NCBI GenBank assembly: GCA_029248885.1
Contig: JAQWIL010000003.1
Span: 1 to 64,000, forward strand
Direction: 5' to 3'
DNA from: Flavobacteriaceae bacterium
GTDB lineage: Bacteria; Bacteroidota; Bacteroidia; Flavobacteriales; Flavobacteriaceae
Length of the DNA stretch: 64,000 nt
Positions 1-64,000 of the stretch are shown in pieces (position 1 is the first letter of the stretch; each line of letters begins with the position of its first letter). Both the position numbers and the translations under genes were made by a program. The notes below the pieces were generated by a model, which worked only from the letters and a program-made list of their open reading frames with translations, did not search any database and had not been told where the DNA came from.

Positions 1-3000
1 GACCCGATTGTTGATGTTTATGCTGGGCCAGACGTCGAGTTTTGCTCTAGTTACAATGGTGGAGTTATTGAAATTAAAGGTTGGTCGAGCCGCTTTAATT
101 CGAGCTCATGGGTGAAAGTCAATCCAAATGGAACAACCTCAACAGTTGGGATCATCGAAATTGGAGATGCGGATGTTCGGTATACCCTACAACCAGAAGA
201 TTTAGCTCTTGGGTCGGCAACGCTTCGAATTGCTTCATCAGGTTCTGGGGAGTGCAGCGCTAGTGGACAAGACCAGATGACAATATTCATATCTGAAGCG
301 ATTGATGCAACAGCTGGTGAAATAGGAAGTATTTGTTCAGATGACTCCTTCACGATTAGTGATGCAGAGATTTTCAGTGATATCAATGATATAGAGGAAT
401 TTGAGTGGAGGCTAGGTGCAGGAGCGAATGGATCAATCTCAAATTCAAACTCACTAACGGCAACCTATAATCCTGATCCTGCTGATTCGAATGTAACTCT
501 TGAACTTCATATCACATCAAAACTCCTAGCAACAACCTCCTACACGATGCCTGATGGAAGATCTGCTGTTTACAATTTCAATTGTTCTCCACTAACAGAA
601 ATTCTTTACAAGGATTTGGTTGTTGCTGGCAATTTTATCGATACAGGCGCATCGATTACGGGGGGTGACAACCCGATTTGTACAGATGCGACCTTTGAAG
701 TGTTCTCTATCGATAACTTACAAAACGCAATTTTCTATGACTGGACAATCCCTGACAATGCGACCCTAGTTAATACCATAGACGATGGAAAAACGATTCA
801 TGTTTCGTTTGCTAACTATACTCAAAATAGTAATGAGACAGTTACTGTGACTGCCTCAAACGGTTGTGATGGACAGTCGATCACTTTAAATAAAGCAATT
901 GAAATTCACTCCGAGCCTGTGCTAACGCACGATTCTGGGGCTGGTTCTGAAGCGCAAGAATTGTGTTTGGGAGATGATATAGTAGATATTGTTTACTTGC
1001 TGGATGGGGGTGCTAAAAATTTACAAGCTGAACTTCAATTTATATGGCTTGAGGGCGTGAATGTAATGGCAAATCCACCAATCAATAACTTTACTTTTGA
1101 ACAACTCTCGGAATCGATAACTGTTTCTGGTACATTTACTGATCCCTCACAATCAGGTACTTATTCTTATCAAATCAAGTATGCTTCATCGGAGAGTTGT
1201 TTTACAACAGAAATTTTAGCTCAAGGTTCTCTAACACTTATAGCGCCACCGGTTATTACATTAAGTTCTGGTACATCTAGCGAGAACCAAGGACCTATAT
1301 GTAGCGGTGATGAAATAGATGACATTGAGTATAACAATACTGGTGCCTCAGTGATGATTTCATGGTCAACTGGAGCAAAACCAACAGGTATCGATTACAA
1401 TCAAAATGCTAATACTTTTGTAATCTTTGGAAATCCTGAAGTTCAACCAGGTGAAGCTAGCTCTACATTTACATACACAATAATCCCAATCGACTCTAGT
1501 GGTTGTGAAGGCCTACCACAATCCGGATCAATTATTGTCGATGCCGCATCACCAGTTGAGCCAAGTAATTTGAATTTAAATAATGAAATTTACTGTGAGG
1601 GTGAAAATGTCTCTTTCACGTTTTTCTTAAGTGATAATCTTACTGCACCACTTCCAATTACATACACTACTCAGGATTATGATACTTCAGGCACACTTGT
1701 TGGAACTCCTAATAGTTCATATATTAATCCACCAGGCTTTGTACCTTACTGGGATTTCGATCAATCCAAGCTTATAATAAGTGGAGCCCCAAGCTCTGGA
1801 CCAGACGTACGTAGAAGATATTCTTTTGAAATTAACATATCAAGTCAGGCAAATGCGTGCACTACAGCATTGACCACAAGCCCAAGCGGCACATTTTTTA
1901 TATCACAAAGTCCAACATTGTCTCTACATGGTAATCAACTTGATATTAATGGCAGTCAAGAGTTTACTGGAAATAAAAATCAAGAACTTTGTGAATCTAT
2001 ACCACTAAAACCAATTTTCATCAAAGTTGATGGTACAAATAATGCCCCTGTAGCAACAGGTCTTCCAATAGGAATCTCTCAACCTTCACCTCATCACGAC
2101 GATCCAACGGTATACGTTTTAGAGGGGACTCCTTCAAGTTCAAATAGTGACAATGAGTATAATTATGAAATTGTTTTAGAGTCAGAGTACGGATGTACTG
2201 AGACATTTACAGGTACCATTTACTTGGATAAAAATTATGAAATTGTTTTACAATCTACACCCTCAACTGAAAATCAGGAAATATGTGGAAACTCAAGTTT
2301 ACAGCCAATAAGCTACAGTTATACGCCTGGAATTGCAGATGCTGTGGTGAATTGGAGCGTATATGAAATTGGAAACAATACAGTTACATATAACCAAAAA
2401 CCTTCTGGAATTAGCGTTAGTGACTCTGGATCGGTTATAAAGATTGAGGGCTCTCCAACTGCAATCGATGTAAATGGAGATGGAACGATTAATCAAAACA
2501 TTGTGAGCTTTACAATTGTAACGACTACTCCAAATGGATGTACAGACAGTGGCGGTGTAAATCCGGTGCAAGAAACTAGGGACGGAGAATTTAAAGTCAC
2601 CTCTCTTCCGACTCTTGAGCGAACCTCCCAATTTGCCACGACCAGTGAATGTGAAGGCGAAGATATTGAGATTGAATTTGAGGCCTCATCTAATGTTCAA
2701 CCCATTTTAACCTGGAGTCAAAACCTTGTAGGGAATAATTTGAGAGTAGTGCCTGATATCAATAATGTCTGGAAAATCAAGGGAACAGTGGACGGCATTA
2801 CTGAAAATCTATCTCTTGATTATTCATTGATCATGAGAGATATTACATCTCTATGCGAATCTGTTCCAGTCCTTGGTACTGTATTTGTTGAGAATAAACA
2901 CGAACTAAAGCTTATCAGTGGATCAAAACAACAAGATGTTTGTGAAGGAAGTGGCATTAACCCTATAGTTTATGAGTTTGCAGGAGGAGCAACTTCAGTA

Positions 3001-6000
3001 ACTACATCTACTTTGCCACCTGGCCTTACGCCAGCAGTTGATTCAGAAAACAACACAATAAAGATATCTGGAACTCCAACTTCTCCAATTAGTGTTGATA
3101 CGCCAAAAATATTTACGATCGAAACGCTAGGAAGTGGAGGATTATGCACAAAAATTACTGATACCTTAAAAATTAATCTCATTCCGCAACCCCGATTTGC
3201 CAACCTTCCTCAAAATTACATACTTTGCGAAGGTGACTCTGTTAATTTTATTGAATTTGGCTTATTAGATGGGGCTGATGAAGTTATTGTTTCTTGGGAA
3301 AACAACATCAAACCTCCAGGTACGATCAACTCCGAGATTGACACTAGTACACCAAATCCTACATTTAGGTTTACGGGTGAGTTGTCAGGTGTTTCGGAGG
3401 ATAAAACCTATGGCTTTACACTGACTGCTAGAAATTTATCAACTGGCTGTGAGTCTATACCTCGTCAAGGTGAAATTACCCTTCAAAACGAACACGAGCT
3501 AAATCTTGAACTCGGGTCCACCTTTCAAGAAATTTGTGAAGGTGAAGAAATTGAGCCAATTGTTTACAAGTGGGGCGGCGGAGCTAGTACTGTTAATGTA
3601 ATTGGGCTACCAAATGGCTTAGATCGTGATACTAATAATGAAAACAAAAGAATTACAATTAGTGGTATTCCGACGGTTCCAATTAGTCAGGATGAAGAAC
3701 TTAAGTTTATCATAAAAACAGCAAATAGTTCAGATTCTTGTACAGAAAAAGTTGATACATTGACTATTGGGTTGATCAAACAACCAGCGATTCGAGTGTT
3801 AACTGGATCACAGTTTCAAACCAGAATATGTGAAGGGGTTGCGATAGATTCTGTTGTATTTGAAATTTTCAATGGCGCAACAAAACCATTCATCAATTGG
3901 GAGAATAATATCAAACCACCAGGTACTGTTAACCTTTATGACAATAATGATGGAACCCACACTTTAAAAGGAGAAATTAGCGGATTTGATCAAGACAAAA
4001 CCTATAACTATTCCATAACAGCTATAAATTTGACTAAAGGCTGTGAGTCAACTGAGCTAGAAGGAAGTTTGGGAGTGCAAAAAGGGCATGAGTTGCGACG
4101 ACTATCTAGTTATTCTTCGACGCAACAGAAAATTTGTGAAGGACAACCCATGGCATCCGATATTATATATGAGTTTGATGGTGGGGCTTCATCTGCAGAA
4201 GTCATTGGTTTACCCCCTGGTCTGGATTGGAATATAGATAACACCCTAAACCGATTGACAATTTCTGGCACTCCAGTTGTTGATGTAAGTGAAGTCACAG
4301 AATACGATTACAAAGTCATTTCTCTAGGGAATGATTGTGATCAAATTGAATTAGATGGGAAGTTGACTGTAGAGCCAGACGCAGAAATCTCATTAGAATC
4401 TCCAATTGCTACGGCAAATCAATTTATTTGTGAAGGCTTCCCAATTGAAGAGATTACCTACACATTTGGAGGAGGTGCAGTCGATGTGATTTACAATGGT
4501 CTTCCTGCTGGATTGACACCATTAATCACTTATGATCCAGTTGATCCCAACAAGGTCTCAAAGTTGACAATTTCGGGCACTGCTAATGTGAATGTCTCAG
4601 ATGACACAGAATTTGAATATTCAGTTAAAGCGCTCAATAATAATGGGTGTGTTCAACCTGAACTTAAAGGAACAATCACGATCAAAGCAAATGCAGAACT
4701 CACCTTATTGAGTTCTAGCTTATCAAAAGATCAAATAGTTTGTATTGGCACTGATATCATACCTGTAAACATTGGATATGTGAATAGTGAAATTCCCTCT
4801 GTAAGTGGTATGCCTGCTGGATTGTATATAACAACCGATGCTGCAAACGGAATTTTGACAATCCAAGGAAGTGTTACAGAGCTGCAATTGGGTAACCCCA
4901 ACCGAAAACTATCCATCATCGGAACCAATACGAACGGATGCCGATCGCAAGAAATAGAAATAGACATTGAGGTGCAACCGAGCTATAGCATCAAGCCCAC
5001 ACGAATAGTTGATGACATATTAGATACCAACAATCCAAGTGGTGCATCATATGTCAAAAATATTACCTGCTACGACAACAATGATGGAGAGATCATGGTA
5101 AATCTAGAAGTTGGAGGATCAACAACAGACTATATTTATTCTTGGACTGGTCCAAACAACTATGTAAATACCACTCAAAATAATCATATCAAAAATCTAT
5201 CTGCTGGAATTTATGTTGTACAGGTAGAGGCCCAGGGAGCTCGTGATTGTTCAATTTCACAAACCTACACCATTACAGAGCCAGATCCTGTCAACATCAT
5301 TACCAACGAGATAAGACCAGTTTCGTGTACAGGGTCAGAGGATGGGTTAATTTCTGTTACCATTGACGGTGGGAATGAAAACTTCTATCGCAATTTTATT
5401 TGGGAGGTTTTACAAGAAGATGTGAGCTGTACCACATACACTGTTAGACTACGCGACAGTGATAACGATGGTATATTTGATGTCGTTGATGCTGATATTG
5501 ATAACAATGGCTCTACTGACCCTGGAAAAACGGATGTGAATAATGACGGAATGATTGATGAAGCCAACGATCCCAATTATTCTTTCGGAACAGTTTCATA
5601 TCAGAGTTGTGATGGGGTCTTTATTCAAAATAATATCCTGAGAGGAGAATTCTCAGCAAATGGTATTTATCAAGTTTGTGCTATTCCGAATACCATAGCC
5701 GCTGATGCCAAACTCGACCATGATTTAGATCCAGATACCGACAATATAGCGTCTGTTACAATCTCTGGAGGAACTGCTTCTTGTTCTGCTGGGACCTGGA
5801 CAAAAATTGATCGCTTAAAGGGCAGTAGTCTTGCATCAAATCTCATCGAAGGAATTTATCGTTTAACTGTAATTGAGGGGCCCGACTTAAATGATATCGA
5901 ATCAAATGATTTGGAAAGTCTTCGCAACGATCCCGACATCTGTGTCTTTGAAGAAATCTATGAGTTACCCAAAGACCAAATTTTATATGGGTCAGTTCGT

Positions 6001-6816
6001 GTAGACGAGACCTATTGCTCGCTCACAGGTGGGTATATAGATATTGACGTGAACCAAAGTGCTGGTGCAATCTATTTCTATTATGACGGAGTTCGTGTAC
6101 CAAATACTGATGTTGAAGTCATTGCAGCAGAATTTGGCATCAACACCTATCGCGTGCTGATTCAGAATCCAAATAGCAACGGCTCTTTTGAAATTCGAAA
6201 TGCGACTGGCTGTGGAGTTGTGGTAGCGCAAGACCTTCTGGACACCAATGTCCTTACTCCAATTATAAACTACACAAGCCCTGAACTTGAAAAATATGGC
6301 ACAATTAGCGAGCGCAGTAATATCCTATTTACCCTTGCAGGAAACACAAGCTATTATCGTGTCGAGTGGGACTTTGGAGATGCATCTCCAGTTGCGGTAG
6401 GGGAGAGAGTATCACATCAATACTTTGCGGATGGCACATACACAGTTACAGTGTTTGTTTACAATGCATCAGGTTGTTTTACAACAACTACTGAAGAAAT
6501 CGTTGTTGGTAAAGGTTACACAATATTGATACCAAATGCATTTAGCCCTAATGGAGACAACATCAATGAAATTATAAGACCAGTGTTTACTGGACTCAAA
6601 GCAGTCGAATATTACATTTACAACAGTCAAGGGATTCTGGTTTATCAAGAGTTTGTTTCTGAGGACAATCTATCACCAAATGGTACGATTGAAATCATGG
6701 GCTGGGATGGAGAAAACTCTGATCCTTCTTCCAATTTCTATGTCTATAAAATTATTGGAACAAGAATCAATGAGGAGTTGGTAACTCGCACAGGAACAGT
6801 ATTTTTAATCGAATGA
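1..6816 (+). CDS. SprB-like gliding motility adhesin, repeat-rich, T9SS type B C-terminal domain (5' truncated)
   Basis: The frame is open from the first base, so the N-terminus lies outside the window; 2271 residues are visible. About thirteen Ig/PKD-like modules of roughly 100 residues each begin at a conserved Cys-Glu-Gly type motif (bases about 960 to 4980). A SprB-type repeat follows near residue 1690 (CYDNNDGEI). A second SprB-like repeat is interrupted by calcium-binding DxDxDG motifs near residues 1817-1855. A PKD domain lies near 2122-2170 (WDFGDASP), and the last 95 or so residues (IPNAFSPNGDNINE) match the gliding-motility-associated C-terminal domain, the type B signal for the type IX secretion system. 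From family knowledge it should be exported through T9SS and act as a surface adhesin moved along the cell. The stop overlaps the next gene by 4 bases, and that gene is SprF-like, the usual partner for type B substrates. I am sure of the class, not of orthology to SprB itself. Confidence 0.9.
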   Translation, partial: DPIVDVYAGPDVEFCSSYNGGVIEIKGWSSRFNSSSWVKVNPNGTTSTVGIIEIGDADVRYTLQPEDLALGSATLRIASSGSGECSASGQDQMTIFISEAIDATAGEIGSICSDDSFTISDAEIFSDINDIEEFEWRLGAGANGSISNSNSLTATYNPDPADSNVTLELHITSKLLATTSYTMPDGRSAVYNFNCSPLTEILYKDLVVAGNFIDTGASITGGDNPICTDATFEVFSIDNLQNAIFYDWTIPDNATLVNTIDDGKTIHVSFANYTQNSNETVTVTASNGCDGQSITLNKAIEIHSEPVLTHDSGAGSEAQELCLGDDIVDIVYLLDGGAKNLQAELQFIWLEGVNVMANPPINNFTFEQLSESITVSGTFTDPSQSGTYSYQIKYASSESCFTTEILAQGSLTLIAPPVITLSSGTSSENQGPICSGDEIDDIEYNNTGASVMISWSTGAKPTGIDYNQNANTFVIFGNPEVQPGEASSTFTYTIIPIDSSGCEGLPQSGSIIVDAASPVEPSNLNLNNEIYCEGENVSFTFFLSDNLTAPLPITYTTQDYDTSGTLVGTPNSSYINPPGFVPYWDFDQSKLIISGAPSSGPDVRRRYSFEINISSQANACTTALTTSPSGTFFISQSPTLSLHGNQLDINGSQEFTGNKNQELCESIPLKPIFIKVDGTNNAPVATGLPIGISQPSPHHDDPTVYVLEGTPSSSNSDNEYNYEIVLESEYGCTETFTGTIYLDKNYEIVLQSTPSTENQEICGNSSLQPISYSYTPGIADAVVNWSVYEIGNNTVTYNQKPSGISVSDSGSVIKIEGSPTAIDVNGDGTINQNIVSFTIVTTTPNGCTDSGGVNPVQETRDGEFKVTSLPTLERTSQFATTSECEGEDIEIEFEASSNVQPILTWSQNLVGNNLRVVPDINNVWKIKGTVDGITENLSLDYSLIMRDITSLCESVPVLGTVFVENKHELKLISGSKQQDVCEGSGINPIVYEFAGGATSVTTSTLPPGLTPAVDSENNTIKISGTPTSPISVDTPKIFTIETLGSGGLCTKITDTLKINLIPQPRFANLPQNYILCEGDSVNFIEFGLLDGADEVIVSWENNIKPPGTINSEIDTSTPNPTFRFTGELSGVSEDKTYGFTLTARNLSTGCESIPRQGEITLQNEHELNLELGSTFQEICEGEEIEPIVYKWGGGASTVNVIGLPNGLDRDTNNENKRITISGIPTVPISQDEELKFIIKTANSSDSCTEKVDTLTIGLIKQPAIRVLTGSQFQTRICEGVAIDSVVFEIFNGATKPFINWENNIKPPGTVNLYDNNDGTHTLKGEISGFDQDKTYNYSITAINLTKGCESTELEGSLGVQKGHELRRLSSYSSTQQKICEGQPMASDIIYEFDGGASSAEVIGLPPGLDWNIDNTLNRLTISGTPVVDVSEVTEYDYKVISLGNDCDQIELDGKLTVEPDAEISLESPIATANQFICEGFPIEEITYTFGGGAVDVIYNGLPAGLTPLITYDPVDPNKVSKLTISGTANVNVSDDTEFEYSVKALNNNGCVQPELKGTITIKANAELTLLSSSLSKDQIVCIGTDIIPVNIGYVNSEIPSVSGMPAGLYITTDAANGILTIQGSVTELQLGNPNRKLSIIGTNTNGCRSQEIEIDIEVQPSYSIKPTRIVDDILDTNNPSGASYVKNITCYDNNDGEIMVNLEVGGSTTDYIYSWTGPNNYVNTTQNNHIKNLSAGIYVVQVEAQGARDCSISQTYTITEPDPVNIITNEIRPVSCTGSEDGLISVTIDGGNENFYRNFIWEVLQEDVSCTTYTVRLRDSDNDGIFDVVDADIDNNGSTDPGKTDVNNDGMIDEANDPNYSFGTVSYQSCDGVFIQNNILRGEFSANGIYQVCAIPNTIAADAKLDHDLDPDTDNIASVTISGGTASCSAGTWTKIDRLKGSSLASNLIEGIYRLTVIEGPDLNDIESNDLESLRNDPDICVFEEIYELPKDQILYGSVRVDETYCSLTGGYIDIDVNQSAGAIYFYYDGVRVPNTDVEVIAAEFGINTYRVLIQNPNSNGSFEIRNATGCGVVVAQDLLDTNVLTPIINYTSPELEKYGTISERSNILFTLAGNTSYYRVEWDFGDASPVAVGERVSHQYFADGTYTVTVFVYNASGCFTTTTEEIVVGKGYTILIPNAFSPNGDNINEIIRPVFTGLKAVEYYIYNSQGILVYQEFVSEDNLSPNGTIEIMGWDGENSDPSSNFYVYKIIGTRINEELVTRTGTVFLIE
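960..4980 (+). repeat. Tandem array of about 13 Ig/PKD-like modules inside the adhesin gene
   Basis: Module starts are marked by Cys-rich motifs near bases 963, 1300, 1593, 1990, 2283, 2650, 2940, 3226, 3534, 3828, 4134, 4429 and 4741, mostly 286-340 bases apart. The typical layout is CEGxxI, then a GGA or GA motif, GLPxGL, SGTP, and a second Cys before the strand leading to the next module. The copies are diverged at DNA level, so this is an old protein repeat and not a recent DNA duplication. Confidence 0.85.
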
Positions 6817-7823
6817 GAATAGGGAAAATCGCTCATATTGGTTTATTATTATTGTGTGGATCCTTTTCAGGATTTACACAAGAAGGACATTTTTCTACCT
6901 CCCGTAATATGCAGTTTATCAATCCAAGCTATCATGGGATCAACATGGTGTCTAAAGCAGGCGTTTATTATAGTCAATTTGACTTTGGAGACGGGACATC
7001 GTACATTGACAATAAATACCTGTACGGGAATTTTGCTTTTGAAGATATGGATTTCAGTATTGGGCTCGATGTAAACTCCTTCAGCTTAACAAACCTAGGC
7101 CTCACTGAAAACAAAATAGACATAAGTTATATCTATAAAATTCCAATCAACTTTGACACCTACATTCTTGGCGCTCTGACGCTGGGAATTGGTTCGGATA
7201 ATATCGATCGTGGAGCACTGATTTTTCAAGACCAAATTGACCTCACCCTCGGAACCATCTCAGGAGTTTCTAGAGACCCACTGGCTGACTTTTCTCCATC
7301 AACCAATTATTTTGATATCGGTGCTTCCGCTTTGATTTACAACGAGAGATTCTTGATTGGATTGAGCTTAGACCACATCAACACCCCGAATGTTTCCTTC
7401 AATAACGAGTCTAATATTGAAAAAGAAATTGCATTTTCCCTTCAAGCGGCACTCGAGTTTAATGTCAACCAATACGGGAGAAGTTTTCTCCCCGACTATT
7501 CATACATGATGATGTATCTGTATGCACAACAAGCTGGAGAAACTTTGAGAGTCTATTCTTCTCAAGAACTGCAGATGGATGGATTTACTTTGGGGATCTT
7601 ACAATCTCTAGCAAAATTTAGAGATAACAACGCACTCGAATTTGGCTTGACCTCTGGCTTCTCCTCCGAGAATTATCGGGTAGATTTGACTTATACATTC
7701 CCAAGCTCACAAACCACATACAACCCGCCATCTATTGTACAAATTGGCGTGACTATGGATTTCGACCGATTTTCCCGAAACCGAAGAGGGAACTATAAGC
7801 GCCTGAGTACGAATAACATGTAA
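6813..7823 (+). CDS. PorP/SprF family type IX secretion system outer-membrane protein
   Basis: The 336-residue protein has a signal peptide (hydrophobic to about residue 20, cleavage near FTQ). The N-terminal segment MQFINPSYHGIN resembles the NPAxAG-like motif of PorP/SprF proteins. The rest is alternating short strands rich in Gly and aromatic residues, as expected for an outer-membrane beta-barrel. Family members assist secretion or surface attachment of T9SS substrates with type B C-terminal domains. The ATG overlaps the adhesin stop by 4 bases (ATGA), so the two are translationally coupled, repeating the sprB-sprF arrangement. The length is normal for the family, and I see no defect. Confidence 0.92.
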   Translation: MRIGKIAHIGLLLLCGSFSGFTQEGHFSTSRNMQFINPSYHGINMVSKAGVYYSQFDFGDGTSYIDNKYLYGNFAFEDMDFSIGLDVNSFSLTNLGLTENKIDISYIYKIPINFDTYILGALTLGIGSDNIDRGALIFQDQIDLTLGTISGVSRDPLADFSPSTNYFDIGASALIYNERFLIGLSLDHINTPNVSFNNESNIEKEIAFSLQAALEFNVNQYGRSFLPDYSYMMMYLYAQQAGETLRVYSSQELQMDGFTLGILQSLAKFRDNNALEFGLTSGFSSENYRVDLTYTFPSSQTTYNPPSIVQIGVTMDFDRFSRNRRGNYKRLSTNNM

Positions 7824-7875
7824 GACCTTAGTGCGGTTTGTATTATATTATCAATTTTCTACTTATGAAATTTTA

Positions 7876-7883
7876 TAAATTTG
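7876..7883 (+). promoter_or_regulatory. Candidate -7 box TAAATTTG upstream of the 682-aa lipoprotein gene
   Basis: The box matches the Bacteroidota housekeeping consensus TAnnTTTG. It lies in the 102-base gap after the SprF-like gene, 42 bases before the TTG start. I find no -33 TTG at the usual spacing, so support is moderate. Confidence 0.4.
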
Positions 7884-7925
7884 TTTAGTTTTATTGACAG
7901 AATATTAACACCATAATTTCCCATT

Positions 7926-9974
7926 TTGCTTTATCATCGAAAACCCTTTTTTATTTTACTCTTTTTGTTGGGATTGCAACTGTCCTGCGATACCGAACTA
8001 CTCGAAATCGATAAACTGAGTCAAAACACGGGCTTAACACCCAGTGTTCAACTCCCCATTGCGCAGGCCGAAATCCAACTCAACTCGTATCTTGATCGCC
8101 TAGATTTTGAAATTGACTACGAAAGAGATGACTATGCGACGATCTATGTTTCCGATTCGATTCAAAGACTGGTCGAAACGTCAATTGAGGATATCTATGA
8201 CCCGACTGAGCTTTCTGCTGAAGTGGGGTCTACATACACGTTGTCTCCCATAGAATTGGAAGACATTAACAACGATTTTAATCGTATTTCGATAAGCGAT
8301 GCGACCCAACTTTCTGACGGCACAACAACAGTGATTCTTCCATTTGAATCTGAAATGGCTCTGGGAACTATAGATGCATATAGTGAGTCATACCGAAGTG
8401 CCAGATTTTTTGATGGCTTAATAACATTTACGCTTGCCAATCAACTTCCTCTCGACGCCAATGTAAAAATACTACTATATGATGAAAACGACCAACTGAT
8501 CACATCTTCTGAAACCTTTTCAATAGCAGAAAACACGACAGAAACATCTTCTATTCAGATTGATGGCTTAACCATACCCAAACAGATAAAAGCTCAATTA
8601 GAGATCCAATCAGACGGGAGTGCACAACCGATCACAGTTGATAGCCAGAGTCAGTTTATTGATACGCAATTCAATCTATTAGGTGCGAGTGTTGATCTGT
8701 TAGAACTAAATCAAGAGAAAAGTTTTAACTATACCTTTTCAACAGCTATCAATCTCGATGAAGGTGACGATGTATCACTTGCTCAGATGTACCTAAAGGA
8801 AAGTATTATGAAGTTAGAATTTGTCAATCAAATTGATCATCCTATTGAGTTGCTAATCAGTAGTGACGATATGACTGTTGATGACCAACCCCTTCAACTG
8901 CAATACACAGTCCTTAAAAACAATCAAACACAGATCTTTCAGGAGGATTTAAACAATACACTCATTGAATTTACTTTAGATCCAGCAACAGACATAAGCC
9001 AAATTTCAATTGGTTATGATTTGACGCTCGACCTTCAGCCAGGCGATATATTGGAGGCAAATCGAGATTTGCGTTATAAAGCTTTATTTGAGGTTGTTGA
9101 TTTTGAGTATTTGTATGGAAACTTGACCCCCACACAACATATGGTTTCGGATTCGACTTTGATCAGCCAAAAACTATCCGAATTGTATGACAAAGTAAAT
9201 GTTGTTGACCCAAAACTAACATTTACAGCTCATAACGGCTTTGGGATTCCGTTGAAATTTTCTTATGATGCTATTGGAAAACGGAACAATGGGTCTGAAT
9301 TCGAATTTGTTTTCGACAATGACACGCAACTTATTGACCCCGCTGCAGAACTCTATGAGGTTGCCTCATCCGAGTGGTTCTATGACAAATCCAATAGCAA
9401 CCTCGACGAATTGATATCGTTCATACCAGATGATAAACTCAATATTGATGCAACCATTGATGTAAATCCAAATGCAGTAAATCAAAATTTTCTGCATGAT
9501 GAGTCCGAGTTTTGGATTGACATTTACGCGGAAACCCCTATGCATTTTAATATTAATAATGTAGAAATTTTGGACACCTTAACCATCAATTCTTCGATTG
9601 ATACAAGCGATCTTGCCCAGATTCTTGAAGCAACGCTACATTTTGATTATCGCTCAGAACTACCTCTCGAAGTTCAACTACGTACACAAATGATTGACAC
9701 CCTCTCGAAAAATGTATTTTTCGAGCTGGAGCCCTTGTTGCTAAATGCCGCTCCTGTTTCTGCCCTAGGAGAGGTAACAGAACCCGCTACTGGAAGAATG
9801 TCGATCTCCTTAACACAGGATGAAATCACAGAGTTAGCAGATGTAAACGGTATTCCTTTTGAATTGACGATTAGTACTTCCGACCCCGAAACCAAGGATG
9901 CTAAAATTTCTGCTAATTCAACAATCCAATTACAAGTCCAAGTAGAAGTCAAAATCGATGTTGATGAATATTAA
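7926..9974 (+). CDS. Unrecognised 682-aa putative outer-membrane or periplasmic lipoprotein
   Basis: I do not recognise a family. The N-terminus is a lipoprotein signal: a hydrophobic stretch at residues 8-19 and a lipobox QLSC with Cys21, followed by acidic residues (DTELLE). The remaining 660 residues are acidic, rich in Asp, Ser, Thr and Ile, low in Cys, and patterned like repeated beta-strands, with no transmembrane segment after the signal. The start is TTG at 7926; no ATG lies in frame before the signal peptide. The last 17 bases overlap the next gene, a barrel-like protein, which implies translational coupling. A surface or periplasmic lipoprotein paired with an outer-membrane barrel is my inference. 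The function is unknown. Confidence 0.85.
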   Translation: MLYHRKPFFILLFLLGLQLSCDTELLEIDKLSQNTGLTPSVQLPIAQAEIQLNSYLDRLDFEIDYERDDYATIYVSDSIQRLVETSIEDIYDPTELSAEVGSTYTLSPIELEDINNDFNRISISDATQLSDGTTTVILPFESEMALGTIDAYSESYRSARFFDGLITFTLANQLPLDANVKILLYDENDQLITSSETFSIAENTTETSSIQIDGLTIPKQIKAQLEIQSDGSAQPITVDSQSQFIDTQFNLLGASVDLLELNQEKSFNYTFSTAINLDEGDDVSLAQMYLKESIMKLEFVNQIDHPIELLISSDDMTVDDQPLQLQYTVLKNNQTQIFQEDLNNTLIEFTLDPATDISQISIGYDLTLDLQPGDILEANRDLRYKALFEVVDFEYLYGNLTPTQHMVSDSTLISQKLSELYDKVNVVDPKLTFTAHNGFGIPLKFSYDAIGKRNNGSEFEFVFDNDTQLIDPAAELYEVASSEWFYDKSNSNLDELISFIPDDKLNIDATIDVNPNAVNQNFLHDESEFWIDIYAETPMHFNINNVEILDTLTINSSIDTSDLAQILEATLHFDYRSELPLEVQLRTQMIDTLSKNVFFELEPLLLNAAPVSALGEVTEPATGRMSISLTQDEITELADVNGIPFELTISTSDPETKDAKISANSTIQLQVQVEVKIDVDEY

Positions 9975-11394
9975 AACGTTACATTTTATACAAAGGGGTC
10001 TTTATTTTGGGTTGCTGCTGCTGGTGTCCACGGGCTATTCACAAATTAGTTATTCCACTTATCACCAGAAAAATAATACCTCAAAGCTTCATTTTAATCC
10101 TGTACTATTTGTTGCCGATTCTATAACCAAACACATCGATATCCAATCTTTTGCGTTGGAAACAAATTTGAATTTTAGATATAGTGACCTGATTCAAAAG
10201 GGGACAGGGGATTTGGCAGACTCTCTTGTTTTGGATTTTAATCGATTTCGAAAGGCCTTAGACAAACAAAATTATCTTGATTTCAGCGGAGAAGTTCTTC
10301 TCGTTCAGTTTGGCTTTGTTTCGAATCCTGATGATTACGAGGTCGATGATGAAATAAAAAAAACCAGGCGTTCTTATTATGGATTTGCAATACGACAACG
10401 TGCAACTGGTGGGTTTAGTTTTGATCAGAACTATATTGAATTGCTAACCCAAGGCAATGGACCCTTCTATGATCAGAACTTCTCAACAGGGCATGCTAGA
10501 ATCAACAGCTCGGTGTATAGCGAATTGAGTGCGACTTATGCAAGGGAAATAAACAATAAACTATGGCTTGGTCTCCGATTAAAATATTTACTGGGTGGGC
10601 TTAACATTACCACAAATAAGCTTGCCCTGTCTCTCCGTGGATACGAAACAGACAACGAGCTTGAGGTTGGTGCACAGGCCGATATACGCGTTTCTGGACC
10701 CATAGAATTTACTTTCGATGCTTACGACTTTATTGATGAGATCAGCATGGACTCCCCCAGTCAGATCTTTTCAACTGACAATCCGGGCTATGCGGTAGAT
10801 TTGGGACTTGTCTATACAGTCAGTCCAAAGCTCGTGCTGAGCGCCGCTGTAACGGATATCGGCCAAATTCGATGGAAAAATGATGTCAAACAACTAACCC
10901 TCGACACAACATATCGCTACACAGCTCCTGATTTCAGTGACTCGATTGACGATCAGGCAGACAACTATAAAAGCCCAGAAGATGTATTAGACGAGCTTAC
11001 AGAGGACATCAAAAATGAATTTGGATTTCAGCTCACTGAAGATTCCTACACAGAGCAATTGCCATATACGATTTCGATGGGTGCAGAGTTTCGCGTGCTT
11101 AAAAATCTTGACTTTGGCGCAATGTATGCGCACTACGCTTCTCCTCATTACCAGCGTGACACCTATGCATTTTCTGCTAATCTTGGTATTCGCAATGCAC
11201 TGAGCTTATCACCTACGATGATAATCGTTGATGGCGATACCGTTTGGGCTTGTGCTGCAGCGTTTCGTTTTGGCCCTTTGCAATTCCATATGGCAATAAA
11301 TGATTTTGGTGGCATTGCGACTCCAGCCGATGCACAAGGAATCGGGATCCAAATGGGAATGAGCTATGTTTTTCCTTTTGCGTTAAAGCCATAG
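9958..11394 (+). CDS. Putative outer-membrane beta-barrel protein, DUF5723-like (copy 1)
   Basis: The 478-residue protein has a signal peptide ending at GYSQ near residue 29. After it come a conserved N-terminal block (LHFNPVL), LADSLVLDFNRF, a PFYDQNFSTGHARIN block, and many amphipathic strands ending in SYVFPFALKP. This looks like an outer-membrane barrel, and I assign it tentatively to the Bacteroidota DUF5723 group from memory. It overlaps the preceding lipoprotein gene by 17 bases. Starts at 9958 (ATG) or 9964 (ATG, two codons later) are both possible. The next gene is clearly a paralogue. Confidence 0.85.
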   Translation: MLMNIKTLHFIQRGLYFGLLLLVSTGYSQISYSTYHQKNNTSKLHFNPVLFVADSITKHIDIQSFALETNLNFRYSDLIQKGTGDLADSLVLDFNRFRKALDKQNYLDFSGEVLLVQFGFVSNPDDYEVDDEIKKTRRSYYGFAIRQRATGGFSFDQNYIELLTQGNGPFYDQNFSTGHARINSSVYSELSATYAREINNKLWLGLRLKYLLGGLNITTNKLALSLRGYETDNELEVGAQADIRVSGPIEFTFDAYDFIDEISMDSPSQIFSTDNPGYAVDLGLVYTVSPKLVLSAAVTDIGQIRWKNDVKQLTLDTTYRYTAPDFSDSIDDQADNYKSPEDVLDELTEDIKNEFGFQLTEDSYTEQLPYTISMGAEFRVLKNLDFGAMYAHYASPHYQRDTYAFSANLGIRNALSLSPTMIIVDGDTVWACAAAFRFGPLQFHMAINDFGGIATPADAQGIGIQMGMSYVFPFALKP

Positions 11395-11692
11395 TTGTAC
11401 CCAAAAACGACACTTCGTCTTTTCGGATGATTTTTTTGATTTCGCCATAAAAGTCATAATCTTCAAACTCCATCTGATTTTTTCCTGTTGTCAACCAATT
11501 GCTTGAAAACAAGCACTCTCTTATGTGGACTGACCATTATTTGTAATTTTTTCGATTGATAATCAATCTTTTTAAAAAATAAATTCGCTTTTCACTACCC
11601 CATAACCTACTGCAAATGCCACTTCTAAGTAGGTTGATTTAATATTGTCACACAAAGAAAATTTCAAAAAAAACTTGAGTTTTTAGATTTAT
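11395..11692. other. 298-base gap between the two barrel paralogues
   Basis: The gap is AT-rich, with no RNA gene or clear terminator. On the minus strand, bases 11395-11512 are open and read like protein (NQMEFEDYDFYGEIKKII), but that frame then runs antisense into the upstream gene. I treat it as unexplained and do not call it a gene. A weak TAGATTTA box at 11684-11691 is the only promoter-like signal. Confidence 0.4.
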
Positions 11693-13282
11693 TTGTATAA
11701 ATTTAAATTCCAAATCTTACGAAATATCAAACTAGCAAGGCCCCTAATACACAGACTTTCGAGTTCGCTACTGCCCATCATTGCTAATCTTGTTTTCAGA
11801 AAATTTTGCTTTCCACAATTATTATGTACACAAAAAACACAGAAAAACCGGCTTATAAAGGAAAACCGATTACAGCTAAAGAATTGGATTAATTTAGCAG
11901 CGTTACTTGTTTTTTTTGTTGGTTCGGGACAAGTAAATTACACCACTTATTTTTTAAAGAATAATCCCGCCAAAAATACTTTTAATCCTGCACTTTATAA
12001 AACAAACAATTTTGTTAAACATTTTAGTTCTCAATCTACTCTACAAATCAACACCAATCTAAACTATACCGATTTGGTCGAAAAAGGATCTGGAGAGCTG
12101 GCAGATTCACTTGTATTAAATATAGACCGATTTACTTCAAATATTCATCATATTGGATATGTAGACTTGAACACAGAGTTTAGCTTTTTTCAAGTCGGGT
12201 TTGGTGTAAATTCAAAACGAGTTGTGCTTAGAAAAAAAACACCGCGTTATGTTGAATTTTCTTTAAAGAAAAAAAATTATGCAAGTGTTGATGTCAACAA
12301 GAACTATTTACTGTTGCTGACGAAAGGGAATGCACCTTTTTTTGAAGAAGATTTCTCAACAGGTCATGCAGGAATCAATTTATCTTCCTATATGGAACTT
12401 GGAGTTACCCACAGTCGACCATTACTGGAAAACCTAGTCGTTGGGTTGCGTTTAAAGATCTTATTTGGGCTGCTTAATTTCAACACCAAGACATTTGAGT
12501 TTGGGTTTAAGGGGCAGAGTAAGGACAATGTTTTCAGCACATCTGCCGATGTTCACATTCAAATGTCTGGTCCTATTGACGTGACATTAAACGCTGATGC
12601 ATTTTTTGAAAGTGTATTATTTGGATCCGTACCGATTCCATTTCAATTTAATAACCCTGGGATCGCATTCGACTTTGGAGTCGTATATGATTTCTCACCA
12701 AAATTACGGTTTGCAGCATCAGTCAATGACATCGGAAAAATATGGTGGACTCATGAAACGAAGCAGTTAGCAGTACACACAAACGATCAATTTGAACCTT
12801 TTGATTTGGGTTTGCTTATTGATAACGAAAACAACGACTCGATTGAAAAATGGCTGAACGAAACTGCCAATCAACTGAAAGACTCTTACCGATTGACTAA
12901 ATCATTTGGCGCATACTCCGAAAACCTACCATTTACTCTTAATACAAGTTTGCAATATGAATTGAATCCATTTTTTGATGTTGGATTGTTACTGTCACAT
13001 CGGATCGCACAAAATTTCAAGTATTCAAACCTGCTTTTATCTGCAAATTTTGGAATTTACGACGATTTCAGTCTATCCCCTGTATTGGTTTTACAAAAGC
13101 GGGGTTATTTTATTGGTTGTTCCACGTTGTTTAGAATCGATGCCTTACAATTTTCTCTAGCGTTAAATGATCTGCAAGGAATTGTAAACCCAGCAAAAGC
13201 AAAGGGACTTGGCGGATTGTTTGGGATCAGTTATGTGTTCCCTTTGAAAAAAAAAGGACGGGGAGGGCGTTATTCGTCCTGA
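11693..13282 (+). CDS. Putative outer-membrane beta-barrel protein, DUF5723-like (copy 2, start uncertain)
   Basis: It aligns along its length with the preceding barrel protein: NPAKNTFNPAL matches TSKLHFNPVL, LADSLVLNIDRF matches LADSLVLDFNRF, and NAPFFEEDFSTGHAGIN matches NGPFYDQNFSTGHARIN. Both end in a SYVFP motif. The signal peptide is the stretch NLAALLVFFVGSGQ at about residues 68-81. The upstream 65 residues are basic and unlike a signal peptide, and no in-frame ATG, GTG or TTG lies between the TTG at 11693 and the signal. The true start may be a rare codon near 11855, or the 5' end may be damaged. The 3' end overlaps the convergent mscS-type gene by 13 bases. Confidence 0.7.
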   Translation: MYKFKFQILRNIKLARPLIHRLSSSLLPIIANLVFRKFCFPQLLCTQKTQKNRLIKENRLQLKNWINLAALLVFFVGSGQVNYTTYFLKNNPAKNTFNPALYKTNNFVKHFSSQSTLQINTNLNYTDLVEKGSGELADSLVLNIDRFTSNIHHIGYVDLNTEFSFFQVGFGVNSKRVVLRKKTPRYVEFSLKKKNYASVDVNKNYLLLLTKGNAPFFEEDFSTGHAGINLSSYMELGVTHSRPLLENLVVGLRLKILFGLLNFNTKTFEFGFKGQSKDNVFSTSADVHIQMSGPIDVTLNADAFFESVLFGSVPIPFQFNNPGIAFDFGVVYDFSPKLRFAASVNDIGKIWWTHETKQLAVHTNDQFEPFDLGLLIDNENNDSIEKWLNETANQLKDSYRLTKSFGAYSENLPFTLNTSLQYELNPFFDVGLLLSHRIAQNFKYSNLLLSANFGIYDDFSLSPVLVLQKRGYFIGCSTLFRIDALQFSLALNDLQGIVNPAKAKGLGGLFGISYVFPLKKKGRGGRYSS

Positions 13283-14511
13283 GGTTGACTCATCTCAAAG
13301 CTCTGCAATCCAAAATAATATAATGCAGCCAACAAATGATCAAAAATATCCGCAGTCAGGTGCTCGTATGCCACCCACTCTTTATCATTGCTAAAGGCAT
13401 AAACTTCCAAAGGAGTTGCGCCAAATTGGTTTGCAGGGAGCTGGCGACACATCACAGTGAGTTTGTCACTGATTTTGGGATGCGTTTTTAGGTAATTCTC
13501 AACATACTGTCTGTAAATCCCCAAGTTGGTCAGATTTCGACCATTAATGGCAAGCGACTTATTACTTTTAGACACTTGATTCTCTTGATCGATTTCAGAA
13601 GTTCGCTCTGAGAGATAGGAAGAAATTCGTTCAATTTGATGCATTTTTTCCAATTCGCCACTTTCCAGAAAACGAATACTCGGCGTACTGATCAGAATGG
13701 AGCGTTTGATTCGTCGTCCAGCAGACTCAGCCATACCACGCCAATTCTTAAAGGAATCAGAAATCAGGTTATAAGTTGGAATCGTGGTAATGGTTTTGTC
13801 AAAGTTTTGAATTTTAACAGTCGACAGATTGATCTCGATCACATCCCCGTCAGCGCCGTATTTTTCCATGGTTACCCAGTCGCCCATACGCACCAAATCA
13901 TTGGCTGCAATCTGAATACTGGCAACAAACCCCAAAATGGTGTCTTTAAAAACCAACAGCAGTACAGCAGATAGTGCCCCCATTGCCGTTAGGAAATATC
14001 CGACATCTTTACCTGTGAGGATGGAAAAAATAATAATAATCCCGATTGCCCAAATGAGCAACATAAAGACTTGTATGTAACTGTCGATGGGCTTGTCTTT
14101 AAATGAATCTAGTGTTAGCAAAAAAGAACGTAGCGTTTGAAGAATACTTCGAAAAATCCAAATGGTTACGATGACTCCATAGACGTTGAGTGAGGTCAGG
14201 ACAACAGATGTTACGTATGGGCTATCAACAATCCAAAATGGCACAACAGACAATAGAAAAAAGTAGGGGACGACCCTGGAAAAATAGAGTGGGAATTCGG
14301 AAGATAAAAGATAATCATCTAGATGTGTTTTTGTCCGCTTGGAAAGCTTTTTCAAAAAACTGCTAACGACTAACTTTGATGCAGCTGCTAACAAAAAGGA
14401 GATTCCAAGTAGTAGGGAAGAGATAATCAGAAAGTCAATCCACCAAACGAGTCCAAGATTTATGTTTTGACCATTTAACAACTCTATTAAGAAATAACGA
14501 TTATATTCCAT
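13270..14511 (-). CDS. MscS-family mechanosensitive channel, YbdG/MscM type
   Basis: The 413-residue membrane protein has about five N-terminal transmembrane segments and the pore-lining helix plus beta-domain of the MscS family (LVFKDTILGFVASIQIAANDLVRMGDWV, in two halves around residues 190-220). Length, topology and the extended C-terminal domain match E. coli YbdG (415 residues) rather than the shorter MscS. Such channels open on membrane tension to release solutes during hypo-osmotic shock. I chose ATG at 14511; a TTG two codons upstream is possible. The gene is divergent from the histidine kinase gene, and a strong hairpin lies in its leader. Confidence 0.9.
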   Translation of the reverse strand: MEYNRYFLIELLNGQNINLGLVWWIDFLIISSLLLGISFLLAAASKLVVSSFLKKLSKRTKTHLDDYLLSSEFPLYFSRVVPYFFLLSVVPFWIVDSPYVTSVVLTSLNVYGVIVTIWIFRSILQTLRSFLLTLDSFKDKPIDSYIQVFMLLIWAIGIIIIFSILTGKDVGYFLTAMGALSAVLLLVFKDTILGFVASIQIAANDLVRMGDWVTMEKYGADGDVIEINLSTVKIQNFDKTITTIPTYNLISDSFKNWRGMAESAGRRIKRSILISTPSIRFLESGELEKMHQIERISSYLSERTSEIDQENQVSKSNKSLAINGRNLTNLGIYRQYVENYLKTHPKISDKLTVMCRQLPANQFGATPLEVYAFSNDKEWVAYEHLTADIFDHLLAALYYFGLQSFEMSQPQDE

Positions 14512-14564
14512 ATTCAAGCAAATTCATTACTTTTAATTCAATTATAAAGATAGCCAAAGATTAT

Positions 14565-14602
14565 AAAAAACGCCTGCACAGAGTAGATATGTCGTGCAGG
14601 CG
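14565..14602 (-). terminator. 9-bp stem hairpin with U-tract on the minus strand, in the leader of the mscS-type gene
   Basis: CGCCTGCAC at 14571-14579 pairs perfectly with GTGCAGGCG at 14594-14602 around a 14-base loop. Read on the minus strand, the stem is followed at once by six T (14565-14570), the form of an intrinsic terminator. It lies about 55 bases upstream of the mscS-type start, not after a gene on that strand, so attenuation or a protein-binding inverted repeat are alternatives. Confidence 0.6.
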
Positions 14603-14671
14603 TAAAACAATAACTAACAAAAAATTATTAAGACGTTATATTTATTACATTTATCGTGCCAAAATTTTAAA

Positions 14672-15862
14672 ATGATGTTTCAACGAGCTTTGATTCCCTT
14701 TTTTTTGCTTGTTATCAGTGTGTTTTTTGGAGTCAGGGCGCAAACGTTTACGGTTGTTCCTGATCGGATTGAATATATAAATCCAAAAACACATAAACTC
14801 ATTACGATAACAGAAAACCTTAGAGATTTTAAATCGGTTAAACTTTCTCGAGTCGATAATTATTTTGCCATTCACTTCCCAAAAAATGATACCACCACTA
14901 TTGAAAAACTCAATTACTTCTTTAAGCTCTATACCTCAAAAGCTTCAGATGAGTGGATCAGTTTTGAGGAAGAGTTGCGCTTGGTTGGTCTCAAAAACGG
15001 TGACTATACTTTGTTGATTATGGCAAGATCTGATGCCGGTCAACAATCACAAAACACTTTAGAGATACATATGGATGTACCACCACCATATTGGAGGACT
15101 TGGTGGTTTACGCTTTGTATTCTCGTGCTTGTTTTGGGAATCTTGTTATTGTGGAGGTCATACGAATACCACATCATTAAAATCAAGAAAGACCGCGATT
15201 TGCAGATTTCAAATTTAGAGGCGCATGCCTACCGTGCCCAAATGAATCCGCATTTTATTTTTAATGCCCTCAATGGTATGCAAGCGGCAATGCTACTACG
15301 TGGCGAGCAGGAGTTCAATAAATATATCACCTCATTCTCCAAACTAATACGCAACACCTTTGAAATGAGTAACCTCGATAGGCTACCTCTTAAAGACGAG
15401 TTGGATTATATTGAAAACTACATTGCATTACAAGCACTTCGGCTCGAAAAAGCCATTCACACAACCATTACCATAGATGATAATATTGAGCCTGATGTCA
15501 CCTATCTGCCTTGTATGATGCTGCAGCCAATCGTGGAGAATGCAATTGTTCACGGACTGATCAAAAAAGAAGGAGAAAACAAGATTGATATTCACTTTCT
15601 GAAACTCCCATATTTTTTAAAATGCCGAATTACAGACAATGGAATTGGTCGCAAAGCTGCTGCAAAACAAAGTGAGAAGTATAAAAAAACACATAAGTCC
15701 TTTGCCACCCAAATTATGAAGCAGCGAATCGATATTTTTAACTATTACAACAAGCATGAATTGAGTTTTAGTATCGAGGATTTATATGATGACAAAGGGA
15801 AACCCAGTGGAACTGCGGTGAGCTTGATGATACCACTCGACTTTAAGTCGCGTGAGAAATAA
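14672..15862 (+). CDS. LytS/YehU-type sensor histidine kinase
   Basis: The order is: signal peptide (to about residue 24), a single extracytoplasmic beta-domain of about 110 residues resembling the Y_Y_Y module of larger two-component sensors, a transmembrane helix near residues 143-165 (WWFTLCILVLVLGILLLW), then the His_kinase dimerisation region with phospho-acceptor His194 in NPHFIFNALN, and an ATPase region with Asn290 in VENAIVHG and a DNGIG loop. No LytTR response regulator is adjacent, so the partner must be elsewhere. The short sensor lacks the beta-propeller common in Bacteroidota homologues. The 3' end overlaps the convergent GHMP kinase gene by 20 bases. Confidence 0.9.
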   Translation: MMFQRALIPFFLLVISVFFGVRAQTFTVVPDRIEYINPKTHKLITITENLRDFKSVKLSRVDNYFAIHFPKNDTTTIEKLNYFFKLYTSKASDEWISFEEELRLVGLKNGDYTLLIMARSDAGQQSQNTLEIHMDVPPPYWRTWWFTLCILVLVLGILLLWRSYEYHIIKIKKDRDLQISNLEAHAYRAQMNPHFIFNALNGMQAAMLLRGEQEFNKYITSFSKLIRNTFEMSNLDRLPLKDELDYIENYIALQALRLEKAIHTTITIDDNIEPDVTYLPCMMLQPIVENAIVHGLIKKEGENKIDIHFLKLPYFLKCRITDNGIGRKAAAKQSEKYKKTHKSFATQIMKQRIDIFNYYNKHELSFSIEDLYDDKGKPSGTAVSLMIPLDFKSREK

Positions 15863-16757
15863 GTTCGGAATAGGGGATGCAAACTGTATATCCTTTTGTT
15901 TTAAAATATGCTTTACTGTTTTTGGGACCACAAGCCAGGACAAAATCACCACCCCAGGCACCTAAACTTTTAACAACCCCTTCATAGTCAGAAAAGGCAG
16001 TCTGCTGAACAGGCGGGATACCGATCAGTTTGGATATGATGCTTTCATGAGCGAGCATCAGGGTTTGAAACTCACTCACTTTTTGGGTTTTTACAAATCG
16101 CTTTGTCAAGGTATTTAGGGCATTGCGTACCTCATCCGATACACCCCGATAGTGATTTTGTATCGAAGTCCGACTGTTTTGTTTCTTGTTCAGATACACA
16201 AAAAATAAATGCTCATGAAATGGAGGCGCAAAAGCAACATCTACCACAGTTGGCTGTTGATCAATTAGTTGATAGGTAATCGGATTGTATTTTTGGGCGC
16301 AAGCGATGTCATAACCACTTCCTCCAAAAACCTTTTGTTGGATATAAAATGGATTCACATTAGCCCATTGCGCCACATTATTGACCAATGTCGAGGAACT
16401 GCCCAATCCCCAGTCTTTGGAAAATCCAAGTTGGGTTTCAACGACAAATCCAGTAGAGTTTACCAAAAAATCAGGATTAAGTTCACGTGCTACCAGCAAA
16501 ATTTGCTGCAATCGAGTAGTGGTTTCGTTTCTCTGTAAAGTTGACTGAAAGTCTTTGACATGAAAATGATCTTCAAACCAAATGTTTCCATCCACGTCCT
16601 TTGCGATCCAGTGTATTCCAGGGTCTTCTCTGTTAATGACCATCAAGCTTTGCCCCAGTTTGGTTGGTAAAGCAAGCGCACAGGTGCCGTCAATCACCGC
16701 GTATTCACTGGTAATCAGGAGTTTTCCAGAGCTAAAAAAGCTTAGGTTTTTCGCCAT
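15843..16757 (-). CDS. GYDIA-family GHMP kinase (candidate mevalonate-pathway kinase)
   Basis: The 304-residue protein has the GHMP N-terminal motif GKLLITSEYAV, the phosphate-binding loop GLGSSST at 117-123, and the signature GYDIA at 148-152 that names this Bacteroidota family. Its start lies inside the 3' end of the HMG-CoA reductase gene (16-base overlap), so the two are co-translated. Mevalonate kinase and diphosphomevalonate decarboxylase occur elsewhere in the window. By elimination this enzyme may phosphorylate 5-phosphomevalonate, but that is inference; the family match itself is firm. Confidence 0.9.
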   Translation of the reverse strand: MAKNLSFFSSGKLLITSEYAVIDGTCALALPTKLGQSLMVINREDPGIHWIAKDVDGNIWFEDHFHVKDFQSTLQRNETTTRLQQILLVARELNPDFLVNSTGFVVETQLGFSKDWGLGSSSTLVNNVAQWANVNPFYIQQKVFGGSGYDIACAQKYNPITYQLIDQQPTVVDVAFAPPFHEHLFFVYLNKKQNSRTSIQNHYRGVSDEVRNALNTLTKRFVKTQKVSEFQTLMLAHESIISKLIGIPPVQQTAFSDYEGVVKSLGAWGGDFVLACGPKNSKAYFKTKGYTVCIPYSELISHAT

Positions 16758-18067
16758 ACCATAAGTGCTTGTTCAACAGTATTAAAGCTGACAACATTGG
16801 TTTTAAAATGCTCAACCATTGCTCGTTTTTCAGCTTCGGTCGCACCCATTTGATTCAGAATATTGAGCAAATGCATTTTCATATGTCCCTTCTGAATGCC
16901 AGTCGTTACCAATGAGCGCAATGCGGCAAAGTTCTGTGCCAATCCACTGACCGCCATGATTAGCATAAGCCCTTCTGCATTTGGACTCTGCAACAATTCA
17001 TGTGACCATTTCACCATTGGGTGGAGATTGGTTAGACCTCCGACTGTGCCAACAGCCAAAGGCACTTCGAGTTCAAACCAAAACGTCTCATCTTTGATCC
17101 AGGCTTTGGAAAGCCCTCTGTACTGCCCATCTTGAGCAGCATAGGCATGAATACCTGCTTCAATGGCTCTAAAATCATTCCCAGTAGCAATCGCCAAGGC
17201 ATCGATTCCATTCATTATGCCTTTGTTGTGCGTTACCGCTCTGTAGGGGTTTTGATGTGCGATGTGTACCGCTTGCACAAGTTTTTGAGCCAGTAGATCT
17301 CCATCATCTCCCAAATCTGAAATAGCGCAGCTCACCCATGCTTTTACGCGACTTCCGGGAACGTAGTTGGACAAAATGCTCATCACCACCTCGATTTGTT
17401 TTTCATGTTCTGAAAATGGAGAATAACTAGCAGCTTCCTTTTGGAGTGTTTTGGCAAGCTGTTCGAGGCATGAATTGATAAAATTGGCACCCATTGCATC
17501 TGCAGTTTCAAAACGCACATGCAATTGGTAATAATCTTTTAAACTCTCGGTGCTATCAACCAATTCAATATCGACAATGCCACCACCGCGCTTGCGCATG
17601 TTTTTGGTAATGCCTACTGTTTCTTGGAGTAGTTTGGGTTTGATAGTGGTAAAAAACGCAGCGAGTTTTTGGTGAGATCCCGAAAACAGAAAGTGTACCT
17701 GACCCGTTTTCTCTGTGCCGATAATTTTGGCGTGAAATCCGCCACGCGTTGACCAGAACTTGGCCGCATTGGCCGAGGCAGCAACCACCGAGCTCTCCTC
17801 TGTGACCATGGGCAGCACGTAGGGTTTTTCGTTAATCACAAAGTTTGGCGCAACAGCCACCGGTAAGTAAAAATTGCTTACCCCATTTTCGATAAACTCA
17901 TCATGTAATTGTTGTAGTTTTTCGTCCGTATGCCAATAGGTTTCCAAGACACTTTTGGCTTGTTGGGGATTGTCAAAGCAAGTTTGGGAAATCCATTCGA
18001 TTTTCTCTTGTTTTGATTTTTTGGAAAAGCCCGAAACCAATCCGTTGTGCACCCGATTGTTTGCCAT
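16742..18067 (-). CDS. mvaA: Hydroxymethylglutaryl-CoA reductase, class II (degradative-type family)
   Basis: The 441 residues have the class II HMG-CoA reductase layout: TEESSVVAAS near 89-98 with the catalytic Glu, DAMGANFINS, THNKGIMNGIDA with the catalytic Lys, ATGNDFRAIEAG for the nucleotide site, and a C-terminal GHMKMH with the catalytic His. The enzyme interconverts HMG-CoA and mevalonate. Although class II is labelled degradative, in flavobacteria it serves the biosynthetic mevalonate route, which fits the kinase gene fused behind it by overlap. A TATCTTTG promoter box ends only 4 bases before the ATG, so the mRNA may be leaderless. Confidence 0.95.
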   Translation of the reverse strand: MANNRVHNGLVSGFSKKSKQEKIEWISQTCFDNPQQAKSVLETYWHTDEKLQQLHDEFIENGVSNFYLPVAVAPNFVINEKPYVLPMVTEESSVVAASANAAKFWSTRGGFHAKIIGTEKTGQVHFLFSGSHQKLAAFFTTIKPKLLQETVGITKNMRKRGGGIVDIELVDSTESLKDYYQLHVRFETADAMGANFINSCLEQLAKTLQKEAASYSPFSEHEKQIEVVMSILSNYVPGSRVKAWVSCAISDLGDDGDLLAQKLVQAVHIAHQNPYRAVTHNKGIMNGIDALAIATGNDFRAIEAGIHAYAAQDGQYRGLSKAWIKDETFWFELEVPLAVGTVGGLTNLHPMVKWSHELLQSPNAEGLMLIMAVSGLAQNFAALRSLVTTGIQKGHMKMHLLNILNQMGATEAEKRAMVEHFKTNVVSFNTVEQALMVWRKT

Positions 18068-18071
18068 GGTG

Positions 18072-18079
18072 CAAAGATA
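18072..18079 (-). promoter_or_regulatory. -7 box TATCTTTG of the HMG-CoA reductase operon
   Basis: An exact TAnnTTTG match on the minus strand. Only CACC separates it from the ATG, which places the expected start of transcription at or next to the start codon. Confidence 0.65.
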
Positions 18080-18151
18080 AGGGATATTGAACAGGAAAGT
18101 TAATTATTGAAAAATCATATATTAGCATCACTCAAATAAAAAATTAAAGAA

Positions 18152-19705
18152 ATGTCAAACCAATTTGGAGGATCAGCCCTAAACCAAAGAACGATTGCCG
18201 GACATCCTATCGGCTTATTTGTTTTGTTTTTCACCGAGATGTGGGAGCGATTTAGCTACTATGGCATGCGTGCCATATTGGTACTTTTCCTTACCTCATC
18301 CATCCTCAACGAGGGTTGGGCTTGGGAGCGTGAAGATGCGCTGGAACTCTATGCTTTGTACACGGGCTTGGCTTATTTAACTCCCATATTTGGCGGACTT
18401 ATCGCTGATAAATTTTTGGGATACCGAAATGCAACCGTATTGGGAGCCCTTATCATGACCTTAGGTCATGCTTCCATGGCATTGGAAACCTTTTCGTCCA
18501 CGTTTTTCTTTATCGGTTTGAGTTGTTTGGTGATTGGAAATGGATTTTTTAAACCCAATATTTCTTCGATTGTTGGGCAATTGTACAAAAATGGTGATAT
18601 CCGTAAAGATGGTGGCTATACCATTTTTTATATGGGGATCAATGCAGGTGCTTTTTTGGGGATTCTCCTTTGCGGATACATCGGAGAAAAAGTCGGTTGG
18701 CATTTGGGCTTTGGTCTTGCTGGGGTTTTTATGTTTTTTGGGATGCTACAGTTTTGGTTTGCCCAACAAATATTTGGCAACATTGGCTTATCCCCCAAAA
18801 AACTAGAAGCAGCTGACACTTCAAATGATGAAGTACAAGAAACCGTCCCGAAAAAAGTTGAAAATGACCGTCTGTTTGTGGTGATTGTCTTTTCACTATT
18901 TACCATTTTCTTTTGGTGGGCGTTTGAGCAGGCAGGCGGGTCGATGACAATTTTTGCCAATGACTATACCGAACGAAATCTGGTCGGCACGGCATCTCAA
19001 ACATTTAAGCTTGCCAATTCCATTATCACTCTGGTTCCTATGGTGATTCTGACCTATGTTTTGTATGAGTTGTTTCGCAATATGTTAGGGAAATACCTTT
19101 TGTCAAACTTCTTTTTGGGACTGAGTTTTGCGATTATTTGGGGAATTGTGATATGGATGCTCAAGCGTGAGTTTGCATCCGATGTTGCTGAAATCCCAGC
19201 TTCATGGTTTTCTGTTCTCAACTCCTTATTCATTGTGATTTTCGCACCTGTTTTTTCTAAAATATGGGCATCATCTCTTAACCCAAGTGGACCAGTCAAA
19301 TTTGCTATTGGTTTGATCTTACTCGGTTTGGGCTTTGCCTTTTTATCCTATGGTGCAGCAGGAATACCACTAGGAGCAAGCACAGCAAGTGTGAGCATCA
19401 CTTGGTTGATCATGGCGTACTTGTTTCACACCCTGGGGGAGCTTTGTATTTCCCCTGTTGGGTTATCTTATGTGAGCAAGTTAGCACCTAAGCGATTGAT
19501 TGGCTTGATGTTTGGTTTTTGGTTTGTTTGTAGTGCGATTGCAAATTTCCTCGGAGGTATAACGGGTAGCTATATCGATTCGATTTCAGAGTCCTACGGC
19601 TTATCTGTCTTTTTCCTCATCTTTACAGCAATTCCCGTATTTGCGGGAATGTTGATGCTTATTCTCAACAAAACCCTAATTCGAAAAATGCATGGCATTA
19701 CGTAG
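18152..19705 (+). CDS. POT/PTR family proton-coupled peptide transporter
   Basis: The 517-residue MFS protein has about 14 transmembrane segments. It has the POT motif ExxERFxYY (TEMWERFSYYG near residue 30) and the PTR signature around FYMGINAGAFLG, both needed for proton-coupled di- and tripeptide import. The C-terminal half holds the conserved GELCISPVGLSYVSKLAP block. Length is typical of DtpT-like bacterial members. It is divergent from HMG-CoA reductase, with an 84-base gap, and its 3' end overlaps the thioredoxin-like gene by 14 bases, so the two are probably co-transcribed. Confidence 0.93.
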   Translation: MSNQFGGSALNQRTIAGHPIGLFVLFFTEMWERFSYYGMRAILVLFLTSSILNEGWAWEREDALELYALYTGLAYLTPIFGGLIADKFLGYRNATVLGALIMTLGHASMALETFSSTFFFIGLSCLVIGNGFFKPNISSIVGQLYKNGDIRKDGGYTIFYMGINAGAFLGILLCGYIGEKVGWHLGFGLAGVFMFFGMLQFWFAQQIFGNIGLSPKKLEAADTSNDEVQETVPKKVENDRLFVVIVFSLFTIFFWWAFEQAGGSMTIFANDYTERNLVGTASQTFKLANSIITLVPMVILTYVLYELFRNMLGKYLLSNFFLGLSFAIIWGIVIWMLKREFASDVAEIPASWFSVLNSLFIVIFAPVFSKIWASSLNPSGPVKFAIGLILLGLGFAFLSYGAAGIPLGASTASVSITWLIMAYLFHTLGELCISPVGLSYVSKLAPKRLIGLMFGFWFVCSAIANFLGGITGSYIDSISESYGLSVFFLIFTAIPVFAGMLMLILNKTLIRKMHGIT

Positions 19706-20228
19706 TCTGTTTGTATTTTTTATCGGTTGTTCAATTGCAACAGCCCAAGTCAATTGGATGACGATGGACGATGCCCTTGTTGCCCAGAAGTCAAACCCGA
19801 AAAAAATTATTGTTGACGTGTATACAACTTGGTGTGGACCTTGTAAACTCCTTGACAAAAACACCTTTGGAAATCCCGAAGTGAGTGCTTTTATCAATGA
19901 GAATTATTATCCTGTTAAATTCAATGCCGAAGGCAAAGAGCTGGTCAACTACAATGGAAATCGGTTTGAAAACCCCCAATATGACCCCAACCGCAGAGGA
20001 AGAAATGCCCGTCATCAGTTTACGGCCTATCTCGGAATTACGGGCTATCCAACGGTTGCTTTTTTTGATGAAAACGCCAATTTCCTTGCGCCGATCGTTG
20101 GTTATCACAATGTGCAGCAAATGGAGTTTTACCTAAAATTATTTGCTTCTGGCGACTACAAAAATTTGCAGTCTCAAGAAGACTTTGCCGCCTACTACAA
20201 AAACTTTACAGCCCAATTTAAGGGTTGA
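19692..20228 (+). CDS. Secreted thioredoxin-like protein
   Basis: The 178-residue protein has a signal peptide (residues 1-18, ATAQ). It has a thioredoxin-fold active site WCGPC at 47-51 and a cis-Pro region GITGYPTVAFFD, with ENANFLAPIVGYH behind it. It resembles Thioredoxin_7/DUF255-type periplasmic thiol proteins of Bacteroidota, which reduce or isomerise disulfides in the envelope. The start lies inside the transporter gene, and the 3' end overlaps comEC, on the opposite strand, by 11 bases. The specific partner cannot be told from sequence. Confidence 0.88.
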   Translation: MALRSLFVFFIGCSIATAQVNWMTMDDALVAQKSNPKKIIVDVYTTWCGPCKLLDKNTFGNPEVSAFINENYYPVKFNAEGKELVNYNGNRFENPQYDPNRRGRNARHQFTAYLGITGYPTVAFFDENANFLAPIVGYHNVQQMEFYLKLFASGDYKNLQSQEDFAAYYKNFTAQFKG

Positions 20229-22200
20229 GTATAAACGCACCGTCTGTTGATGTGTCATGTAGTTCAATGCCATTGGATTTACAACTCTGTTCCCATCGTT
20301 TAATATAACTTTTAAAATTACTTCCATCAGCGATGATTTCTTTGGGGCGCAAGCGTTGTATCAAATGGTCAAGATGAACTTTAGGGCTATTGCGCAGCAC
20401 AACAATACAACCTGCCAAGGACGGGAAGTCATACAGTACATTTTCATCTACAATCAATAAACAGTCTTTATCCCATTGTAGCACGAATGGGAGATTTTGG
20501 AAAACGTTATTTCTGATTTGTCGATTGAGCGTATAGTTGTCGATGAGTCTTTGGTTTAAGGACTGCGATGTGTCGTGGAGATATGTAACGTCTTTGTTTT
20601 CCTTAATGCCAATCAGGGTGTTTTGATAATCGTGAAAAACCACAAGTTCATTTTCTGGGTATGGCGAATAATCCACAGAATAATGAAAGCCAAATGAAAG
20701 GATAACGAGGAGTGCAAGAGAATCCAAACGAAATTTACGAATCAACAAAAACAATACAAACACCATTGCCGCAAGCAGCAAAGCATCCAAATGATCAAAA
20801 GGAATATCGGTAAACAAAAAAGACTCCTGTTGGGCGACAGCGCTCACTAACATATTCATCCCATAAAGAATAAAATCGAGTAGCTTTCCGTAATGTGCTG
20901 CACCGATTTCCCAAGGCGCGATTGCCACCCCGAACAACCCAGCAACCAATATCACGCCCAATAACGGTACAATCACTAGGTTGCTAATCCAAAATAAGCC
21001 CGGAAATTGGTGGAAGTAATACAAGCTAAAAGGCAAGGTTGACAATTGTGCAATACATCCCAATACCAACAAACTCCAGCCCTTTTGAAAGAAAACCCAT
21101 TTGGATTGGAATAGAGAATGCAATTTTGGCATGACCCATAGAATGCCAAAAACAGCGGCGTAACTCAATTGAAAACCAACCTCATACACCAATGATGGGC
21201 GAATCAGTATCAAGACGAGTAGTGAAAGCCACAATTGCTGCATTGGCAGCCCTGGCCGGTGTAAGACATTGCTAAAACTCAAAAAACTAAACATGGTCAC
21301 GGCACGCAAAACCGAGGGGGATAGGCCTGTGAGAAAGGCATAAGACCATAATCTGAGGGTTACGGTTGCAAACAAAAACCACCTTCTGTATTTATAGGTT
21401 AGTGGGATGAGGTACCCAAAAAAGCTTTGCAGCAACAGCATAATCACTCCCACATGTAGCCCTGAAATTGCAAGAAGATGAACAGCACCTGCTTTGGCAT
21501 ATTCTTCTTGTAAATGGGTATCGAGATCTGACCGATCGCCCAAGACCAATGCTTGTAATACCGCTTCTGATTGCTTCCGCATTCCCAGTTTATCGACATG
21601 TTGTAGGAGTTGCTCTCTTTGCGATAAAGCGTATCCTTTAAGGGATGGGGTTTTATCGATAAAAGTGAATCGATTCCTATCGCTATGAAGTTGTAACAAC
21701 ACCCCCTTTTTTTTCATATAATTGGCAAAGTCAAACCCACCAGGATTTCGCGCTTGGGGAATAGAACGCAACACCCCTAAAGTCATGTAGTTTTCCCCTA
21801 TTGAAAGCGATGATGAGGTTTTTAGTTGTAGCAAAGCAAGACCCGAAAGTATGGTTTCATCAATTTGGTGGACTTTCACTACATACGACTGGCTAAAGGC
21901 AGAGGGTTTGGGTTTGTCTTGAACTGAAAAAATAATTATCGACTCTTTGTTGTGAAGATCGTGTTGGTGCGCAATATGCTTAGGGTTTTGTAGAGGGTCT
22001 TGTAGCTGTGCCCAGTGCTGCCCGCCAATCCAGCTCAAGAGGGAAAGACAAAGGATAAACCCCAAACGCCAAGGTTTTTGATGGCAAATTATAGAAACAC
22101 AAAATAAAACCAATGGAATCGCAGCATGGAAAGGGGCAATATGAGGGTAAGTCAATACACCAATAACAAACCAAACTGTACAGTAGGCAAGAGGGGACAT
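20218..22200 (-). CDS. ComEC/Rec2 family DNA-uptake channel, without visible nuclease motif
   Basis: The 660-residue polytopic protein has an N-terminal pair of membrane segments, a soluble OB-like DUF4131 region (about 60-180), and a Competence domain marked by AVHLLAISGLHVGVI and LSPSVLRAVTMF. This is the inner-membrane channel that carries single-stranded DNA in natural transformation. The C-terminal 150 residues keep the tail of a metallo-beta-lactamase-like fold but show no HxHxDH metal motif, so a nuclease activity seems absent. The start is ATG at 22200. A 19-base gap separates it from the NlpC/P60 gene upstream, so it may be the last gene of that operon. Confidence 0.9.
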   Translation of the reverse strand: MSPLAYCTVWFVIGVLTYPHIAPFHAAIPLVLFCVSIICHQKPWRLGFILCLSLLSWIGGQHWAQLQDPLQNPKHIAHQHDLHNKESIIIFSVQDKPKPSAFSQSYVVKVHQIDETILSGLALLQLKTSSSLSIGENYMTLGVLRSIPQARNPGGFDFANYMKKKGVLLQLHSDRNRFTFIDKTPSLKGYALSQREQLLQHVDKLGMRKQSEAVLQALVLGDRSDLDTHLQEEYAKAGAVHLLAISGLHVGVIMLLLQSFFGYLIPLTYKYRRWFLFATVTLRLWSYAFLTGLSPSVLRAVTMFSFLSFSNVLHRPGLPMQQLWLSLLVLILIRPSLVYEVGFQLSYAAVFGILWVMPKLHSLFQSKWVFFQKGWSLLVLGCIAQLSTLPFSLYYFHQFPGLFWISNLVIVPLLGVILVAGLFGVAIAPWEIGAAHYGKLLDFILYGMNMLVSAVAQQESFLFTDIPFDHLDALLLAAMVFVLFLLIRKFRLDSLALLVILSFGFHYSVDYSPYPENELVVFHDYQNTLIGIKENKDVTYLHDTSQSLNQRLIDNYTLNRQIRNNVFQNLPFVLQWDKDCLLIVDENVLYDFPSLAGCIVVLRNSPKVHLDHLIQRLRPKEIIADGSNFKSYIKRWEQSCKSNGIELHDTSTDGAFILNP

Positions 22201-22219
22201 TTCGGAAAGGTAGGAATTG

Positions 22220-22681
22220 TTATCGAATCATCCGCCGTGTTTGCGCATAGGTCTTATTCCAATACCCTTCGCGTAAAGAAGAAATAATAACTCCTCTTGA
22301 AGAGGATGCATGTATGAACATTGGTTCTCCGCCTTTGCGCCCAACGACAATACCAGCATGGGTGAGATTTCGTTTTTTGGTCGTTCTGAAAAAAAGAATA
22401 TCACCTGCCTTTGCTCGGTCTTTGGAGATTCGTTTTCCTTCTTTTCGCAAAAGGTCAACGGTTCTCGAAACACGAATCCCTTGTTTTTTATAGGCATTGT
22501 GAATCAGGCCTGAACAATCAATTCCACTGTGATTGTTTCCACCCAAACGGTAGGGCGTACCCATATATTCCTTGGCGTAAAAAACAACACCATCATGGGG
22601 TTTCATTTTTTTACCACTCTTGAGCATTCCACAGCTTGTAGCCAGAAAAATAAGAGCAATAAAGGCAAATGACTTACGCAT
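22220..22681 (-). CDS. NlpC/P60 (C40) cell-wall endopeptidase lipoprotein
   Basis: The catalytic triad is clear: Cys56 in GIDCSGLIH, His108 in LTHAGIV, His124 in FIHASSS. Enzymes of this family cut peptide stems of peptidoglycan. I chose ATG at 22681, giving 153 residues, because it starts a lipoprotein signal (MRKSFAFIALIFLATSC, Cys17). The longer open frame upstream only reads through lpxB in another phase. The ATG overlaps the lpxB stop by 8 bases, so the gene belongs to the surE-lpxB operon. The spr-like domain order and size fit a minimal family member. Confidence 0.9.
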   Translation of the reverse strand: MRKSFAFIALIFLATSCGMLKSGKKMKPHDGVVFYAKEYMGTPYRLGGNNHSGIDCSGLIHNAYKKQGIRVSRTVDLLRKEGKRISKDRAKAGDILFFRTTKKRNLTHAGIVVGRKGGEPMFIHASSSRGVIISSLREGYWNKTYAQTRRMIR

Positions 22682-23786
22682 GAGTTCGTTTGTGAATGAG
22701 CGAGGCAACTTTCTCACTTGCACCTTTGCCTCCGAGTTTTTCAATGAGTTCGTCATATCCTGACAAAATCGCTTTTCTGCCATTTTTGGAAAGGATTTCC
22801 TGAAGGGAATTTGTCAATTCAGTTTGGTTACATTCGCTTTGAATCAACTCCCGCACAAGCAAACGGTTCACAACCAAATTGACCAGAGAAATAAAGGGGA
22901 GTTTTACAATTCGCTTGGCGATGGCATAACTCAAAGGACTTGTTTTATAACACACGATTTGAGGGGTTTTTAACAGAGCTGTTTCCAAGGTGGCCGTTCC
23001 ACTTGTGACGATGGCAGCATTAGCAAGACGAACCAAATCATAGGTTTGATCCATAACGATATCGACACCAGGTGCAAGTTGATGATAAAGGGATTGATCG
23101 ATATTTGACGTTCCTGCGATTACAAATCGATAGTTCGGAAAAGAGTCAATTATCGCTGTTATTGTACCTAAAATCTTACTGATTTCTTGTTTTCGACTTC
23201 CCGGCAACAAGGCAATGATCTTTTCATTTTTTGTCAAGCCCAAAGTAGCTGTAAGCGATGCGCCATCCGACTTGGGTATTGCTGCTAATTCGTCAATAAG
23301 AGGATGCCCGACAAAGTCAATAGGAAGCTTGTGCTTTTGTTCAAAAAAATCAACTTCAAATGGCAGTATGGCATATCGATAATTGGTGTGCTTTTCCAAT
23401 TTTCGCACGCGATTTTCTTTCCAAGCCCAAACTTGTGGCATGATATAATAGTGTACTGGAATTCCCAAAGCAGTCGCCCATTTTGCGATACGCATGTTAA
23501 AACCCGGGTAGTCGATAAGGATTAAAGCATCTGGTTTGAATGCGAGAATATCTTTTTTACAAAAGGCAATATAGGAAAGGATCGTTCTCAGGTTTTTGGC
23601 AACCTCCCAAAACCCCATAAAAGCGAGATACTTGTAGTGTTTTACGATTTGTGCCCCCTGATTTTGCATTTTGTTTCCCCCCCAAGCTCGAAATTCGGAT
23701 GTTGCATCTTTTTGTTTTAATGCAACAATTAGATTGGCACCATGCAAATCTCCAGAGGCTTCTCCAGCGATGAGGTAGTATTTCAT
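22674..23786 (-). CDS. lpxB: Lipid-A-disaccharide synthase
   Basis: The 370-residue protein starts with the diagnostic GEASGDLHGANL motif and carries GHPLIDE and LLPGSRKQEI, all typical of LpxB (GT19). It joins UDP-2,3-diacylglucosamine and lipid X to form the lipid A disaccharide at the inner-membrane surface. The length matches the family. The start overlaps the upstream small membrane gene by 4 bases. Two other LPS genes of the window, lptE and lptC, lie in different operons. Confidence 0.96.
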   Translation of the reverse strand: MKYYLIAGEASGDLHGANLIVALKQKDATSEFRAWGGNKMQNQGAQIVKHYKYLAFMGFWEVAKNLRTILSYIAFCKKDILAFKPDALILIDYPGFNMRIAKWATALGIPVHYYIMPQVWAWKENRVRKLEKHTNYRYAILPFEVDFFEQKHKLPIDFVGHPLIDELAAIPKSDGASLTATLGLTKNEKIIALLPGSRKQEISKILGTITAIIDSFPNYRFVIAGTSNIDQSLYHQLAPGVDIVMDQTYDLVRLANAAIVTSGTATLETALLKTPQIVCYKTSPLSYAIAKRIVKLPFISLVNLVVNRLLVRELIQSECNQTELTNSLQEILSKNGRKAILSGYDELIEKLGGKGASEKVASLIHKRTHA

Positions 23787-24079
23787 GCACTAAATTTTAA
23801 GAGCAGACTCAGAAAGGCCCAAAAAATGGTTGCACCGAGAACGGATTGGGCTGCAGCTGTATTCTTTTTTTGAATCCACCACCAAAAGAAAAAAAGATTG
23901 GGCAGCACTGCCATTGTGATCCAAATACCGAGTTCGTCCAAAGCATACAACATGGGGATGGTGTCCAAAGCATTGCCATCAACCGAGTATTCTATCAATA
24001 GAAAAAGAATGCCAAACGGCAGAACGAGTCCAGTCAGCCAACCCAATAATCCAGGACTGATTTTCTTTAGAAAGTCCAT
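23783..24079 (-). CDS. Small unknown membrane protein, 98 aa
   Basis: I do not recognise a family. The protein has three hydrophobic segments (about residues 10-27, 48-68 and 78-95) with the aromatic run FFFWWWI in the middle one, and only short loops. It sits inside a tight operon, overlapping surE by 13 bases and lpxB by 4 bases. That arrangement and the normal codon use show a real gene. A link to lipid A or envelope work is suggested only by position. Confidence 0.8.
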   Translation of the reverse strand: MDFLKKISPGLLGWLTGLVLPFGILFLLIEYSVDGNALDTIPMLYALDELGIWITMAVLPNLFFFWWWIQKKNTAAAQSVLGATIFWAFLSLLLKFSA

Positions 24080-24837
24080 GAGTTTAGTTTTTGAATTTGG
24101 TGATGTGCGGTGAGGTCAAATTGTGTAGGAACAACCGAAACATATCCGTTTTCGAGTGCCCAAATATCAGTGTCCTCTCCTTTGTCATTATTGATGAATG
24201 CACCAGTCATCCAATAGTACTCTTTTCCCATGGGGTCTTGACGTTTATCGAACTCCTCAACCCAATAGGCGTTGGCTTGACGACAAATTTTAATCCCTTT
24301 GATTTCGCCTTCTTTTCGTTTGGGAAAATTGACATTGAGAACCGTACTCTCTGGGATTTTGTGTTGTAAGGCCGATTTGGTGATTTTTTCTACATAAGGA
24401 TTGAGTGAGGTAAAGTCTGCATCCCAGGCATAATCGAGCAATGAAAACCCAATTGCAGGAATACCTTCAATCCCAGCTTCGATAGCCGCACTCATGGTTC
24501 CAGAGTAGATGACATTAATCGCTGCATTTGAGCCGTGATTGATACCTGAAACACAGAGGTCTGGTTTTCGCTTTAGAATTTCATGCACCCCCAGTTTTAC
24601 ACAGTCTGCTGGCGTACCAGAACATGAATATTCTTGTTGTGGGCCATCATCGAGTTTGACTTGGGTACACCGCAAGGTATTATTGATCGTAATGGCGTGG
24701 CCCATACCAGATTGTGGACTATCAGGAGCGACAACAACCACATCTCCAATCGAATTCATCATGTGAATAAGGGAACGGAGCCCCGGGGCGCTTATCCCAT
24801 CGTCATTGGTAACAAGAATTAGTGGTTTGTTGCTCAT
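24067..24837 (-). CDS. surE: 5'/3'-nucleotidase SurE
   Basis: The 256 residues begin with the SurE metal motif TNDDGISAPG near 9-18 and carry the conserved CSGTPADCVKLG and SGINHGSNAA blocks, with the YSGTMSAAIEA segment behind them. SurE is a metal-dependent phosphatase acting on nucleoside monophosphates. It is the first gene of a minus-strand operon with the small membrane protein, lpxB and the NlpC/P60 gene. A TATTTTTG box lies 18 bases before the ATG. Confidence 0.96.
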   Translation of the reverse strand: MSNKPLILVTNDDGISAPGLRSLIHMMNSIGDVVVVAPDSPQSGMGHAITINNTLRCTQVKLDDGPQQEYSCSGTPADCVKLGVHEILKRKPDLCVSGINHGSNAAINVIYSGTMSAAIEAGIEGIPAIGFSLLDYAWDADFTSLNPYVEKITKSALQHKIPESTVLNVNFPKRKEGEIKGIKICRQANAYWVEEFDKRQDPMGKEYYWMTGAFINNDKGEDTDIWALENGYVSVVPTQFDLTAHHQIQKLNSWTF

Positions 24838-24855
24838 TTTTGCGATCTATTTACA

Positions 24856-24863
24856 CAAAAATA
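24856..24863 (-). promoter_or_regulatory. -7 box TATTTTTG upstream of surE
   Basis: An exact TAnnTTTG match on the minus strand, 18 bases before the surE ATG, in the 117-base divergent gap to the Prc-type protease gene. No clear -33 element is seen. Confidence 0.5.
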
Positions 24864-24919
24864 CTGATTTCAATTTGCCTTTTCGACCCATATCCATGAT
24901 ATTTACATGATATTACAAT

Positions 24920-24927
24920 TATCTTTA
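24920..24927 (+). promoter_or_regulatory. Candidate -7 box TATCTTTA upstream of the Prc-type protease gene
   Basis: One mismatch to TAnnTTTG, 27 bases before the ATG at 24955. It is the best plus-strand promoter candidate in this divergent gap. Confidence 0.35.
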
Positions 24928-24954
24928 TATTCGTAAGCCCTCAAGTAAAATGAA

Positions 24955-27093
24955 ATGAAAAAGAACACTTCCTATATTATTTTCGCAATTGCTGTTGTGT
25001 TTTATATCCTTACGGCGGTTTCCATCCCATCAAAAAAAGAATTTGTCAGTAACGATAAAGATCGTCTACTGATTGAGCTGATTTCGCATGTGATTCAACG
25101 TGGTCATTTTAATGTGAAGTCTTTGAATGATGATATTTCTGAACAAATTTTTCACACCTACCTCGAAAATATTGATGGTCAAAAAAGATATTTTTTACAG
25201 AGCGATTACAGAGATTTTGCCAAATATATGTACCAAATTGACGATCAGTTAAGAGAGTTAGATTTGACATTCTTTGACTTGACTTATCAAAGACTTATGC
25301 TTCGTATGAATGAAGTCGAAAATTTGTATGCCTCTTTGCTGTCTCGCCCGTTTGACTTTGAGAAAAAGGAATCGTTTGATATGGATTATGAAGAACAACT
25401 ATTCCCACTTTCTCAAACCTCCAGAGCTGAAAAGTGGAGAAAGCAACTCAAGTTATCGACATTGAGCGTACTCTATGATAAGGTGAAAGAGACAGAGAAA
25501 AAGGAGGAAGAAAGTACAGCTGAGTATGTTTCGCCATCATGGGTGGTTCTTGAAGAAGAAGCACGAACAACAACACGCGAAAACATGGAGGACTATTTCA
25601 ATTTGATGAATGAGCTGGAGCGCAAGGACTGGTTTGACATCTATCTCAACGCTTTCGTTTTGCAGTTCGATCCACACACAAACTACTTTAATCCTGATGA
25701 CAAAGACCGTTTTGACATGAATATGTCAGGAAAGTTTGAGGGAATCGGTGCGCGACTTTCCAAAAGAGACCAGGCGATTAAGGTAGTTGACATCATCGTT
25801 GGAGGCCCACTATGGCGTGATCAGCTTGTCGAAGTTGGAGATGAAATCCAGTTGGTTCGACAAGAAGAAGGAGATGCTGTTGATATCCGATCCATGCGAT
25901 TGGACGATGCCATCAAGCTCATCAAAGGCCCTAAAGGCTCTACTGTACACCTGACGATTAAAAAAGTCGATGGTACAATCGAAACCATCCCTGTAAAGCG
26001 CGATTTAGTTGTTTTGGAAGAGTCCTATGCCCGGTCATCTGTAATCAACCGACTTGATCAAAAATATGGACTTATCCATCTTCCAAAATTTTATGTCGAT
26101 TTTAAAAGCTACAAAGAAAGAAACGCAGCGCATGATGTTGAGCAGGAGGTAATCAACCTCAAAGAGGCAGGTATTGAGGGTCTTATCATTGATTTGAGAA
26201 ACAATGGTGGTGGATCCTTGCAAACGGTGGTCGATATTGCAGGTTTATTTATCGATAAAGGCCCAATTGTGCAGGTCAAATCGACTGTGAGTAAAACAGA
26301 GGTTTTGCGAGACCGAGACGATAAAACGCTTTGGGATGGCCCCATGGTAATTCTCGTCAATGAGTTGTCTGCATCTGCTTCTGAAATTTTAGCAGCGGCT
26401 CTTCAGGACTATGAACGTGCGATTGTGTTGGGGAGTAAGCAAACATTTGGTAAGGGAACTGTACAAAATGTGGTGGATCTCAATCGATTTCTTTCCAATA
26501 GCACCTATGGAAACCTCGGGGCTTTAAAAATAACAACCGATAAGTTTTATAGAATCAATGGTGGTTCAACCCAGCTTGAGGGCGTTAAAAGCGATGTGAT
26601 TACTCCGGATCGTTACAGTTATGTCGATGTTGGCGAAAGGGATGAAGACAACCCCATGTCGTGGGATCAAATCACTCCTCTGATTTATACAAAATGGCAT
26701 GGCTATCTGAATTATAACGAAGTTATAAAACAGAGTCAGGATCGTGTGAACAATCATCCCATTTTTAAACTTGTTGACCAAGATGCAAAGTGGATCGAGC
26801 AACGTCAAAACGATAAAAGTATCGCTTTAAATTACCAAGAATATGTTTCAGAACTGGAAGCAGATCGGACTTATGCAGACCAATTTGATGCGGTAAAAGA
26901 ATACAACAATAAGTTGGAATTTACAATTGCTCCTGCAGAGCAAGAAAGGATTACAGAAGACAGCATCTTTCGTGAAAAAAGGGAACGCTGGTTTTCAGAC
27001 TTGACAGCAGACTTCTATGTCGAAGAAGCTGTGAATATCTTGGAAGAGCTTAAAGTGGGAATCTATCAGCAAGAACCCCTCGCTAGAAAATAA
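24955..27093 (+). CDS. prc: Carboxy-terminal processing protease, Prc/Tsp type
   Basis: The order is: an N-terminal signal anchor (residues 5-22), a TSP N-terminal helical domain, a PDZ domain (about 255-345, FEGIGARLSKRD and AIKLIKGPKGSTV), an S41 peptidase core, and a C-terminal DUF3340-like region. The catalytic pair is seen as Ser474 in NELSASASE and Lys500 in TFGKGTVQ. At 712 residues it is close to E. coli Prc (682) rather than the shorter CtpA. These periplasmic proteases trim C-termini of membrane and peptidoglycan-modifying proteins. An 11-base gap separates it from the downstream permease, so they may form an operon. Confidence 0.93.
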   Translation: MKKNTSYIIFAIAVVFYILTAVSIPSKKEFVSNDKDRLLIELISHVIQRGHFNVKSLNDDISEQIFHTYLENIDGQKRYFLQSDYRDFAKYMYQIDDQLRELDLTFFDLTYQRLMLRMNEVENLYASLLSRPFDFEKKESFDMDYEEQLFPLSQTSRAEKWRKQLKLSTLSVLYDKVKETEKKEEESTAEYVSPSWVVLEEEARTTTRENMEDYFNLMNELERKDWFDIYLNAFVLQFDPHTNYFNPDDKDRFDMNMSGKFEGIGARLSKRDQAIKVVDIIVGGPLWRDQLVEVGDEIQLVRQEEGDAVDIRSMRLDDAIKLIKGPKGSTVHLTIKKVDGTIETIPVKRDLVVLEESYARSSVINRLDQKYGLIHLPKFYVDFKSYKERNAAHDVEQEVINLKEAGIEGLIIDLRNNGGGSLQTVVDIAGLFIDKGPIVQVKSTVSKTEVLRDRDDKTLWDGPMVILVNELSASASEILAAALQDYERAIVLGSKQTFGKGTVQNVVDLNRFLSNSTYGNLGALKITTDKFYRINGGSTQLEGVKSDVITPDRYSYVDVGERDEDNPMSWDQITPLIYTKWHGYLNYNEVIKQSQDRVNNHPIFKLVDQDAKWIEQRQNDKSIALNYQEYVSELEADRTYADQFDAVKEYNNKLEFTIAPAEQERITEDSIFREKRERWFSDLTADFYVEEAVNILEELKVGIYQQEPLARK

Positions 27094-27104
27094 ACAAAAT
27101 ACGA

Positions 27105-28193
27105 TTGCAAAAAACATCTAACCGAGCGTTTTTATATGACCTGGGGGGTTATCTAGCCACTGGCTTTATTTTGATTTGTGTTGCCATATCCGTCTTAGCC
27201 TATGTCATTGCACCCGATAACTCGGTCAATGCCAATCAAATGCATTTATCCATACATTCTCAGCCACCAGGATTTAAGGTAAAGATGCTTCATGTGCCCA
27301 CTGCTGCAGATAAAGTTCATTCCCGACTATCCACGTTGTTATTTGGCAACCCCAATCTTGGCAATTTATACCCGATTTCATCTTACCAAGTTGAGGAAGA
27401 CGGAATTTGGATTGAACATTTCAACTTTGATTCTCCTGGCCAAAAGCAGTGGTTTCCGATGACTGCTTTCAGTGGACTTGTATCGGTTTCTGAAATCGTT
27501 GATTATCATATCTCAGACCATCGCTTTATGTTGGGAACCGATTTGTTTGGAAGAGATGTCCTGAGCCGTTTGTTGGTCGGAACACGGATTTCCCTTTCCA
27601 TTGGCTTGATCTCGGTATTTATATCGCTGATCGTTGGTGTTATTCTGGGGAGTTTAGGCGGATTTTATGGCGGTTTGGTTGACAAGATTGTCATGTGGAT
27701 TATCAATGTCACTTGGTCAATCCCGACTTTATTGCTTGTCATTGCGATCTCTGTTGCTTTGGGGAAAGGATTTTGGCAAGTTTTTATTGCTGTTGGTTTG
27801 ACCATGTGGGTGGAGGTGGCTCGTATTGTTCGGGGTCAAGTGATGAGCATCAAAAACCGTCAATATGTAATTGCCACCCAGGTACTAGGATTTTCTGCTT
27901 TTCGCACACTTTTTGGACACATCCTTCCAAACGCTTTTGGACCTTTAGTCGTCATTACCGCTTCCAATTTTGCAGCAGCGATTCTCATAGAAAGTGGATT
28001 GAGTTTTTTGGGGATTGGCGTCCAACCACCGATTCCCAGCTGGGGCACAATGATTAAGGATCACTATCAATTTTTAGTTATGGGAAAACCCTATTTGGCA
28101 TTGATCCCTGGACTTGCCATTATGCTTTTAGTGAGCTCTTTTATGCTGATTGGAAACAGTTTGAGAGACCGATTCGATCCAGTGAAACGTTAA
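27105..28193 (+). CDS. OppC/DppC-like ABC transporter permease without adjacent partners
   Basis: The 362-residue permease has an N-terminal transmembrane helix, an unusually long extracytoplasmic segment of about 110 residues (roughly 50-140), then the BPD_transp_1 core. It contains the DppC hallmark HxLGTDxxGRD as RFMLGTDLFGRDVLSR. It also has an EAA-loop like stretch ending in FGHILPNAFGPL, and FLGIGVQPPIPSWG. Such permeases pair with an OppB-type permease, two ATPases and a binding protein. None is in the neighbourhood, so they must be encoded elsewhere. The start is TTG at 27105, since no ATG precedes the first helix. It abuts rodA tail to tail. Confidence 0.9.
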   Translation: MQKTSNRAFLYDLGGYLATGFILICVAISVLAYVIAPDNSVNANQMHLSIHSQPPGFKVKMLHVPTAADKVHSRLSTLLFGNPNLGNLYPISSYQVEEDGIWIEHFNFDSPGQKQWFPMTAFSGLVSVSEIVDYHISDHRFMLGTDLFGRDVLSRLLVGTRISLSIGLISVFISLIVGVILGSLGGFYGGLVDKIVMWIINVTWSIPTLLLVIAISVALGKGFWQVFIAVGLTMWVEVARIVRGQVMSIKNRQYVIATQVLGFSAFRTLFGHILPNAFGPLVVITASNFAAAILIESGLSFLGIGVQPPIPSWGTMIKDHYQFLVMGKPYLALIPGLAIMLLVSSFMLIGNSLRDRFDPVKR

Positions 28194-29450
28194 CTACCAC
28201 TCGTTAACTCGGTTGGCATCGAGTTTCAAATAGATTCCCAACAACAGGCTAAACGCCAAAAGATTCGAACCACCATAACTCAAATAGGGCAGTGGGATTC
28301 CTATGGTGGGAAGTAGACCGAGAACCATACCCAAATTAATACTAAAATGAGCAAACAAAAGGCAGACCACGCAATAACAATAAATTCTACTGAAATTGTT
28401 TTTTTGTCGCCGAGAGGTCAGAAGTATGCGCAGCATTAAAATCATAAAGAGCACAATCACGGCAAAAGAACCGACAAAGCCCCACTCTTCACCAACAGTT
28501 GTAAAAATATAATCTGTCTGTTGTTCAGGAACAAAATTCCCTTTGGTTTGTGTGCCTTCAAGAAAGCCCTTTCCGAGCACGCCTCCAGATCCGATTGCAA
28601 TTTGAGATTGGTTGATGTTGTACCCGATCCCTTGGGTGTCCACTTCACGACCTAAAACAATGTTGAATCGATCACGGTGTCGTTGCTCAAATACATTTTC
28701 AAATACGAAATCAACGGACTGGATAAATGCGCTAGCCAAAACAAGGGTTAAAAGTGTAGACAGAAGTCTTTTTCTGCGTCTCTTTCTGTCCAGTCCAATA
28801 ATATATACAAGACCCAATCCCAACACAATAGCTGTTGCGATGGTATTGCCAATCAAAAGAGTAATAATAAATAAAACAATAAGCCCAATACATAAAAATA
28901 AATATTGAGTGGGGAGTTTTTCTGTGTGTAAAACCAAAAGAAAGCTAAGAAACACAACAGTGCTACCTGGATCTGGTTGTGGCAATATAATCAGCGCTGG
29001 CAGGAAGATAAGAACGAAGGACGTGAGTTGATCGGATAGTGTTGTTAAGTCTGTATTGATTTCACTCAAGTGCTTGGTCAGTGCCAAGGCAGTGATTACT
29101 TTGGCAAATTCTGCAGGCTGAAAGCTAAAGCCAGCTATGGAATACCATGATTTTGCTCCAGAGACTTCCTTTCCAAAAACAAAAAGACCGATGAGTAAAG
29201 CAATAATGATCAAATAGAAAATACTAGAATAGCGCTCATAGACCTTCACTTTTAGAAATTGAAGAAAGAAAATGAGACCGACACTCAGAATCCCAAAGAA
29301 CAATTGCTTTCCAAAAGTGTGATTCAAAGAAAGCATACTTTCCTCTTGGGTATGCCCAATGGAGTATATATTGATCAGCCCAATTGCCACCAGAGCGAAA
29401 TACGCCAAAAACGTATACCAATCAAACTTTAAAAGAAATTTGTTATTCAT
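28194..29450 (-). CDS. rodA: Rod shape-determining SEDS glycosyltransferase RodA
   Basis: The polytopic SEDS protein of 418 residues contains PEQQTDYIFTTVGEEWGF, holding the catalytic Asp of RodA/FtsW enzymes, and GIPLPYLSYGGSNL near the C-terminus. RodA polymerises lipid II glycan strands in the elongasome and works with PBP2, whose gene precedes it with an 8-base overlap (ATGAATAA). I chose ATG at 29450 over the TTG three codons earlier because of that overlap. It is the last gene of the mre/mrd operon. Confidence 0.95.
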   Translation of the reverse strand: MNNKFLLKFDWYTFLAYFALVAIGLINIYSIGHTQEESMLSLNHTFGKQLFFGILSVGLIFFLQFLKVKVYERYSSIFYLIIIALLIGLFVFGKEVSGAKSWYSIAGFSFQPAEFAKVITALALTKHLSEINTDLTTLSDQLTSFVLIFLPALIILPQPDPGSTVVFLSFLLVLHTEKLPTQYLFLCIGLIVLFIITLLIGNTIATAIVLGLGLVYIIGLDRKRRRKRLLSTLLTLVLASAFIQSVDFVFENVFEQRHRDRFNIVLGREVDTQGIGYNINQSQIAIGSGGVLGKGFLEGTQTKGNFVPEQQTDYIFTTVGEEWGFVGSFAVIVLFMILMLRILLTSRRQKNNFSRIYCYCVVCLLFAHFSINLGMVLGLLPTIGIPLPYLSYGGSNLLAFSLLLGIYLKLDANRVNEW

Positions 29451-31305
29451 TGATTTCAAAAGGTTTACCGCTCAATGGCTTTTGATACTCATCTACTAAA
29501 CTTCCGTTTACCATTCGATTTTCTAGGTAGGTTCTTCTCACATTACCAGTGAGATATTTTTCAATGACCAAACTTGCGATTGGCGCAGCCCATCGCCCAC
29601 CCCAATATCCATTCTCCACAAAAACAGCGACAGCAATTTTTGGATTTTCTCTTGGGGCAAAGGCAACAAACATGGAGTGGTCGGTTAACTGAACCTTTTC
29701 ACCGTCTATTCTCACAAAATTTTCAACGGTTCCTGTTTTTCCACAGACCTCAACACCTGGAACCCGAGCGATACGAGCTGTACCCCACTTGACAACATTG
29801 GACATGCCCTCTACCACTGGCTCAAAATGAATTGAGTCTATGGTTGTGTAGTTTGGTTTTTTGTATTTCTCAGCAATAGAATCTCGTTGTAGTTTTTTGA
29901 CAAAATGAGGTTTGTAGAAAAATCCTCTATTTGCAATCGTTGCAACCATATTGGCCAACTGAATTGGGGTAGTTAACACTTCACCCTGCCCAATTGAGTT
30001 GGAGAGTGAGGTTGTTGCTCCCCAACGTTGGTTGGGATACCAGTAATCATAATAATCCGAATTCGGAATAAACCCTTTTTGCCCAGTGGGGTGATCATAC
30101 CCTAGATAATTTCCCATTCCGAAACTTTTGACGTGATTGCTCCATATGTTCATCCCCTTCTTTGGATCGTTCAACCGATCAATGGTTTGGCGATATACGG
30201 TGGCAAAGTAGGTGTTACATGAATTGTAAATCCCGCTGTTTAGTCGATTTTTAGTTCCGTAGCTACAATGGCATTTCATAAAGTCATTTCGGCCATAATA
30301 GTGTCCCTCATTACATTGCACACGAAATCGGGGCGTAATCGCCTTCTCTTGCAGTGCAATCAGCGCATTGACGAGCTTAAATGGAGACCCAGGCGGATAT
30401 TGACCTTGCAGGCCACGATCAAAAAGGGGACGGTTAATGGTGTCATTTTTTAAAATCGTGAAATTTTCAGATCGGTTTCGTCCTACCAATAAATCTGGCG
30501 AGTATGTCGGCGTACTTACGTTGACTAGAATCTCACCTGTTTCAGGCTCAATAGCAACGATTCCCCCTCTTTTGTTTTGTAGAAGTTTTTGCCCATACTC
30601 TTGAAGGGCAATATCAATTGTCAAGTAAATATCTTGCGCCTTTGTCGGTAGGGTATCGAGCTCCCCTTTTTGATAGGGTCCAATCACACGATTAAATTTG
30701 TCTCGTTGTAAATAGCGAACGCCTTTTACGCCTCTCAACATTTTTTCATAGGTTTTCTCGATCCCTTGCCGTCCGATCAATTCGCCAGATTGGTAATAAG
30801 GATCTCTTCTGAGATCAAATCGATTGACCTCGCTGATATACCCCAAAATATTGGAAGAAGAGGAAGTATTGTATTTTCGAACAGCTCTCTTTTGGACATA
30901 AAACCCACGGTATTTCCAGAGTTTCTCTTGAAGGGAAGCATAATCACTTTTGGATATTTGTGCCAAAAAGACGGAGGGTTTTCTTGTGGAATATGAGCGA
31001 GCTTCTTTGATTTTATCGGTGAGGGATTTTTTGTTAATCTTCAATAGATTGCAAAACTCTACCGTATCAAGTTGCTGCAATTGCCGCGGTATGACCATAA
31101 GGTCGTAGGTGGGTTGATTTTCGACAATCAACGTTCCATTTCGATCATAAATAAATCCCCGCTCGGGATAGATATATTCTCTAAATACGGAGTTTTGAAG
31201 GGATTGACTTTCGTAGTCTGAACTAAAAACCTGTAAACTAAAGAGGCGGATTGTAAAAATAATACCACTGCTTACAACAAGGACGAAAAGTAGGCTTTTT
31301 CTCAT
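29443..31305 (-). CDS. mrdA: Penicillin-binding protein 2 (elongasome transpeptidase)
   Basis: The class B PBP of 620 residues has an N-terminal anchor (residues 5-23), a PBP dimer/pedestal region (PERGFIYDRNGTLIVENQ) and a transpeptidase domain with all three active-site motifs: SxxK as SPFK in PPGSPFKLVNA, SxN as SCN in YNSCNTYF, and KTG in CGKTGTVEN. It cross-links peptidoglycan during lateral wall growth with RodA. The start overlaps mreD by 4 bases. Length is normal. Confidence 0.96.
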   Translation of the reverse strand: MRKSLLFVLVVSSGIIFTIRLFSLQVFSSDYESQSLQNSVFREYIYPERGFIYDRNGTLIVENQPTYDLMVIPRQLQQLDTVEFCNLLKINKKSLTDKIKEARSYSTRKPSVFLAQISKSDYASLQEKLWKYRGFYVQKRAVRKYNTSSSSNILGYISEVNRFDLRRDPYYQSGELIGRQGIEKTYEKMLRGVKGVRYLQRDKFNRVIGPYQKGELDTLPTKAQDIYLTIDIALQEYGQKLLQNKRGGIVAIEPETGEILVNVSTPTYSPDLLVGRNRSENFTILKNDTINRPLFDRGLQGQYPPGSPFKLVNALIALQEKAITPRFRVQCNEGHYYGRNDFMKCHCSYGTKNRLNSGIYNSCNTYFATVYRQTIDRLNDPKKGMNIWSNHVKSFGMGNYLGYDHPTGQKGFIPNSDYYDYWYPNQRWGATTSLSNSIGQGEVLTTPIQLANMVATIANRGFFYKPHFVKKLQRDSIAEKYKKPNYTTIDSIHFEPVVEGMSNVVKWGTARIARVPGVEVCGKTGTVENFVRIDGEKVQLTDHSMFVAFAPRENPKIAVAVFVENGYWGGRWAAPIASLVIEKYLTGNVRRTYLENRMVNGSLVDEYQKPLSGKPFEINE

Positions 31306-31808
31306 TGTTTATTTTTTCGCAACAAAAACATAATTGCAATTAAATATAACAATGTATATAGACTCTCAAAAATAAATTGGCGAATTACCCAAAGCCACTG
31401 TGACCAGCTCGACACCCCAAAGACATAAAACACCATATGATGAATCAACACGATGTTTAATGAGTATGCAGACAAGGCAAGCAGTGGCGTCTGTTGTAAG
31501 CGGATATTGACATATCCGTGGTTTTTACCAAAAACCGATGTGATGATAAAAGGTCTGAGAAAAGCTGCGGTAACACATGCCGCTGCTTGGAGACCCATTG
31601 TTGAGTGTAGGATGTCCAAGTAAAGACCATAGAGAAAGGCGGCAAAAAGGTAAAAGGTCTGATCGGCATCCGTTGGATAAAAGATCAAGAAAAGGAGTGT
31701 AACGTGTGGAACCAGTTGTGTGCCCAAATCAAATTGGTCAAACACCATCACTTGAAGAATGGGCAACAAAAAAAAGTAGGCAATAAAGGGATATGATCTA
31801 CTTTTCAT
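31302..31808 (-). CDS. mreD: Rod shape-determining protein MreD
   Basis: The 168-residue protein has about five transmembrane helices and the sequence FYPTDADQTFYLFAAFLYGLYLDIL (two halves), similar to the conserved MreD core. MreD links MreC to the elongasome in the inner membrane. Sequence conservation is low in this family, and the position between mreC (11-base overlap) and mrdA (4-base overlap) is the strongest support. Confidence 0.9.
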   Translation of the reverse strand: MKSRSYPFIAYFFLLPILQVMVFDQFDLGTQLVPHVTLLFLIFYPTDADQTFYLFAAFLYGLYLDILHSTMGLQAAACVTAAFLRPFIITSVFGKNHGYVNIRLQQTPLLALSAYSLNIVLIHHMVFYVFGVSSWSQWLWVIRQFIFESLYTLLYLIAIMFLLRKNKQ

Positions 31809-32598
31809 TGGTCGATTGTTGAACAGATTGAACTTCTTCTGCTAGTGGATGATCGATCGCAAAAACCGTTCCCAAATTGGTCATATCTTGAAAAAGAGAA
31901 ATTTCAATATCGTAAAAACTTGTTGAAGGGTCGTCAACAAAGTTTGAAATTGACCCGATGGGAAGATTTGGCGGAAAAATCGTTGACATCCCACCGGTTT
32001 GAATCGTATCACCGATTTTGATTGTAGCCGTTTTTGGAACATCGAAAAGTTTCATTTTGGTTGGGTCATCCCCTGTCCAGGTTAAGCTTCCAAAATGATT
32101 GCTGTTTTTCAGCTTTGCATTGATCTTTAAGTCTTTGTTTAAAATTGAAATTGCCTGTGAATATCGGGCTTGTACAAACTGCACAACTCCTACGATTCCT
32201 TGCGCAGTCACCAGTCCCATTTCATTTTTAATACCACTGTTCATACCGCCTTTAAGGGTAATATAGTTATAGCTATTGGTAAAGGAATTTCGAATCACTT
32301 GGAGGGGTATAGAGCTGTAATATAATGAGTCAGAAGGGAGTTTTTCTTTATATAGAATTTGATCAAGGAGAATTTGATTTTCTTGTAGAAGACGATTGTT
32401 ACTTTCTCGCAAATTGGTATAGCTTGTAAAAGAATTGATAATATCACTGAATTGTGCGCCAAAAAAAACACCAACATTCGCAACCAAGCTGCGGTGATAA
32501 GCACTTGACTGTTGCAATAAGAAAATACTCAATGAAATAAGCATGAGATAAACCAAGCCGTTACGAAATCGAATAATGGCGTTGACAAGCTGCTGCAT
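31798..32598 (-). CDS. mreC: Rod shape-determining protein MreC
   Basis: The 266 residues comprise one N-terminal membrane anchor (about 14-30), a coiled-coil stretch (about 60-90, ESNNRLLQENQILLDQIL), and a periplasmic beta-domain containing the GIVGVVQFVQARYSQAISI and GDTIQTGGMSTIFPPNLPIG signatures. MreC is the periplasmic scaffold that activates PBP2. It lies 7 bases after mreB and before mreD in the usual order. Confidence 0.95.
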   Translation of the reverse strand: MQQLVNAIIRFRNGLVYLMLISLSIFLLQQSSAYHRSLVANVGVFFGAQFSDIINSFTSYTNLRESNNRLLQENQILLDQILYKEKLPSDSLYYSSIPLQVIRNSFTNSYNYITLKGGMNSGIKNEMGLVTAQGIVGVVQFVQARYSQAISILNKDLKINAKLKNSNHFGSLTWTGDDPTKMKLFDVPKTATIKIGDTIQTGGMSTIFPPNLPIGSISNFVDDPSTSFYDIEISLFQDMTNLGTVFAIDHPLAEEVQSVQQSTNEK

Positions 32599-32605
32599 TG
32601 TTCAG

Positions 32606-33634
32606 CTATTTAACAAGGATTGTTTTGTACTGATCAATGTTTTTTAATGCGATCCCAGTTCCCCGAACAACTGCCCGTAATGGGTCTTCAGCGATAAAAA
32701 TTGGGAGATCAGTTTTTTGGGATAACCGCTTGTCCAACCCACGAAGCATGGAGCCACCACCAGCAAGGTAAACACCTGTATTGTAGATATCTGCTGCAAG
32801 TTCTGGAGGGGTTTGAGAAAGGGTTTCCATAACGGAATCCTCAATTCGTATAATTGATTTGTCAAGTGCCTTTGCAATTTCCCGATAAGAAATAACAGTT
32901 TCTTTGGGCTTACCTGTCAGCAAATCCCTTCCTTGAACCGTCATGTCTTCAGGTGGGTTTTCCAATTCTTCTAGTGCAGAACCAATCAAAATTTTCACCC
33001 GCTCTGCGGTACGCTCACCAACATATAAATTGTGTTGAGTTCGCATATAGTAAATGATGTCATTTGTAAACACGTCACCAGCTACTTTGACGGACTTATC
33101 ACAAACAATCCCAGAGAGAGCAATCACAGCAATTTCTGTTGTTCCTCCTCCGATATCGATAATCATATTCCCTTTGGGTTGCATAATATTTACGCCGATC
33201 CCTATGGCAGCAGCCATCGGTTCGTGAATCAAATACACTTCTTTTCCATTTACACGCTCCGCTGATTCGCGAACAGCTCGCATTTCAACCTCGGTGATTC
33301 CTGATGGAATGCAGATTACCATACGTAAAGCAGGGGTAAAAAATCGTTTTTTGAGTGCAGGAATGTTTTTGATAAACATACTGATCATCTGCTCGGAAGC
33401 GTCGAAGTCGGCAATCACACCATCTTTGAGGGGTCGTATGGTTTTGATGTTTTCATGTGTTTTCCCTTGCATCAAAGCAGCTTCATGCCCAACAGCAATG
33501 ATTTTATTTGTGACACGATCACGTGCAACGATGGATGGGCTATCAACAACCACATTGTCATTATGGATAATTAGGGTATTTGCAGTACCTAAGTCAATTG
33601 CAATGTTTTCAGTTAAGAAATCGAAAAAACCCAT
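32606..33634 (-). CDS. mreB: Rod shape-determining actin-like protein MreB
   Basis: The 342-residue actin homologue has phosphate 1 (IDLGTANTLI) and phosphate 2 (MIIDIGGGTTEIAVI) loops and the adenosine motif (YLAGGGSMLRGLD). MreB filaments direct the elongasome around the cell. It is the first gene of the mreB-mreC-mreD-mrdA-rodA operon. It follows purH by 32 bases, and a near-consensus TAATTTTA box at 33642-33649 is the likely separate promoter. This gene order is conserved in flavobacteria. Confidence 0.97.
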   Translation of the reverse strand: MGFFDFLTENIAIDLGTANTLIIHNDNVVVDSPSIVARDRVTNKIIAVGHEAALMQGKTHENIKTIRPLKDGVIADFDASEQMISMFIKNIPALKKRFFTPALRMVICIPSGITEVEMRAVRESAERVNGKEVYLIHEPMAAAIGIGVNIMQPKGNMIIDIGGGTTEIAVIALSGIVCDKSVKVAGDVFTNDIIYYMRTQHNLYVGERTAERVKILIGSALEELENPPEDMTVQGRDLLTGKPKETVISYREIAKALDKSIIRIEDSVMETLSQTPPELAADIYNTGVYLAGGGSMLRGLDKRLSQKTDLPIFIAEDPLRAVVRGTGIALKNIDQYKTILVK

Positions 33635-33666
33635 TATGAACTAAAATTAAAGTGTAATTATACGAA

Positions 33667-35193
33667 TTAATGTTTAAAATGGCGTACCCCTGTCATCACC
33701 ATGACCATTTGATTGGCATTGCAATAGTCGATACTTTGTTGGTCTTTTATTGAACCACCTGGTTGAATAACAACCTTTATGCCTGCGCTGTGGGCAATCT
33801 CTACACAGTCCGGAAAAGGGAAAAACGCATCGCTTGCCATGACTGCACCATTTAGATCAAAACCAAAGGTTTCTGCTTTTTTGATTGCTTGTTTGAGCGC
33901 ATCAACTCTAGATGTTTGACCCGTTCCAGACGCAAGCAATTGCATGCCCTTTGCCAAAACAATAGTGTTTGATTTTGTGTTTTTACAGATGTTAGAGGCA
34001 AACAACATGTCTTCCACTTGTTCTGCAGAAGGTTTTGTAGCGGTTGCCGTTTGTAGCATTTGCTCATGATCAATTACTTGATCTTTTTCTTGTACGAGAT
34101 ATCCGTTAAGACAGCTCCGAACCAGTTTAACAATGTGCGTGTTTGTTTTTTGAGCTAATAAAATTCGATTTTTCTTGTTTTTGAGTAAGGTTAGTGCTTT
34201 CTCATCAAAGGATGGTGCAATGATGACTTCACAAAACAAGTCATGGATTTGTCGAGCGGTTTCGATATCAATCGGACGATTTGCAATCAAAATCCCTCCA
34301 AAAGCAGAGATTGGATCACCAGCAAGCGCAGCAGCATAGGCGTCGCTGAGCGTACTTCTAGTCGCAAGTCCACAGGCGTTGTTATGCTTGAGGATGGCAA
34401 AAGTAGGATCGGTTTCTTCATGGGCTTCCATCAAGTTGAGCGCAGCATCAATATCAAGCAGGTTGTTATAAGACAATTCTTTTCCATTGAGCTTGTCAAA
34501 TAATTGTTCCAGATCGCCAAAGAAATATCCTTCCTGATGGGGATTTTCACCATATCGAAGCTGATGTCCCTTTTGAATGCTGAGTTTTAACGACGACGAC
34601 CCATTGTCAAAGTAGTTAAAAATGGCACTGTCATAATGAGAGGATACGTTAAATGAATGCTTTGCGAAATATTTGCGTTGTTCTAGAGTAAATGTTCCAT
34701 TTTGATCCACCAACAAAGAAGATAGCAACTTGTATTCTGATTTAGAAGCCACACATACCACATCGGCGTGATTTTTAGCTGCGGCTCGAATCAAGGCGAT
34801 TCCGCCAATATCAATCTTTTCTATAATTTCTTGCTCCGTACCACCAGCAGCTACAGTTTCTTCAAAAGGATACAAATCAACAATTACCAAGTCTACTGAT
34901 GGAATCTCATAGGTGGAGAGCTCTTCCTGATCACTGGTATTATTTCTTCGGTTGAGAATGCCGCCAAAAACTTTAGGGTGAAGGGTTTTTACACGCCCAC
35001 CTAGGATTGATGGATAGTCTGTAATCGACTCAACGCGAATGACCTCGACCCCCAGGGAATCAATATAATCAGCAGTGCCGCCCGTAGAATAGATTGTAAC
35101 GCCAAGTTGAAAGAGTTTTTCAACAATGGGATCTAGACCTTTCTTGTCAAAAACGGAAATTAGTGCGGATGAAACGCGGATTGAATCTTGCAT
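33667..35193 (-). CDS. purH: Bifunctional AICAR formyltransferase / IMP cyclohydrolase
   Basis: The protein begins with an MGS-like IMP cyclohydrolase domain (SALISVFDKKGLDPIVEKL, then IYSTGGTADYI and RVKTLHPKVFGGIL). It continues with the AICAR transformylase domain (LRYGENPHQEG, KHNNACGLA, SDAFFPFPD). It carries out the last two steps of purine synthesis. I chose ATG at 35193 (508 residues) over the TTG at 35202, because a TACTTTTG promoter box lies 17 bases upstream and the family usually starts just before SALIS. The gene precedes mreB, as in many relatives. Confidence 0.96.
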   Translation of the reverse strand: MQDSIRVSSALISVFDKKGLDPIVEKLFQLGVTIYSTGGTADYIDSLGVEVIRVESITDYPSILGGRVKTLHPKVFGGILNRRNNTSDQEELSTYEIPSVDLVIVDLYPFEETVAAGGTEQEIIEKIDIGGIALIRAAAKNHADVVCVASKSEYKLLSSLLVDQNGTFTLEQRKYFAKHSFNVSSHYDSAIFNYFDNGSSSLKLSIQKGHQLRYGENPHQEGYFFGDLEQLFDKLNGKELSYNNLLDIDAALNLMEAHEETDPTFAILKHNNACGLATRSTLSDAYAAALAGDPISAFGGILIANRPIDIETARQIHDLFCEVIIAPSFDEKALTLLKNKKNRILLAQKTNTHIVKLVRSCLNGYLVQEKDQVIDHEQMLQTATATKPSAEQVEDMLFASNICKNTKSNTIVLAKGMQLLASGTGQTSRVDALKQAIKKAETFGFDLNGAVMASDAFFPFPDCVEIAHSAGIKVVIQPGGSIKDQQSIDYCNANQMVMVMTGVRHFKH

Positions 35194-35210
35194 ATGCCCC
35201 AAATAGGTTG

Positions 35211-35218
35211 CAAAAGTA
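35211..35218 (-). promoter_or_regulatory. -7 box TACTTTTG of purH
   Basis: An exact TAnnTTTG match on the minus strand, 17 bases before the chosen ATG. It leaves almost no room for the alternative TTG at 35202. No -33 TTG is obvious. Confidence 0.5.
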
Positions 35219-35254
35219 GCAATTTTCAGGCGTATTATAGGTTCAGATTATAGA

Positions 35255-35710
35255 CTAAAACAAATGAATCGATACAAGATGATTCACTTCGCCTAAAAAA
35301 GCGGCGTCTTTTTCCGAAAACGCATGCAAGCGATTTGAGTCAATATCGATTTGTCCAATGTTGTTTTTGTTGACAAATAGTGGAATTACAATTTCGGATT
35401 TCACATCCAGACTACACGCGATATAGTTGTCTTGTGCATTTACGTCATCAACGATAAAATTTTCATTGCTTAGCGCAACCTGTCCACAAATCCCTTTCCC
35501 AAATGGAATGTGTGTGTGATCTGTTGGCTCGCCAACATAGGCCTTCAAAACCAACTCTTTTTTTTCAGGGTTGTGCAAATAATAGCCCACCCAGTCGTAG
35601 TGTTCAAAGTGATCATAGAGAAGTTGACAGATATATTGTAATCCAATTGTTTGACTTACGCCCGAGCTGAGTTTTTCGTCAATTATATTGAGCAATGAAT
35701 TAAATGTCAT
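35255..35710 (-). CDS. GAF-domain protein, free methionine-(R)-sulfoxide reductase-like
   Basis: The 151 residues form a single GAF domain with the fRMsr signature: GKGICG (Cys75), then IACS (Cys99), then SEIVIPL. The 24-residue spacing of the two Cys equals that of Cys94 and Cys118 in the E. coli enzyme, where Cys118 is the nucleophile. The third Cys, ten residues before the first, is His65 here. The likely role is reduction of free methionine-R-sulfoxide, but a GAF sensor that kept the fold cannot be excluded. It follows groEL, but a strong terminator lies between them, so it is probably transcribed separately at a low level. Confidence 0.8.
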   Translation of the reverse strand: MTFNSLLNIIDEKLSSGVSQTIGLQYICQLLYDHFEHYDWVGYYLHNPEKKELVLKAYVGEPTDHTHIPFGKGICGQVALSNENFIVDDVNAQDNYIACSLDVKSEIVIPLFVNKNNIGQIDIDSNRLHAFSEKDAAFLGEVNHLVSIHLF

Positions 35711-35738
35711 AGAAAAAAACTGCCCCTTCCGGGGCAGT
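35711..35738 (-). terminator. Intrinsic terminator of the groES-groEL operon
   Basis: An 8-bp GC-rich stem, ACTGCCCC (35719-35726) with GGGGCAGT (35731-35738) around a TTCC loop, is followed on the minus strand by seven T. It sits 19 bases after the groEL stop and just before the start of the GAF gene. Confidence 0.9.
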
Positions 35739-35756
35739 GATTTTAATGGTGTGATG

Positions 35757-37678
<1,922 letters not shown>

Positions 37679-37705
37679 AATTTAGTATACATTTTAGTTT
37701 TTGTT

Positions 37706-37722
37706 TGGCACGAATCGTGCCA
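37706..37722. promoter_or_regulatory. Perfect 17-bp palindrome upstream of groES, sigma-54 promoter-like
   Basis: TGGCACGAATCGTGCCA is an 8+1+8 inverted repeat starting 27 bases before the groES ATG. Read on the minus strand it has GG and GC at the spacing of a sigma-54 -24/-12 promoter (TGGCACG, four bases, then GTGC in place of TTGC). That would place the transcription start about 19 bases before groES. It may equally be a repressor operator. No CIRCE-type TTAGCACTC element is present. Confidence 0.5.
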
Positions 37723-37794
37723 GTGCAACTTCTTATGAAATCATCTGCCAAATCGTGACATTATGGCATTTTTTCTTGAATTGATTCGGAATGC

Positions 37795-38142
37795 TTATTC
37801 TGCGGGGATTTCTTCAGGAAGAACCTCTGGTAACTCTTCTGGAATTTCCTCAGGAATAATCTCCTCAATGGCCTCGTCACTTAACAAGCTTGAGTCTTCA
37901 AGAGAACCAGGGCGTGATACCATTGAGTTTGACAATAGGATGAGCACCAACAATAGAGTAGCAAGCACCCATGTACTGCGATCTAAGAAGTCTGTGGTGT
38001 TTTGTACACCACCAATCTGTTGTCCGCCACCGCCAAAAGATGAAGATAGACCACCTCCTTTGGGGTTTTGAACCATGATGACAAGCACCAAAAGAAATGA
38101 TACGATGATAATTAGAGTGATAAAAATAGAAAATGTACTCAT
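37795..38142 (-). CDS. secG: Preprotein translocase subunit SecG
   Basis: The 115 residues have two hydrophobic helices (about 3-22 and 57-75) flanking the SecG motif LVIMVQNPKGGGLSSSFGGGG. The C-terminal tail is very acidic (Glu-Pro-Ile rich repeats of EEIPEE), a common variation in Bacteroidota. SecG assists SecYE protein export. It lies 6 bases after the TPR gene in the miaB-groEL cluster. Confidence 0.94.
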   Translation of the reverse strand: MSTFSIFITLIIIVSFLLVLVIMVQNPKGGGLSSSFGGGGQQIGGVQNTTDFLDRSTWVLATLLLVLILLSNSMVSRPGSLEDSSLLSDEAIEEIIPEEIPEELPEVLPEEIPAE

Positions 38143-38148
38143 ATAATA

Positions 38149-38766
38149 TTATTTCGATTCTTCTGCCTTGATTTGTTTGATATGGTCTGCAAATAAACTA
38201 CTTTTTTCTGGATATTTCAAAGAGAGAATTTTGAACGCTTTCTTCGCCTCATCATACTTTTTTTGTTTCCAATACAAATGTGCGAGCGTTTCTGTCATGA
38301 TTTCATTTTTTGACAATGGATTCTCTTTGGACAGGTCTTTTTTCAAAGGGGTGCTTTTTGCAGGATTAATTTTTGCGTTTTGTGCTAAGAAATCATCGAT
38401 CCAGTCAAATTTTGACGGCGTTCGATCTGGGGTTTTGTCATCGATTAGTTCCAGCCATTGCAAGAATGAATGCAAATTATTTTCATTTGGAACCGTGATT
38501 TGTTGTTGATCGTTTTCAACGCTTTCCGCAAGATTTTCTAGGTGTTGATACAAAACATTTCTCTGAGTCGTTTGCAACGCACAGGTACGAAGTGCATGTT
38601 TGTACCCTTTTTGATTTGTTGTTTTAAGGATGTCCAATTCCAGGACGCGCGCAGCCATAAAAAACGGATATTCCTTGATGATTTTTTTAACCAGTTCAAG
38701 CGCTTTCTCAGGTTCGCTTTTTGCCAAACTCTGCAACTCTTCAATGGTTTGCTTTTCGGTTACCAT
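38149..38766 (-). CDS. TPR-containing protein of unknown function
   Basis: The 205-residue cytoplasmic protein lacks a signal peptide. It shows helical repeats, clearest near the C-terminus (LAHLYWKQKKYDEAKKAF, a TPR), and a charged linker in the middle. It overlaps lptE by 7 bases and precedes secG. No function is known to me. The position next to lptE and secG suggests envelope biogenesis, by context only. Confidence 0.82.
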   Translation of the reverse strand: MVTEKQTIEELQSLAKSEPEKALELVKKIIKEYPFFMAARVLELDILKTTNQKGYKHALRTCALQTTQRNVLYQHLENLAESVENDQQQITVPNENNLHSFLQWLELIDDKTPDRTPSKFDWIDDFLAQNAKINPAKSTPLKKDLSKENPLSKNEIMTETLAHLYWKQKKYDEAKKAFKILSLKYPEKSSLFADHIKQIKAEESK

Positions 38767-39269
38767 TTGGCTAGGGATTGGTTAAAGATATCTTGGGTAA
38801 TGCGCTCAAAAATTTCTTCATGGGCATTTGCTTTCACACTTTGTAGTTGTGTTGTATCTGCAAAATCATAAAAATAAGAAAATCTTTTTTCAAAATTGTC
38901 CTCTTCATTATTGGTGTTGATATAGCGAACTTTGATGGAGATTGTCAATCTGTTTTGTGCTGCTGTTTGTTGGGCAGTAGCTGTTGTTGGCGTTACCCGA
39001 TATTCTGTGATTTCACCTTCGTAAATCAAATCTCCATTGAAACCTGTCAACTCTAAATTTGTTTGATTTAGCAATACCTCTTGCATGGCATTTGTAAAAT
39101 CTCTGTCAAGTCCAGGCTCAAAGATTGAACCTATGGAGTTGGCTGCGTCGTTTGTGAAAAGGTTGACTTGGACGGTCTCCGCATTTTCAGGTATAGATGC
39201 CCCAGTAAAAGAATAAAATTTACATCCAAACACCAATAAAGACAAACAAAATAGTATAACTTTTCTCAT
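38760..39269 (-). CDS. lptE: LptE family LPS-assembly lipoprotein
   Basis: The 169 residues start with a lipoprotein signal (LLVFGCKFYSF, Cys16), then the LptE-like pattern SFTGASIPENAETVQV and LTGFNGDLIYEGEITEYRV. LptE plugs the LptD outer-membrane pore that inserts LPS. The stop and start overlap neighbours: 1 base with the sigma-54 activator and 7 with the TPR gene. Family similarity is weak in sequence but the pattern and gene order are typical for flavobacteria. Confidence 0.88.
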   Translation of the reverse strand: MRKVILFCLSLLVFGCKFYSFTGASIPENAETVQVNLFTNDAANSIGSIFEPGLDRDFTNAMQEVLLNQTNLELTGFNGDLIYEGEITEYRVTPTTATAQQTAAQNRLTISIKVRYINTNNEEDNFEKRFSYFYDFADTTQLQSVKANAHEEIFERITQDIFNQSLAKW

Positions 39270-40513
39270 TATAAATCAATATCAAATTGTTTGATTTTCC
39301 GATAAAGTGTGCGTTCAGAAATACCAAGTTCGTCGGCAGCGGCTTTGCGTTTGCCGTTGTTGCGTTCCAGTGCTTTCTTGATGAGTTCGAGTTCTTTGTC
39401 GATTAAACTCAAGGTTTCTTCTTCCTCAATTTCTTCTGCAAAGTCAAAGTTATCATCTGTCTTTTTTGGATAGGAATTAGCCTCACTTCTTGAGGGGAGT
39501 AAACGTTCGGGTTGGCTTTGTTCTTCGCCATAAATTTTTTGAATCAGGCCTTCATTGTCGGAGCGAACCTGTTCTGTATTGGAAGAATTCATCAGCTCCA
39601 AAGTGAGTTGCTTTAAATCGTTTAAGTCAGATTTCATGTCAAACAGTACCTTATATAAAATTTCCCGTTCTGAACCAAAATCACTCCCGCCACCAGACGG
39701 TGAAGGAATAACGGCTGGTAAGCGTGTGTTGTGGTCTGGCAGGTACAATCCCAAGGTATCGACTCCAATAGCACGATCTTGTTCCAAAACGGATAGTTGT
39801 TCGGCCACATTGCGAAGTTGTCGAATATTCCCATGCCATTGTTGTCTTTCCAAGAGTTGTTGTGCTGGTTCGTCCAAACGCACAGTTGGCATTTTATACT
39901 TCTGTGCAAAATCTGCTGCAAACTTGCGGAACAGCAAATGAATATCTCCATTTCTTTCTCGCAGTGGTGGAAGTACAATTTCGACTGTACTCAAACGATA
40001 AAACAAGTCTTCTCGAAATTTTCCTTGCTGAATGGCTTTGGGCATATCAAGATTAGTAGCTGCTACGATTCGCACATTGGTTTTTTGGACTTGCGAAGAA
40101 CCGACTTTCAAAAACTCACCATTTTCCAGTACTCGCAACAAGCGGACTTGTGTCGTCAAGGGCAATTCACCGACTTCATCCAAAAATATGGTGCCACCAT
40201 CAGCTTCTTCGAAATAACCGCTTCGCGCGGAGGTAGCACCTGTAAAGGCCCCCTTTTCGTGACCAAACAGTTCCGAATCGATTGTTCCTTCAGGTATAGC
40301 ACCACAGTTGACTGCGATAAACTTGCCGTGTTTTCGCAAAGAAAGTTGATGAATGATTCGAGGAATACTCTCTTTACCGACTCCACTTTCGCCAGTTACC
40401 AAAACAGAAATATCGGTCGGAGAAACTCGAATCGCTTTCCCAATTGCTCGATTGAGCTGGAGATCATTCCCAATGATTTCAAAGCGCTGTTTGATCGATT
40501 GAATTTTGTCCAT
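39269..40513 (-). CDS. Sigma-54-dependent transcriptional activator lacking a receiver domain
   Basis: The 414 residues hold a short N-terminus (about 25), then the AAA+ core with Walker A GESGVGKE, the sigma-54 contacting GAFTGA loop, and Walker B GGTIFLDEV. A linker and a Fis-type helix-turn-helix (KRKAAADELGISERTLYRKI) complete it. It activates RpoN promoters by ATP hydrolysis. With no receiver, GAF or PAS domain it resembles PspF, which is controlled by a partner protein. Spacing to miaB is 2 bases, and it overlaps lptE by 1 base. Its targets are not shown, though a sigma-54-like palindrome lies upstream of groES in the same cluster. Confidence 0.93.
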   Translation of the reverse strand: MDKIQSIKQRFEIIGNDLQLNRAIGKAIRVSPTDISVLVTGESGVGKESIPRIIHQLSLRKHGKFIAVNCGAIPEGTIDSELFGHEKGAFTGATSARSGYFEEADGGTIFLDEVGELPLTTQVRLLRVLENGEFLKVGSSQVQKTNVRIVAATNLDMPKAIQQGKFREDLFYRLSTVEIVLPPLRERNGDIHLLFRKFAADFAQKYKMPTVRLDEPAQQLLERQQWHGNIRQLRNVAEQLSVLEQDRAIGVDTLGLYLPDHNTRLPAVIPSPSGGGSDFGSEREILYKVLFDMKSDLNDLKQLTLELMNSSNTEQVRSDNEGLIQKIYGEEQSQPERLLPSRSEANSYPKKTDDNFDFAEEIEEEETLSLIDKELELIKKALERNNGKRKAAADELGISERTLYRKIKQFDIDL

Positions 40514-40515
40514 GG

Positions 40516-41958
40516 CTATACGGCTTTACCGATTAGGGTTGCAGATGTACAATTTTCGATTTTTACATTTACAAAATCCCCAACTTTAAAGTTTTCCTTG
40601 GGGAAAACCACTACTGTATTTTGTTGATTTCGTCCACTCCAGTGTTCTTTTGATTTTTTGGATTCTTTTTCGATCAAAACTTCTACCGTTTGACCAACAA
40701 ACTGCTGGGTTCGATACAAACCGTGTTGTTGTTGTCGTGCGACAACCTCTTGCAAACGGCGTTTTTTGACATCCTCGGGGATGTTATCTTCAAGTTTTTT
40801 TTCGGCTGGAGTTCCTGGGCGTTCTGAGTACATAAACATAAATCCAAAGTCGTATTTGACATAGTCCATCAAACTGAGGGTGTCCTGGTGGTCTTCTTCG
40901 GTTTCATTAGGAAATCCACTGATCATATCCTGTGAAATTCCACAGTCAGGTAATATTGTACGAATATGATCAATCAGTTCTATATACTCTGCTCTTGTAT
41001 GTTGCCGATTCATCTCTTCCAAAACACGATCGCTACCAGATTGTACGGGTAAATGGATGTAGTTGCAAATGTTTTTGTGTTTGCGCATCACATACAGAAC
41101 ATCCACAGTCATATCCTGCGGATTTGATGTGGAGAATCGGATGCGCATATTTGGTTGCTCGCTGGCAACCATATCGAGAAGTTTGTCAAAGGTTATTGCC
41201 GTTTTCTTTTGGAGGTCTGTTGCCTTGCGAAAATCTTTCTTAGGACCACCTCCATACCATAAATAACTATCGACATTCTGACCGAGTAGAGTAACTTCTT
41301 TATACCCCTTATCGGCTAAATCTTTCATTTCTTTTAATATACTTTTTGGGTCACGACTGCGTTCTCTCCCTCGTGTGAATGGTACCACACAGAAAGTGCA
41401 CATATTATCACAACCTCGTGTGATGGATACAAAGGCGGTCACCCCATTCGATTGTAGCCGAACAGGTCGAATATCCCCATAGGTTTCTTCTTTAGATAAA
41501 ATCACGTTCACAGCATCTCTCCCTTCCTCTACCTCTTTGACCAGACTGGGAAGATCTTTGTAGGCATCTGGACCTGCAACGAGGTCAACAATTTTTTCTT
41601 CTTCTAGGAATTTTGATTTGAGTCGCTCCGCCATACAACCCAATACCCCAACTTTTACATTGGGATTGCTTTTTTTTATACCATTAAATTGCTCCAATCG
41701 GTTTCTGACCGTTTGTTCTGCTTTTTCACGAATAGAACAGGTATTTACAAGCACCAAGTCGGCTTCTTTCAGCTCGCGAGTGGTTGTGTAGCCAGCTTCT
41801 CCCAGAATCGATGCTACGATCTCGCTGTCTGAAAAGTTCATCTGACACCCATAGCTTTCGATGTACATCTTTTTACCATGGCTTTTTAAATCTTGGATGT
41901 CGAGAATTTCACCATTGTAATGGTTGGGATTTTTATCGTGTTGTTTTTCAAAGTACAA
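40516..41958 (-). CDS. miaB: tRNA-2-methylthio-N6-dimethylallyladenosine synthase MiaB
   Basis: It has the N-terminal MTTase domain (IESYGCQMNFSD, VNTCSIREKAE, VGVLGCMAERLK) with its three cluster Cys. The radical SAM core has CxxxCxxC as CDNMCTFC, and a C-terminal TRAM domain follows. It adds the methylthio group at A37 of tRNAs. I prefer TTG at 41958, giving 480 residues, the usual flavobacterial length. The TTG at 41988 lies inside a promoter box, and ATG at 41868 would start right at the domain. It heads the miaB to secG gene run. Confidence 0.94.
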   Translation of the reverse strand: MYFEKQHDKNPNHYNGEILDIQDLKSHGKKMYIESYGCQMNFSDSEIVASILGEAGYTTTRELKEADLVLVNTCSIREKAEQTVRNRLEQFNGIKKSNPNVKVGVLGCMAERLKSKFLEEEKIVDLVAGPDAYKDLPSLVKEVEEGRDAVNVILSKEETYGDIRPVRLQSNGVTAFVSITRGCDNMCTFCVVPFTRGRERSRDPKSILKEMKDLADKGYKEVTLLGQNVDSYLWYGGGPKKDFRKATDLQKKTAITFDKLLDMVASEQPNMRIRFSTSNPQDMTVDVLYVMRKHKNICNYIHLPVQSGSDRVLEEMNRQHTRAEYIELIDHIRTILPDCGISQDMISGFPNETEEDHQDTLSLMDYVKYDFGFMFMYSERPGTPAEKKLEDNIPEDVKKRRLQEVVARQQQHGLYRTQQFVGQTVEVLIEKESKKSKEHWSGRNQQNTVVVFPKENFKVGDFVNVKIENCTSATLIGKAV

Positions 41959-41985
41959 GCGTGCTGTTTTAATTGTAAATACAAG

Positions 41986-42001
41986 CAAAAATACAAAAAT
42001 A
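41986..42001 (-). promoter_or_regulatory. Tandem -7 boxes TATTTTTG TATTTTTG upstream of miaB
   Basis: Two exact TAnnTTTG octamers lie head to tail on the minus strand at 41994-42001 and 41986-41993. The second covers the most upstream possible TTG start, which argues for a later start codon. Confidence 0.5.
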
Positions 42002-42044
42002 CCGACATTTTGTCAGTATTTGTTTGTGGTCATCCAATTATTGG

Positions 42045-42458
42045 CTAGTGTGGAAGTCGTTTTTTGAGCTTTCCATAGACAAAAGTCCCCAGCGTGGCAA
42101 AGAAAAACAGTACCAAAACAGGAAGATAACCCGCTCCGAGAAGAACAAAGATTGGACCGGGACAAGCTCCCACAAGTGCCCAGCCAAGCCCAAATACAAT
42201 GCCTCCATATAGATTGCTTTTTAGCGCCTTTTCTTTATCCGCAATCATGATAGGTTGTCCGTAAAACGACTTGATTCCAAAACGTTTGATGCTTTGGGTG
42301 ATAAAAACCCCCAAAACAAGAGCTGATCCGATGATTCCATACATATGAAAAGATTTGAACTGAAACATTTCAAAGATTCTGAACCAAGAAGCAGCTTCAG
42401 ACTTAAATAGGGTAATGCCAAATAAGATTCCGATTAGTAAATACACAATTGTTCTCAT
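42045..42458 (-). CDS. YeeE/YedE half-protein, DUF6691-like (sulfur-compound transport)
   Basis: The 137-residue protein has about four membrane segments and the motif GLGWALVGACPGP, whose Cys matches one of the key Cys in TsuA/YeeE thiosulfate channels. I chose ATG at 42458. The longer open frame upstream reads antiparallel phase of the neighbour, and this ATG overlaps its stop by 4 bases (ATGA). Together with the next gene it forms the two halves of a TsuA-like pore, which in many bacteria is one chain. Confidence 0.9.
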   Translation of the reverse strand: MRTIVYLLIGILFGITLFKSEAASWFRIFEMFQFKSFHMYGIIGSALVLGVFITQSIKRFGIKSFYGQPIMIADKEKALKSNLYGGIVFGLGWALVGACPGPIFVLLGAGYLPVLVLFFFATLGTFVYGKLKKRLPH

Positions 42459-43012
42459 ATCAAATACTGGATTAAAAAGTGATTCATAATGATTCCTCCA
42501 ATAAAAAAGCCAATAACGGCTATCAACGATGGGATTTGAAGATTGCTTAAACCTGAAATTGCATGACCAGATGTGCATCCACCTGCATATCGAGCTCCAA
42601 AGCCGACTAAAAACCCTCCAACTGCTAGAATTGAAAAAGACTTCCAGTCTGTCCAAGCAGAGTTCCCAAACAATTTTTCTGGCATGTATGCCTGGCCTGC
42701 GTCCACGATATTGAGTCCTTGGAGTTGAAGGACAACATCAGGGTGTAGATCAACCGCAGTTTGGGTGGATAAAAATTGTGCACCGATCAAACCGCCTACA
42801 AACGCGCCCAAGATGACAATGACGTTCCAGCGTTGTGACTTCCAGTCATAATCAAAAAAAGGAGTGGACTTGCCAGCACCAAATGCAGCACAAATCGTTC
42901 TTAGATTTGAAGACATTCCAAACTTTTTTTCGCTCAACAAGAGCAGAAGCATGACTAAGGCAATCAGAGGCCCACCAATGTACCAGGGCCAAGGGTCATA
43001 TATCCAATTCAT
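42455..43012 (-). CDS. YeeE/YedE family sulfur-compound transporter half
   Basis: The 185 residues have about five membrane helices and the YeeE motif GARYAGGCTSGHAISGLS with a central Cys. The family brings thiosulfate or related sulfur compounds into the cytoplasm. It is translationally coupled to the second half gene and lies 20 bases after the SulP gene, in one probable operon. The exact substrate is not shown by sequence. Confidence 0.9.
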   Translation of the reverse strand: MNWIYDPWPWYIGGPLIALVMLLLLLSEKKFGMSSNLRTICAAFGAGKSTPFFDYDWKSQRWNVIVILGAFVGGLIGAQFLSTQTAVDLHPDVVLQLQGLNIVDAGQAYMPEKLFGNSAWTDWKSFSILAVGGFLVGFGARYAGGCTSGHAISGLSNLQIPSLIAVIGFFIGGIIMNHFLIQYLI

Positions 43013-43032
43013 ACCTATTCAATTTATGTGTG

Positions 43033-44754
43033 TTAATGATTCGTTTGACTTGCAATTTTTTTCTGTACATCAGATGGCACGACTTCTCCTTTAAAATAAT
43101 CAACCGCATCAGCTGTTTTTGCGAACATGTTTTTTTCTTGAATCAAGTCTGTGAGTTTACTTTGTTGCAGCACATCTCTTGCAGGTCCGATTGCCCCAGC
43201 TACCATAAAAAGGACACCTTTCTGCTGGAACGACCTGATCATGGCACCTAAGGTGCTGAGACCACTACTATCGATATAGGTAATCCCCCTGGCAACTAAG
43301 ATAAACCCTTTCAGATTCGGTTTCTTTTCCATTTCTTCAAGTACAATTTTTCTAAAATAGTCTCGATTGCCAAAAAACAATTGTGCATCAAATCTCATGA
43401 TGAGAATATCATCATCGATTTTTGAATCTGTTTCAAAACGAGAAATATTTTTGTAATAATTTGTTCCTGAAACCTTGGCTAGTACGGCATAATGTGGCTT
43501 CGATGTTCGAATGACCATAAGCAATAAAGATAGCAATGCCCCAATAAGAATCCCTTCACTGATTCCAACAAATAATGTGAGCAGACAGGTCATGAGCAGA
43601 AGAAAAAACTCATCGCGACGCGTTTTGTACAAGTCAATTGCATAGCGGATATTGATAAGGCGTATTACAGCAACCATGATAATACCAGCCAATACAGCAA
43701 TGGGAAGATAAAAGAACAGAGAAGTAAAAAAAAGTAGTGTAAGACCAACTATCAAAGCACTAAAAACGGCTGTCATCCCTGTCTTGGCACCAGATTGAAA
43801 CTTCACTGCTGATCGAGAAAAACTTGCAGATACAGGATAGGATTGAAAAATAGAACCTACTAGATTTGCAGTTCCTAAGGCCAAGAGTTCTTTGTTTGGT
43901 TTGAGCGAATATTTTTCTTCCTGTTCCTCCAATTCTTTTGTGATTGAAATGATTTCGACATAGCCAATCACGGCTAGGGTCAAAGCAAAGGGTAGCATGT
44001 CTCTCATCAATTCTGGAGAGACAGTGAAAAGACCGACATCTGGAAGTCCAGCAGGAATATGTCCAACAATCTCAACACCATGCAAATCCCAACGGGTGCT
44101 CCAAATCAATAAAACACCAAAAACCGAAACGAGCAATGCAGAAGGGAATTTGGGTAAGTATTTTTTAGTGATCAAAATCAGAGACATAGCAGATAGACCA
44201 ACGACAATCGTAATCAAATGGGTTTCATTTAGATTCTGTGCAACAGACATTATCATTTTTTGGATCTGATTTGACGATTCAATTTGCAATCCCAAGAGGT
44301 GCTCCACTTGGCTCAAACCAATGATGATGGCAGCAGCAGAAGTAAAACCACTGATTACAGGTCGTGATAAGTAGTTGGCCAATACGCCCATCTGGAAGAG
44401 CCCCATTATCAATTGTAAAACGCCAACCATTGTCGCTAAAAATATGGCAGCAGCAATCACCTCCCCAATCCCACTCAGAGACAAAGTGCCCAAGGCAATG
44501 GCTACGACTAGGGAGTCAAGAGCGACTGGTCCAACGGCTGGGTGGCGAGAGGTTCCCATAATCCCGTGAATGAGCTGAGGAATAAGGGCTGCGTAAAGCC
44601 CATAAATTGGAGGTAGTCCTGCAATCATCGCATATGCCAACCCTTGTGGGATAACAATTACTGCAATAGAAAGCCCTGCTATCAAGTCGCTAAACAGAGT
44701 TGATCGATTATAGGTCAACAGGTCTTTGGTAATCGGGAAAAGTTTTGCAATCAC
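43033..44754 (-). CDS. SulP family inorganic anion transporter
   Basis: The 573 residues comprise about 12 to 14 membrane segments with the sulfate transporter signature (GLSIAVIVIPQGLAYAMIAG, PIYGLYAALIPQL). A cytoplasmic STAS domain follows (about 440-555, with TYIDSSGLSTLG). It likely imports sulfate or bicarbonate; the sulfur genes that follow favour sulfate. The start is GTG at 44754, with a TAATTTTG box ending 4 bases before it, predicting a leaderless mRNA. The promoter region is shared, divergent, with topA. Confidence 0.93.
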   Translation of the reverse strand: MIAKLFPITKDLLTYNRSTLFSDLIAGLSIAVIVIPQGLAYAMIAGLPPIYGLYAALIPQLIHGIMGTSRHPAVGPVALDSLVVAIALGTLSLSGIGEVIAAAIFLATMVGVLQLIMGLFQMGVLANYLSRPVISGFTSAAAIIIGLSQVEHLLGLQIESSNQIQKMIMSVAQNLNETHLITIVVGLSAMSLILITKKYLPKFPSALLVSVFGVLLIWSTRWDLHGVEIVGHIPAGLPDVGLFTVSPELMRDMLPFALTLAVIGYVEIISITKELEEQEEKYSLKPNKELLALGTANLVGSIFQSYPVSASFSRSAVKFQSGAKTGMTAVFSALIVGLTLLFFTSLFFYLPIAVLAGIIMVAVIRLINIRYAIDLYKTRRDEFFLLLMTCLLTLFVGISEGILIGALLSLLLMVIRTSKPHYAVLAKVSGTNYYKNISRFETDSKIDDDILIMRFDAQLFFGNRDYFRKIVLEEMEKKPNLKGFILVARGITYIDSSGLSTLGAMIRSFQQKGVLFMVAGAIGPARDVLQQSKLTDLIQEKNMFAKTADAVDYFKGEVVPSDVQKKIASQTNH

Positions 44755-44758
44755 AACA

Positions 44759-44766
44759 CAAAATTA
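44759..44766 (-). promoter_or_regulatory. -7 box TAATTTTG of the SulP gene
   Basis: An exact TAnnTTTG match on the minus strand, four bases before the GTG start. Confidence 0.55.
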
Positions 44767-44831
44767 ATGGATTTTACACAATGAATTGTAGTCGTTTTTT
44801 AAGAAAATTAGGGTGATGCAGAAGAAATTTT

Positions 44832-44863
44832 TTGTTTGTTCAAAAATAATTCTACTACTTTTG
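44832..44863 (+). promoter_or_regulatory. topA promoter: TTG box and TACTTTTG -7 box
   Basis: TACTTTTG at 44856-44863 is an exact -7 match. TTG triplets at 44832-44834 and 44836-44838 give spacers of 21 or 17 bases. The expected transcription start near 44868 lies after the upstream ATG at 44813, which supports the ATG at 44885 as the real start. Confidence 0.65.
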
Positions 44864-44884
44864 TTTCCGTTTTCACACAAACTT

Positions 44885-47353
44885 ATGGCGAAAAATCTTG
44901 TTATTGTAGAGTCACCAGCTAAAGCTAAAACTATTGAAAAATTTCTTGGTCCAGACTTTAAGGTGGTATCTAGTTACGGACATGTTTCAGATCTTCCCGA
45001 CAAAGAGTTGGGAGTTGATGTTGAGCAAAACTTTTTACCAAAATACACGGTTTCAAGTGATAAGAAAAAGATTGTTTCTGAGTTGAAGAGCTTAGCAAAA
45101 AAGTCAAATACGGTTTGGCTCGCTAGTGATGAAGATCGTGAAGGGGAGGCCATTGCCTGGCATTTGTCCAATGTTTTGGAGTTGCAAAAAGAAAACACAA
45201 AACGAATCGTATTTAATGAGATCACAAAAACTGCGATTAACCATGCAATTGAACACCCGCGACAAATCGATCAAAATTTAGTCGATGCTCAACAAGCACG
45301 ACGTGTTTTAGATCGACTTGTTGGTTATGAATTATCGCCCATACTGTGGCGAAAGGTACAAGGCGGTCTGTCAGCGGGGCGTGTACAGTCTGTTACCCTT
45401 CGTTTGGTTGTTGAGCGTGAGCGCGAAGTCGAAAACTTTGTTTCCAAAGAAACATTTAAAGTGCAGGGAGACTTTACCACTGTTGATGGGAAAGCTTTTA
45501 AAGCAGAATTGGCTACAGCCTTTAATAGTGAGCAAGAAGCATCATCGTTTTTAGAACAGAATATCGGTGCGGTCTTTCAAGTTTCTTCCATCGAGAAAAA
45601 GCCAGCGACCAAATCGCCAGCAGCGCCTTTTACCACCTCAACATTACAGCAAGAAGCATCGCGAAAACTTGGATTTTCTGTGAGTCGGACCATGCAAAAT
45701 GCCCAACGTTTGTACGAAGCAGGTTTGATTACTTATATGCGAACAGACAGTGTTAACCTTTCCAAACAGGCTTTAGGCCAAGCCGCATCGGTTATCGAAA
45801 GTAACTACGGTAAAGAATACGTGCGAATTCACCAATATAAAACATCTAAAAAAGGTGCACAAGAAGCGCATGAAGCCATTCGTCCTACCGACTTGAGTCG
45901 AATGAGTGTGGATGTTGAATTTGACCAGAAAAGACTCTATGACTTGATATGGAAGCGAACCTTGGCTTCGCAAATGAGTTTGGCAAAACTGGAAAGAACG
46001 GTTGCAAGGATCACGACAAATCAACACGGCCAAGCCTTTGTCGCTCGTGGAGAGGTTGTGGTTTTTGATGGGTTTTTAAAATTGTACTTAGAAGGTGTTG
46101 ATGACCCTTCGGAGGAGAATCAATCCCTATTACCAGCGATGAAGCAAGATGAGACTGTGCATACAAAACGCGTTGTTGCCACCCAGCGTTTTAGCCGCCC
46201 TCCCTACAGATACTCAGAGGCATCATTGGTCAAAAAATTAGAGGAGCTCGGGATTGGTAGACCATCGACCTATGCGCCGACCATATCTACCGTTCTCAAT
46301 CGAAAGTATGTCGCTAAAGGAACCCATGAAGGTGAAGAGCGCTCCTACAAACAGCTTATTTTGCAGGACAATAAGCTCACCTCAGTAAATCAGTCCGAAA
46401 TAACAGGTTCGCAAAAAGGAAAACTTGTACCAACAGATATTGGCTTTTTGGTAAACGATTTCTTGATCAATAATTTCAAGGAAATCGTTGACTACGGATT
46501 TACGGCCAGTATCGAGCAGGATTTTGACCGAGTTGCTACTGGAAATTCCGAGTGGGAATCGATCATGAAGCAATTTTATGCCAATTTTCACCCAATTGTA
46601 GAAGACGTTAAGAAAAACGCCACACGAGAAACCGGGCAGCGAATTTTGGGTACAGATCCAAAATCTGGACGTCAACTGAGTGTTCGACTTGGAAAATTTG
46701 GCCCAATGGCACAATTGGGAACTGTCGAGGACGAAGAAAAGCCCTTGTTTGCCAATATGCCAGACTCATATAGTTTGTCCAAAATCACATACGAAGAAGC
46801 CTTAGACTTGTTTAAATTACCCGCAACGCTAGGGGAGTATGAGGGAATGCCTGTGCAAACCAACAACGGACGTTATGGCCCTTATGTGTTGCACAATAAG
46901 GTGTTTGTTTCTCTACCAAAAGGTGCAAACCCGTTGTCCGTAACGCTAGAAGAAGCGATTGCCTGTATCGAACAGAAACGAAAAGACGATGCCCCAATCG
47001 CAACCTATGAAGGTCAAGGTGTTACGAAGGGAAAGGGTCGTTTTGGGCCTTTCATCAAATGGAATGGGTGGTTTATCAATGTATCCAAACAGTATGACTT
47101 CGATAATCTTTCTGATGAAGACATCAAAGCATTGATCGAGGCAAAGAAGAAAAAAGAGGCGGAGCGCGTTGTCCGTATATGGGAAGAAGAGGGCATTCGC
47201 ATTGAAAAAGCACGATGGGGTCGCCACAACCTTATCAAAGGGAAAACCAAAGTTGAGCTCAATAAAACCATCGTAGTTGCTGATTTATCTCTCGAAGAAG
47301 TGCAAGCGATGTTGAGCAAAAGCAAGCCAAAAAAGAAGAAATCAAAAAAATAA
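44885..47353 (+). CDS. topA: DNA topoisomerase I
   Basis: The 822 residues begin with the Toprim motif LVIVESPAKAKTIEKFLG and carry DEDREGEAIAWH. The catalytic Tyr is in GLITYMRTDS. The C-terminus has basic, Lys-rich repeats of the Toprim_C type (GRYGPYVLHNK, GRFGPFIKWNGW) instead of zinc fingers, as usual in Bacteroidota. It relaxes negative supercoils. The open frame runs 24 codons further upstream, but that extension precedes the promoter-derived start and does not belong to the family. The next gene starts 3 bases after the stop. Confidence 0.97.
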   Translation: MAKNLVIVESPAKAKTIEKFLGPDFKVVSSYGHVSDLPDKELGVDVEQNFLPKYTVSSDKKKIVSELKSLAKKSNTVWLASDEDREGEAIAWHLSNVLELQKENTKRIVFNEITKTAINHAIEHPRQIDQNLVDAQQARRVLDRLVGYELSPILWRKVQGGLSAGRVQSVTLRLVVEREREVENFVSKETFKVQGDFTTVDGKAFKAELATAFNSEQEASSFLEQNIGAVFQVSSIEKKPATKSPAAPFTTSTLQQEASRKLGFSVSRTMQNAQRLYEAGLITYMRTDSVNLSKQALGQAASVIESNYGKEYVRIHQYKTSKKGAQEAHEAIRPTDLSRMSVDVEFDQKRLYDLIWKRTLASQMSLAKLERTVARITTNQHGQAFVARGEVVVFDGFLKLYLEGVDDPSEENQSLLPAMKQDETVHTKRVVATQRFSRPPYRYSEASLVKKLEELGIGRPSTYAPTISTVLNRKYVAKGTHEGEERSYKQLILQDNKLTSVNQSEITGSQKGKLVPTDIGFLVNDFLINNFKEIVDYGFTASIEQDFDRVATGNSEWESIMKQFYANFHPIVEDVKKNATRETGQRILGTDPKSGRQLSVRLGKFGPMAQLGTVEDEEKPLFANMPDSYSLSKITYEEALDLFKLPATLGEYEGMPVQTNNGRYGPYVLHNKVFVSLPKGANPLSVTLEEAIACIEQKRKDDAPIATYEGQGVTKGKGRFGPFIKWNGWFINVSKQYDFDNLSDEDIKALIEAKKKKEAERVVRIWEEEGIRIEKARWGRHNLIKGKTKVELNKTIVVADLSLEEVQAMLSKSKPKKKKSKK

Positions 47354-47356
47354 CTC

Positions 47357-48502
47357 ATGGCGATTGAGCTTCTTGTCCCTGTTTCTGATGAGGTTTTGTC
47401 TTTACGCACGATAGGCGAGCCGCAAACAATCGGAAATAAACTAAAAATACATTCAGAAAAGGCAGGGATTCCTCGTTTTAAAAATGCACGAATCGCTATT
47501 GTTGGCGTTCAAGAAACAAGATCAATTGGGCAACCCCACCAGCGCAAGCAAAATTTGAATGGCATTCGCAAAGCGCTATACAGTCTGTATGTCGGAAATT
47601 GGAATAATAACATCATCGACTTGGGAGACATTCCGATTGGCGACAAAGAGAAAGACTCTCACAAGGCATTGCATGATGTTGCCAAAGAGATGTATCAGCG
47701 CAACATTCTGCTTATCGCTTTTGGCGGTAGTCAAGAAAACACCTTGGGTATGTGTAGCGTTTTCAACGAGTTGGAGGTATATTACAATCTTACCTCCATT
47801 GATTATAAATTTGACTTTGGAGGAGACGGGAGTCTTATTTCTCCAGAGTCCTATATGTCAAAACTCATCGCTAATCGTCCGAACTACATGACCAATTTCT
47901 GTAATTTGGGTTATCAAAGTTATATGGTTTCTCAAGATGAAATTGATCTGATGGAACGTTTGTATTTTGAGTCTATTCGCCTTGGCACACTTACTAATGA
48001 CCTAAAGGTTGTAGAGCCATTGATGCGAGACTCAGACATCGTTTCTATGGACATGACTGCAGTGAAATCCAACGAGCTTCAGGGTGGTTTGACACAAGTA
48101 AATGGTTTTACAGCACAACAATTTTGTGCATTAGCTCGTTATGTTGGTATAAGTGATCGGGTTCGATTTGTCGGTTTGTGCAATATTCCAGAAAGCAACT
48201 CATCTTCGAATCTAATTGCCCAAGCAGTGTGGTATTTAATAGAAGGAATGCATTACAGAGTCAATGAATATCCGTTTTCAACAAAAGAAAATAGCGTTCG
48301 ATACGTGGTATCGTGCGATGATCAGGAATTAATTTTTTACCAAAGTTCTTTGAGCAAGCGGTGGTGGTTAGAAGTACAGCCTGAACAAGATTCTAATCTG
48401 GAATCGGTTCTGATTTCTTGTTCGGAAGAGGATTTTTATACAGCGGAAAAAGGGACGGTTCCAGAACGTTGGTGGAAGGCCATTCGTAGAAGTATTATTT
48501 AA
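47357..48502 (+). CDS. Arginase/formimidoylglutamase-fold protein with lost metal ligands
   Basis: The 381-residue protein follows the ureohydrolase layout but not its chemistry. Where arginases have GGDH, it has AFGGSQE; where they have DAHxD, it has SIDYKFD; and where they have SxDxDxxDP, it has SMDMTAVKS. Most of the manganese-binding His and Asp are therefore absent. Databases tend to label such flavobacterial genes formimidoylglutamase. I read it as a pseudoenzyme, by motif inspection only. It lies 3 bases after topA and 55 before gldK, suggesting a scaffold or regulatory role near the T9SS operon. Confidence 0.85.
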   Translation: MAIELLVPVSDEVLSLRTIGEPQTIGNKLKIHSEKAGIPRFKNARIAIVGVQETRSIGQPHQRKQNLNGIRKALYSLYVGNWNNNIIDLGDIPIGDKEKDSHKALHDVAKEMYQRNILLIAFGGSQENTLGMCSVFNELEVYYNLTSIDYKFDFGGDGSLISPESYMSKLIANRPNYMTNFCNLGYQSYMVSQDEIDLMERLYFESIRLGTLTNDLKVVEPLMRDSDIVSMDMTAVKSNELQGGLTQVNGFTAQQFCALARYVGISDRVRFVGLCNIPESNSSSNLIAQAVWYLIEGMHYRVNEYPFSTKENSVRYVVSCDDQELIFYQSSLSKRWWLEVQPEQDSNLESVLISCSEEDFYTAEKGTVPERWWKAIRRSII

Positions 48503-48508
48503 ATTACA

Positions 48509-48516
48509 TATTTTTG
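48509..48516 (+). promoter_or_regulatory. Candidate -7 box TATTTTTG of the gldKLMN operon
   Basis: An exact TAnnTTTG match 41 bases before the gldK ATG. It supports the ATG at 48558 over the in-frame GTG at 48516, which overlaps the box. No good -33 element is seen. Confidence 0.5.
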
Positions 48517-48557
48517 TGAACAGTATTGTTAATAAATATCTTAATTTAGCATACGTA

Positions 48558-50150
48558 ATGAGAAGCATAACCGCATTACTTGCTTTGTTAATTGTAGTTT
48601 TGAGTTGTGGAAAACGCGACCAAGGCGAATTGATAGGAGTTAAGACAAAAAAATTTATTCGGGTAAACCCACATGGGATGGTTGAAGTTCCTGGTGGGTC
48701 TTTTATTATGGGTTCTTCCGACGAGGATATCATCGATGCACAAAATGATATTACACGAACGATGACAGTCCGAACCTTTTATATGGACGAAACCGAAATC
48801 ACCAATCGTGAGTATATGCAATTCATCGAATGGGTAAAAGATTCGATTGTTCGTTCAAAGCTTGCTGAAAAAGCCGTGATGGTTTTTGAAGGTATGTACG
48901 AGGACAATAATTATGAACGTGGAACAACTGCTGTTCCCTCTGATGACGTTGATTTTTTCTACTCTGTATTGAATGACCCCGATGAGCTTGAAGAAGCGAT
49001 GCCGTCTGACGAGCAACTTGAAATCGTAGAAAATCAAAGTTTAGAAGATTTGTATAACACTTCTGGAGGGGAAATCCTTCGCTACTATCCAGCTATGGAA
49101 GATTTTATTGGCGACTCAGAGGAGGACTTGACAAGTCTGAATGGTTACCAACAACTCGTTCGCTTTCGAGCACAAAACCCAGTAAAGCTATGGTTGTCAA
49201 CCAGGACTTCACCTGATAGTGTTTTTCATCACTCACTTCCATTTAATCGTGATGAGCAAATTTTTTGGGAAAGAGAAGATTATCCAGACATTCATTATGC
49301 TGAAGTCATGGAGGATTCGATTTATTTACCTGAAAATGAGTGGTATAATGGCGTGAAGTCGATTGACACAAAGAAATTGATTTATCGTTTTTCTGAATTG
49401 CAAGTCGATGACTTTGTCAATGCAATGAAAAATTCGAACATCAACGAGCTTTCCCGAGCCGATTTCTTAATCTATGATGCAGTTCCGATTTACCCTGATA
49501 CAACCGTTTGGATAAGAGATTTTAAATACAGCTACAACGAACCGATGTTTAACGAGTATTTTTGGCATCCCGCCTACGCGGATTACCCCGTAGTTGGTAT
49601 TAGCTGGAAACAGGCTAAGGCATTTGCGAATTGGAGAACAAAATATAGAAACGACTATTTAAGAGGAGAAAAAAATAAAACGACTGTTGGTGAGTTCAGA
49701 TTACCTACAGAAGGAGAATGGGAATATGCTGCTCGTGGAGGAAAGCAGTCCGCAATTTACCCATGGGGTGGGCCATATTTGGTTGATAGCCGTGGTGATT
49801 TTCTCGCTAATTTTAAGCCAAAACGAGGAGATTATGCAGCAGACAATATTGTTTACACAGCGGAAGTAGACTCTTACGAGCCAAACGATTTTGGGCTATA
49901 TAATATGTCTGGGAATGTTGCTGAATGGACATCCTCCCCTTATTACAATGAAAGTTATGAATTCAACACTACCTTTAACCCTGACGTCTATATGCCAGGA
50001 AACGAAAGGAAGATAGTTCGTGGTGGTTCGTGGAAAGATGTCGCTTACTTTTTAAAAGTAGGTAGTAGAGATTACGAGTATGCAGACAGTGCAAGAAGTT
50101 ATATTGGTTTACGCTTGGTGCGGGACTATTTAGGATCAAACAGTAGATAA
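48558..50150 (+). CDS. gldK: Gliding motility / T9SS lipoprotein GldK
   Basis: The 530 residues begin with a lipoprotein signal (LLIVVLSCGKRD). Then comes a formylglycine-generating-enzyme-like domain: VEVPGGSFIMGSSDED, TEITNREYMQFI, RLPTEGEWEYAARGG and ends with IVRGGSWKD and YIGLRLVRD. GldK forms, with GldN, the periplasmic ring under the outer membrane in the type IX secretion system. It is not expected to be catalytic. I chose the ATG that starts the signal peptide. It is the first gene of gldK-gldL-gldM-gldN. Confidence 0.97.
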   Translation: MRSITALLALLIVVLSCGKRDQGELIGVKTKKFIRVNPHGMVEVPGGSFIMGSSDEDIIDAQNDITRTMTVRTFYMDETEITNREYMQFIEWVKDSIVRSKLAEKAVMVFEGMYEDNNYERGTTAVPSDDVDFFYSVLNDPDELEEAMPSDEQLEIVENQSLEDLYNTSGGEILRYYPAMEDFIGDSEEDLTSLNGYQQLVRFRAQNPVKLWLSTRTSPDSVFHHSLPFNRDEQIFWEREDYPDIHYAEVMEDSIYLPENEWYNGVKSIDTKKLIYRFSELQVDDFVNAMKNSNINELSRADFLIYDAVPIYPDTTVWIRDFKYSYNEPMFNEYFWHPAYADYPVVGISWKQAKAFANWRTKYRNDYLRGEKNKTTVGEFRLPTEGEWEYAARGGKQSAIYPWGGPYLVDSRGDFLANFKPKRGDYAADNIVYTAEVDSYEPNDFGLYNMSGNVAEWTSSPYYNESYEFNTTFNPDVYMPGNERKIVRGGSWKDVAYFLKVGSRDYEYADSARSYIGLRLVRDYLGSNSR

Positions 50151-50160
50151 TTTAATAGCA

Positions 50161-50763
50161 ATGAAGAAAAAGTTTTTTATACCAGAAAAATACCTTGAAC
50201 TAGTTTTTGGGCTTGGTGCGTCAGTTGTGATAATTGGAGCACTTCTAAAAATTACACATAAAGATTTTATATTCAGTGGTAACACATGGCTTACTGCAGG
50301 ATTAATCACCGAAGCTGTGATTTTTATGATTGCAGGTTTGAGAGGTTATGCCGTCACTACTGATGATGACGAAGTTGAGGTAACTCCAGAAGCTGCGATT
50401 TCAGATGTCTCAAAAGAAGTTGATGCACTCAAGGAAGCTTTTGCAGGTGCAACTAAACAAATCCAAAATCTGACGGGGAGCCTACAGTCTGCAACAATTG
50501 CAACAGCCACGATTAAAATTCCAGAGAATTTTCAAGTGAATGTTGATGAACTCAATAACCGCTTGGCTTCGGCGAGTGTTAGCGTTTCTCATGTACAAGA
50601 TGTTTACAACAACATTGAGAAGAGTTTAAATGGACAACCGCAAGCCCATAGTGATGTTGTTTCTGCCAGCGATAAACTTGTGGTTCAGCTAGAAGAAATG
50701 AACTCGATTGTTAAGCAGCTAAACGAGAAGTATTCTGCGATAGCTAAAGCAATGGGGAATTAA
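50161..50763 (+). CDS. gldL: T9SS motor protein GldL
   Basis: The 200 residues have two N-terminal transmembrane helices (about 12-31 and 42-60) and a long cytoplasmic helical tail. Glu51 in the second helix (LITEAVIF) corresponds to the conserved membrane Glu that is essential in Flavobacterium GldL. GldL and GldM form the proton-driven rotary motor that powers secretion and gliding. Spacing is 10 bases after gldK and 13 before gldM. Confidence 0.97.
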   Translation: MKKKFFIPEKYLELVFGLGASVVIIGALLKITHKDFIFSGNTWLTAGLITEAVIFMIAGLRGYAVTTDDDEVEVTPEAAISDVSKEVDALKEAFAGATKQIQNLTGSLQSATIATATIKIPENFQVNVDELNNRLASASVSVSHVQDVYNNIEKSLNGQPQAHSDVVSASDKLVVQLEEMNSIVKQLNEKYSAIAKAMGN

Positions 50764-50776
50764 ACCTTTATAACCA

Positions 50777-52471
50777 ATGGCAGCAGGAAAACAAGATTCT
50801 CGGCAGAAGATGATAAACATGATGTACCTCGTGTTTATTGCGATGCTTGCTTTAAATATCAGTAAAGAAGTATTGGCTACGCTAGGAATTTTAAATGAAG
50901 ACATTGAAAATTCTATAAAATCAAAAAGTGAAAAAAGCAATGAGCTTTATAGGGTATTCGCGCAAAATGCTGAAAACCCAAGCTATGCCTTCGCTAATGA
51001 ATGGGCTCCTGTGATAAAAGATGCCACTAATCAATATTTTGGTTTTGTACAATCATTAAAAGACACTTTGCTTCTTGATGAATTTGGTAAAAATAAATAC
51101 AAGAAATCTGTTGTAGTCAAGGATGGTCCAAACAGAAATGATACCCTTCTGATTACCAATTTTCAAACAATGGACAAATCAATCGAATTAGATGATATGT
51201 TCTTCGAGGGTAACAATTATGACAGCTTAGGGCTGGTTTATGTAGATCGTTTCAAAAATTATTCTACACTCATGAAATCGGTAATCGATTCAATTATTTT
51301 AAAAGAAAACCGTTTAACTGTCAAGAGAACCCCTCATGATTTTTCGATCAGTAACGATTTAATCGCAAGGAGTTTTACTTTTAAGGACTCAGTTGTTAAT
51401 TCTGAGGGGACAATACAACCCTATCTTGATTATAACTTTAAAGGTTTTCCAAAGATTGCTTCTCTTTCTAAACTCACCAAACTTCAATCTGATATTCGTC
51501 AATTAGAGCTCCAAATGGTCGAAGCATTTAACACCAAAATCCTCAGTGACGGTAGCGCAGTCAATATCAATACCTCAAAGTCGCTACTCAACGCAAAATC
51601 AACCTATTTTGTTGGAGAACGCATCAATGACGCAAAAATACTGATTGGTCGGATTGCAAGTGACTTCCAACCCGATTCGGTATCGATTAAAATTGATAAT
51701 CGTGAGTTGAGACGGGGTAGAGACTTTACCATTGAAGATGGAGCACTTAATCTCAATTTAGTTTTTAGCTCTGGTGGAGAAAAGAAAATTACAGGAGATT
51801 TATTTTTCTCTGATGCTGATGGAAACCTTGAGCCAATCCCAGTTGAACAAACGCTAGTGGTCAACAACCGTACAGATTTCTTTATCGAGATTCCGCGTAT
51901 GAATATCCTATATAGAGGATTACCAAACGAAATCCGTGTTATCGACCCAGAAATTTCTCAGAATAACATTCGGGTCACATCCTCCTCTGCAAACATCTCG
52001 CCTAGTGGCAGTAGCACCTTTGAGGTCAGGCCAAAAGATGGGTTTGATAAAATCGTTGTCAATGTTGGAGACAGAACAAATTCTAGAGTAAAAAAATCTA
52101 AAACGTTTAGAGTGAAAGACCTTCCTGTCATGGAAAGCTCAATCGCATACAATAACAGATTTTACACAGGTTCTACGGGAATCAGCAAAACTGGACTTCA
52201 GAGAGGGAAAGTTTCTGGTAAAGTCCCAAGCGATTTTGATTATGATTTAACAATAGAAGTTACTAGCTTTACTTTTTCTGTTGGAAACCTGCCTCCAATT
52301 CAAATCAAGGGGGATGGTTTACGAGATGCATTTTCAGCGATTGAGTCACAATCATCAGGATCTGTAGCTTTTTTCACCAATGTTGTTTCTACAGCATATT
52401 TTGAGTCCAAAGGGCGTAGAGTACCCATTAAGAATGTTAGAGTAGGGGATTTTAGTATTAAAATTAGATAA
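50777..52471 (+). CDS. gldM: T9SS motor protein GldM
   Basis: The 564 residues have one N-terminal membrane helix (MMYLVFIAMLALNIS, about 15-33) preceded by Arg9 (DSRQKM), the residue reported to pair with the GldL Glu. The large periplasmic part contains four beta-domains and ends with GDFSIKIR. GldM spans the periplasm and transmits torque to GldK/GldN. It starts 13 bases after gldL. Confidence 0.97.
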   Translation: MAAGKQDSRQKMINMMYLVFIAMLALNISKEVLATLGILNEDIENSIKSKSEKSNELYRVFAQNAENPSYAFANEWAPVIKDATNQYFGFVQSLKDTLLLDEFGKNKYKKSVVVKDGPNRNDTLLITNFQTMDKSIELDDMFFEGNNYDSLGLVYVDRFKNYSTLMKSVIDSIILKENRLTVKRTPHDFSISNDLIARSFTFKDSVVNSEGTIQPYLDYNFKGFPKIASLSKLTKLQSDIRQLELQMVEAFNTKILSDGSAVNINTSKSLLNAKSTYFVGERINDAKILIGRIASDFQPDSVSIKIDNRELRRGRDFTIEDGALNLNLVFSSGGEKKITGDLFFSDADGNLEPIPVEQTLVVNNRTDFFIEIPRMNILYRGLPNEIRVIDPEISQNNIRVTSSSANISPSGSSTFEVRPKDGFDKIVVNVGDRTNSRVKKSKTFRVKDLPVMESSIAYNNRFYTGSTGISKTGLQRGKVSGKVPSDFDYDLTIEVTSFTFSVGNLPPIQIKGDGLRDAFSAIESQSSGSVAFFTNVVSTAYFESKGRRVPIKNVRVGDFSIKIR

Positions 52472-52475
52472 GATC

Positions 52476-53456
52476 ATGAATAAGTTCTTCATTTTTGTAT
52501 TTATTTTATCGAGCTTTTATGTCAGTGGGCAATTTAACTTATTGAACGCTTCTTCACCAGAAGAGGTTGGCGTTAAAACCGAAAAGCAAGAAGAACTAGA
52601 CTTTAATGAACCACTTGCATATCCATATGTAGATGACAAAGATATTTTGTGGAGTAAAGTAGTTTACGAATATATTGATGGGTACGAACAGTTTAACTAC
52701 CCATTGTTTTACCCACTTTTAGATTCAGAATTTTCCTCTGATCGTAAATCATTGTGGAGAATTCTACGTGAGTATATTTTTGAACAGACTGTTCAAAGTG
52801 AAGTTGATTTGGAAATAGAGGGTAATGAAGAAAAAGAAGTTCTTGTCATATACAACCCTGCCTTTAGAAACTTCAATGTAGAAGAGAGAGCAGACCTACG
52901 ATCGCCGAGACAAGAAGGGAGCGAGGGTTTTTCCCTAGTGGAAGGTATTGGTCTTGAAGATTCAAATCTAGACGGTGTTGTTAATGACGACGACATTACG
53001 TATTTAAAATCTTCAAATATTGTGGGATATAACATCAAAGGCTTGTGGTACTTCGATAAGAAATATGGTGAATTGCGATATCGGCTTATTGGAATTCAAC
53101 CTGTTGGTTATGTCGAGTTTGATTTAAATTCAGCACAAATTGACTTTGAGAGTGGTGCAACTCAAAACGAACCAACACCAAAGGCTTTATTTTGGCTTTG
53201 GTATAGAGATATTCGAGATATTTTGCATAAGCATTATGTGTTTAGTGATAAAAACAACTCAAAACGTATATCCTTCGACCAGCTTCTTCTTTCTAGAAAA
53301 TTTCATACCTATCTATATCGAATTGATAACGTCATGGACGATAGAGAATTAATAGATACCCCCTACATTAACGATGATCCATATCTCCGTATTACCGAGT
53401 CTCAGCGTTTAAAAGAAATCATTCGAAATTTTGAGCATGACATGTGGAGCAACTAG
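52476..53456 (+). CDS. gldN: T9SS protein GldN
   Basis: The 326 residues start with a signal peptide (to SGQ near residue 19) and show the GldN core: EPLAYPYVDDKDILWSKVVY and YPLLDSEFSSDRKSLWRIL. The C-terminus contains ISFDQLLLSRKFHTYLYR. GldN is a periplasmic ring subunit working with GldK. It lies 4 bases after gldM, in the conserved order. No duplicate gldO copy follows. Confidence 0.96.
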   Translation: MNKFFIFVFILSSFYVSGQFNLLNASSPEEVGVKTEKQEELDFNEPLAYPYVDDKDILWSKVVYEYIDGYEQFNYPLFYPLLDSEFSSDRKSLWRILREYIFEQTVQSEVDLEIEGNEEKEVLVIYNPAFRNFNVEERADLRSPRQEGSEGFSLVEGIGLEDSNLDGVVNDDDITYLKSSNIVGYNIKGLWYFDKKYGELRYRLIGIQPVGYVEFDLNSAQIDFESGATQNEPTPKALFWLWYRDIRDILHKHYVFSDKNNSKRISFDQLLLSRKFHTYLYRIDNVMDDRELIDTPYINDDPYLRITESQRLKEIIRNFEHDMWSN

Positions 53457-53508
53457 TTGCTAACCATCTGCTATCACACTACCTTTACAGTTGTATTAAT
53501 CTAACAAA

Positions 53509-54549
53509 GTGATCGACTATATCATTGTCGGGTTGGGCTTGTCTGGCGTCTCTTTTTGTCAAAAGCTCAAACAAAATCAAAAATCTTTTGTTGTTATTGA
53601 TCATGGTCAGCAATCCGCCAGTCGCGTTGGATCAGGACTATTCAATCCAATTGCCCTTAAACGAACCAAGCCCGCATGGAGGGGTCCACAACTGATGAGT
53701 ATAGCAATCCCCTTATATAAAGCCCTAGAAATCGATTTAGGGATTCGATTTGTACATCACGCTCCAATTCTAAAGATTATGCAGCAAACAGCGGATATCA
53801 ACGACTGGCACCGCGCCAGTGCATTAGCCGACTGCAAATCGTATATAAACCATGATGTCGTGCAAAATACAAACCCAGTTATTACAGTACCACTCGGCTT
53901 CGGAGTTGTTAAGAACACGGGTTGGGTTGATACCGCATTGCTCGTTGAGCGATATTCTCTTCTATTGGAGAGTAAAAAGGCCTTAATCAAAACCGCATTT
54001 GATTCAAATGCCTTACAGTTTACAGAGAATGGGGTTCGATACGGAAAGATTGAAGCCAAATATATCGTTTTCACACAAGGGGTTGGTCTGATTAGCAATC
54101 CGAGGTTTTCATTTATACCACTTCAAAAGACCAAAGGGGAGTTGATGGTTATTGAATGTGAGGATTTACAAGAAAAGTCCATTATACATGGTGGGGTATT
54201 TATGATTCCTCTTGGCAACAACAGATATCGAGTTGGATCTACCTACAACTGGAGAGACCAGGCCGAGGGCACTACGACAAGCGCTCGGATCAGTTTGCAA
54301 ACAAAGCTGGACAAGATCGTCCGCACCCCATATCAAATCATAAACCAATCAGCAGGATTTCGACCTACGACCCCTGATAGAAGACCTGTCATTGGAGTCC
54401 ATCCCAGATTTCCTCAACTTGCCATATGTAATGGCATGGGTTCTCGTGGAGTTCTACAAGCTCCCTTTTGTGCAGAATTACTCTACGATTATATCGAGAA
54501 CGGAACTCTGATTCCTCAAGAAATCAACATAAATCGGTTTAAAAATTAG
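53509..54549 (+). CDS. FAD-dependent oxidoreductase (DAO family)
   Basis: The 346 residues have an N-terminal FAD-binding motif IIVGLGLSGVSFC and the DAO-fold C-terminal block GFRPTTPDRRPVIG, then CNGMGSRGVLQAP. The family oxidises amines, amino acids or similar; the substrate here is unknown. The start is GTG at 53509, and the gap after gldN is 52 bases. Genes of this type follow gldN in several flavobacteria by my recollection, so it may be co-transcribed. A weak terminator hairpin follows. Confidence 0.88.
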   Translation: MIDYIIVGLGLSGVSFCQKLKQNQKSFVVIDHGQQSASRVGSGLFNPIALKRTKPAWRGPQLMSIAIPLYKALEIDLGIRFVHHAPILKIMQQTADINDWHRASALADCKSYINHDVVQNTNPVITVPLGFGVVKNTGWVDTALLVERYSLLLESKKALIKTAFDSNALQFTENGVRYGKIEAKYIVFTQGVGLISNPRFSFIPLQKTKGELMVIECEDLQEKSIIHGGVFMIPLGNNRYRVGSTYNWRDQAEGTTTSARISLQTKLDKIVRTPYQIINQSAGFRPTTPDRRPVIGVHPRFPQLAICNGMGSRGVLQAPFCAELLYDYIENGTLIPQEININRFKN

Positions 54550-54554
54550 GTTTT

Positions 54555-54581
54555 CCCTTTGAAAAAGGGTAATTATTTTTG
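54555..54581 (+). terminator. Weak terminator after the FAD oxidoreductase gene
   Basis: CCCTTT and AAAGGG form a 6-bp stem around GAA, followed by TAATTATTTTTG. It starts 5 bases after the stop codon. The stem is short and the T-tract is broken, so the call is modest. Confidence 0.4.
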
Positions 54582-54814
54582 TTGATGTTAATTTCTTTTT
54601 CAATTCTATCTGAGGCCATTTTAAAGAATATTCTTATTGTAATTACTAAGAATGATTCTACATCTAATATGATTTATAACTATCTTATTTTCAGTTATAT
54701 AAATATAAAATTAGAAATAAATATATAATCCATTTCAATGTAAAGTTCTTTATATTATAAAAAATGGAAACCTTTTAAAAAAAAGGTTCCATATTCGTTA
54801 ATTTGTCAACAAGA

Positions 54815-54845
54815 TTGATATTCTGCGAAAAAATGTGTATTTTTA
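54815..54845 (+). promoter_or_regulatory. Promoter of the 64-aa gene: TTG, 20-bp spacer, TATTTTTA
   Basis: TTG at 54815-54817 and TATTTTTA at 54838-54845 (one mismatch to TAnnTTTG) stand 20 bases apart, and the ATG follows 16 bases later. Confidence 0.45.
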
Positions 54846-54861
54846 TATAAAATTATTAATC

Positions 54862-55056
54862 ATGGCTTATTCATTTGAAAACAGTAAAGGTAAAACGTAT
54901 TACTTACACACCAAAGATGTAACGCTTAAAGGTGGTAGAAACCAGACAATTTATTACTTCGCAAAAGATCAACGCAGCAATGCTTGCGATCTACCCTCTG
55001 GTAAGAAGGTTGTAGAGAATGAAAGAACTGGACTTCCATTTGTAAAGTCAGTTTAA
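54862..55056 (+). CDS. Small unknown protein, 64 aa
   Basis: I cannot name the family. The protein is soluble, charged and without signal or membrane segment: MAYSFENSKGKTYYLHT at the start, GGRNQTIYYFAKDQ in the middle, and ENERTGLPFVKSV at the end. I chose ATG at 54862; the longer frame to 54835 overlaps the promoter. Own promoter and own terminator make it a single-gene unit. The pattern is that of a conserved protein, not noise. Confidence 0.75.
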   Translation: MAYSFENSKGKTYYLHTKDVTLKGGRNQTIYYFAKDQRSNACDLPSGKKVVENERTGLPFVKSV

Positions 55057-55079
55057 ACGATACGTTTATCAAAACAAAG

Positions 55080-55108
55080 AAAACCCCGTAATAACGGGGT
55101 TTTTTTTT
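55080..55108. terminator. Bidirectional terminator between convergent small genes
   Basis: CCCCGT (55084-55089) pairs with ACGGGG (55094-55099) around AATA, extended by AAA/TTT. Nine T follow on the plus strand, and A-rich sequence precedes, giving T on the minus strand. It can end transcription from both the 64-aa gene and the opposing membrane protein gene. Confidence 0.85.
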
Positions 55109-55127
55109 GTGGAAATAAAACAGCCCT

Positions 55128-55535
55128 TTATCGTTTATAAACGATACTGGCCATCATACCAGAGACTGCGTATGTTACGACCCAAAATACAGCATCCACT
55201 AGATGCCCAGTCGCAGTGATTCGCATTTCGGTTCCGTACATGACAAGTCCAATACCTGCCCCAAAAAAGAGTCCGATTAGGACACCGAAATTGAAACCGC
55301 TAGAAAGATTGTATGAACCGACTCCCCATTTTTCATAAATCGACGAAAACAGGTAAGCCATAATGAGGCAGCCTAAAGTAAGGGGTAAGAGTAGCATGTC
55401 GTCTCCTCTTGAAACGTCTGTGATCACTTGACTTTCAAAGAAGTCAGCCGCAAGGTAAGCGTAAAAAATCCAAGGGAAAAAGTAGATAATTACAAAAGAC
55501 GCGAAAGTAGAAATGATTCTAGGTTTACTAAACAT
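55128..55535 (-). CDS. Small unknown membrane protein, 135 aa
   Basis: There are four predicted membrane helices (about 9-28, 46-64, 80-98 and 112-131), with short loops and a basic C-terminal end (VYKR). I do not recognise the family. ATG at 55535 gives a normal N-terminus (MFSKPRIIST); the frame is open for nine more codons upstream, without better support. It is convergent with the 64-aa gene and divergent from the diphosphomevalonate decarboxylase gene. Confidence 0.75.
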   Translation of the reverse strand: MFSKPRIISTFASFVIIYFFPWIFYAYLAADFFESQVITDVSRGDDMLLLPLTLGCLIMAYLFSSIYEKWGVGSYNLSSGFNFGVLIGLFFGAGIGLVMYGTEMRITATGHLVDAVFWVVTYAVSGMMASIVYKR

Positions 55536-55615
55536 GATTATAAGAATTTGGTTAAACACCACTAATATAGTAAAACTCCAGAGCAGTTATATGGGGCATA
55601 ATAAAATATCGGTGT

Positions 55616-55623
55616 TATCTTTG
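55616..55623 (+). promoter_or_regulatory. -7 box TATCTTTG of the diphosphomevalonate decarboxylase operon
   Basis: An exact TAnnTTTG match, seven bases before the ATG at 55631. It predicts a leader of only a few bases. No -33 TTG is evident. Confidence 0.55.
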
Positions 55624-55630
55624 TGCATCT

Positions 55631-56713
55631 ATGAACGACAAAGCGCAGTTTGTCCCTAGAACTCAGGGGAATGAAATTTCCTCATTCCAAACGATATGGT
55701 CAGCACCTAGTAATATTGCTTTGGTCAAATATTGGGGAAAAAAAGAGTTGCAAATACCGTGCAACCCCTCTGTCAGTTTTACACTAGACCAGTGTCGAAC
55801 AACGACTTCGGTTCGTTTTAAAAAACAAAAGACTGCTCAAGATCATACTTCCCTTGCAGTTCATTATGACGGAAAACCTGCCCCTTCCTTCGTGCCAAAA
55901 GTAAAAACCTTTATTGACAGAATCCTGCCATACGCCCCCTATCTAAAAGAGTATCATCTCCAAATAGATACTGTAAATTCCTTTCCGCATAGCAGTGGAA
56001 TTGCTTCGTCTGCATCAGCTATGGCTGCTCTTGCTGCAGCGGTAATGGATCTTGAACAGCAGATTTATCCCTCATTAACTGTAGAAGATCAAATAAAAAA
56101 GTGTTCTTTTCTCGCTCGATTGGGGTCAGGAAGTGCAGCTCGAAGCGTGGAAGGCCCTCTTGTACTTTGGGGAGAGCATACCGCAACGCCTGACAGCAGC
56201 GATTTATTTGGTGTTCGCTGGGTCAAAGCAGCTGATGTATTTAAGACCTATCGTGACACCATACTTCTAGTTGACAAAGGGCAAAAAGAAGTCAGTAGTA
56301 CAGTTGGTCACAACCTCATGCACAATCACCCCTTTGCGGAAAACCGTTTTTCGCAAGCCAACGATCACTATCAAGACCTACTAGCGATTTTAGAAAAGGG
56401 AGACCTGAATGGATTTGCCGACTTGGTTGAACGAGAAGCATTGAGTTTACATGCTATGATGTTGACATCATCGCCATCTTATATTTTGATGCACCCAAAC
56501 ACCATTCAAATTATACAAGAGGTAAGAAGATATCGTAAGACAACAGCGTTAAATCTTACATTCACTCTCGATGCAGGAGCCAATGTGCACCTTTTATACC
56601 CTGAACATGAATCGGAGCAAATCGGTCAATTTATTGAGTCATATTTACGTCAATATTGTCAAGACAATGAGTTGATTTACGATCGAGTTGGCACGGGATT
56701 AAAAAAAATGTAA
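55631..56713 (+). CDS. mvaD: Diphosphomevalonate decarboxylase
   Basis: The 360-residue GHMP-fold enzyme has SNIALVKYWGKKE near residues 29-41, the substrate loop CNPSVSFTLD, the ATP loop HSSGIASSASAMAALA and ARLGSGSAARS, all specific for this decarboxylase. It makes isopentenyl diphosphate from mevalonate diphosphate. A mevalonate kinase and a prenyltransferase gene follow at 9- and 10-base gaps, so the operon covers the start, end and use of the pathway. Confidence 0.95.
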   Translation: MNDKAQFVPRTQGNEISSFQTIWSAPSNIALVKYWGKKELQIPCNPSVSFTLDQCRTTTSVRFKKQKTAQDHTSLAVHYDGKPAPSFVPKVKTFIDRILPYAPYLKEYHLQIDTVNSFPHSSGIASSASAMAALAAAVMDLEQQIYPSLTVEDQIKKCSFLARLGSGSAARSVEGPLVLWGEHTATPDSSDLFGVRWVKAADVFKTYRDTILLVDKGQKEVSSTVGHNLMHNHPFAENRFSQANDHYQDLLAILEKGDLNGFADLVEREALSLHAMMLTSSPSYILMHPNTIQIIQEVRRYRKTTALNLTFTLDAGANVHLLYPEHESEQIGQFIESYLRQYCQDNELIYDRVGTGLKKM

Positions 56714-56722
56714 ATTTAACAC

Positions 56723-57652
56723 GTGAAAGGGCCTTTATTTTACGCCAAAATTTTACTCTTTGGAGAGTACGGTATCATCAAAGATGCCAAAGGCCTTTCG
56801 ATTCCCTATAACTTTTACAAAGGTGCGCTTAAGATTTCTGATACAGAAACCGATCTAGCACAAAAATCGAATCAGAAGTTGTGTGAATTCGCTGACTACC
56901 TAGAACAGATCGATAGTAGCTTGGTAACGTTTAACATCAAACAACTTCGTGAAGATCTGACCAAGGGCTTGTACTTTGACAGTAGTATTCCACAAGGATA
57001 TGGCATCGGAAGTAGTGGGGCGTTGGTTGCAGCTGTGTATGACCGTTATGCGAACAACAAAATCACGATTTTGGAAAACCTCACTCGTGATAAGTTACTT
57101 AAACTCAAACAAATTTTTGGAAAGTTGGAATCCTTTTTTCACGGAAAATCATCTGGTTTAGATCCGCTAAATAGTTTCTTGAGTTTACCCATTTTGATTC
57201 ACTCCAAAGATATTTTGGAGCCTACTGGAATTCCGCCCCAACCACAAGCTGGGAAAGGAGCAGTCTTTTTGCTTGACAGTGGATCGATGGGAGAAACGGC
57301 TCCGATGGTGAATATTTTTTTGCAAAACATGGAGTCTCCATCATTCCGAAAAATGATTAAAGAACAGTTTATCTCCTATTCTGATCGCTGCGTTGAGCAT
57401 TTTCTAAAAGGAGATATCAAATCTCTTTTTGGGGACTTAAAACGACTTTCCAAGACCGTACTTACCCATTTTAAACCCATGATTCCAGAGCAGTTTCATG
57501 CGCTTTGGAAAACAGGTATTGACACCAATGCCTATTACCTCAAACTCTGTGGATCGGGTGGAGGGGGATACATACTCGGTTTTACGGAAGATATCTCTAA
57601 GGCTCAGTCTGTACTGAAAGACCACCGACTGGAAGTCGTTTATACTTTTTAA
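56723..57652 (+). CDS. Mevalonate kinase (GHMP family)
   Basis: The 309-residue protein has YAKILLFGEYGII near residues 7-19 and the phosphate-binding loop GIGSSGA at 94-100. It also has HGKSSGLDPLNS, with the catalytic Asp, and KLCGSGGGGYILG near the end. This set fits mevalonate kinase, which phosphorylates mevalonate using ATP. The start is GTG at 56723, 9 bases after mvaD. A phosphomevalonate kinase gene is not adjacent. Confidence 0.9.
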   Translation: MKGPLFYAKILLFGEYGIIKDAKGLSIPYNFYKGALKISDTETDLAQKSNQKLCEFADYLEQIDSSLVTFNIKQLREDLTKGLYFDSSIPQGYGIGSSGALVAAVYDRYANNKITILENLTRDKLLKLKQIFGKLESFFHGKSSGLDPLNSFLSLPILIHSKDILEPTGIPPQPQAGKGAVFLLDSGSMGETAPMVNIFLQNMESPSFRKMIKEQFISYSDRCVEHFLKGDIKSLFGDLKRLSKTVLTHFKPMIPEQFHALWKTGIDTNAYYLKLCGSGGGGYILGFTEDISKAQSVLKDHRLEVVYTF

Positions 57653-57662
57653 ACTTTTTGTT

Positions 57663-58544
57663 TTGCCTACTCAAGATGGCGTATTTCTAAAGACGATCAG
57701 CTTACTTTCCTTGGTTCGGGGACAGAATCTGGTAGTTCTGGTTTTTGCCCAACTCCTATCTTCGGTTTTTATCTTTTCTTCAGAAACCAGCAGTATTGAG
57801 ACCTTTTTGGATATCAATTTGTGGTTGATTGTTTTGGCGACTGTACTCTCCGTAGCTGCGGGCTATATCATCAATGCGTTTTTTGATCGTGAAAAAGATT
57901 TGATTAACCGTCCCCAAAAAACTTTATTGGAACAAAATATATCTGAACGCTCCAAGCTGATCGGATATTTTACTTTCAATGGGGTTGCACTTTTGGTTGC
58001 CAGCAGCATTTCCCAGCGATCGGCTCTTTTCTTTTGCGCGTACATTGTTAGTATGGCGCTTTATTCGGGATTCCTAAAGCGATATTTATTTATTGGAAAT
58101 CTGGTTTCTGCAACATTGACTGTATTGCCATTTTTTGCGATAACCGTGTATTTTAAAAATTTCACAATGGAAATTTTTATCCTCGCATCCTATTTGTTGT
58201 TATTGATCTCTATTAAAGAGCTGGTTAAAGATTTATGCAATATTAGAGGGGATCTTTCAAACAACTACAAGACCATCCCCACAGTTTATGGGGAAGTCCA
58301 AACCAAAGGTCTTATTTCTCTATTGGTGTGTTTTTGTTTTGGCGTTTTTTTGCTGTTGCATTTCTTCTATTCCTTACATGGAATGCTGTACTATTTTATC
58401 ACCAGCTTGGTGTTTTTGGTATTCTTTACCATATTATTGTGGAGATTTTCAAAAACCAATCAATTGATTTTTCTTCTATTTGGGATAAAGGCACTGATTT
58501 TATTGGGTATAATCTGCTTGCCTTTGTTGAAAATCCCAATCTAG
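57663..58544 (+). CDS. UbiA family prenyltransferase (geranylgeranylglycerol-phosphate geranylgeranyltransferase-like)
   Basis: The 293-residue membrane protein has about nine helices. The first metal-binding motif is NAFFDREKD (Asn71, Asp75, Asp79), and the second is in KDLCNIRGD near residues 190-200. It transfers a prenyl chain to an acceptor. Flavobacterial members are commonly labelled after the archaeal lipid enzyme, but the acceptor is uncertain and could be another polar compound. The start is TTG at 57663. It follows mevalonate kinase by 10 bases, consistent with isoprenoid use. Confidence 0.85.
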   Translation: MPTQDGVFLKTISLLSLVRGQNLVVLVFAQLLSSVFIFSSETSSIETFLDINLWLIVLATVLSVAAGYIINAFFDREKDLINRPQKTLLEQNISERSKLIGYFTFNGVALLVASSISQRSALFFCAYIVSMALYSGFLKRYLFIGNLVSATLTVLPFFAITVYFKNFTMEIFILASYLLLLISIKELVKDLCNIRGDLSNNYKTIPTVYGEVQTKGLISLLVCFCFGVFLLLHFFYSLHGMLYYFITSLVFLVFFTILLWRFSKTNQLIFLLFGIKALILLGIICLPLLKIPI

Positions 58545-58558
58545 TTGTTATACCTTTG
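58524..58558 (+). promoter_or_regulatory. Promoter of the pseudouridine synthase gene: TTG and TACCTTTG
   Basis: TACCTTTG at 58551-58558 is an exact -7 match. TTG at 58527-58529 gives a 21-base spacer, and another TTG at 58524-58526 gives 24. The box ends seven bases before the ATG at 58566. Confidence 0.6.
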
Positions 58559-58565
58559 CCAAACT

Positions 58566-59315
58566 ATGAATCGAAGAAAACCATCTGTAAAGAAATCAAC
58601 TCCCACAAACACAACACGCCTGAACAAATACATTGCCCATGCTGGGATTTGTTCTCGTAGAGAAGCCGATATGCATATCGGGTTGGGTGTTGTAAAGGTC
58701 AACAATAAGGTCGTCACAGAGCTTGGCTACCAAGTTCAGGATGGAGATATTGTACAATTCGATGGTAAACGCATCACACCTGAGAAAAAGGCCTACGTTC
58801 TTCTGAACAAACCAAAAGGATTTATTACAACAACCAGAGACGAGCGCGGTCGAAAAACGGTAATGGATTTGGTTGCAAAGTCAACGCCCTCTCGCATTGT
58901 CCCTGTGGGTCGCCTCGATCGCCCAACAACAGGCTTGTTGCTATTTACCAACGATGGTGATCTGGCCAAAAAACTAACCCATCCGTCGTCGATGGTCAAG
59001 AAACTTTACCACGTGGTGCTTTCCAAAAGCTTAAAGCCGCATGATTTGGCGCAGATTCGTAGAGGATTTACTCTCGATGATGGCCCTGTTAAAGTCGATG
59101 AGGTAAGCTATGTCCAGGGAGCGAGTAAACGAGAAATTGGATTGGAAATTCACTCGGGCAGAAACAGAATCGTAAGGCGCATATTTGAACACTTGGGATA
59201 TGAGGTGATTGCTTTGGATCGAGTTGTTTTTGCAGGGCTCACCAAAAAAGACCTTCCTAGAGGAACTTGGCGGCACTTGACCAAACAAGAAACCGATTTT
59301 TTAAAGATGTTATAA
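58566..59315 (+). CDS. rRNA pseudouridine synthase, RsuA/RluB family
   Basis: The 249 residues have an N-terminal S4 RNA-binding domain (LNKYIAHAGICSRREAD) and a pseudouridine synthase core with the catalytic Asp in VGRLDRPTTGLLLFTNDG. The C-terminal HSGRNRIVRRIFEHLGYEV block follows. It isomerises a uridine in ribosomal RNA. RluB (large subunit) is the likeliest match, but RluE/F or RsuA cannot be told apart with certainty. ATG at 58566 is chosen because the promoter ends just before it. A hairpin follows the stop. Confidence 0.92.
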   Translation: MNRRKPSVKKSTPTNTTRLNKYIAHAGICSRREADMHIGLGVVKVNNKVVTELGYQVQDGDIVQFDGKRITPEKKAYVLLNKPKGFITTTRDERGRKTVMDLVAKSTPSRIVPVGRLDRPTTGLLLFTNDGDLAKKLTHPSSMVKKLYHVVLSKSLKPHDLAQIRRGFTLDDGPVKVDEVSYVQGASKREIGLEIHSGRNRIVRRIFEHLGYEVIALDRVVFAGLTKKDLPRGTWRHLTKQETDFLKML

Positions 59316-59319
59316 ATAA

Positions 59320-59350
59320 AAACTCCGAGCTTACAACAAGCTCGGAGTTT
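59320..59350. terminator. 13-bp stem terminator between the pseudouridine synthase gene and tRNA-Phe
   Basis: AAACTCCGAGCTT (59320-59332) pairs perfectly with AAGCTCGGAGTTT (59338-59350) around ACAAC. It lies 5 bases after the stop on the plus strand and directly after the tRNA on the minus strand, so it serves both converging transcripts. Confidence 0.8.
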
Positions 59351-59351
59351 G

Positions 59352-59424
59352 TGGTACCTCCAGGAATCGAACCAGGGACACAAGGATTTTCAGTCCTTTG
59401 CTCTACCAACTGAGCTAAGGTACC
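59352..59424 (-). tRNA. tRNA-Phe (anticodon GAA)
   Basis: The 73-base cloverleaf has the acceptor stem GGTACCT/AGGTACC, the D-loop AGCTCAGTTGGTAGAGC, and the anticodon loop CTGAAAA with GAA. The T-loop GGTTCGATTCC is present. The discriminator base is A, and CCA is not encoded. Confidence 0.97.
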
Positions 59425-59441
59425 ATGCGCTTAAGCAGATG

Positions 59442-59471
59442 CAAATATAAAACCCTTTATAGAACTGACAA
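59442..59471 (-). promoter_or_regulatory. tRNA-Phe promoter: TTG, 19-bp spacer, TATATTTG
   Basis: On the minus strand TTG (59469-59471) and TATATTTG (59442-59449) are separated by 19 bases, matching the Bacteroidota consensus spacing. The tRNA starts 17 bases downstream. Confidence 0.75.
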
Positions 59472-59517
59472 GGGGCTAATAAAAATTCCAGTATTTTAGC
59501 ACTTGCGAATTATTGTT

Positions 59518-60237
59518 TTGAATCTCACAATTGATATAGGTAACACACAGTCCAAGCTCGGTTTTTTTGACGGCTTGGAACTACAATCAACCCAGAAGTT
59601 TTCCAGTACGGAAACCATTCCATGGCAATCCATTATCGATACACATAAAATCACACATTCCATTCTCTCGCAGGTTGGGAATGTTCAATCGGATTTGGAA
59701 ACGCTTTTCAACAACACCCAATGTGTGGAGGTGCATCATAAACTTCAACTTCCTTTTACATCAGATTATTCTCCATTTTCAAACTTAGGAATCGATCGAG
59801 TAGCGGGCCTAGCAGCTGCGACGTACTTGAATTCTGAAGAAAATGTTTTGATTATCGATGCGGGTACTTGTATTACTTATGATTTGATGACTGCAAAAGT
59901 ACACCACCTTGGCGGTGTCATCAGCCCAGGTTTGATGATGAGATATCAAGCAATGCATAGGTTTACCCATCAACTCCCCAATCTGGAGATACAGGAGCCA
60001 TCATCTTTTCCACCCACCAATACCGACGAGGCCATGCATCACGGGGTAATTTCGAGTGTCGTTGCTGAGATAGAGGCATTTATTAGTCGATTTGAAACAT
60101 CAATACCAACATTTAGGATAATTTTAACAGGAGGAGACGCTGGTTTCTTGTCTAAACGGGTAAAAAATGGCATCTTAGCGAACGAAAATTTTTTAGCCAT
60201 CGGACTAAATCTCTTGCTTGAAACGAATAAGTCATAA
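59518..60237 (+). CDS. coaX: Type III pantothenate kinase
   Basis: The 239 residues have the CoaX ATP motif IDIGNTQSKLGFF at the N-terminus, the GIDRVAGLAAA segment, and DAGTCITYDLM with the catalytic Asp. It phosphorylates pantothenate, the first step of coenzyme A synthesis. I chose TTG at 59518 (M-N-L-T-I-D-I-G-N-T) because this is where the family normally begins. TTG at 59503 would add five residues. The stop TAA overlaps the next start (taaATG). Confidence 0.93.
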   Translation: MNLTIDIGNTQSKLGFFDGLELQSTQKFSSTETIPWQSIIDTHKITHSILSQVGNVQSDLETLFNNTQCVEVHHKLQLPFTSDYSPFSNLGIDRVAGLAAATYLNSEENVLIIDAGTCITYDLMTAKVHHLGGVISPGLMMRYQAMHRFTHQLPNLEIQEPSSFPPTNTDEAMHHGVISSVVAEIEAFISRFETSIPTFRIILTGGDAGFLSKRVKNGILANENFLAIGLNLLLETNKS

Positions 60238-61485
60238 ATGACTCGCTTTTTTTTAATTACTTTTCTGCTCATTACGTCCCATTTGTTCGCTCAAAAAGGA
60301 ACCCTTTCACCATATTCTTTTTACGGATTGGGGGAGTCCTTATTTTCAGGAACTGCTGATCAAAGATCGATGGGTGGGCTTGTGGCACATGTTGATAGTA
60401 TTCACTATAACGTTTCTTCTCCTGCTTCTTTGGCTGAACTGAAGCTTGTTAACTACAATATTGGTGCGAGTTATTCGACACGAGATTTTATATCAGATGC
60501 CAATTCTTCAAAAAATGAAACGGCAGGTATCGATTATATGACAGTGGCTATTCCGACAAAGTATTTCGGATTTGGTTTTGGACTTTTACCGAAAACAGCA
60601 GTTGGTTATCGACTCAGTGTTTCCGATGAAATTAACGGTTTGAGTTCCAATTCGAATTATGAGGGAAATGGCGGAATCAATCAGGTTTTCTTTTCTTTGG
60701 GGTTCTCTCCCACAAAAAATTTGGGGATTGGGGCTTCGGTTCACTATAATTTTGGATCGATTTTTAGAGTTCACACCCGACAAGACGAAGGAATTGATCT
60801 CCTCTCACAACTAAACAACGAATCAGAGTTAAGAGGTGTGGAGTGGAATCTTTCCTCATATTATAAAATTGACCTTTCGAATCGGCTCCAAATGCAATTG
60901 CATTATGCCTATCAACCGAAAGCCAATCTAGAATCTTACAATACTCGCTCCATATCCACATTCACCTCACTGGGCGAACAACGCGATACGCAAGAAGTAA
61001 ACTTGTCTCTTGAGGGACTCGATGAAACCAGAAGTGAGCTCCCTGCCAAACAAACCATAGGCGGTGGAATTGGAGAGCCCAAAAAATGGTATATTGGTGG
61101 ACAGTGGACAGAGACAGATGGCTCTCTTGACAATGCGTTTTACGCTGTTGGGAGTGTGCGATACGAACCAGCTTCTCAGCTATCAATAGGGGGCTATTTT
61201 ATTCCTGAATACGACTCGTTTTCCAGTTATTGGAAACGCATCGTATACCGTATTGGGTTTGTTTCATCTAAAACAGGAATGATATTGAATGACAAAGCGA
61301 TTGAAAATACTGGCATTACTTTTGGGGTTGGCATACCAGTAGCTGGCTTTTCGAATGTCAATATGGGCTTTGAACTTGGAAAATTGGGAGCCGGAGGCGA
61401 GTCCCTAATTGAAGAAAATTATATCAACATCCGCATTGGGTTTTCACTCAATGACCGTTGGTTTATAAAGCGTAAATACAATTAA
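60238..61485 (+). CDS. Putative outer-membrane beta-barrel protein of unknown role
   Basis: The 415 residues begin with a signal peptide (to LFAQ, residue 18). After it come SPYSFYGLGESLF, SMGGLVAHVDS and NPASL-like SSPASLAEL motifs, as in Bacteroidota barrel proteins with an N-terminal plug or strand. It ends with NIRIGFSLNDRWFIKRKYN, a possible barrel C-terminal strand with extra residues. The gene is next to coaX and upstream of a TPR protein and lptC, an order seen in flavobacteria. The specific function is unknown. Confidence 0.82.
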   Translation: MTRFFLITFLLITSHLFAQKGTLSPYSFYGLGESLFSGTADQRSMGGLVAHVDSIHYNVSSPASLAELKLVNYNIGASYSTRDFISDANSSKNETAGIDYMTVAIPTKYFGFGFGLLPKTAVGYRLSVSDEINGLSSNSNYEGNGGINQVFFSLGFSPTKNLGIGASVHYNFGSIFRVHTRQDEGIDLLSQLNNESELRGVEWNLSSYYKIDLSNRLQMQLHYAYQPKANLESYNTRSISTFTSLGEQRDTQEVNLSLEGLDETRSELPAKQTIGGGIGEPKKWYIGGQWTETDGSLDNAFYAVGSVRYEPASQLSIGGYFIPEYDSFSSYWKRIVYRIGFVSSKTGMILNDKAIENTGITFGVGIPVAGFSNVNMGFELGKLGAGGESLIEENYINIRIGFSLNDRWFIKRKYN

Positions 61486-61486
61486 A

Positions 61487-62866
61487 ATGAAAAATTTAAC
61501 CTTTTTAATTCTACTTTTATTCTCATTTGGAGCACTCTCTGCTCAATCTGCAGCAGACTGTCCAGCAAACCTCAGTATTTTTGCGGAGTTTGCAAAAGTT
61601 AAAAACTACGACTCTGCCTATGCACCGTGGTTAGAAGTAAAAACACATTGCCCAGAGCTAAACGAAGCCACATACATTTATGGTGAGCGTATTCTAGGTC
61701 ACAAAATTAAAAACGAAGAAAGCAATACAGAATACATTTCGATGTTAAACGCTCTCTATGACGACTGGCTGAGCTATTTTCCCAAAGATCGTGCAGGAAA
61801 GTCACAGCGTGGCAAAATTTTGTCAGCAAAAGCACAAGCGATGCTGGAATTTGAAACCGTACCACTAGCCGAAATCTACGCTACTTTTGACCAGGCCTTT
61901 ATCTCTGATATGGAAAGTTTTGCTAATCCAAAAGCACTCTACAATTATTTTAAAACCCTGTACACGATGTACAAAAACGGGGATGAAAATGTGACTATGG
62001 ATGCCCTGTTTTCAAAATATGAAGATGTCTCTGAAAAGTTTACCATCGAAAATCAAAAACTCTCCAAAACTTTTGATCGTATTTTAAAAAAAGAAGATGC
62101 AGGAGAAACCTTAACGTCTAGGGACAAACGGAGTAAACGTGTTGCTGAAATCAATTCTCGGGCGAATTCGACCTATGCCAACAATTTGGATGCGATTATT
62201 TCTCAAGAAGCATCCTGTGAAAACTTGATTCCGCTATACCGTTCAAATTTTGATGAGAATAAATCCGATGAAAAATGGCTAAAACGCGCTGCAAGTCGTA
62301 TGGACGCTAAAGAGTGTTCAGACGATCCATTATTTGTTGAGCTTGTAGAGGCTTTACACAGTTTGAGTCCTTCTGCAGATTCCGCTTACTATTTAGGGAT
62401 TTTGAAAGATAAAGCCGGAAATACATCCGAAGCCATTTCTTTTTACGAGGAATCGCTTACCCTTGAGTCAGACGCTTACAGGAAGGCAGAAATCTTGTAT
62501 AAGATAGCGGCAAAGCTCAAAAAGAGAGGATTGAAAAGTCAAGCTCGAAAATATGCAAACCAGGCCTTGTCCAACAAGCCCTCTATGGGGAAAGCTTATA
62601 TCCTGATTGCTGGACTATATGCAGATAGTGCGAACGATTGTGGAAACAGTCAGTTTGAGAAACAAGCCGTGTACTGGTTGGCCGCACAAACCGCGCGCAG
62701 AGCAGCTCTCGTAGATCCATCGCTAAAGAAGACCTCACAAAAACTCGAAGCGAGCTATACAGGACGTGCGCCTTCAAAGACAGATATCTTTACCCAAGGC
62801 AAAGCGGGTGAAGTGATTTCATTTGACTGTTGGATTCGGTCTTCTGTAACGGTTCCTAATCTGTAA
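61487..62866 (+). CDS. TPR-containing exported protein
   Basis: The 459 residues start with a signal peptide (MKNLTFLILLLFSFGALSAQ). The middle is helical and charged. The C-terminal part shows TPR units, clearest as AYYLGILKDKAGNTSEAISFYEES (in two halves) and KAEILYKIAAKLKKRG. It is probably a periplasmic scaffold, by analogy only. It starts 1 base after the previous gene's stop and is followed by lptC in 4 bases. Confidence 0.85.
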   Translation: MKNLTFLILLLFSFGALSAQSAADCPANLSIFAEFAKVKNYDSAYAPWLEVKTHCPELNEATYIYGERILGHKIKNEESNTEYISMLNALYDDWLSYFPKDRAGKSQRGKILSAKAQAMLEFETVPLAEIYATFDQAFISDMESFANPKALYNYFKTLYTMYKNGDENVTMDALFSKYEDVSEKFTIENQKLSKTFDRILKKEDAGETLTSRDKRSKRVAEINSRANSTYANNLDAIISQEASCENLIPLYRSNFDENKSDEKWLKRAASRMDAKECSDDPLFVELVEALHSLSPSADSAYYLGILKDKAGNTSEAISFYEESLTLESDAYRKAEILYKIAAKLKKRGLKSQARKYANQALSNKPSMGKAYILIAGLYADSANDCGNSQFEKQAVYWLAAQTARRAALVDPSLKKTSQKLEASYTGRAPSKTDIFTQGKAGEVISFDCWIRSSVTVPNL

Positions 62867-62870
62867 AGAG

Positions 62871-63413
62871 ATGATTCGCAAGGGGTGTCTTGCTTTATTG
62901 TGTGCAATAACGCTCACGAATTGTACCGATCAGTTTTCAGCCGTTCAGAAAATGAATAAGTTTGATGAGATACCTGTCGGGATTACGGAAGAGCTACATT
63001 TGATTTATTCTGACTCTGCTCGAATAGAGGCCGAACTAATTGCGCCGATTAATATTGATTTTACAAATCAAAAGTTTCCGTACTCCGAATTCCCGCAGGG
63101 CTTGGATGCAACATTATACGGCAATCGAGGTGAAGTTACTTTTGTTCGCTCAGATTACGGCATCTATTATCCAAAAACAGAAATCATTGATCTGAGAGGA
63201 AATGTGGTGATTTCCGACACCACAGGAACAAGATTAAACACCAGTCAGTTGTATTGGGATGCTAGTCAGGAGTGGTTGTTCACAGAAAAAAACTTTACTT
63301 TTACCAATGCATCGTATGATATTGAGGCAGTTCGACTGGATGCCAATCGATCCTTTCGAAAATTGATGACGGGGATGATTAGCGGAAATATTCAAGTCAA
63401 AGACATAGACTAA
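62871..63413 (+). CDS. lptC: LPS export ABC transporter periplasmic protein LptC
   Basis: The 180 residues have an N-terminal lipoprotein-like signal (LLCAITLTNC), followed by the OstA-like fold. The LptC pattern shows in YSDSARIEAELIAP and FPQGLDATLYGNRGEV, and in KTEIIDLRGNVVISDTTG. LptC passes LPS from the LptBFG transporter to LptA. The rest of the Lpt genes are outside the window, except lptE, in another operon. It is tightly packed between the TPR gene and a small membrane protein. Confidence 0.92.
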   Translation: MIRKGCLALLCAITLTNCTDQFSAVQKMNKFDEIPVGITEELHLIYSDSARIEAELIAPINIDFTNQKFPYSEFPQGLDATLYGNRGEVTFVRSDYGIYYPKTEIIDLRGNVVISDTTGTRLNTSQLYWDASQEWLFTEKNFTFTNASYDIEAVRLDANRSFRKLMTGMISGNIQVKDID

Positions 63414-63611
63414 ATGAACAAGTTTCACAGATTTTCTGAAAAAATGTACCTCTTTTTTGGATTTGTATTCACCATTGAGGCCATCGCAAACATACAAAGT
63501 ATGAATCAGCGATTTTATGTTTCTTGCATATTGGGAGCCGCTGCTTTCGGGATGTTTTTCTTTCGCCGAAAGTATCGTAAAAAATTTGAAAGTAGAAACC
63601 AAAACCAATAA
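63414..63611 (+). CDS. Small unknown membrane protein, 65 aa
   Basis: The protein has two hydrophobic stretches (about 10-25 and 34-50) with a basic C-terminal tail (RRKYRKKFESRNQNQ). No family is recognised. The start directly follows the lptC stop, and its stop overlaps the next ATG (TAATG), so it is translated within the operon. This location is the best evidence for a real gene. Confidence 0.75.
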   Translation: MNKFHRFSEKMYLFFGFVFTIEAIANIQSMNQRFYVSCILGAAAFGMFFFRRKYRKKFESRNQNQ

Positions 63612-64000
63612 TGACTCCTGAATTGCTTGTCATCTTTGGGTGCTTGATGCTATCCGCTTTTTTCTCTGGAATGGAAATCGCCTTTGTGTCTTCCAATCGC
63701 GTTCGTTTGGCGTTACAAATCAAACAACCGGGACTGCTTTCTGCTGCCTTGGCAAAAATCACCGAAAACCCCTCAAAATTTATTGCAACCACGCTGGTCG
63801 GTAACAATATCGCCTTGGTCATTTACGGCTTGTTTATGGGAGATTTTCTAATCGAAAAAATCTATCCAGAATCGGTTGGGATTGAGGACTTAGCCCTTTC
63901 CATTGTCTTTGTGCAAACTTTGATTTCCGCAGTTGTGATTTTGATTACTGCCGAGTTTTTACCCAAAGTAGTATTTCAGATATATGCAAATGCTTTATTG
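63611..64000 (+). CDS. CNNM/CorC-family transport protein (hemolysin family), 3' truncated by window
   Basis: The first 130 residues are visible. They form a DUF21/CNNM transmembrane domain with FFSGMEIAFVSSNRVRL near residues 17-33 and TTLVGNNIALV, plus the TAEFLPKVVF segment. In full-length members CBS and CorC-HlyC domains follow. The family is linked to magnesium or other cation efflux. It is coupled to the previous small gene (TAATG). Confidence 0.92.
   Translation, partial: MTPELLVIFGCLMLSAFFSGMEIAFVSSNRVRLALQIKQPGLLSAALAKITENPSKFIATTLVGNNIALVIYGLFMGDFLIEKIYPESVGIEDLALSIVFVQTLISAVVILITAEFLPKVVFQIYANALL

Follow-up and report, generated by a model that had tools for sequence, protein, structure and literature searches.

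What controls the chaperonin genes of a flavobacterium in which a perfect inverted repeat stands directly before groES? In the window, i.e. the whole stretch of 64,000 nucleotides of Flavobacteriaceae DNA analysed here, groES (37400–37678, PF00166) and groEL (35757–37388, PF00118) lie on the minus strand, with secG (37795–38142, PF03840) as the next gene upstream on the same strand. The inverted repeat, TGGCACGAATCGTGCCA on the plus strand (37706–37722), consists of two 8-bp arms around a single base and is placed 27 nt from the groES ATG. An earlier note on this DNA had given its sequence, coordinates and distance to groES, all of which were right on re-reading, and had proposed either sigma-54 or dyad-bound control of the operon.

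The palindrome and the predicted core promoter

Read on the minus strand, the repeat presents TGGCACG (-24 box, 37722–37716) and TGC (-12 box, 37710–37708) at the consensus spacing of sigma-54 promoters, and simple arithmetic from the -12 box predicts a groESL start near 37696 with a leader of about 18 nt. The strict pattern TGGCAYN6TGC has three matches on both strands of the window, two of them being the palindrome seen from its two sides, against 0.93 in shuffled sequences (maximum 4), a count so close to the shuffles that one window proves no promoter and the case rests on conservation. Among 13 congeners, of which 12 were used (G003 was left out as no groES was found), the -24/-12 element before groES is kept in all 12, and their alignment retains the TGGCA, the G and the TG of the -12 box. 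A sigma-54 score of at least 9 was obtained before groES in the same 12 of 12 (1.30 in shuffles) and in 43 of 45 other genomes of the order (6.00 in shuffles). The sigma factor itself is encoded in the window's genome (rpoN, PF04552 on contig C31, E 2.8e-48) and was found in 58 of the 60 genomes searched, this one included, the two misses being drafts 58% and 69% complete. The minus-strand reading of the earlier note is right, TGG standing at -24 and TGC at -12, and a sigma-54 promoter for groESL in this window is very likely.

Taken as a palindrome, the repeat is no more than chance. The window holds four perfect 8+1+8 palindromes, where dinucleotide shuffles give a mean of 1.92 and a maximum of 8. 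In the alignment upstream of groES only 2 of the 12 congeners show perfect arms (besides the window, G002 has perfect 8-bp arms), the other ten having one to four mismatches, and the genome scan that the earlier note had proposed returned a single exact copy in the 1.51-Mb assembly (78% complete). Of the eight arm pairs, three are dictated by the promoter itself, because the sigma-54 spacing sets the GCA of the -24 box opposite the complementary TGC of the -12 box. On the best reading the symmetry is accidental and the element serves, on the minus strand, as a core promoter for sigma-54; the palindrome as a protein-bound operator was rejected, since it is not above chance and its arms are not conserved. 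Of the two kinds of control first proposed, sigma-54 is well supported, by conservation and rpoN, while the palindrome as a bound dyad is not; the operator-like dyad is the second one, described below. By the same symmetry the plus strand of 37706–37722 also reads as a sigma-54 site, facing secG; the sole plus-strand frame downstream of it (37763–38071) lies opposite secG and is probably no gene.

Strict scanning for -24/-12 sites gave 27 matches, counted by strand, in the window's genome against 7 for the reversed pattern, and 2 against 0 in the endosymbiont genome G051. Nearly all matches are inside reading frames, which makes the scan a poor regulon finder; in these two genomes the only ones outside frames are the groES palindrome (both strands) and C15:10725–10739 of the window's genome, and the scan overlooks the promoter before groES in G051, which has GA as its -12 box. 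The C15 site (TGGCACGATATCTGC, L098), the only other strict sigma-54 site outside frames in the window's genome, is found 24 nt before a frame of at least 462 residues.

No sign of CIRCE-HrcA control was found. The best match to CIRCE (TTAGCACTC-N9-GAGTGCTAA) in the window has 6 of the 18 fixed bases wrong, and near groES at least 8 are wrong, in keeping with the earlier statement that no CIRCE element is seen. HrcA (PF01628) was not found in the 78% complete assembly, and CIRCE-HrcA control of groESL was set aside on these two grounds, within the limits of that assembly. In the Bacteroidota rpoH is not known to occur. Both CIRCE-HrcA and sigma-32 likewise put the groESL operon under stress control, but the arrangement proposed here differs from CIRCE-HrcA in being a positive control of the enhancer type.

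A phased dyad upstream of the promoter

On the minus strand, 33 bp upstream of the -24 box, we found a 13-bp dyad of the form TGNCA-N3-TGNCA (TGCCATAATGTCA, 37756–37768), adjoined by a third half-site, TGGCA (37746–37750), that reads TGGCA or TGACA in most, not all, congeners. A second, imperfect dyad at 37746–37768 had been pointed out before; it is real, and these are its better-defined core and its additional half-site. All eight fixed positions are matched in 12 of 12 congeners, and promoter and dyad occur together before groES in all 12, compared with 0.05 of 12 in shuffles. The strict dyad occurs at four places in the window's genome, the groES dyad being one of them, against two control places, and two of the four are within reading frames; in this genome alone the dyad is not significant, so that the weight lies in the comparison of genomes. 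To judge from that comparison, the dyad is probably the binding site of the activator encoded nearby (see below).

Beyond the genus, a promoter score of at least 9 together with at least 7 of 8 dyad positions was found before groES in 39 of 45 further genomes of the order (0.23 in shuffles), a set that leaves out G052 (whose upstream region reads N), the second Cpn10 copy in G037, and the genome G051 (treated with the endosymbionts). Signals were missing before groES in some rpoN-positive genomes of the order, the promoter in G028, G035 and G058 and the dyad in G022 and G041. Of at least 588 loci in named genomes with the activator the best 80 were kept, each titled as Bacteroidota with the exception of one bin titled Rhizobium (L282), and ranging from Flavobacterium to Bacteroides, Pedobacter, Hymenobacter and Algoriphagus. 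In 54 of these best 80 loci groES is linked to the activator, while in the other 26, which were dropped, groES was out of reach. A -24/-12 site scoring at least 10 precedes groES in 54 of the 54 loci holding both genes, and a dyad with at least 7 of 8 positions in 49 of 54; most of these loci are Flavobacteriales, so the deeper branches of the Bacteroidota are thinly sampled.

The distance from dyad to -24 box, measured without any preferred value, is not arbitrary. Dyads with all eight positions lie at gaps of 12, 22–23, 32–35, 42–44, 53–54, 62–64 and 73–76 bp. In a set of 49 promoters with one or two per genus, 21 of 21 such dyads fall within 1.5 bp of 12+10.5k (6.0 expected), as do 33 of 36 (10.3 expected) among the 54 named promoters from the best 80 of at least 588 loci, although these counts are inflated by common descent, and 15 genera share gap 12 among the best dyads without a T tail. 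The phase statistic R is 0.89 and 0.87 in the two sets versus 0.10 in shuffles, and shuffled upstream DNA yields just 0.21 complete dyads per run over the two sets together. Within one endosymbiont genus with genomes of about 600 kb (49 genomes), 40 of 44 dyads are in phase even though the gap varies between 12, 32–35 and 42–44; the misses are at 46 (three) and 35 (one). Full-turn steps also separate congeners, e.g. a gap of 23 in G051 and 33 in G109, and such steps are hard to explain unless a protein sits on one face of the helix.

Complete dyads of some Flavobacteriaceae lie within a T-tailed hairpin resembling the secG terminator. At L256, L264, L267, L271 and other loci of the family, this hairpin holds complete dyads that are phased with the groES promoter (gaps 32–35, also 53), as though one piece of DNA served as both terminator and operator.

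The candidate activator, its possible targets and its fate in endosymbionts

The candidate regulator is encoded at 39269–40513 on the minus strand. It combines an AAA+ domain (PF00158), a conserved mid segment and a Fis-type helix-turn-helix (HTH, PF02954), and Pfam recognizes no known N-terminal domain, which bears out the description of a sigma-54 activator without receiver domain in this cluster. The GAFTGA loop is present in the window's protein, and 79 of the 81 homologs read have GAFTGA or GSFTGA (81 of 87 homologs were readable whole and 6 were left out). In 77 of these 81 only 39 to 43 residues stand ahead of the Walker A motif, and we consider the protein to be without a sensor domain for this reason. 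Across the homologs the mean majority fraction is 0.80 in the AAA+ domain with its lid, 0.77 in the HTH region and 0.71 in the mid segment, against 0.45 and 0.37 in the variable linkers. The mid segment (residues ~281–312, LYkvLFDMk.D.ndLK) is conserved between AAA+ and HTH, no Pfam domain was found in it, and, judged from this conservation, it would be the best candidate for signal input. The HTH is nearly identical between the window and the endosymbionts. A strong ortholog (E below 1e-130) exists in 59 of 60 genomes, and the remaining one, G003, has just a weaker relative.

Among the 25 NCBIfam matches listed, the activator stays below every cut-off, that of PspF included (TIGR02974, the PspF equivalog, 266.4 bits with a cut-off of 443.55), and its relatives in NCBIfam and PDB are general AAA+ proteins only. 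It resembles PspF, a stress-response activator, in having AAA+ and HTH only and no receiver, while it departs from PspF in the conserved mid segment, in the roughly 100 residues between AAA+ and HTH, and in its proposed chaperone targets. A second PF00158-type activator is encoded in the window's genome (C19:11488–12180); its frame has 387 residues and its AAA+ domain is 47% identical, and larger genomes among those searched have up to 8 activator matches.

The dyad is not confined to groES. The strict form, TGNCATWATGNCA, was found in 16 of 20 genomes searched, at 40 places versus a single control place, and the four genomes without it are the four rpoN-negative ones of the set. In seven genomes of about 600 kb it stands before groES in seven and before grpE in six, and the grpE dyads are followed at gap 13 by a sigma-54 site (Pfam identified two of these grpE genes, and likeness of the first residues the other four). 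In the window's genus it precedes hsp20 in 8 of 9 genomes (Pfam confirmed one hsp20), and a -24-like box stands at gap 12 in seven of them, the window's own genome by eye, and at gap 44 in one, although this box is mostly TGGTT and so falls short of consensus; the remaining strict dyads of the genus, other than those of groES and hsp20, are inside reading frames. Upstream of dnaK in the window's genome TGACACCCTGTCA is followed after 12 bp by TGGCATAGTCATTGA (by eye). The dyad also occurs near miaB, upstream of the activator gene: in four of the seven genomes of Blattabacterium size a perfect copy is placed directly before the likely miaB start, with no sigma-54 site there, and in the window a T-tailed hairpin before miaB (42003–42015) holds TGACAAAATGTCG, with 7 of the 8 fixed positions. 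From its position, this dyad could possibly serve autoregulation of the activator.

The endosymbiont G051, at 345 kb, retains rpoN; a lone activator gene lies about 0.3 kb upstream of its groES, and its only strict dyad stands before groES. Its family comprises 68 genomes, all except G112 between about 0.17 and 0.65 Mb; we take the genus of about 600 kb to be Blattabacterium and that of 170–200 kb to be Sulcia. Fifty-five of them possess rpoN and 13 do not. In every one of the 55 a single activator match is strong (PF00158, E below 1e-60) and all others are at 1e-11 or worse, while among the 13 rpoN-negative genomes a strong match, in a 281-residue frame, exists in G111 alone. This activator-like frame (C1:18664–19149), whose genome yielded no rpoN and is without both signals before groES, may be a remnant or belong to a foreign contig. 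With groES found in 66 of the 68 genomes (G118 and G120 are without it), promoter and dyad together precede it in 51 of the 55 rpoN-positive genomes (0.03 in shuffles), whereas neither promoter nor dyad was seen in any of the 11 rpoN-negative genomes that have groES; these negatives fall into three genera and so represent at most a handful of independent losses. The rpoN-positive exceptions are G068 and G126 with neither signal, G125 with a weak promoter and a 7/8 dyad, and G074 with a promoter-like site and no dyad. In G126, G125 and G068 some other target must be what keeps rpoN, if anything does, and G126 (309,299 bp), which we take to be Walczuchella, speaks against the retention of rpoN for groESL in that lineage. 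For Walczuchella, the accessible text of its genome paper calls rpoN retention unusual and ties it tentatively to nitrogen (PMC3971599).

Known promoters, rival explanations and the proposed circuit

A sigma-54 promoter of groESL is already known in flavobacteria. In Flavobacterium psychrophilum, starts mapped by their 5' ends and bearing a sigma-54 motif (SM4) precede groES-groEL, lon, dnaK, grpE-dnaJ, htpG and clpB, and in its accessible text the paper suggests that the motif clusters might match distinct activators, assigning none and naming no operator for these genes (PMC9723704). A study of 2025 predicts GroEL, GroES, GrpE, DnaK, DnaJ and IbpA as sigma-54 targets in the Bacteroidota, most of them in Flavobacteriia, and its accessible text notes that for some organisms activator specificity is unavailable (PMC12316311). 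So far as these texts go, the former shares with our locus the sigma factor, the operon and similar companion genes, to which a proposed activator and operator, with phasing and co-loss, are added here, and the latter the same chaperone targets, but as promoter predictions only; its statement that GroES of Bacteroides thetaiotaomicron depends on sigma-54 was not relied on because it cites a Blattabacterium genome paper. The novelty is therefore smaller than the earlier note had claimed, given a mapped start and predicted chaperone targets, and what we did not meet in print, within the mostly open-access main texts searched, are the operator, its phasing, its assignment to the activator and the co-loss.

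Several other explanations of these signals have to be weighed. The palindrome might be the operator of a dimeric repressor or activator acting on a sigma-A promoter, in the manner of CIRCE-HrcA, a reading suggested by its closeness to the start and by the perfect arms in the window and in G002. We regard this as highly improbable, as such palindromes are not above chance, mismatches break the arms in 10 of 12 congeners, where TGGCA and TG of the sigma-54 element persist, the assembly has one copy and neither CIRCE nor HrcA was found, and no sigma-A box like TAnnTTTG was seen in the 117 bases before groES. Another account has the dyads as parts of terminators or other hairpins rather than operators, and the Flavobacteriaceae in which TGACAAGCTGGCA or a similar complete dyad is followed by a T run do lend it some colour. 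It is very unlikely all the same: with T-tailed cases removed, 11 of 11 and 16 of 17 dyads in the two promoter sets are still in phase, the T run at the window's dyad is on the opposite strand and not in the direction of secG, the same dyad recurs at hsp20, grpE and dnaK, 12–13 bp from the -24 box and upstream of it, and none of the 11 rpoN-negative genomes has it before groES.

It is also conceivable that the sigma-54 promoter is real and that a different activator drives groESL, or that the dyad serves another regulator. The second PF00158-type protein of the window's genome could be the acting one, and larger genomes offer still more candidates. Against this, the 55 rpoN-positive endosymbionts, G051 included, have a single strong activator, the ortholog of the one in the window, and most keep promoter and dyad, while the HTH is nearly constant from window to endosymbionts and groES linkage holds in 54 of the best 80 of at least 588 loci; we judge this alternative unlikely. 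The best explanation, and on the sequence evidence a likely one, would be a sigma-54 groESL promoter, a phased dyad and a linked activator that together form a stress switch. That the activator encoded at 39269–40513 acts at 37756–37768 also appears likely, from the helical phasing, the co-loss in endosymbionts and the dyad before hsp20, dnaK and grpE.

In such a switch the activator would bind the upstream dyad, reach the sigma-54 RNA polymerase waiting at the groES promoter and open it through ATP hydrolysis, so that groESL, and dnaK, hsp20 or grpE where they bear the same signals, would be made upon protein misfolding. PspA holds PspF, and by analogy a free chaperone or other inhibitor might hold the activator, perhaps via its mid segment. 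Misfolding or heat as the signal, with chaperone feedback on the mid segment, is plausible; heat is suggested by the kind of genes controlled.

Control of the chaperonin in Bacteroidota without CIRCE-HrcA is poorly known, and the signals described here name a candidate regulator, a candidate operator and a spacing rule. We are evenly divided on whether an ancestral Bacteroidota circuit for protein stress (one receiverless activator, a phased TGNCA-N3-TGNCA operator, and groESL, dnaK, grpE and hsp20 as targets), and not nitrogen control, explains why rpoN and a single activator persist in Blattabacterium-like endosymbionts, whose genomes measure about 0.3 to 0.64 Mb. The circuit may offer a concrete reason for the survival of rpoN in such tiny genomes: where rpoN has been lost, the groES promoter and operator have been lost too.
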